Part shown: positions 1 to 27,249 of the stretch, piece by piece | How positions within the stretch are numbered: the stretch's first letter is position 1 | Layout of the letters: every line of letters begins with the position of its first letter | Assembly (NCBI GenBank): GCA_017537905.1 | Contig: JAFYJX010000078.1 | Location: 1-27,249 of the forward strand | Source of the DNA: Clostridiales bacterium | GTDB taxonomy: Bacteria > Bacillota_A > Clostridia > Saccharofermentanales > Saccharofermentanaceae | Reading direction: 5' to 3' | DNA length: 27,249 bases | Notes under the pieces: model-generated | Told to the model about the DNA's origin: nothing | The model's input: the letters and a program-made list of their open reading frames with translations, nothing else | The model's database searches: none | Position numbers and translations under genes: made by a program

Positions 1-916
1 CAGCAAGAACGTCCTCGTACTCATCAGAGATATATACATCGATCGCGTTGTCTCTGTCGGGACGGCGGATGTCATCAACAAACTGGAGTCCCAAAACCTG
101 AGGGCTCTGTCTGAGCCACCAGTTATCAGCCTTATTGCCTGCAAGTCTTGTGCAGTGGATCCTGGACTGCTGGCCTGCACCGATACCGATTGCCTGACCG
201 TCCTTAACATAGCAGACAGAGTTGGACTGTGTGTACTTCAATGTAATAAGAGAAATCAAAAGGTCGATCTTCTTATCTTCAGGAATGTCCTTATTGTCGG
301 TAACGATGTTGTCTAAAAGAGCGTGATTGATCTCAAACTCGTTTCTTCCCTGCTCGAAAGTTACGCCGTAAACTTCCTTTGTCTCGATCGGAGCAGGCTT
401 ATATGAAGCATCGATCTTGATGACATTGTATGTTCCCTTACGCTTTGTCTTAAGAATCTCGAGAGCTTCAGGTGTGTAATCAGGAGCGATGATGCCGTCG
501 GATACTTCTCTGGCAAGCATTGTAGCCGTGATAGCATCGCAAGTATCTGAAAGAGCCGTGAAGTCGCCGTAAGAAGACATTCTGTCAGCGCCTCTTGCTC
601 TTGCATAAGCGCAGGCAATGGGAGAAAGCTCGCCAAGATCGTCTACGAAGTAGATCTTAGCTTCTGTTTCAGAGAGGGGCTTGCCTACTGCAGCGCCTGC
701 AGGTGAAACGTGCTTGAAAGATGTAGCTGCGGGAAGTCCTGTTGCTTCCTTGAGCTCCTTAACAAGCTGCCAGCCGTTGAAAGCGTCCAAAAGGTTGATA
801 TAACCGGGCTTGCCGTTCAGGACTTCGATAGGAAGCTCAGAACCGTCTTTCATGAAGATTCTGGAAGGCTTCTGGTTAGGGTTGCATCCGTACTTGAGTT
901 GCATCTCGTTAGACAT
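1..916 (-). CDS. purH: AICAR formyltransferase, stand-alone PurH C-terminal domain (3' end cut by window)
   Basis: This enzyme transfers a formyl group from 10-formyl-THF to AICAR to give FAICAR, the penultimate step of IMP synthesis, in the cytoplasm. About 305 codons are visible and no stop is reached at the left edge. The protein starts [20 protein letters not shown], which corresponds to the beginning of the transformylase domain of bifunctional PurH; the N-terminal IMP cyclohydrolase domain is absent. The catalytic Lys-His pair is visible in [11 protein letters not shown]. The ATG at 916 has a GGAG seven bases upstream. The gene lies 28 bases after purO, which supplies the missing cyclohydrolase activity, so the pair replaces one fused PurH. 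I am confident in the family; the C-terminus cannot be judged. Confidence 0.9.
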
Positions 917-944
917 TGTCGTTCTCCTTTATTCTCGAAAATTA

Positions 945-1658
945 TTAAACGTTCTTATTAACAATTCTGGTCTCAGCTGCGCCTGTCTCGATGTCGATGT
1001 AGCGTACGAAAAGAGAAACCTTGTTGTCTTCATTAAGGCTTGTCCATACTTCGTTTGTGAAAGTATCGATATCACCCTTGAGCTCTACCTTCTCAGGCTC
1101 GCCTTCGAATGAAGGAAGCGGGCTGCCGTCACCCATGTATGTATGGATGAATCTGCCGATGCCTGCCTTGGGATTTGTGTATGTGAATGTGTGGCGCTCA
1201 CATGAATCCGGATCGCCGTCATCGCTCTTAAGGATGGACATAGCGAAGTTATATGTGCCGTTCTCAACGTGCATGATTCCGGAGATTCTGGGAGTATAGT
1301 TCGGAGCGTCGTCTTCGAACTCTCTGCCTCTTAAGGACTGCTCGAAAGTCATCTGCTTGTCCATGAGTTCATAGATAGTGTCTGTCTGGTCACCGTTTGT
1401 AACGATAGTCTTGTTGCCAAGAACTCTTACTGGTGAATAAATGATGAGGTGCGGATCAGTAAGAAGCGAAGGATCAAAAGCCTCTGTCTTGATTCCGTCT
1501 TCTGTAGCCGTGAATACTCTGTTTCTAGAGTTAACGCTTCTTCCCATGATGAAGTAAGCAGTAACCGCATACTTACCGTCAGCGGACTTACCGATTACGA
1601 TTCCTCTTCCGGGATAAGCATTCTCTTTTAAGATCTTGCCCAAGTTCTGTGTGATCAT
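945..1658 (-). CDS. purO: IMP cyclohydrolase, PurO-type
   Basis: This 237-residue protein should close the ring of FAICAR to make IMP, the last step of de novo purine synthesis. It resembles the PurO family first known from archaea and is unrelated to the PurH cyclohydrolase domain. Family-like segments are YPGRGIVIGKS near residue 16, the GRSVNSRNR segment, a DPHLIIYSPVRV stretch, VTNGDQTDTI and NYTPRISGI. The ATG at 1658 is preceded by a strong GGAGG. It sits 28 bases after purN and 28 bases before the stand-alone AICAR formyltransferase, consistent with one transcript. Bacterial members often carry only a generic IMP cyclohydrolase label. The assignment comes from recalled motifs and gene context. 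Confidence 0.85.
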   Translation of the reverse strand: MITQNLGKILKENAYPGRGIVIGKSADGKYAVTAYFIMGRSVNSRNRVFTATEDGIKTEAFDPSLLTDPHLIIYSPVRVLGNKTIVTNGDQTDTIYELMDKQMTFEQSLRGREFEDDAPNYTPRISGIMHVENGTYNFAMSILKSDDGDPDSCERHTFTYTNPKAGIGRFIHTYMGDGSPLPSFEGEPEKVELKGDIDTFTNEVWTSLNEDNKVSLFVRYIDIETGAAETRIVNKNV

Positions 1659-1686
1659 ATAGCACCTCCAAAATTTAATAACTGAT

Positions 1687-2307
1687 TCATTTTATATAGC
1701 AGATGTTGTTCTTTATCTCGACTCTGCCGTCAGCAATAAGCCTTATTGCCTGAGGCAGGATCTTCCACTCGCAGTTCTCCATTATCCTTCTCTGCAAAGT
1801 CTCGGGAGTATCGTCAGGCAGGACGTCTACGGCCTTCTGCAGAAGGATCGGTCCCTCATCGTAATTCTCATTTACGAAATGGACTGTGGCACCTGACACC
1901 TTAACGCCCTTTGCAAGAGCAGCCTGATGAGGTCTTATTCCGTACATGCCTGCACCGCAGAACGAAGGAATAAGAGCCGGATGGATATTGATAATGCGGT
2001 TGGAATACTTAGCAACGACCTTAGGTCCCATCAAAGAAAGATAGCCGGCAAGAACGATAAGTTCCGCACCGGACTCATCTACTGCCTTAACGACTGCATC
2101 GTCCCAGGCTTCAATGGAATCAAAGTCTTTCTTGGAAACTACAACAGACTTAATGCCGTTATTTGCGGCTCTCTCGAGCGCATAGGCACCTTTTGAAGAT
2201 GACAGTACAAGTACGATCTCGATATCCTTTAAGATACCATCTTTAGTATTATCGATAATTGCCTGAAGGTTAGTTCCGCCTCCCGACACAAATACTGCAA
2301 TCTTCAT
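1687..2307 (-). CDS. purN: Phosphoribosylglycinamide formyltransferase (GART)
   Basis: This 206-residue protein is a folate-dependent GAR transformylase that forms FGAR from GAR and 10-formyl-THF. The N-terminal loop VSGGGTNLQAI (residues 7-17) binds the GAR phosphate. The catalytic set is visible as N107 and H109 in INIHPALIPSF and D150 in NYDEGPILL. Length is normal for the family. The ATG at 2307 has AGGAG eight bases upstream. An inverted-repeat element fills most of the roughly 100-base gap to purF, and purO follows 28 bases downstream. Nothing in the protein looks broken. Confidence 0.95.
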   Translation of the reverse strand: MKIAVFVSGGGTNLQAIIDNTKDGILKDIEIVLVLSSSKGAYALERAANNGIKSVVVSKKDFDSIEAWDDAVVKAVDESGAELIVLAGYLSLMGPKVVAKYSNRIINIHPALIPSFCGAGMYGIRPHQAALAKGVKVSGATVHFVNENYDEGPILLQKAVDVLPDDTPETLQRRIMENCEWKILPQAIRLIADGRVEIKNNICYIK

Positions 2308-2338
2308 CTAGTAGTCTCCTGTAATTCTATGTTTCTGA

Positions 2339-2416
2339 ACAACTGATATTGATTTCGCGAGCGATTCCGCACAAGCGAAGCACGGAGGACCTAGCGAGCG
2401 GAACAATATCAGTTGT
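2339..2416. repeat. Palindromic intergenic element between purF and purN
   Basis: Perfect 13-base arms at 2339-2351 and 2404-2416 (ACAACTGATATTG and its complement) enclose a GC-rich 52-base core. The core has nested pairing (TTCCGC with GCGGAA) and two GCGAGCG copies at 2357-2363 and 2394-2400. The right arm contains the purF stop codon. No T-run follows on the minus strand, so it is not a standard intrinsic terminator. It looks like a REP-like or small mobile palindrome, or an RNA-processing hairpin in the pur transcript. Confidence 0.7.
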
Positions 2417-3815
2417 ACTTTACCTTGTGGATGCTCTCTTCATCATCCTCAGGCTTGCCTGCGATGAAGTTGCCGTCGAAGCATGCGGAGCATACGTCGC
2501 AATCGATTGTGTTAAGAGATGCTCTCAATGACTCGAGGCTGATATAAGCGAGTGAATCAGCACCGATCATGTCGCGGATCTCTTCAATTGTCTTTGTGCT
2601 TGCAGGAAGCTCAGTCTCAGACGAAGCGTTAACGCCATAGCAGCAGCCGAACTTTACCGGCGGAGAAGCGAGTCTTACGTGAACTTCTGAAGCGCCGTTC
2701 TCTCTTAAGAATGAGATGATGTGCTTTGTTGTAGTACCTCTTACGAGTGAGTCGTCAACAATAGCGATCCTCTTGCCCTTGATGGCTGTCTTAAGAGCTG
2801 CGAACTTCATTCTTACAGCAAGTTCTCTCTGCTGCTGAGTGCTCTTGATGAATGTTCTTCCTACATATCTGTTCTTCAAAAGACCTGCACCGTACTGGAT
2901 TCCCATGCCTGCTGCGAAGCCTTCTGCTGCTGCATTACCGGAGTCAGGAGCGCCGATTACGAGATCAACATCTGCAGGGCTCTCTTTCGCGAGGGCCATA
3001 CCTACTCTGTATCTGGAATCGAAGATGGACATCTTATCGATAACAGAGTCAGGTCTTGCGACATAAACATATTCGAAAACGCAGACCTTGGCGTCCTTCT
3101 TTTCGGCAGCTTCGTCATAGAGAATGGAGCTCATGCCGTCCTTGGAGATAGTGATGATCTCGCCGGGCAGGAAGTCTCTTACGATCTCGCATCCGATAGC
3201 GTCGAGTGCGCAGGATTCTGAAGAGATATAGTACTTGTCGCCGAGCTTTCCGAGGATCAAAGGTCTGATTCCGTAAGGGTCTCTTACGCCGATGAGCTTG
3301 TCTTCGGTCATGAAGATCATTGAGTAAACGCCGTGGATCTCCTTCATTGTCTCGAGGATAGCGTGCTCGCAGTCCTCTGTTCTGATCCTGTTTCTCGAGA
3401 AGAGCGAAAGGATGATCTCTGAATCTGTATTTGTCTGGAAGATAGCGCCCTGGTCCTTAAGACCGTCTCTGATCTTGGTTGCGTTCATGATGACGGAATC
3501 AGAAGTAAGAGCGATGTTGCCTACTCTGGACTTAATGGAGATAGGCTGGATAGCATCTGTACCGTTCTCTCTGGGAGAACCGCCTCTTGTATGTCCGATC
3601 GCGCATGTTCCTGCGAGTGCAGATAAAGTTACATCATCGAAAACATCGGTAACAAGACCTGAAGCCTTATGTACCAAAAAAGAACCGTCATCGTTAACTG
3701 CGATACCGCAGGATTCCTGTCCTCTGTGCTGTAAGGAGAAAATACCGTAGTAAGTATCTCTCGTTACGTCCTGTTTGCTTCCCTTGATGTCATAACATCC
3801 GAAAACTCCGCTCAT
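2409..3815 (-). CDS. purF: PurF-family amidophosphoribosyltransferase with degenerate glutaminase site
   Basis: PurF makes 5-phosphoribosylamine from PRPP and ammonia taken from glutamine. The 468-residue protein has an N-terminal Ntn glutaminase domain and a C-terminal PRTase domain. The PRTase half looks intact: the PRPP loop IAIVDDSLVRGTTTK is at 350-364, and Bacillus-type Fe-S ligands are present (C245, C391 or C392, C442, C445). The glutaminase half is odd. It starts MSGVFG where the family has a Cys nucleophile before GVFG, and the AHNGN oxyanion segment reads TSDSV (104-108). R77 and D131 of the normal site remain. An in-frame TAA at 3819-3821 rules out a hidden propeptide. It may use free ammonia or another glutaminase, or be a paralogue beside a normal PurF elsewhere. 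Confidence 0.88.
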   Translation of the reverse strand: MSGVFGCYDIKGSKQDVTRDTYYGIFSLQHRGQESCGIAVNDDGSFLVHKASGLVTDVFDDVTLSALAGTCAIGHTRGGSPRENGTDAIQPISIKSRVGNIALTSDSVIMNATKIRDGLKDQGAIFQTNTDSEIILSLFSRNRIRTEDCEHAILETMKEIHGVYSMIFMTEDKLIGVRDPYGIRPLILGKLGDKYYISSESCALDAIGCEIVRDFLPGEIITISKDGMSSILYDEAAEKKDAKVCVFEYVYVARPDSVIDKMSIFDSRYRVGMALAKESPADVDLVIGAPDSGNAAAEGFAAGMGIQYGAGLLKNRYVGRTFIKSTQQQRELAVRMKFAALKTAIKGKRIAIVDDSLVRGTTTKHIISFLRENGASEVHVRLASPPVKFGCCYGVNASSETELPASTKTIEEIRDMIGADSLAYISLESLRASLNTIDCDVCSACFDGNFIAGKPEDDEESIHKVKYN

Positions 3816-3874
3816 TGCTTATAGCCGTCCTTTACTCAAATTGTTCTTATAGATAATGATTTCTCAAGTATCTG

Positions 3875-4381
3875 TTAATTCATTTCAGCGATCTTCTGCT
3901 GAAGTCTGGCATCCCTCTCCTCGACCGATGAAGCGAGGCTGGCCTTGTAATCCTTGATCTTCTGCATAAGTTCAGGATCAGATAAAGCGAGCATCTGGCA
4001 TGCGAGGATAGCAGCATTAGAGCCGCCGTCGATAGCTACTGTTGCTACGGGAATACCTGTAGGCATCTGAACTGTTGCATAAAGAGCATCAACACCTGCA
4101 AGAGCGCCGCCCTTGCAAGGAACACCGATTACGGGGAGTGCTGTATTGGCAGCCAGAACGCCGCCCAGATGTGCAGCAAGACCTGCTGCAGCGATAATTA
4201 CCTTGAAACCTTCTGCTTCTGCGCCTCTGGCAAGAGACATAGCCTTATCAGGTGTTCTGTGAGCTGATGCAACCGTTGCTTTAAAACCGACACCGAACTT
4301 ATTTAGCATCTTGAAGCAGCCTTCCATTACGGGGAAATCGGAATCGGAACCCATTACTACCAAAACTTTGCAATCAGCCAT
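3875..4381 (-). CDS. purE: N5-carboxyaminoimidazole ribonucleotide mutase (class I PurE)
   Basis: PurE converts N5-CAIR to CAIR in purine synthesis. The 168-residue protein carries the GSDSD phosphate-binding loop (11-15), the catalytic His in SAHRTP (H41), AGLAAHLGGV and the closing segment VQMPTGIPVATVAIDGG, all pointing to class I. I chose the ATG at 4381, with an AGG eight bases upstream, over an in-frame GTG at 4390 that would overlap that site. The gene follows the CapA-like lipoprotein by 18 bases and precedes purF by 59, so it probably shares the transcript. Class I enzymes normally use N5-CAIR made by PurK; no purK is seen in the window. Confidence 0.93.
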   Translation of the reverse strand: MADCKVLVVMGSDSDFPVMEGCFKMLNKFGVGFKATVASAHRTPDKAMSLARGAEAEGFKVIIAAAGLAAHLGGVLAANTALPVIGVPCKGGALAGVDALYATVQMPTGIPVATVAIDGGSNAAILACQMLALSDPELMQKIKDYKASLASSVEERDARLQQKIAEMN

Positions 4382-4399
4382 AATCTGCACCTGCCTTAA

Positions 4400-5542
4400 T
4401 TATTCATCGCCCTGCGCCCAGTTTAAGCGCTGCATGACCCTGAAATAATCTTCAGACTCCCATGCGTAGGGCTTGGGACAGAAGTCATTTCCGGGTCTGG
4501 TTGATGTTTGAGAATAGGGATAAACCCTCAGTCTATAGTCTACGCATTTTGAACCGTCTCCGTCCATAATAAAATCGCATTGAATTATTACAGAATCGGG
4601 GTCTGTTAATGAGTAATTTCCACCAAAACAAAAGTTCGAGAGTGAATAGAAGATGTAATGACCGTTATACTTCTCTATCGGCTGGAGGCGGTGCGGGTGT
4701 GTTCCGACAACGATATCGACGCCGTAATCGATGAGTTCGTGGGCTATCTTCTTCTGCCTGGAGGTAGGTTCATAGACGCCCTCGGCACCGAAATGGCAGG
4801 ATGCGATGATTATCGCTGCACCTTCTTTTTTAAGATCATCTATAAGTCCGTAGACTTTGGAAGCATTAGTATCATTGCCCAAACCGACCATGCCGATCTT
4901 GATGCCCTTGCTCGTTGTAAACATCGAAGTGTATTGGTCGTCACTCCAGAGGATCCCCTTGTCATCCAGGTTCTTTCTGGTCTCCTTAAGGCCCTCTTCC
5001 CAGAAATCCATCGTATGGTTATTGGCGATATTAACAGCCTCAATGCCAGCCTTGGTAAGCATCTCCAGGTTCTCCGGCTTCATGCGGAAGATATACTGGT
5101 TATTCTTGTGGCTCGTTGTGTCAGTAACGGGATTCTCGAGATTTATCAGAGTCATGTCATCAGACTTGAACATCTCGGCGCAGTTTTTGAAGCAATAATC
5201 CATATTGCCGTTGATCTTGTCGTCAAAAGCCTTTTTCGAGGCCCTGTAATCCTGTGTCAGAGTGCAGTCACCCGTAAAACTCACGGTAACGGTGCGCTCT
5301 CCGGGAGCCAGCGACGGCGTGGGAGTAGCAGTCGGCGTAGGCGTCAAAGACGGCGTTGTCTCAGTGGAAATGGTCTCAAGGACCATTGTGGTGGCAGCTG
5401 ACTGATCGATATTGGTATTAACGGTATCAAGTACAGATGCTTCAGGATTGCTGTTGCAGGCTGCCATATTAACTGACATAACGGCAATCAGCCCCATAGT
5501 CAGAAGCGTCTTCAAAGTCTTGCAATCACGGGCGGTCTTCAC
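4400..5542 (-). CDS. CapA-like (PGA_cap) metallophosphatase-fold lipoprotein
   Basis: This 380-residue protein belongs to the CapA / poly-gamma-glutamate synthesis family, which has a calcineurin-like metallophosphatase fold. The signal peptide ends in lipobox MAAC with C29, so it should be lipid-anchored on the outer face of the membrane. A Thr/Pro-rich linker spans about 63-80. The catalytic-fold motifs follow: FTGDCTL (89-95), LINLENPV, NIANNHTMDF, SCHFG and VVGTHPHRLQP. The start is GTG at 5542. Known relatives take part in capsule or polyglutamate export, but most are uncharacterised and no capB, capC or capD is nearby. It is the first gene of the purE-purF run, 18 bases from purE. Confidence 0.87.
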   Translation of the reverse strand: MKTARDCKTLKTLLTMGLIAVMSVNMAACNSNPEASVLDTVNTNIDQSAATTMVLETISTETTPSLTPTPTATPTPSLAPGERTVTVSFTGDCTLTQDYRASKKAFDDKINGNMDYCFKNCAEMFKSDDMTLINLENPVTDTTSHKNNQYIFRMKPENLEMLTKAGIEAVNIANNHTMDFWEEGLKETRKNLDDKGILWSDDQYTSMFTTSKGIKIGMVGLGNDTNASKVYGLIDDLKKEGAAIIIASCHFGAEGVYEPTSRQKKIAHELIDYGVDIVVGTHPHRLQPIEKYNGHYIFYSLSNFCFGGNYSLTDPDSVIIQCDFIMDGDGSKCVDYRLRVYPYSQTSTRPGNDFCPKPYAWESEDYFRVMQRLNWAQGDE

Positions 5543-5560
5543 TATCAGCGCTGCCTTTCG

Positions 5561-5597
5561 AAAAAATTAGAAATGCCGACGCTTGAGGTCGGCATTT
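5561..5597 (-). terminator. Intrinsic terminator of the glycogen operon
   Basis: A perfect 10-base stem (5588-5597 with 5571-5580, AAATGCCGAC) and 7-base loop are followed on the minus strand by CTAATTTTTT. It lies just after the GH13 gene and before the CapA gene. Confidence 0.88.
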
Positions 5598-5599
5598 AG

Positions 5600-5605
5600 A
5601 TTATA
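5600..5605 (-). promoter_or_regulatory. Possible -10 box for the capA-pur transcript
   Basis: The minus strand reads TATAAT here, in A/T-rich sequence, but no good -35 lies at 16-18 bases. A start about 7 bases downstream would fall inside the 5' arm of the terminator stem, so such a transcript would not form the hairpin. Confidence 0.35.
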
Positions 5606-5643
5606 TCAATCTTTTAAAAAATCAATATATGAAATATGTGGAA

Positions 5644-7755
5644 TTAGAAGAGCAAAAATACGGTTCCAAACGGCTTAATGCCGATCCTCCTTGTTCCGCC
5701 CAGGATACCGCCCAGAATGTACTGTTCCGAGACAGGGTGAATATCGTTTGTGTCATTTGAATCCCTGCATTCATAGCTCCCGTAATGCTCGGAGACATCA
5801 ACAAATACGGGCTTGTCTGACCTGTTCATCACGAAGACCACCGCCCTGCTGCCCGTCGCCTCCTTGCCAAAGGCGTCACGGCCTTCTTTTAAGTATCTGA
5901 CAAAGGCAAATGTGCCGCCCTCAGCCAAAAGGGTCTTATAGTAACCTGTCTTAAGGCATTGGTTCTCAGTCCTGATCCTTGCGATGCGCTTAAAGTAAGC
6001 CAGAGCCTCCTGCTGCTTTAAGTCAGTCCTGTTCCATGGATATGTTCTTCTGTTGAAAGGATCTTTATATCCTTCCATAAGGATCTCATCGCCATAGTAG
6101 ATGCATGAGGCACCGATATAGCATGTCTGGAAAGCAAAAGCCATCTTGGACAGTGCCGATACGACATCGTAATACTGAGCATCCACCTTAAAGCCCCTCT
6201 GGATATCACGGTCGTCGGTATCTTCCGGGCGCGATAGCATGGTCATGATCCTCGGAACATCATGTGAGGATACGAGATTCATCATTGAATAATATGCTTC
6301 CTTGGGATAACGCTCGCGGAAACCTTCGAATCTGGTGTTTGCTATATCTGCATCGATATAACCCGCGAGGAAATCCAGAAGGATATGCCTGAATGTATAA
6401 CCCATGACAGAATCGTGGGTGTTTCCGAGCATGAAGTCTCTGTAATTGCCGTAGCTGCATTTATTCGATGCATCTTCCCAGACTTCACCGATAACTGCGC
6501 CCGAACCGCCCGTCTTCTCCTTGACGGTCGTCCTCATCTGTCTGATGAAGCTGTCAGGAAGTTCATCTGAAACATCAAGTCTGAAGCCTGAAGCTCCCCT
6601 GGATATCCATGTGTCGACAACACCGTCTTTGCCGAAGATGAAGTTCCTGTACGCCAGATCGTCCTCATTGATATTAGGCAGATCGGGAAATCCCCACCAG
6701 GAATCGTATCCGACTGAGCCGTCGGCGTTTCTGTAGAAGTTATACCAGGAGCGGAACCTGCTCTCTTCGCCTTCGTTAAATGCTTTGTAGGCTCCTACAC
6801 CCTCATAACGGTCAAACTTATTAAAATATCTCGAATCGGCTCCTGTGTGGCTGAACACGCCGTCCAGAATGATCTTTATGCCTCTTTCCTCACAGGCGCT
6901 CTGAAGGCTCATAAAAGCCGCCGTACCGCCAAGGATAGGATCGACATTAAGGTAATCAGCCGTATCGTATCTGTGCGAAGATCTGGCCTCGAATATCGGA
7001 TTCAGATAAAGGACGTTGATCCCGAGTTCTTTTAAGTAATCGAGTTTCTCCTCGATGCCCTTAAGGCTTCCGCCATAGAAATCGCAGGCGAGATAACCCG
7101 TCTCGGGCTTGCCCTTTGTATCGACATCCTCATTCCAGTCTTCGTGATAGATCCTTTCTGACCTGTCATCAGTGTGGATAAGCTTCTGGTAATCAAAAGC
7201 GGAATCCCTGGCAAATCTGTCCGGGAAAATCTGGTACATCATGGCACCTTTTAAGAATTCAGGTGTCTTGAAGTCCTTGTTATACACGGTTATCTGGAAA
7301 GCATAAGGATATTTCTCTTCGTCCACGCCAACTCTCGGAGGGTCCTTATAAAGCGTTCCCTCACCGTCTTTGGTGTCCATGCCTGCCCCGTAGTATAACG
7401 TGAGCATAGGATTATCTTCTTTTAATCCTTCCGGCAGATCCGTAAGATCGCCCGGGCAGTTGAATCTGAACCAGTAGAACAATATCGAAGGCTCGGAAGG
7501 AAGCATGAGGTTTACATGATATCTTCCCAAACCCGATACCGAATACATCGGTTCTTCGTGATAAGTGAAATTATAAAGTCCGTAAGTATAGCAGAACGTT
7601 ACGTTTGAAGCTTCTTTATAGGTGTCGAAAAAGATGTCGACATAAGAAGCACAAGGCCTTGCGCCAAACGGCTGCCTGTACTCAGGAAGGCGCGATGCAT
7701 GAATGCACCGCGCCTTGGTAAACACTTTTGAATCAGTCTGTGTCTTATCAGACAT
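5644..7755 (-). CDS. GH13 alpha-glucan hydrolase, neopullulanase/cyclomaltodextrinase-like
   Basis: This 703-residue GH13 enzyme should hydrolyse alpha-1,4/1,6 glucans. Residues 1-165 form a CBM34-like beta domain. The catalytic barrel follows, with MMYQIFPDRF (172-181), region V LNPIFEA (251-257), region I DGVFSHTG (D298, H303), the nucleophile D394 in GFRLDVSDE, the acid/base E424 in GEVWED and SHD at 497-499. Region I has Ser where many relatives have Asn. There is no signal peptide, so it acts in the cytoplasm, probably on glycogen or imported maltodextrins. Its ATG overlaps the glgA stop by one base (TGATG), suggesting translational coupling. It is the last gene before the operon terminator. 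Exact specificity cannot be told from sequence. Confidence 0.9.
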   Translation of the reverse strand: MSDKTQTDSKVFTKARCIHASRLPEYRQPFGARPCASYVDIFFDTYKEASNVTFCYTYGLYNFTYHEEPMYSVSGLGRYHVNLMLPSEPSILFYWFRFNCPGDLTDLPEGLKEDNPMLTLYYGAGMDTKDGEGTLYKDPPRVGVDEEKYPYAFQITVYNKDFKTPEFLKGAMMYQIFPDRFARDSAFDYQKLIHTDDRSERIYHEDWNEDVDTKGKPETGYLACDFYGGSLKGIEEKLDYLKELGINVLYLNPIFEARSSHRYDTADYLNVDPILGGTAAFMSLQSACEERGIKIILDGVFSHTGADSRYFNKFDRYEGVGAYKAFNEGEESRFRSWYNFYRNADGSVGYDSWWGFPDLPNINEDDLAYRNFIFGKDGVVDTWISRGASGFRLDVSDELPDSFIRQMRTTVKEKTGGSGAVIGEVWEDASNKCSYGNYRDFMLGNTHDSVMGYTFRHILLDFLAGYIDADIANTRFEGFRERYPKEAYYSMMNLVSSHDVPRIMTMLSRPEDTDDRDIQRGFKVDAQYYDVVSALSKMAFAFQTCYIGASCIYYGDEILMEGYKDPFNRRTYPWNRTDLKQQEALAYFKRIARIRTENQCLKTGYYKTLLAEGGTFAFVRYLKEGRDAFGKEATGSRAVVFVMNRSDKPVFVDVSEHYGSYECRDSNDTNDIHPVSEQYILGGILGGTRRIGIKPFGTVFLLF

Positions 7756-9476
7756 CAGTCTTTCTTCTCCTTCTCTTCAGGCTTCTTCTCTTCGGCCTTT
7801 ACCGGAGCTTTCTTGGCTTCCGTTTTCTTTGCCGGAGCAGCCTTCTTCGCTGCGGGCTTTTTGGCGGGAGCTTTCTTCTCCGTTTCCTTCTTGGCAGGAG
7901 CCTTCTTAGCTGCAGGCTTCTTCTCTGCTGCCTTCTTCTCGGCAGGTTTTTCGGCCTTTACCGGAGCTTCCTTTTTCGCTTCCTTGGCAGGAGCGGGTTC
8001 AGGCTTGACTTCGATTCTGGGAATGCCTGTGATCAGGGAGTAGAGGCCGGCATATTCGCCTGCACTCTTCTTCCAGGAATAGTCGCCCTTCATGCCGGCT
8101 TCGATGATCTTATCCCAAACATCAGGGTGATGACGGTAAATGTCAGCCGCATACTTGGTTACGAATAAGAACTCGTGAGCGTTGATGTTGGCAAATGAGA
8201 AGCCGTTGCCTTCGCCTGTATATTCGTTATAAGGAGTAACCGTATCCTTAAGTCCGCCCGTCTCTCTTACGACAGGAACAGTACCATAAGCCATTGAGCA
8301 GAGCTGTGACAGGCCGCAGGGTTCGAAGATACTCGGCATGAGGAAAATGTCAGCTGCAGCATAGATAGTATGAGCAAGGCCGCTGTCGAAATCGATGCAG
8401 GCACACATCTTGCCCTGGTTGCGGTTGGCGATATCTACGAGAGCTCTCTCATAGTAAGGATCGCCCGTACCGAGGATTACGATCTGCATTCCGTCGTAGA
8501 GCATTTCCTCAAGAACATAGAGCAGGAGATCCAATCCCTTCTGGTCAACGAGACGTGAGATCATTGCGCACAAAGGAGCACCGGGGTTAACCTCGAGGTT
8601 AAGCTGTTCCTGCAGTGACTTCTTGCAGGCTGCCTTACCTTCCTTGTAGTTCTTGATCGAATACTTCATCGGGATCTTGTCATCCTTTGAAGGATCGTAC
8701 TCGAGATCGTTCATACCGTTGATGATGCCTGATACCTTGTAAGCATATTTCTGCAGGGTGTAATTGAGACCTTCGCCATAGTAGTCAGTCATGATCTCAT
8801 AAGCATATGTCGGAGATACCGTAGTAACGGAATTACTGAAAACGATACCGGCCTTCATGAAGTTGATGGCCTTATCCTTGATGCAGAAATCCTCTCTTAA
8901 GTAATCGTCAGGGAGATCTAACATCTCTCTTACGACGTCAATGGAATGAACGCCCTGATACTTAAGATTGTGGATCGTATAAACGGTCTGGACATTGGTG
9001 TGGTAGCCGTTCTTCTTGAAGTGGCAATCAAGGAGCATAGGCATCATGCCCGTCTGCCAGTCGTTGCAGTGGAGAACATTAGGTTCGAAGTTCATGAAAT
9101 CGCCCATGAAATCCAGAACCGCTCTCTGATAGAAGCAATAACGCTCGATGTCGAAAACATAATCAACATAGATCTGGTCGAAGTTGAAATAGTATTCGTT
9201 GTCGATGAAGTAGAAGACTACGCCGTTTACTTCAAGTGAGAACAGACCCGCATAGAGCGATCTCCATCCCATATGAACCATCTTCCATCCGAGGAACTGG
9301 AGTTTGTCGCTGTATTTAACCTTGATCTTCTTGTAGAGCGGAATAATAACACGTGCATCAACGCCCTGCTTATTAAGCTCTACAGGCAGGCTGCCTACAA
9401 CGTCAGCGAGTCCTCCGACTTTGACGAACGGACTGCACTCGGACGATGCGAACAATACTTTGATGTTTTTTTCCAT
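7755..9476 (-). CDS. glgA: Glycogen synthase with basic Lys/Ala/Pro C-terminal tail
   Basis: GlgA adds glucose from ADP-glucose to the growing alpha-1,4 glucan (family GT5). The ADP-glucose motif KVGGLADV (19-26) and the C-terminal FEPCGLSQL (385-393) and ETGGLKDTV segments are present, so the core of about 490 residues is complete. It then carries an unusual tail at 491-573 built of PAKK, AAKK and EKK repeats, like the C-terminus of histone H1. A similar tail is found on GlgB in this operon. The gene starts two bases after the glgD stop and overlaps the GH13 start. The tail is in frame and ends at a normal stop, so it is a real extension and not a frameshift product. Confidence 0.95.
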   Translation of the reverse strand: MEKNIKVLFASSECSPFVKVGGLADVVGSLPVELNKQGVDARVIIPLYKKIKVKYSDKLQFLGWKMVHMGWRSLYAGLFSLEVNGVVFYFIDNEYYFNFDQIYVDYVFDIERYCFYQRAVLDFMGDFMNFEPNVLHCNDWQTGMMPMLLDCHFKKNGYHTNVQTVYTIHNLKYQGVHSIDVVREMLDLPDDYLREDFCIKDKAINFMKAGIVFSNSVTTVSPTYAYEIMTDYYGEGLNYTLQKYAYKVSGIINGMNDLEYDPSKDDKIPMKYSIKNYKEGKAACKKSLQEQLNLEVNPGAPLCAMISRLVDQKGLDLLLYVLEEMLYDGMQIVILGTGDPYYERALVDIANRNQGKMCACIDFDSGLAHTIYAAADIFLMPSIFEPCGLSQLCSMAYGTVPVVRETGGLKDTVTPYNEYTGEGNGFSFANINAHEFLFVTKYAADIYRHHPDVWDKIIEAGMKGDYSWKKSAGEYAGLYSLITGIPRIEVKPEPAPAKEAKKEAPVKAEKPAEKKAAEKKPAAKKAPAKKETEKKAPAKKPAAKKAAPAKKTEAKKAPVKAEEKKPEEKEKKD

Positions 9477-9478
9477 AA

Positions 9479-10588
9479 TCAGATACCTGCTCCTTTTCCT
9501 ATTACGATAGGATAGTCGGGATGTCCGACAAGTCTTACGCCGGGTCTTACGAAAGCGTTCTTGTCCAAGATAACGTTCTCGAGATGGCAGTTCTCAGAAA
9601 TGTGAACGTCCTGCATGATAACGCAGTTCTTGATCGTTGTGTTCTTTGCGATCGTAACACTTCTGAATATGACTGAGCTCTCAACCTTACCATAGATGCG
9701 GCAGCCGTCGGATACGATAGAATCGCTCATCTCGGCGTTGTCGAAGTAAAGTGTCGGAGCTTCATCCTTGACTTTAGTATAGATGGGCTTACCGCTCCAG
9801 AACAGGTCATTTCGGACCGAATCTGTAAGAAGTGACATTGAAGCGTTGAAGTAGCTCTGTACGCTGTTGATCCTCAGAACAACGCCGGAATATTCAAAGC
9901 CGTGAACCTTGAACTCATCGAACATCTTAACGATCGAGTGGATTCCGAAGTGGCTCTGGCCGTGTGCCATCTGGCGTGCGAGGATATCGATCAGGAGGTC
10001 TCTTCTAAGGCAGAGGATACCAAGTGAGCACTTGGGAGATGTTGCCTTTGCGGGATTGTAAAGCATGTCTCTTACAAAGCCGTCATCATCGATATCGAGG
10101 ATATAGGAAGGATTGCCGAACTTAGTGCCGTCACGGTTATACATAACGGAAATATCAGCACCTGATTCCTCGTGGGATTTTATAAAAGAATCAAATGTCG
10201 TGTTGAGGATAACGTTAGCGCCTGCAACGATGACATAAGGGGTCCTCGACTGTCTTAAGAAGTCGATAACGCCTGTGAGCTCTTCGTCAGAGCTGATGTT
10301 TGTAGCCTCAGAGTTAACGTAAGGCGGCAGGATATGAAGACCGTCATTCTTTCTGTCCAAAGACCATGCGCCGCCTGTTCCGGTGTGGTCCATCAGTGAC
10401 TTGTACTTGTTGTAAGTAAGAAGTCCGACGTTCTTAACGCCTGAGTTGACCATGTTGGATAACATGAAGTCAATGATTCTGTATCTTCCGCCGAAAGGCA
10501 TAGCGGAAAGCGCGCGAGGATTGGAGAGCTCGCCCAGAGATATCTTTTTGTTGTCGGCCAGGATCAGGCCCATCGCATTATTAAACAT
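9479..10588 (-). CDS. glgD: Glucose-1-phosphate adenylyltransferase, GlgD subunit
   Basis: GlgD is the second, often regulatory subunit of ADP-glucose pyrophosphorylase in Firmicutes. The 369-residue protein starts MFNNAMGLILADNKKISLGE, where the GGxGxRL nucleotide loop of catalytic subunits is missing, and keeps FGGRYRIIDFMLSNMVNSG. The C-terminal half has the hexapeptide-type repeats expected of a left-handed beta helix (VIFRSVTIAKNTTIKNCVI). An AAAGGAG lies 10 bases before the ATG. It is 20 bases after glgC and 2 bases before glgA. GlgD alone is usually weakly active or inactive and raises GlgC activity in the heterotetramer; that is family knowledge and not visible here. Confidence 0.94.
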   Translation of the reverse strand: MFNNAMGLILADNKKISLGELSNPRALSAMPFGGRYRIIDFMLSNMVNSGVKNVGLLTYNKYKSLMDHTGTGGAWSLDRKNDGLHILPPYVNSEATNISSDEELTGVIDFLRQSRTPYVIVAGANVILNTTFDSFIKSHEESGADISVMYNRDGTKFGNPSYILDIDDDGFVRDMLYNPAKATSPKCSLGILCLRRDLLIDILARQMAHGQSHFGIHSIVKMFDEFKVHGFEYSGVVLRINSVQSYFNASMSLLTDSVRNDLFWSGKPIYTKVKDEAPTLYFDNAEMSDSIVSDGCRIYGKVESSVIFRSVTIAKNTTIKNCVIMQDVHISENCHLENVILDKNAFVRPGVRLVGHPDYPIVIGKGAGI

Positions 10589-10608
10589 ATGTCTTAATCT
10601 CCTTTACC

Positions 10609-11868
10609 TCATGCTCTGAATTTTGACTCGATGATCTTGCAATCTTCGGGCACTTCCAGATCAGAATCGATCATGCTGTTAGCAGGTATTACCGCACCTT
10701 CCTTGATCGTCAGGCCGCGCTCGAAAACGCAGATTCCTTCAGAACAGATCTTATGGTTGGTGTAAGGTCCTTCGCCCTCGACGAAGCTTCCTGCCTGAAC
10801 ATTCTTGCCGATCACGGTTCCCTGATCGATAACGCAGCGCTCGATGTGTGCGCCTTCCTTGACGACAACACCCGGCATGAGAACGCAGTCCTTAACGATA
10901 GCGCCCTTTTCCACGATTACGGATTCTGAGAGAACTGAATGCTCTACATCACCGAAGATACGGCATCCGTCTGTAAGAGCCGAATTCTTAACCTTTGCGC
11001 CTGAACCGATGAAGTGTGAAGGCTTAACAGGGTTTCTGGAGAAGATCTTCCAGGATCTGTCAACGAGGTTGATCTCTTCAGGCTTATCGAGGATATCCAT
11101 GTTTGTTTCCCAGAGGGATGAGATCGTTCCAACATCCTTCCAGTAACCTGAGAATCTGTAAGCTACGAGCTTCTTGCCCTGTCCGAGCAGATTCGGAACG
11201 ATGTTCTTGCCGAAGTCGTTATTGGAATTCGGATTAGCTTCGTCTTCGATAAGAGCCTGTCTTAATACGCTCCATGTGAAGATATAAACACCCATTGAAG
11301 CGAGGTTGCTCTTCGGATTGGCGGGCTTTTCCTCGAATTCTTCAATGACGTCATCTTCTTTTGTATTGAGGATACCGAATCTGGGAGCTTCTTCCCACGG
11401 TACCTCATATACTGCGATCGTAGCGTCAGCGTTCTTTTCGATATGGGCCTTGAGCATTGCCGCATAATCCATCTTGTAGATATGGTCACCCGAGAGAATA
11501 ACTACATATTCAGGATCGTTATCGTCAATAAAACTCATATTCTGGTAGATAGCGTTAGCTGTACCCTTGTACCAGTCAGAGCCTGCATTGCTCTGGAAAG
11601 GCGGAAGGATATACGCACCAGCGTTGTTTCTGTCGAGGTCCCAAGGGTGGCCGTTACCGACATAAGTATTAAGAGCCAGCGGTTGATACTGAGTAAGAAC
11701 GCCTACGATCTCTATTCCTGAGTTTACACAGTTAGAGAGCGGGAAATCGATTATCCTGTAACGGCTTCCAAAGGGAACGGCCGGCTTTGCTACTGTCTTG
11801 GTCAGTACACCAAGTCTGCTTCCCTGTCCTCCTGCGAGTATCATCGCAACGACTTCAGTTCTTGCCAT
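10609..11868 (-). CDS. glgC: Glucose-1-phosphate adenylyltransferase, catalytic subunit
   Basis: GlgC makes ADP-glucose from ATP and glucose-1-phosphate, the committed step of glycogen synthesis. The 419-residue protein has the nucleotidyltransferase loop GGQGSRL (13-19), the [19 protein letters not shown] segment, [10 protein letters not shown] (126-135) with the catalytic Asp, and [12 protein letters not shown] left-handed beta-helix domain follows. GGAGGTAG precedes the ATG by 6 bases. The gene sits between glgB and glgD with short gaps. Length and motifs are normal. Confidence 0.96.
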
Positions 11869-11892
11869 AATGAACTACCTCCGTATATGAGC

Positions 11893-13980
11893 TTATTTTG
11901 TTTTCTTTTTTGTATCAGCCTTCTTGGAAGCTTGTGGCTTTTTGGCTGCGGGCTTCTTTGCAGGCTTTTCTTCTGCTGTCTTTACTGCCTTCTTGGCAAC
12001 TGTTTTCGTTGTCTTCTTAGCAGCGGGCTTAGCAGCAGTCTTCTTTTCGGCAGGCTTTTTAGCAGGCGCCTTGGCGGTCTTCTTTGCCTTCTTCTTTACA
12101 GGATCCTTCACCTTCATGAAGTAGATACCTGCCAAAGGAGGAAGGTTGATCTTGACCTTATAAGGCTTGCCGTTCAAAGGCTCGTCGATTGCTTCAAAGC
12201 AGCCGTTCATATCGGTTGCCGTAGGATATCCGGAACCTCCGTGGCACATATCGTCAGTGTTGAAGACGATCTTGTATGTGCCGAGCTCGTAAACAGGCAT
12301 CTCATAGCCTTCGAGCGGCTGCGGAACCATGTTAAGAGCGACATAGATATCGTTTCTCTTGGGATCCGGACATGATCTCTTGTATACGAAAACATTGTTT
12401 TTGGTGTCGTCTGCAGCGATCCATTCAAAACCTGCCCAGGTGTGGTCATCTTCCCAGAGCTGCGGATTCTCGACATAGAACTTATTGAGTTCGCTGTTGA
12501 AATTCTGGAGCAGACGGTGTGATTCGTAATCGAGCAGGAACCACTCGAGCTGCTCATAGAAACGCCACTCGATGAACTGGCCGAACTCTGCGCCCATGAA
12601 GTTGAGTTTTCCGCCCGGATGGCTGATCTGGTACATCATCATGGTCCTGAGAGAAGCGAACTTTCTCCAGATATCACCGGGCATCTTGTCGATCAGTGAA
12701 TGCTTGCCGTGAACTACTTCATCGTGAGACAGGCTCAGGATATAGTTCTCTGAGAATGCATACATCATCGAGAAGCAGAACTCGTCATGATGCCATGCTC
12801 TGGCATAAGAATCAGTCGAGAAATAATCCAGTGTGTCATGCATCCATCCCATGTTCCACTTATGTGTGAAGCCCAGTCCGCCGTACTCAACGGGATGTGA
12901 TACCTTCGGCCATGCGGTGGACTCTTCTGCGATGAGCATTGCATGAGGATAGTTCTTGCGGATTGTGGAATTCAGTTTCTTGAAGAAATCGATTGCCTCA
13001 AGGTTCTCGTTTCCGCCGAATCTGTTGGGAATATACTGCTGTCTTCCGTAGTCTCTGTAGAGCATTGAAGATACAGCATCGACACGGATACCGTCCAGGT
13101 GATATTCATCGATCCAGTAAACCGCGTTGGATACCAGGAACGATACAACTTCGTTCTTGGAATAATCAAAAACATAAGTGCCCCATTCCCTGTGCTCACC
13201 GATCCTGGGATCTGCATATTCATAACAGGGCGTGCCGTCAAATCTGACGAGGCCTTCCATGTTCTTCGGGAAGTGCGCAGGAACCCAGTCAAGGATAACG
13301 GAGATGCCGTTCTGGTGAAGGACATCTACCATGAACTTGAAATCTGCAGGTGTTCCGAATCTGGAAGTAACCGCATAGTATCCGGTTACCTGGTAGCCCC
13401 AGGAGTCATCGAGCGGATGCTCTAAGATAGGCATGAGCTCTACATGTGTGTAGTGCATCTTCTTGCAGTAGTCAGCCAGATCTATAGCAAGCTCTCTGTA
13501 TGTAAAGAAATTACCGTCCGGATGCCTTCTCCATGAACCAAGATGGATTTCATAGATATTGATCGGCTTAGGTGCCAAAGCATCAGTGCGGTTCTTGCAG
13601 AAATCGTCATCGTTCCAGATATAATCATCAGGATCGTAGATGATAGACGCATTGTTAGGTCTCGTCTCGAAATGTCTGGCAAAGGGATCACCCTTCTCAT
13701 ATATCCTGTTATCAGCGCCGATAACTCTGTACTTATAGCGATCCCACTGTTGTGCATCAGGAACCTTCTGTTCCCAAATGCCCGTCTTCCCGAGCATAAA
13801 CATCTGGCAGTCGTTGGGATCCCAATCGTTGAAATCACCCATAACGCTTACCATGCGTGCATTAGGAGCCCAAACGCGGAATATGAAGCCCTTCCCGTTC
13901 TCATCCTCATAGGGGTGAGCGCCGAGGAACTTATAGCTCATAAAGTTCTCGCCCTTGTTGAATAAATAAGCGGCATCCAT
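11893..13980 (-). CDS. glgB: 1,4-alpha-glucan branching enzyme with basic Lys/Ala/Pro C-terminal tail
   Basis: GlgB makes alpha-1,6 branches in glycogen (GH13). The 695-residue protein has a CBM48-like N-terminal domain (about 20-120), then region I DWVPAHF (231-237), nucleophile D301 in GIRVDAVSSMLY, acid/base E353 in AEESTAW and D420 in LSHDEVVHGK. The C-terminal beta domain ends near 625. From 627 to the stop runs a Lys-rich tail with PAKK, AAKK and TVAKK repeats, like the GlgA tail. I kept the ATG at 13980 (AAGG eight bases before). A second ATG at codon 14, after AAGGGCGAG, is also possible and would match relatives that start near MSYKFLGAHP. It is the first gene of the glycogen operon. 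Confidence 0.95.
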   Translation of the reverse strand: MDAAYLFNKGENFMSYKFLGAHPYEDENGKGFIFRVWAPNARMVSVMGDFNDWDPNDCQMFMLGKTGIWEQKVPDAQQWDRYKYRVIGADNRIYEKGDPFARHFETRPNNASIIYDPDDYIWNDDDFCKNRTDALAPKPINIYEIHLGSWRRHPDGNFFTYRELAIDLADYCKKMHYTHVELMPILEHPLDDSWGYQVTGYYAVTSRFGTPADFKFMVDVLHQNGISVILDWVPAHFPKNMEGLVRFDGTPCYEYADPRIGEHREWGTYVFDYSKNEVVSFLVSNAVYWIDEYHLDGIRVDAVSSMLYRDYGRQQYIPNRFGGNENLEAIDFFKKLNSTIRKNYPHAMLIAEESTAWPKVSHPVEYGGLGFTHKWNMGWMHDTLDYFSTDSYARAWHHDEFCFSMMYAFSENYILSLSHDEVVHGKHSLIDKMPGDIWRKFASLRTMMMYQISHPGGKLNFMGAEFGQFIEWRFYEQLEWFLLDYESHRLLQNFNSELNKFYVENPQLWEDDHTWAGFEWIAADDTKNNVFVYKRSCPDPKRNDIYVALNMVPQPLEGYEMPVYELGTYKIVFNTDDMCHGGSGYPTATDMNGCFEAIDEPLNGKPYKVKINLPPLAGIYFMKVKDPVKKKAKKTAKAPAKKPAEKKTAAKPAAKKTTKTVAKKAVKTAEEKPAKKPAAKKPQASKKADTKKKTK

Positions 13981-14045
13981 TGATGTAGCCTTGCCTCCCT
14001 GTCATGTATTAATGACGTCTCTCGCAAAAAAGCGCGTCAAAAGTA

Positions 14046-14061
14046 AAGGGCTCCGGCCCTT
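14046..14061 (-). promoter_or_regulatory. Hairpin at the 5' end of the glgB leader
   Basis: A perfect stem AAGGGC/GCCCTT with a 4-base loop starts about four bases after the predicted transcription start and is followed by TACTTTT on the minus strand. A second, imperfect hairpin (14014-14038) lies further down the leader. It could protect the mRNA 5' end or act as a weak attenuator. Confidence 0.5.
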
Positions 14062-14071
14062 AATAACAGAT

Positions 14072-14100
14072 ATTATAAACTAAATTAGAGAATTATCCAA
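14072..14100 (-). promoter_or_regulatory. SigA-type promoter of the glycogen operon
   Basis: The minus strand has TTGGAT (14095-14100), a 17-base spacer and TATAAT (14072-14077). The expected start is near 14065, giving a leader of about 85 bases before glgB. The -10 is perfect and spacing is ideal. Confidence 0.78.
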
Positions 14101-14110
14101 CCGAAAATAC

Positions 14111-14128
14111 AAAAAATCGTGTCGATTT
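14111..14128 (-). terminator. Weak terminator candidate after the diguanylate cyclase gene
   Basis: A 6-base, A/T-rich stem (AAATCG/CGATTT, 3-base loop) is followed by a run of T on the minus strand, about 50 bases past the stop at 14178. The stem is weak, so partial read-through into the glycogen operon is possible. Confidence 0.3.
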
Positions 14129-14177
14129 GCCCTCGGTTTTGTGCAAAATTACATAATATTGGATTGTTCCGGACAGC

Positions 14178-16109
14178 TCAGGCCCTCGGATCAGCTCTTC
14201 CCATCTTATGGAGTTTTTTCTCGCTGTACATCTCGTTGTCTGCTTCTTTCAGGCAATGCTCGAAAACGCTGTGCGCGTCGCTCTCTGAAGTCTCATCAGG
14301 GAACTCCACATGGATACCGGAGCTGAAACCCACGGAAAAAGCCTTGTCATCAAGCATCACTTTCTGTGCGATGATCGTTCTGACTTTTTCAATGAACTGC
14401 GACGCCTTTTCCTGAGTATAGTTTTTCGCGATCACTATAAACTCGTCACCGCCGGTTCTCGCGCAGACCTCATTGCCGTTAGTAGCTCTCATGAGCCCGT
14501 ATGCAATAGTCTTAAGGCCATAGTCGCCTTCGTTATGTCCGAAATTGTCGTTAATATATTTCAGGCCGTCCATATCGATAGCTATTAACGCAAGGCCCGA
14601 ACCGGACTCAATGCACTCCTTATAGTATGAGGAGAAGAATTCCTCCAGTCCCCTGCGGTTATAAAGCTCAGTAAGCATATCCCTCTTATAAAGGAATCCG
14701 AGTCTTGCCACAGAAAGCTCAAGGTCTCTCTGGATACGCTTGGTCTCCAGAACGACTCCCAGATTAACGAACCACGACTGTACGGCTTTCTGCTCACGGT
14801 AATCTATATCAGGAGATACGATAAGGTATCCCAGATAGTACTGCAGATGGTGGAGCGCAAATACATAATAAGGCTCAGGATCTTCCAGCATATCGAGCGG
14901 CATGATGTCTTTCTTCCTGAAAGTCTGTGCCGGCACATCAACGCCGTTCCTGTAACCGGATACTACAGTCATCTCTTCATCTTCCTTGCTGAAGTTCTTA
15001 CTTACGATCCTCTGTTTATCCCAGCCCGGTGCAAGACAAAGCAGCATATCTTTGAACCCGGTATCAGTCTTCGCATTATCGCTTATTATCTTGAAGCACT
15101 CATCGAAAGAGCCGCTGTCAGCTACGGATATCATGAGATTGGTCATGGACTGTGTGATGCCTGTGGCGTTATCCAGTCTCTTGGTATAGACAAGCCTGAA
15201 ATCTTCAATATTATCGATTGTCTTCGGAATGCAGCGGCATGACTGGTTTAAGATAAGATCGCCGACAATAAGAACATCCTCCGAATACTTCTCGCCTTCT
15301 GTCAGGCGCAGCATCGTCTTGATCGCCTCATATCCCATATCGTAGAAAGGCTGTCTTGCCGTAGTAACCGTAGGAAATCCGCTTATGGATTCGGCAACGC
15401 CGTCAAATCCCGTAACTATAAGGTCTTCCGGCACTCTTATGCCTCTTTCCTTGCAGGCATTGATAAGGCCGACCGCCGAATAATCGTTGGCGCAGATGAC
15501 AGCTTCGGGAAGCTTACGGTCGTACTTTTCGTATGTCTTGAGGATATAATCAAGAGCATCATTTCCGCAGTCAAACCACAGGTCGCCGTAATATACCTTC
15601 TCTTCTTCAAACGGAATTCCGTGCTTTTCCAAAACGCTCTTAAAAGCGCCCAGACGCTCATAAGTAAAATTCTTATCCTTAGCTCCAGCCAGATGGAATA
15701 TGTCCCTGCATCCGTGACATTCGACCACGTGTTCTACGACTTTAGCAAAGGTCGCCGTATCATCACAACGGACATTAAAACGCTCCTCATCCCAACCTCC
15801 GATATTAATGATCGGCTTATCGTATTCAGACAGGATCTTCTTAAGATGGTCCTTGATTATCTGGCTGAAATAAGTGCTGATCTTAATTACTCCGTCAAAA
15901 TCCTCAAGATCCGGAATATCGAACGAAACGCAGTCACCCTCATCATATTTGGAGAATTCGCCATAGTTTCTGGCACTGTATGAGTCACCGAAGCTCGCGA
16001 AAAAGATAAGCTTAACACCATATTCCCTGGCAGCATCTATCAGGCCCTTCTGCATCATGACGGACATCTGCTCATAAACATGTGATGTAAAGACCGCTAT
16101 CTTCTTCAT
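14178..16109 (-). CDS. Cytoplasmic diguanylate cyclase with LacI-type ligand-binding domain
   Basis: This 643-residue protein probably makes c-di-GMP in response to a small ligand. Residues 1-295 are a periplasmic-binding-protein-like domain of the LacI/GalR sensor type (ICANDYSAVGLINACKERGIRVPEDL, split here as 205-215 and onwards, then VTGFDG). It has no helix-turn-helix and no signal peptide, so it should sit in the cytoplasm. A middle region (about 315-455) looks GAF-like, with YLGYLIVSPD. The GGDEF domain (about 475-630) has RDMLTELYNRRG, IDMDGLKYIND and an intact GGDEF at 553-557. The inhibitory RxxD site is not seen; the matching positions read N544 and E547. GGAGGGG precedes the ATG by 7 bases. 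It lies directly upstream of the glycogen operon. Confidence 0.88.
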   Translation of the reverse strand: MKKIAVFTSHVYEQMSVMMQKGLIDAAREYGVKLIFFASFGDSYSARNYGEFSKYDEGDCVSFDIPDLEDFDGVIKISTYFSQIIKDHLKKILSEYDKPIINIGGWDEERFNVRCDDTATFAKVVEHVVECHGCRDIFHLAGAKDKNFTYERLGAFKSVLEKHGIPFEEEKVYYGDLWFDCGNDALDYILKTYEKYDRKLPEAVICANDYSAVGLINACKERGIRVPEDLIVTGFDGVAESISGFPTVTTARQPFYDMGYEAIKTMLRLTEGEKYSEDVLIVGDLILNQSCRCIPKTIDNIEDFRLVYTKRLDNATGITQSMTNLMISVADSGSFDECFKIISDNAKTDTGFKDMLLCLAPGWDKQRIVSKNFSKEDEEMTVVSGYRNGVDVPAQTFRKKDIMPLDMLEDPEPYYVFALHHLQYYLGYLIVSPDIDYREQKAVQSWFVNLGVVLETKRIQRDLELSVARLGFLYKRDMLTELYNRRGLEEFFSSYYKECIESGSGLALIAIDMDGLKYINDNFGHNEGDYGLKTIAYGLMRATNGNEVCARTGGDEFIVIAKNYTQEKASQFIEKVRTIIAQKVMLDDKAFSVGFSSGIHVEFPDETSESDAHSVFEHCLKEADNEMYSEKKLHKMGRADPRA

Positions 16110-16143
16110 ATAAGCCCCTCCGCGCAGGCATGCTTATGTTTTT

Positions 16144-16149
16144 ATTATA
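16144..16149 (-). promoter_or_regulatory. Possible -10 box of the diguanylate cyclase gene
   Basis: TATAAT on the minus strand about 35 bases before the start codon, without a clear -35 at normal spacing (TTAACC lies 19 bases away). Confidence 0.35.
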
Positions 16150-16226
16150 TTCATCCGTCCTTGGCATTGGTTAACGTAATGTAAATTAAGTTTTAGATTT
16201 TTTCGATAACGATATCTCTTATGTCG

Positions 16227-16235
16227 TGTTATCCT
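16227..16235 (+). promoter_or_regulatory. Possible extended -10 for yfcE
   Basis: TGTTATCCT fits an extended -10 (TGn plus TATCCT) about 30 bases before the yfcE start. No good -35 is seen. Confidence 0.28.
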
Positions 16236-16266
16236 ATTCGCAGTTAATCAGAAAGAGGCATTTTAA

Positions 16267-16800
16267 ATGAAGTTTTTTGTAGCATCAGATATTCACGGCG
16301 ATTCATATTGGGCAAAGCGCGTCATCGACGCATTTACCGAGAGCAAAGCTGACAAGCTCGTATTGCTTGGCGACATTCTCTACCATGGACCGAGAAACGA
16401 CCTTCCTGCTCACTATGAGCCCAAGAAAGTAATCGAGATATTGAATAACTATGCCGATAAGATCATTGCCGTAAGAGGCAACTGCGACACCGAAGTCGAC
16501 CAGATGGTCTTAAAGTTCCCCATCATGGCCGACTACATTTACCTCGTTGACGAAGGCACTACTTTCTTCGTAACGCACGGACATATCTATAACCCGATGA
16601 ATCTTCCCGGAATGCTTCCCGAAGGCGCGGTCTTACTTACAGGTCATACGCATGTTGCAGGAGATATCATGTGGGAATACGATGACGGCCGTAAGGTCCG
16701 CTATCTTAATCCCGGCTCCCCTTCTATTCCGAAGGAAGATACCAAACCTTCTTACATCATCATTGAGAACGGTGCTGCGACTATCATTCCTTTCGACTGA
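16267..16800 (+). CDS. yfcE: YfcE-type metallophosphodiesterase
   Basis: This 177-residue calcineurin-like phosphoesterase belongs to the YfcE/MJ0936 group of small cytoplasmic phosphodiesterases. The metal-binding motifs are complete and in order: SDIHGD (D8, H10), LLGDILYHGPRN (D36), RGNCD (N72), THGH (104-106) and GHTH (126-129). AAAGAGG precedes the ATG by 8 bases. It is the only plus-strand gene in the window, divergent from the diguanylate cyclase gene and convergent with a lipoprotein gene whose stop lies six bases away. E. coli YfcE acts on artificial phosphodiesters and its natural substrate is not settled. A role in cyclic-dinucleotide turnover beside the cyclase is only a possibility. 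Confidence 0.92.
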   Translation: MKFFVASDIHGDSYWAKRVIDAFTESKADKLVLLGDILYHGPRNDLPAHYEPKKVIEILNNYADKIIAVRGNCDTEVDQMVLKFPIMADYIYLVDEGTTFFVTHGHIYNPMNLPGMLPEGAVLLTGHTHVAGDIMWEYDDGRKVRYLNPGSPSIPKEDTKPSYIIIENGAATIIPFD

Positions 16801-16806
16801 TCGGCA

Positions 16807-17499
16807 TTATTCGAGCGGCATGTAATTCGTCATCTGGTCCTCAAGCACCTTTTCTGTCCATTTACCGGTCTCGGCATTGTAGTACTGGGATGTCTCATCA
16901 TAAACGTAGTCTGTCCAGTAGCTTTGTTCTACAACTCTTTTCTGGGTGCGCTTGCTGACTACCATATCGACTTCTTTCAGTTCATCTTTGATTCCTTTGA
17001 ACTGTCTGTAGCCTTTTATGTCCAGATAATAATATGATTCCGGCTCATCGTCACTTACGGGAAACTTGACCGAACGAATCTTTGCCCTGTCCTTATGTAT
17101 CTCTTCACCGTTTTTCTCATAGACAAACGGCTCAAACTGATAGGTCACATACTTGTGAAACAGATCCCGCTTATAGATAACTCCCTGCAAGATCACGTTA
17201 TAGTGAGTCTCTGCATATCTTTTGCACATTTTTCCGTCTATGGGAGAAGATGCCTCAAAAACGAGGGTAATTGTATCAAGCGTCTTATAGTATCCTTCAA
17301 ACTTCAGAAGGTTATCGGACTTGCAGCTTGTAAACTCGCCTTCCATAACTATTCCGCCCAGTTCAGGCCAGCCGAAATCAGGATGATTCTTAGCATAACT
17401 CTTGGTTACGTACTTCTCGCAGAACGGCCAGCATCCCGAGATAACAGTAACAACTGCCAGCAGAAAAGCTGTCAACGCCAGGATCTTTCTAAGCTTCAT
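16807..17499 (-). CDS. Predicted lipoprotein of unknown function
   Basis: I do not recognise a family. The 230-residue protein begins with a signal peptide (MKLRKILALTAFLLAVVTVI) and a lipobox ISGC with C23, so it should be lipid-anchored outside the membrane. The mature part is hydrophilic, rich in Tyr, Lys and Glu, and has no obvious catalytic motif or repeat. The ATG at 17499 has a GAGGGGG eight bases upstream. The open frame runs further up to 17601, but that extension crosses a repeat and hides the signal peptide, so I rejected it. The gene converges on yfcE with only six bases between stops and no visible terminator. Confidence 0.75.
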   Translation of the reverse strand: MKLRKILALTAFLLAVVTVISGCWPFCEKYVTKSYAKNHPDFGWPELGGIVMEGEFTSCKSDNLLKFEGYYKTLDTITLVFEASSPIDGKMCKRYAETHYNVILQGVIYKRDLFHKYVTYQFEPFVYEKNGEEIHKDRAKIRSVKFPVSDDEPESYYYLDIKGYRQFKGIKDELKEVDMVVSKRTQKRVVEQSYWTDYVYDETSQYYNAETGKWTEKVLEDQMTNYMPLE

Positions 17500-17571
17500 A
17501 ACATTTCCCCCTCGAATACTTGATACCTTAATAACAGATAAGTGCCTGAAAATGTTGCGGATCAGCCGCTG

Positions 17572-17682
17572 ATACTTTTTTTGTGCTCTAAAACAGCTCA
17601 TTTAGGTACTGAAAAAGTATTTTCGGCTCAAAATACTTTTTTCGTGCTCTAAAAGTGCTCATTCAGGTACAAAAAAAGTATT
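17572..17682. repeat. Two tandem copies of a 50-base palindrome-ended repeat
   Basis: Copies at 17572-17621 and 17633-17682 match at 44 of 50 positions and are separated by 11 bases. Each begins ATACTTTTTT and ends AAAAAGTATT, so the ends are inverted repeats, and each shares the core GTGCTCTAAAA, GCTCATT and AGGTAC. No coding potential is evident. They lie between the 2-oxoacid oxidoreductase terminator and the lipoprotein leader. Confidence 0.8.
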
Positions 17683-17718
17683 CACACAAAAAAAGGCCGT
17701 CACACAAAAAAAGGCCGT
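17683..17718. repeat. Exact 18-base tandem duplication
   Basis: CACACAAAAAAAGGCCGT occurs twice head to tail (17683-17700 and 17701-17718). The unit is the T-run and part of one stem arm of the adjoining terminator, so the terminator tail has been duplicated. Confidence 0.9.
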
Positions 17719-17731
17719 CATAATGACGGCC
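17706..17731 (-). terminator. Intrinsic terminator of the 2-oxoacid oxidoreductase operon
   Basis: A perfect 8-base stem (17724-17731 with 17713-17720, GGCCGTCA) and 3-base loop are followed by seven T on the minus strand, 28 bases past the gamma-subunit stop. Confidence 0.92.
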
Positions 17732-17759
17732 CCCTGATCAATCGGTTATCAGCTAAGAA

Positions 17760-18299
17760 TTACTTAGCAAAAGCTGCGCCTCTGTCGAATGCTTCCATGT
17801 TGATGGGGATCAGGTTGTGCTTTCTCTCAGGAAGGATCTCATAGAGTGACTTCTCGAAAGAATCTCTTGTGAAGCAACCTGTAGCTGTAGCCATGCAGCC
17901 GAGCATTGTGATAGGAGCGAACATCATCTTGCCAAGCTCGGAAGCGATGTCGGACGCTTCCATAGCGATGACCTTGATGTCTGTTCTTACAGGTCTTGTC
18001 TTGATGAGTGAAGAGTCGAGGATCATCAAAGCGCCGGGCTTTAACTGCTTCTCGAACTTTTCCATCGAAGGCTGGTTCAAGCAGATAACAACGTCTGCAT
18101 CGTTAACAACGGGTGATCCGATAGGCTCATCAGAGAATACTACGGAGCAGTTAGCTGTACCGCCACGCATCTCAGGACCGTATGACGGGAACCAGGATAC
18201 TTCCTTACCTTCATAAAGAGCAGCTTCTGCTGCCATCTTGCCTGCGGAGAGGATACCCTGACCGCCGAAGCCGGCAAAAATTACAGAGAAATCAATCAT
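17760..18299 (-). CDS. 2-oxoacid:ferredoxin oxidoreductase, gamma subunit
   Basis: This 179-residue protein is the catalytic-interface gamma subunit of a ferredoxin-dependent 2-oxoacid oxidoreductase, which converts a 2-oxoacid and CoA to acyl-CoA, CO2 and reduced ferredoxin. Family signatures are FAGFGGQGILSAGK (8-21), SWFPSYGPEMRGG (35-47) and the ICLNQPSMEKF stretch. Its ATG overlaps the beta-subunit stop by four bases (ATGA), and it is the last gene before a strong terminator. Substrate (branched-chain 2-oxoacid, 2-oxoglutarate or other) cannot be fixed from this subunit. Confidence 0.92.
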   Translation of the reverse strand: MIDFSVIFAGFGGQGILSAGKMAAEAALYEGKEVSWFPSYGPEMRGGTANCSVVFSDEPIGSPVVNDADVVICLNQPSMEKFEKQLKPGALMILDSSLIKTRPVRTDIKVIAMEASDIASELGKMMFAPITMLGCMATATGCFTRDSFEKSLYEILPERKHNLIPINMEAFDRGAAFAK

Positions 18300-19120
18300 T
18301 TCTTCACCTCCCCAACATTAACGCAGTTGTTTGCTGTTGCAGGGATTGCGCCTGAAACATACTTGCCGTCAGCATCGAATGTGATGTCAGCGCCCTTGTA
18401 GCATCCTAACGGATACTGCTTTTCCATGTTCTCCTTAAGCCACTCCATAGCAGCGAGAGGCTCCTTACCCCAGTTTGTAGGGCATGTGGAGAGAACTTCT
18501 ACGAGAGAGAAACCGAGCTTGTTCTTCTGAACATTGAATGCCTTCTGGATTGCTCTCTTAGCGTTCTGGATATTCTTGAAATCTGTAACGCAAACACGCT
18601 CGATGTAAGCTGCGCCTGCGAGGTTGGATAAGAACTCGGAAACGTTGATAGGATAACCCTGATATGAAGGATCACGGCCCCAGGGAGATGTTGTTGTAAC
18701 CTGGCCTACGAGTGTTGTAGGTGCCATCTGGCCTGAAGTCATTCCGTAAACTGCATTGTTTACGAAGATTACTGTGATGTTCTCGCTTCTTGCAGCTGCG
18801 TGAACGATCTCAGCAGTACCGATGGAAGCGAGGTCGCCGTCGCCCTGATATGTGAAGACGAAGCTGTCCTTCAAGTTTCTCTTGATACCTGTAGCAACTG
18901 CAGGTGCTCTGCCGTGAGCTGCCTGGACCATGTCGCATGCGATATATTCGTAAGAGTTGTATGTACATCCGACGGATGCAACGCCCACAGCTGTCTCAAG
19001 TGCGTCATTTGCAACAAGAGTCTCAGCTACGAGTCTGTGGATGATGCCGTGGCAGCAGCCGGGGCAATAATGGAAAGGCTTATCTGTAAGGCCTTTTGTG
19101 GGTTCGAAAACTACAGCCAT
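18296..19120 (-). CDS. 2-oxoacid:ferredoxin oxidoreductase, beta (TPP-binding) subunit
   Basis: This 274-residue subunit binds the pyrophosphate of thiamine diphosphate and a 4Fe-4S cluster. The TPP motif begins at GDGD (93-96) and ends near NNAVYGMTSGQ (121-131). Likely cluster ligands are in YCPGCCHG (C19, C22), C52 and the Cys of LSTCPTNWG. Length fits the beta subunits of four-subunit enzymes. The ATG shares one base with the alpha-subunit stop (TGATG), and the stop overlaps the gamma start by four bases, so the three are translationally coupled. Confidence 0.93.
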   Translation of the reverse strand: MAVVFEPTKGLTDKPFHYCPGCCHGIIHRLVAETLVANDALETAVGVASVGCTYNSYEYIACDMVQAAHGRAPAVATGIKRNLKDSFVFTYQGDGDLASIGTAEIVHAAARSENITVIFVNNAVYGMTSGQMAPTTLVGQVTTTSPWGRDPSYQGYPINVSEFLSNLAGAAYIERVCVTDFKNIQNAKRAIQKAFNVQKNKLGFSLVEVLSTCPTNWGKEPLAAMEWLKENMEKQYPLGCYKGADITFDADGKYVSGAIPATANNCVNVGEVKK

Positions 19121-20214
19121 CAGAAATTACCTCCTTCTGTCATTTTTCCCTCGTGGATCGCAACGATCTTGTCGAGGATTTCCTTCTGCATCGGGAGATT
19201 TCCTCCGAGTCTGCCGTGGAAATATACGGGCTTCTGGCCGTTAACGCCGAGCTTGACGTCTTCGATCATCTGACCTGCGTTGAGCTCAACGTCAAGGAAA
19301 GCCTTAACACTGGGCATAGCAGCTGCGTCAGCGATTGCCTTGTAAGGGAAAGGCCAGAGAGTGATAGGTCTGATCATGCCGACCTTGATACCGAGCTCAC
19401 GAGCCTGACGGATAACGTTTCTGGAGATTCTGGAGCATGTAGAGAATGCTGTGATTACGATCTCCGGATCATCATCCATGCAGATTGCTTCATAACGGAC
19501 TTCGTTAGCTTCAACGATCTTGTACTTCTCCTGGAGCTCCAAGTTCTTCTTTTCGAGAACATCGGGATCGATGTAGATGGATGTTACTGTGTGATGGAAA
19601 GGCTCACCCTTTCTGCCGTTTGCAGCCCAGGGCTTTGCGATAGTCTCAACAGGCTCTTCGTCACGGAAAGCGACAGGCTCCATCATCTGGCCCAAAGTAC
19701 CGTCACCAATGATCATGCAGGTCATTCTGTACTTGTCAGCGAGGTTGAATGCTTCAACAACGAGCTCATAGAGTTCCTGAACGGAAGCAGGTGCGATAAC
19801 GATGTTTCTGTAATCGCCGTGTCCGCCGCCCTTTGTAGCCTGGAAATAGTCGCCCTGTGCAGGCTGAATGCCGCCCAAACCCGGGCCGGCTCTAACGATA
19901 TTAACTACAACAGCAGGAAGCTCAGCGCCTGCGATGTAGGAGATACCTTCCTGCTTAAGGGAGATTCCCGGAGAGGAAGATGATGTCATAACTCTGAAGC
20001 CTGCTGCAGCTGCACCATAAACCATGTTAATGGCTGCAACTTCAGACTCAGCCTGAACGAAATTACCGCCGACCTGGACCATCTTCTTTGCCATGTAGTG
20101 CATGACTTCTGTCTGAGGTGTGATCGGGTAACCGAAATAGTTGCGGCAGCCTGCTCTGATAGCTGCCTCGGCAATGACCTCATTGCCTTTCATTAATACT
20201 CTTTTCTGTGCCAT
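19120..20214 (-). CDS. vorB: 2-oxoacid:ferredoxin oxidoreductase, alpha subunit (VorB-like)
   Basis: This 364-residue alpha subunit resembles proteins annotated as 3-methyl-2-oxobutanoate dehydrogenase subunit VorB, which oxidise branched-chain 2-oxoacids to acyl-CoA with ferredoxin. It begins MAQKRVLMKGNEVIAEAAI and contains GYPITPQTE (28-36), FVQAESEVAAINMVYGAA and TSSSSPGISLKQEG, the usual domain-I signatures. I chose the ATG at 20214, which has GGGAGGGAG ahead of it, over an in-frame start at 20244 that would overlap the ferredoxin gene. The reaction could supply acyl-CoA for branched-chain fatty acids, or run in reverse for amino acid synthesis. The VorB label is by resemblance; substrate is not proven. 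Confidence 0.9.
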   Translation of the reverse strand: MAQKRVLMKGNEVIAEAAIRAGCRNYFGYPITPQTEVMHYMAKKMVQVGGNFVQAESEVAAINMVYGAAAAGFRVMTSSSSPGISLKQEGISYIAGAELPAVVVNIVRAGPGLGGIQPAQGDYFQATKGGGHGDYRNIVIAPASVQELYELVVEAFNLADKYRMTCMIIGDGTLGQMMEPVAFRDEEPVETIAKPWAANGRKGEPFHHTVTSIYIDPDVLEKKNLELQEKYKIVEANEVRYEAICMDDDPEIVITAFSTCSRISRNVIRQARELGIKVGMIRPITLWPFPYKAIADAAAMPSVKAFLDVELNAGQMIEDVKLGVNGQKPVYFHGRLGGNLPMQKEILDKIVAIHEGKMTEGGNF

Positions 20215-20230
20215 AAAAACTCCCTCCCGA

Positions 20231-20446
20231 TCAGAAACGCTCAACAGTGATTACAACGTCCGGGCACTGCGTAGCGCAGAAAGCACATCCGATGCACTCA
20301 TCGGGATTTACGCAGGTTGCGGGGTGATAACCCTTGGCGTTAAGCCTTGTCTTGTCAAGTTCGAGGATTTTTTTAGGACAAGCTGCAACACAGAGTCCGC
20401 AGCCCTTGCACAGATTCTCGTTAAAAGTCAATTTACCTTTTGCCAC
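20231..20446 (-). CDS. 2-oxoacid:ferredoxin oxidoreductase, ferredoxin-like delta subunit
   Basis: This 71-residue protein carries two 4Fe-4S motifs, CKGCGLCVAACP (13-24) and CIGCAFCATQCP, and should pass electrons from the TPP and beta-subunit centres to free ferredoxin. The start is GTG at 20446 with AGGAGG six bases upstream; no in-frame ATG fits. It leads the operon, 16 bases ahead of the alpha subunit. Ferredoxin-first order is common for four-subunit enzymes of this type. Confidence 0.94.
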   Translation of the reverse strand: MAKGKLTFNENLCKGCGLCVAACPKKILELDKTRLNAKGYHPATCVNPDECIGCAFCATQCPDVVITVERF

Positions 20447-20500
20447 GATGAACCTCCTAAAAACATCACGCGCTATTTAATACGCTAAAATTATCAGAGT

Positions 20501-20529
20501 ATTATAAACATTATGAAAAGCTGTTGCAA
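20501..20529 (-). promoter_or_regulatory. SigA-type promoter of the oxidoreductase operon
   Basis: Minus-strand TTGCAA (20524-20529), 17-base spacer and TATAAT (20501-20506). The expected start near 20494 gives a leader of about 48 bases before the GTG at 20446. Confidence 0.75.
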
Positions 20530-20545
20530 CTATCGGGATTTAGCG

Positions 20546-21865
20546 TTATTTACTAAATCTTTTGGCAATAAGCTTCAAAGATTCTCCCGAAAACCTCGGT
20601 ATGAACTTAAAAGACTGGAAATAAAGCTTTGTGAAAGGCCTTGTTTCCCTGAAAAACAGCGGAACGACCAGGACTTCATAAATGTAAGTGACCAAAGTCG
20701 CGAGAGCCGCGCCGATAATGCCGAACTTCCAGATAAGCAGGATATCGAGCAAAATATCAAGGACCGCAGCGGTCACGGTAAAGATCTTATCAAATCTGTA
20801 GAACCCCTCTCCTGTTATCCAGATAGACCTGACATAGCCAGACATGGCGAAAAACGATGCCCAGGACAGGATGATCAAGGGGATCACTGCATCCATATAC
20901 TCATTTCCGTAAACGAACCTTATGAATACCCAGCCAAGAACAGACATGATCAGCGCGAAAACAAAGGAAACAACGTTTGCTCCGGCCATTACCAGCTTAA
21001 ATCGGTCAAGGTATTCCCCGCCTGAAGCCTTTCTCTTCTCGAGAACGACCGGTCTTGCAGAATCAATTAGCGCCGACGGGACAAACTGCCAGCAGGTAGC
21101 AAGCATTACTGCGGCAGAATATATGCCTACATGGGCTGAATCGGTCATCTTCTCCAAAATGATCTTGTCGGCCTGCATATATATGATTATCGACATGCTG
21201 GAGATAATGCAGTTATAGCTGATCTTAAGGAGCGCCTTGGCGTCAGCCATGCTGACCTTCAGTTTTACGTCCGACTTTTTCATGAAGACTGCCGTGATTA
21301 TTACCGCGGCAACAAGCGTCTGGATGCTTATTGCCAGAGCAAACCACCCGACGGAGACTTTCAGGCAAAGGAAAACTACCCTGATGATGCACGTAACGGT
21401 AATGGCAATTACCATTGCTATTGAGACAAATTTCATCTTGAGCTTTATCCTGAACCAGTAAACGAGGACATCACTTGTCTGGAAGATCATTCCAAGACCC
21501 TGAAGCACTGCCACTATAAACAGGACCTTGTCTCCGGGATGGAGTGCCGCGATCACGGCCAGGAACAAAGGGAATGAGATAAAAGACGTAATAAGCCTCA
21601 TTACGAGCGCCGTTCCAAGGTATCCTCCCTCCTTTTCGGGATTTCTTATGATCTCGGAAACGATCAGATTATCAAGGCCGAGCCCGGCCAGAGTCGTGAA
21701 TATTGAAATGACGGATGCACAGTAATTGATAAGGCCATAGTCAGAAGGTCCCAGATATCGTGCGATCAGCGCAACGATCGTAAGTGATACCAGCATCGAA
21801 TACAGGTGCTGAATAATCATCCAGACGGAATTTGAGAGGATCTTCTTTTTCGAACCGCCGCTCAT
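20546..21865 (-). CDS. Wzx-like polysaccharide flippase
   Basis: This 439-residue, very hydrophobic protein resembles oligosaccharide flippases of the MOP superfamily (Polysacc_synt / Wzx type), which move lipid-linked glycans across the cytoplasmic membrane. It opens with a basic, soluble stretch, then segments such as LVSLTIVALIARYLGPSDYG, the usual N-terminal signature of the family. Alternating hydrophobic stretches suggest 12 or so membrane helices, and the tail (about 415-439) is basic. It follows the FkbM gene by 16 bases and closes the glycan cluster. No clear terminator separates it from the oxidoreductase promoter, so some read-through is likely. Confidence 0.9.
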   Translation of the reverse strand: MSGGSKKKILSNSVWMIIQHLYSMLVSLTIVALIARYLGPSDYGLINYCASVISIFTTLAGLGLDNLIVSEIIRNPEKEGGYLGTALVMRLITSFISFPLFLAVIAALHPGDKVLFIVAVLQGLGMIFQTSDVLVYWFRIKLKMKFVSIAMVIAITVTCIIRVVFLCLKVSVGWFALAISIQTLVAAVIITAVFMKKSDVKLKVSMADAKALLKISYNCIISSMSIIIYMQADKIILEKMTDSAHVGIYSAAVMLATCWQFVPSALIDSARPVVLEKRKASGGEYLDRFKLVMAGANVVSFVFALIMSVLGWVFIRFVYGNEYMDAVIPLIILSWASFFAMSGYVRSIWITGEGFYRFDKIFTVTAAVLDILLDILLIWKFGIIGAALATLVTYIYEVLVVPLFFRETRPFTKLYFQSFKFIPRFSGESLKLIAKRFSK

Positions 21866-21881
21866 CTGTAAACCGGTTCCT

Positions 21882-22769
21882 TTACTTGATCAGCAGCAGG
21901 TTACACTGGTTATCGTTATTCTCAACTGCAACCTGATCTATCTCTGCTATATCCCTGAACTCGTATTTTCCCTTAGAAGACTGCTCATAGCAGAGGAACT
22001 TTCCAAAGCATGACTTGATGTCATTTAAGAATCCTTCATAGCTGCCGACGTGCTTATAAAGCTTCGGATTAAACTCGCAGAATACAACTGCATCAGTATT
22101 CCTGAAGGTTTCCCTGCCGCCTTTAAACACTTCAGGTTCGTGGCCTTCGACATCTATCCAGAAGAGCACCGGAGAATCTGTGGCGATCTTATTTTTTGAA
22201 ACAAAGCTATCCAGGGGCATGAGCGGCACCTTGTCACCGACATAAGATGTCTCGTCCTTCCCGAAAACAAGGTTCTCCGAATCTGACCCTGCAATCTTGC
22301 AGGTCGCCATGTTGGCAGGATTGATCTCCAGATCGGCTTCGCCTGCAGCATCAGATATCGCGAGCCTAAATGCATTTATGTCCGAAAAGCCGTTTATCGC
22401 ACAGTTTGCCTTAAGGAGATTGAAATTGTCTGTAACGGGTTCTACGGCAAAGAACTTAGTATCTGCTCCAAGCTTGTTCCTGAAATATATAACTGAGGTT
22501 CCTACATTGGCGCCGATATCGATAACAGCTGCCGGGGCCTTGGAAATACTGTCGTAGTAACCCAGAATATAGTCCATGTCTTCACAGGCCCATATCTTCC
22601 TGCTCTCTACCATGTAGTCGAGGATCGAATGATCGGTATTCTTAAAAAAGAACGTAAGACCTTCAGCTTCAACGCTGATATAAGGCATAACATCACGGGC
22701 AAGACTGATGATCTTCAGATCAGGGAGCTTACTTAAGACTTTCTTTCCGGTTTTATCGATCAATCCCAT
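21882..22769 (-). CDS. FkbM-family SAM-dependent methyltransferase
   Basis: This 295-residue protein is a methyltransferase of the FkbM family, commonly found in polysaccharide clusters where members O-methylate sugars. The SAM-binding motif VIDIGANVGTSV is at 82-93, followed by E110 in AVEPVTDN and the family signature WIDVEGHEPEVFKGG (204-218). The N-terminal 80 residues are a less conserved lid (YMVESRKIWACEDMDYILGY). AAGAGG lies 6 bases before the ATG. Gaps are 45 bases to the gene upstream and 16 bases to the flippase. The acceptor is unknown. Confidence 0.9.
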   Translation of the reverse strand: MGLIDKTGKKVLSKLPDLKIISLARDVMPYISVEAEGLTFFFKNTDHSILDYMVESRKIWACEDMDYILGYYDSISKAPAAVIDIGANVGTSVIYFRNKLGADTKFFAVEPVTDNFNLLKANCAINGFSDINAFRLAISDAAGEADLEINPANMATCKIAGSDSENLVFGKDETSYVGDKVPLMPLDSFVSKNKIATDSPVLFWIDVEGHEPEVFKGGRETFRNTDAVVFCEFNPKLYKHVGSYEGFLNDIKSCFGKFLCYEQSSKGKYEFRDIAEIDQVAVENNDNQCNLLLIK

Positions 22770-22814
22770 ATATTGCCTCTTAATCGTTCTTCTTTTTACA
22801 GTATATCAAAGCAC

Positions 22815-23756
22815 TTACTTTCTGATACAGACAAAGATCTCATTGGTATCGTAATCAGCCGGTCCCGTTACAGGAACGATCTCTTCGGGCAGACCCTCAA
22901 GGCCGATCGAACCGACTTCAAAGCCGGCTTCTTCCAATATTTTTCTGCTGTCTTTTCCAAATACGCGCAGATGGTCGTCCTGCCCGAAAAGCCTGATCCT
23001 CTCTTCAGCAGAGCCCGTCTTCTCCTCATGCACTTCATCGAACTCATAGTTGACCGGGAAGCTGATTATGAGCCTGCCTCCCTCTTTTAACACCCTGTGG
23101 AGCTCAGATAACGCAACCTTGTAGTCATATACGTGCTCAAGAACATGGTTGCAGAAGATGATATCCTCCGAGCTGTCAGGCAGATCTATGGCCGTCAGGT
23201 CGAGTTTTAAGTCTGTCCTCTTATCAAAAAGATCAGCCGTCGTAACCCTGATCCCGTGCTTTTTAAACCAGAGCATCATCGAAAGTTCAGGAGCAAAATA
23301 CAGGATCTTCGAAGACTCGAGAAGTTCAATGTTCTGTTCAGCCCATTCGGCAATGATCCTCTGCCTCGGAGCAGAGCGGCAGCAGTCACAGATAACATCC
23401 TGCCTGGACTTCTTAAACATCTCAGGATTATAGTGCTTTAAGTCATCGTAGAATCTCTCATCCTCAAAGTGCTCGAAATGCTTTCCGCAGCAGGGACAAT
23501 ATACCTTCCCCTGCTTTTCCCTGAACAGGAACACGGAAACAAAAGCATAATATCTGTAGTAAAAGCCCGTATATCTAAGCAGGTATGAGAACAAAAAGAC
23601 AGCTGCAAATCCAAAGGCTAGTGCGATTACTAACGTTATTACGACCGGCAGGAATAACAGGAATTCGAGGCAGGAAAAAGCTGCAGCAAAGAAGACAATA
23701 AACAGGAGAGCCTTCACGGCTATATTAAACACTGCATTTCTGTCATACTTTCTCAT
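22815..23756 (-). CDS. Membrane-anchored class I SAM methyltransferase with two CxxC pairs
   Basis: This 313-residue protein starts with two hydrophobic stretches (about 13-33 and 34-60), so the catalytic part is tethered to the membrane. Next come CPCC (87-90) and CDCC (123-126), which probably bind one zinc ion. The Methyltransf_11-like fold follows: ILYFAPELSMM (151-161) in place of a classical GxG loop, D175 in TTADLFDKR, FCNHVLEHV (201-209) and LKEGGRLIISFP. The start overlaps the GT2 stop by four bases (ATGA), so expression is coupled to that glycosyltransferase. A likely role is methylation of a lipid-linked glycan at the membrane, which is an inference from context. Confidence 0.85.
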   Translation of the reverse strand: MRKYDRNAVFNIAVKALLFIVFFAAAFSCLEFLLFLPVVITLVIALAFGFAAVFLFSYLLRYTGFYYRYYAFVSVFLFREKQGKVYCPCCGKHFEHFEDERFYDDLKHYNPEMFKKSRQDVICDCCRSAPRQRIIAEWAEQNIELLESSKILYFAPELSMMLWFKKHGIRVTTADLFDKRTDLKLDLTAIDLPDSSEDIIFCNHVLEHVYDYKVALSELHRVLKEGGRLIISFPVNYEFDEVHEEKTGSAEERIRLFGQDDHLRVFGKDSRKILEEAGFEVGSIGLEGLPEEIVPVTGPADYDTNEIFVCIRK

Positions 23757-24712
23757 TTCTCAGATCTTCCCTTAAGCATTGCAAAATATATGTGAGGCAT
23801 TACCGTAACGCCAATAAGTTTCAGTTTAATCGCTAACGGAGCAGATGACCATATTACGTCACCGGTTATAGCAGAAGCTCTCTTTCTCAGATCCCGGAAA
23901 GCCTTCCTGTTTCCGTTATTTACCAGGATGCGCATAAGCCACAAAGAAGTCTCAGCTTCCCTGCCCGCAATCCTCTTACGGATATAGCTGTTACCGGCAA
24001 AGTCTTTCTTCTGCTTTTCAAACATGGAAAAGAAATCGTTATATCTCTCATTAAGCCCGGAATTTGTTGTAGAACCGCCATGCCTGACATAATGGTAAAG
24101 AGGCGTGCCAAAGCTTAATACCTTCCATGCTTTCATGCAGCACTGATATACGAAGAAACCGTCTTCAAAAATACTTAATCCCGTATCGAACCTGATACCA
24201 GCAAAGGCTTCACGCCTGAACAGCTTTGCCCATACGCTGTCTCTGATATCACCGTGAGTTCCTGCAAAATAAGCTCTCAGGATCGCATCAGGATCTTCAT
24301 ATGCCTTATCAACGGCAGACGGATCAGGCTGCTTTTCCGGGCCGTCATCGACGAAGAAAGAACACTGCGTGATATCCGCATTGCTTTCCTCTGCCTTGTC
24401 AAAAAGGTTTTTCAGGTAATCCGGCTCCAAATAATCATCTGCATCAACGAAGGCCAGGTATCTGCCTACAGCGATATCCATACCGGCATTTCTTGCAGCG
24501 GAAACGCCCTGTTTCTCTATACAGATAACCTTTATCCTGCTGTCTTTGGCGGCATATTCTTCTGCAATCCCGCATGTACTGTCAGAAGAGCCGTCATCAA
24601 TGATAATAAGTTCCCACGAGCTAATGCTCTGTCCGGTAATACTGTCCAGACAGCGTGCCAGGTATTTTTCCGCATTAAAAGCAGGAACGATAACACTGAT
24701 CTCAGGTGACAT
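23753..24712 (-). CDS. GT2-family glycosyltransferase
   Basis: This 319-residue protein has a GT-A fold at its N-terminus: VIVPAFNAEKYL (8-19), IIIDDGSSDST (36-46) for nucleotide-sugar binding, GVSAARNAG (69-77) and the metal-binding VDADDY (89-94). Around 170-190 it has SVWAKLFRREAF and EDGFFVYQ, typical of EpsJ/WcaA-like transferases that build exopolysaccharide. The C-terminal part is basic and may be membrane-associated. Its ATG lies inside the end of the radical SAM gene (11-base overlap), and its stop overlaps the next gene. Donor and acceptor sugars cannot be predicted. Confidence 0.92.
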   Translation of the reverse strand: MSPEISVIVPAFNAEKYLARCLDSITGQSISSWELIIIDDGSSDSTCGIAEEYAAKDSRIKVICIEKQGVSAARNAGMDIAVGRYLAFVDADDYLEPDYLKNLFDKAEESNADITQCSFFVDDGPEKQPDPSAVDKAYEDPDAILRAYFAGTHGDIRDSVWAKLFRREAFAGIRFDTGLSIFEDGFFVYQCCMKAWKVLSFGTPLYHYVRHGGSTTNSGLNERYNDFFSMFEKQKKDFAGNSYIRKRIAGREAETSLWLMRILVNNGNRKAFRDLRKRASAITGDVIWSSAPLAIKLKLIGVTVMPHIYFAMLKGRSEK

Positions 24713-25601
24713 CCAAGGGCCTTTCTGCCTGAACGGCTCTCGGAACTTTTATCCAGTCATCACATCCGCAGTATTTACATGAGGATATGCGCTTTTTTCT
24801 GTCAATAAGACTGTAGATCGCATCATGAAGCTTCGCAGGATCATCAAAAGCAGGACTCATTACATCGACGGTCTCGGAAAGATCTTCCGGAACCAGGCCC
24901 AGACGGATCGCGTGAGCCTGTCTCGGGCATACATAAAGCTTACCTCTGTAAAGTGACGTGCAGAGCCTTCTCGAATAGCATCCGTCAAATCTGTGCTGAG
25001 TCTTGGATTCCTTCTCTTCACGGAGCTTCATACCGCCGAAATCCCACCAGGAATCATCTCCGACGACCTCATAAGCGATACCCTCTTTTCCGCATATCTT
25101 GGAAAACTCATCAAGCTTCGCGGAAAGCTCGCCGTAATTACTGAAAACGACCTTAAGCTTAGGCGTATTTTTCATAGCCGAAATGCACTCTTCGGACGGG
25201 ATCAGGGTTCCGTTCGTGATGATGTCCACCTCGTCAAATCTGTCAGGCTGTTCCTTTAAGTATTCCAGGACTTTGATAAGAGCCTTCTGGCATACGAAAG
25301 GCTCTCCGCCAAGAAGCTTTAATTGGGATACCCTCATTGAAGCAAAGATCCTTTTCAGGCCCGAGATTACTTCATCAGCGTCAAGATTTTCGGGATGATG
25401 GTAGTACTGCATGAGGTTCGAGCAGCTTTTGCATCTTAAAGTGCAGCACTCTGTAAGGACAACGTCCAAATGGACTATCGTGTCAGGATATTTCCTTCTT
25501 CTTGCAGAATTAAATAACCCCGACCTGACGATCAGCGGCCAGAGATGAAGCGTTCTTGCAGCTGATGCTGCAAAATGGAGTAACTTATTCTGCTTGGGCA
25601 T
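24702..25601 (-). CDS. Radical SAM protein with C-terminal Cys cluster, in a glycan cluster
   Basis: This 299-residue protein has the radical SAM signature CxxxCxxC at C53, C57 and C60 (CTLRCKSC), then LLGGEPFV (97-104) and TNGTLIP, as in TIM-barrel radical SAM enzymes. The C-terminal region has more Cys (208, 214, 225, then 275, 278, 280) with the spacing LYVCPRQ and CKYCGC, which resembles a SPASM/twitch domain holding an extra Fe-S cluster. The first 40 residues are basic and hydrophobic. No small peptide substrate gene is nearby. Its neighbours are glycosyltransferases and methyltransferases, so a sugar or lipid-linked glycan is the likely substrate, by inference. Function is not known. 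Confidence 0.88.
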   Translation of the reverse strand: MPKQNKLLHFAASAARTLHLWPLIVRSGLFNSARRRKYPDTIVHLDVVLTECCTLRCKSCSNLMQYYHHPENLDADEVISGLKRIFASMRVSQLKLLGGEPFVCQKALIKVLEYLKEQPDRFDEVDIITNGTLIPSEECISAMKNTPKLKVVFSNYGELSAKLDEFSKICGKEGIAYEVVGDDSWWDFGGMKLREEKESKTQHRFDGCYSRRLCTSLYRGKLYVCPRQAHAIRLGLVPEDLSETVDVMSPAFDDPAKLHDAIYSLIDRKKRISSCKYCGCDDWIKVPRAVQAERPLDVT

Positions 25602-25641
25602 GGCTTAATTCTACCATTCTGATATCAAAAAGAGCATATAC

Positions 25642-26427
25642 TCAGTCATTAATGCGGTTTACGAGAGACTGGTACCTTTTACGGACTTTCTCATTCCTGG
25701 ATTCGGAAATCTTCCTTCTTATCGTCGGGAAAGTCATTTTCCAGAGAACGCAGTATTTCATTCTCTCAGGCACGCTGTAATGAGAAGCGATTATGTCTCT
25801 CCTGTCCTTGTTTTTCTGCTTTAAGCCTTCCTTTGTCTCAGACAGGCCCCCTCCGATGTAATTGCAGACAACGGTATCCACATGGATATTGTTTGAAGTC
25901 TTTGCCATATCCTGTTCGAGATCGTAATCTGCCAGGATCTTATACCTGATATCGTATTTCTTCTGAGATCTTAATATCTCTCCGTTAAAGAATACCGACT
26001 GGTGACAAAGTATTGTTCTGTACATGTTAAAGCGGGTAAGAGTCAGGGGCTGCTTTTTAATAACGCCGTCTCTTACGTAATCGCCGTAGATCATGCCGTA
26101 TTCACCGTCTTTTACGGCATTTTTGACCTCTTCCAATACTGTGTTGGAAGCAAAGGTGTCACCGCAGTTCATGAAAATGAGATATCTGCCCGAAGAGTAT
26201 GAGATTGCCTGATTCATTGCATCGTAAAGGCTCTTATCGGACTCGGAATAGAGTTTTACGGATCCGTTTTCAGGGACATATTTCAATGTATCGTCCGTCG
26301 ATTTTCCGTCTTTTACGATGATCTCATAATCGTCGCATGTCTGACTCAGAGCAGACTTGATCGTAAGACCGATAAGACTGCCTGCATTTAAAGACACGAC
26401 AATAACAGAAAAGAACGGACCATTCAT
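25642..26427 (-). CDS. GT2-family glycosyltransferase (WcaE-like)
   Basis: This 261-residue transferase has FSVIVVSLNAG (6-16), IIVKDGKSTDDT (36-47) and, where many GT2 enzymes have a DxD, FMNCGDTF (85-92), the form seen in colanic-acid-type WcaE relatives. HQSVFF (near 142) and a basic C-terminal helix (FPTIRRKISESRNEKVRKRY) fit the same group. It is the first gene of the glycan cluster, has GAGAGGTG ahead of its ATG, and is followed 40 bases later by the radical SAM gene. Sugar specificity is unknown. Confidence 0.9.
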   Translation of the reverse strand: MNGPFFSVIVVSLNAGSLIGLTIKSALSQTCDDYEIIVKDGKSTDDTLKYVPENGSVKLYSESDKSLYDAMNQAISYSSGRYLIFMNCGDTFASNTVLEEVKNAVKDGEYGMIYGDYVRDGVIKKQPLTLTRFNMYRTILCHQSVFFNGEILRSQKKYDIRYKILADYDLEQDMAKTSNNIHVDTVVCNYIGGGLSETKEGLKQKNKDRRDIIASHYSVPERMKYCVLWKMTFPTIRRKISESRNEKVRKRYQSLVNRIND

Positions 26428-26448
26428 TTCAAAACACCTCTCGGTTAA

Positions 26449-26477
26449 ATGATAGTTTGGAAAGCAGATCCGCGCAA
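26449..26477 (-). promoter_or_regulatory. Promoter candidate for the glycan cluster
   Basis: Minus-strand TTGCGC (26472-26477), 17 bases, TATCAT (26449-26454), just after the nagB terminator and about 22 bases before the first GT2 start. The -35 is weak, the -10 good. Confidence 0.45.
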
Positions 26478-26480
26478 CTC

Positions 26481-26517
26481 CAAAATAAAAAAGGAGTGTC
26501 TGTAAAAGACACTCCTT
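26481..26517 (-). terminator. Intrinsic terminator of nagB
   Basis: A perfect 11-base stem (26507-26517 with 26491-26501, AAGGAGTGTCT) and 5-base loop are followed on the minus strand by TTTTTTATTTT. It separates nagB from the glycan cluster. Confidence 0.93.
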
Positions 26518-26540
26518 GAAAAAGACGGATTAACTAAGGA

Positions 26541-27249
26541 TTACTTAGCTGCAGCAACGACTGCGTCAGAAATAGCAGCCTCGTCACCGATTACAACAAC
26601 GTTCGGGTGAAGCTGGAGGATTGATGCAGGAACCCTAGGTGTAACAGGGCCGCAGAAAGCCTTCTCAACGATATCCTTCTTGCCTGCGCCTGTAGCCATA
26701 AGGATAACTGTTGTGGACTTCATGATATAGCCGATACCCATTGTATAAGCCTGTGTAGGAACAGCCTCGAGATCTCCGTTGAAGAAGAGTCTTGCGTTGT
26801 CCTGGATCGTCTGGTTCTCGAGATCGATGCACTGTGTGTTTACGCAGAAAGCATCAGCAGGCTCATTGAAGCCGATGTGTCCGTCACCGCCGATACCGAG
26901 GAGCTGGATATCAAGGTGTCCCAATGATTCGAGGATCTTATCATAGTCTGTGCAAGCCTTAACTGCATCCTGCTCAAGTCCGTCAGGTACATATGTCTTG
27001 CTCTTATCGATGTTTACGTGATCGAACAGATTTGTGTTCATGAAATATCTGTAGGACTGGTCGTGGTCACCGCCCAAGCCTCTGTACTCGTCGAGGTTAG
27101 CTGATGTGACCTTGGAGAAATCAAGGCTTCCTGCCTTGTACATGTCAACAAGATCCTTGTATGTGCCGATAGGTGTTGAACCTGTAGCAAGACCGATCTT
27201 GCAGTCGGGCTTAAGCCTGATCTGTGAAGCGATAAGCTCAGCGCATGCC
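26541..27249 (-). CDS. nagB: Glucosamine-6-phosphate deaminase (5' end cut by window)
   Basis: NagB converts glucosamine-6-phosphate to fructose-6-phosphate and ammonia, feeding amino sugars into glycolysis. The reading frame stays open to the right edge, so the start lies outside; an internal ATG at 27143 is not the real start because conserved sequence lies before it (KIGLATGSTPIGTYKDLV). Family motifs are LDEYRGL, LLGIGGDGHIGFNEP with its catalytic Asp and His, and the C-terminal GAGKKDIV. About 236 residues are visible. The gene ends in its own strong terminator, so it is a separate unit from the glycan cluster. Confidence 0.94.
   Translation of the reverse strand, partial: ACAELIASQIRLKPDCKIGLATGSTPIGTYKDLVDMYKAGSLDFSKVTSANLDEYRGLGGDHDQSYRYFMNTNLFDHVNIDKSKTYVPDGLEQDAVKACTDYDKILESLGHLDIQLLGIGGDGHIGFNEPADAFCVNTQCIDLENQTIQDNARLFFNGDLEAVPTQAYTMGIGYIMKSTTVILMATGAGKKDIVEKAFCGPVTPRVPASILQLHPNVVVIGDEAAISDAVVAAAK

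Follow-up and report, generated by a model that had tools for sequence, protein, structure and literature searches.

The purF gene of the window and its operon

The window, i.e., the whole stretch of 27,249 nucleotides that was analyzed, carries a purine operon on its minus strand. The features considered below are:

945..1658, minus strand: purO-like IMP cyclohydrolase gene (matched by PurO models with scores below their cut-offs)
1687..2307, minus strand: purN, the operon gene downstream of purF (TIGR00639, 207.9 bits, cut-off 150.1)
2409..3815, minus strand: purF paralogue with a lost glutaminase site, 468 amino acids
2730..2756, minus strand: intact PRPP loop, DDSLVRGTT, spanning residues 354-362, from which the coordinates were derived
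3492..3506, minus strand: TSDSV, residues 104-108, where PurF has the oxyanion segment AHNGN; placed by residue number and confirmed in the sequence
3810..3815, minus strand: ATG AGC, i.e., Met followed by Ser, where Cys would come after Met or a propeptide
3875..4390, minus strand: purE, the operon gene upstream of purF (TIGR01162, 196.7 bits, cut-off 149.6)

The purF product matches the NCBIfam equivalog model TIGR01134 over its full length with 443.9 bits (cut-off 350) and B. subtilis PurF (1ao0) with 391 bits. The common features are the whole-length fold, the phosphoribosyltransferase (PRTase) half with its PRPP loop, the positions of Fe-S Cys residues and the place in a pur operon; the window protein differs in having no catalytic Cys, no propeptide and no oxyanion NG. 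Its N-terminus reads MSGVFG, with Ser where PurF has the catalytic Cys, and N102-G103 (1ao0 chain numbering) are replaced by Asp-Ser in the alignment to the B. subtilis protein. When individual sites were tested, the PRPP loop and conserved PRTase residues were found and the N-terminal catalytic Cys and the oxyanion Asn-Gly were not. An in-frame TAA is located two codons 5′ of the ATG (CTA TAA GCA ATG), which makes a longer, Cys-bearing N-terminus impossible in the purF frame. These observations bear out the earlier note, which had described the Ser-for-Cys replacement, the change of AHNGN to TSDSV, the intact PRTase motifs and Fe-S Cys residues and the upstream stop. The AlphaFold2 model shows a complete PurF fold (mean pLDDT 84.4; best match 1ao0, TM 0.86); residues 311-325 (the KNRYVGR region) are modeled weakly.

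Upstream of purE, a gene is present at 4400-5542 (minus strand) whose counterpart in the related locus L010 matches PGA_cap (CapA-like). A glycogen cluster (an amylase-like gene, glgA, glgD, glgC and glgB; 5644-13980, minus strand) lies ahead of the purine operon. Scanning of the window for RNA families (at the gathering cut-off) and for tRNAs (by ARAGORN) identified none.

Conservation of the Ser-type PurF

Homologues were collected as a set of 121 sequences, consisting of the query and the best 120 of 7973 matches. In this set, 118 sequences begin with MSG and 120 lack NG; thus, both changes are conserved among close relatives. All 121 sequences retain Arg31 and 120 retain Asp131; at position 77, Arg occurs in 89 and Lys in 32. 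The three sequences that do not begin with MSG are P0107, which is cut short, P0121, which is 60% identical and carries both Cys and NG, and P0088. The last one has a Cys start without NG; over its first 50 residues it most resembles normal PurFs and those of the outgroup, over most of the next 150 it is nearest to the Ser-type clade, and its contig is only 1808 bases long. P0088 is a probable chimera.

In an alignment of 54 sequences, D354, D355, S356, V358, R359, G360, T361 and T362 of the PRPP loop are invariant and L357 nearly so. Also invariant are C245, C391, C442 and C445, which we take to be the Fe-S ligands.

Most Ser-type loci belong to genomes of rumen or gut origin, under names such as Saccharofermentans sp., Ruminococcaceae bacterium and Clostridiales bacterium. 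When plasmid records were compared with the window PurF, all 492 matches were below 60% identity, i.e., no close relative was found on plasmids. In each of the 49 clade loci where both flanks are available, purF is flanked by purE and purN. Likewise, purO and a separate AICAR formyltransferase gene are present in the operon of 49/49 clade loci (L001-L039 and L115-L124), a count without L040 and L041, which are two halves from cut contigs. At L010, for example, the counterpart of the window purO-like gene matches PF07826 with 235.4 bits, and the AICAR formyltransferase gene comes next after it.

We compared alignment columns between 54 rows without Cys1 and 49 rows with Cys1 (the sets being defined by Cys1, with P0088 and the divergent PurF-like protein of locus L082 left out). 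NG is present in 0/54 of the former and 49/49 of the latter. The Cys set has 50 conserved columns in the glutaminase half; the Cys1-less set keeps 40 of them and has lost five (C1, V71, N102, G103 and A136). In the PRTase half, 57 of 61 conserved columns persist in 90% or more of the Cys1-less set, and none is lost. Among the 54 Cys1-less rows, position 72 is Arg in 39 and Lys in 15, and D127 is Asp in 53. We take R72 and D127 to be glutamine-binding residues of PurF; that they are mostly kept would count against a plain dead glutaminase domain, which need not retain them.

Selection on the Ser-type purF is purifying. Compared with close orthologues, the window purF has dN/dS values of mostly 0.01-0.07 in both halves, for the 27 of 39 clade loci of equal length that could be compared; the N-half values of L023 and of the distant L033-L035 are 0.10-0.15, and the C-half values of L023, L033, L034 and L035 are unusable due to an indel. 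The ratio of glutaminase-half to PRTase-half divergence in 10 genomes (L021 left out) is 1.20 for the Ser-type copy and 1.25 for the normal copy. The glutaminase half of the Ser-type protein is therefore not decaying faster and is held in a new form.

Origin of the clade

In a tree of 64 PurFs, all 22 Ser-type rows and P0088 are found behind a single branch with 100/100 support, and this clade is nested among operon PurFs of its own order. The outgroup PurFs, which belong to the same order, retain Cys and NG within the purE-purF-purN setting: purN is present in 23/23 outgroup loci and purE in 21/23, the two exceptions beginning at a contig end or sitting on a short contig. The earlier note had named the usual Cys in relatives at this locus as the sign of an assembly error. 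No such relative was found inside the clade; outgroups at the equivalent locus do carry the Cys, which indicates that it was lost in the clade. Some outgroup sequences vary near the glutamine site, with the His that precedes NG replaced by Thr, Ile, Met, Leu or Phe. In 8/49 Cys-bearing rows, Phe or Thr replaces the Tyr that follows the glutamine-loop Arg.

Outgroup operons have no purO match (0/23) and a weak formyltransferase match in 18/23 cases, which may correspond to bifunctional PurH. Since clade operons contain purO and a separate formyltransferase gene, the swap of purH for this pair may be placed on the same stretch of the tree as the glutaminase loss. A PGA_cap-type gene is present 5′ of purE in 49/49 clade loci and 9/23 outgroup loci. 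The normal PurFs L054, L057 and L058 (genomes G013, G014 and G020) form a separate branch, as if regained from elsewhere; the G013 copy (L076) adjoins glmS.

A second, Cys-bearing PurF in relatives

A second PurF with ECG[VI]FG and HNGN was found at another locus in the genomes of 17 out of 20 relatives, and all 34 second copies inspected by sequence (17 from this first set and 17 further ones) carry Cys and HNGN. The earlier suggestion that the window gene is a paralogue retained in the pur operon is thus supported for the relatives. No match to purE, purN or purO was detected near the second PurF in seven regions inspected. In three genomes, it is close to glmS (L076 was inspected; the other two were judged by the contig position of a GlmS-like match).

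We surveyed 188 genomes of the order, calling a match Ser-type at an identity of at least 64% and a genome single-copy at E 1e-60. Ser-type matches, three of them partial, were found in 77 genomes; 68 of these have at least two PurF matches and nine have one, though the second match is not always a normal PurF (there are two Ser-type matches in G113 and fragments in G129 and G099). Some genomes of the order, e.g., G088, G095, G107, G109, G115 and G139, have a normal-type match only. Genome G011 also encodes a further, very different Cys-less PurF-like protein (L082, 391-1797, plus strand), which starts with MGGFFG, contains DDSIVRGTQ and has no HRGQ motif.

Apparent loss of normal PurF from three lineages

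The normal PurF gene is often located between two genes that we take, from a look at their sequences, to be radical-SAM-like and transglutaminase-like; neither matched in an NCBIfam search at 1e-15. In genomes G016, G130 and G092, these two neighbors are adjacent, with gaps of ca. 129, 136 and 70 bases, respectively. A tblastn search between them revealed no PurF remnant, and no normal PurF was found in the three assemblies, which are drafts, so that the gene could sit in unassembled sequence. PurF is present at the equivalent place in relatives of G016 (G010, G011 and G012) and in six relatives of G092 (G089, G100, G101, G116, G122 and G135). For G130, the closest among the sequences compared is G091 (89% in the Ser-type PurF), where PurF adjoins the transglutaminase-like gene. 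G078, G079 and G114 are related to G130 by similarity; their normal PurF is beside neither neighbor gene in the stretch inspected, which shows that the normal gene does move.

The Ser-type copies of G016, G130 and G092 keep KNRY[VI]GR and DDSLVRGTT. They are nearest to different relatives (L119, L117 and L020), and the losses therefore look separate. PurL (in two pieces in G130), PurD and PurB are retained in G092 and G130, and G092, a MAG, also keeps the operon; it is the best case of normal-copy loss. PurL, PurD and PurM gave no matches over the cut-off in G016 (1.7 Mb), whose assembly is probably incomplete. As regards PurM, TIGR00878 scores fall under the 236-bit cut-off in most genomes (G005:C7:103787-104800 scores ca. 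57 bits); out of 10 genomes, only G001 and G108 passed it, and G016 and G137 gave no match.

Among the single-copy genomes, only G016, G130 and G092 are informative. G123 was dropped because of a cut normal PurF at a contig end. In G001, G009 and G090, a neighbor gene is missing too, so the locus lies outside the assembly. G137, whose contig ends at the neighbor gene, and G108, which has no comparable locus, are uninformative.

Proposed function of the Ser-type PurF

Taken together, the operon position, the intact PRTase half, the strong selection and the occurrence as sole PurF in some assemblies are best read as pointing to an ammonia-dependent enzyme. We consider it probable that the Ser-type PurF is an ammonia-dependent phosphoribosylamine synthase. 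As a rule, it would act as an isozyme alongside normal PurF; in a few lineages, no other PurF was found. Its glutaminase half would be dead and its PRTase half working, so that 5-phosphoribosylamine would be made from PRPP and free NH3. Most clade genomes would express this ammonia-using isozyme from the pur operon and encode a glutamine-using PurF elsewhere. Use of free ammonia was one of the options listed in the earlier note, and it is the best-supported mechanism, given the kept PRTase half and the normal copy missing from its usual place in three lineages. A precedent exists in E. coli PurF, where replacement of Cys1 by Ala or Ser is reported to abolish glutamine use and leave ammonia use possible (PMC3261824, citing Mei and Zalkin 1989).

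In one lamb study (PMC7046558), ammonia in the rumen ranged over 5.86-25.99 mg/dL, or about 4-19 mM by our conversion if these figures stand for NH3-N. The same study reports that rumen Saccharofermentans fell with rising urea and ammonia, which counts against ammonia use. The Cys motif of the PurL glutaminase, GICNG, is kept in 7/7 sequences inspected; a pattern search for its His-Glu part in these seven gave nothing clear. As far as tested, then, glutamine has not been dropped pathway-wide.

A bolder version, which we regard as possible though rather doubtful, is that the committed purine step was made independent of glutamine in a bacterial lineage, that the old pocket (Ser1, the oxyanion Asp and the kept Arg and Asp) was rebuilt as a site of ammonium intake or sensing, and that this is the sole PurF of some species.

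Since 68 of the 77 Ser-type genomes have at least two PurF matches, the Ser-type copy usually has a companion on which it could rely. It might, for instance, be a regulatory or structural subunit that forms mixed tetramers with normal PurF and tunes it, e.g., by binding PRPP, nucleotides or glutamine (the last without hydrolyzing it). In favor of this are the tetrameric state of PurF (PMC7056826), the presence of a normal copy in 17 of the 20 genomes and the glutamine-binding Arg and Asp, which are mostly retained. We nevertheless consider such a role unlikely: a regulator has no need of the PRTase catalytic set that is kept here, and in three lineages the Ser-type copy still has its PRTase motifs with no normal copy at its locus. 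The same three genomes fit poorly with a purely regulatory role and with ammonia coming from normal PurF; the earlier note had offered a regulatory paralogue and supply by another glutaminase. In the latter case, the PRTase would be fed through a complex with normal PurF or a separate partner. Glutaminase-competent PurF and GlmS do coexist with it in these genomes; however, there is no separate glutaminase among the named operon neighbors, no normal PurF in the G092, G130 and G016 assemblies and no identified partner, which makes this supply route quite improbable.

Ser acts as a nucleophile in other Ntn hydrolases, and Ser1, which is almost fixed here (MSG in 118/121 sequences, the query and the best 120 of 7973 matches) and would be exposed once Met is removed, might do the same and still hydrolyze glutamine or another amide. 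The oxyanion NG is, however, lost in 120 sequences of that same set, and no detectable glutamine activity was reported for the Cys1-to-Ser variant of the E. coli enzyme (PMC3261824); hydrolysis by Ser1 is very unlikely. An assembly error or pseudogene, to which we give practically no credence, is refuted by the low dN/dS and by the occurrence of the same change in 37 other full-length loci besides the records of AB4001 and YAD3003, which carry no MAG label.

Relation to known systems

A close parallel to the Ser-type PurF is PurF′ of Crenarchaeota, a Cys-less PurF paralogue that occurs beside a normal PurF and near pur genes, and for which ammonia use was proposed and tests were called for (PMC3261824). 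Cys-less PurF with the same ammonia hypothesis is thus already known. The same text describes a PurF paralogue with Ser for the N-terminal Cys in Methanocorpusculum labreanum, Mlab_0150. The window PurF shares the missing N-terminal Cys with PurF′, and the second, Cys-bearing PurF of the archaeal case has its counterpart in the 17 of 20 relatives' genomes. This likeness is one of shared features, the 64-PurF tree containing no archaeal rows. Many archaeal PurF′ proteins have Ala or Val, with two copies close together (PMC3261824), whereas the clade described here is nested among PurFs of same-order Clostridia, has the Ser-type copy in the operon and has apparently lost the normal copy in some members.

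Human CPS1 likewise has Ser for Cys in a glutaminase-like domain that it retains, and it uses free ammonia; it is another enzyme, which makes carbamoyl phosphate, and its glutaminase domain is of the Cys-His-Glu triad type (PMC4655335). Titles and abstract beginnings of the open-access literature, with subscription papers outside the search, yielded no bacterial clade of Cys-less PurF, which is not proof of absence. The new elements are a clade of this kind in bacteria, the place of its gene in the operon, the graded series of outgroups and the lineages that have apparently lost normal PurF.

Ammonia-based phosphoribosylamine synthesis by Cys-less PurF paralogues has been a question since the naming of PurF′ in archaea in 2011. 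The clade makes it tractable, with two records not marked as MAGs (AB4001 and YAD3003), Cys-keeping outgroups that vary near the glutamine site and three lineages seemingly without the normal enzyme. Source annotations call Ser-type proteins "amidophosphoribosyltransferase", and metabolic models built on this plain annotation would assign a glutamine cost that these proteins probably do not have.

The MGGFFG protein (L082, G011:C12) is likewise Cys-less and PurF-like and is present in one of the same genomes. It differs in being 29% identical to the query, scoring 189.5 bits with TIGR01134 (below the cut-off) and having no HRGQ or HxR motifs, and represents a separate kind.
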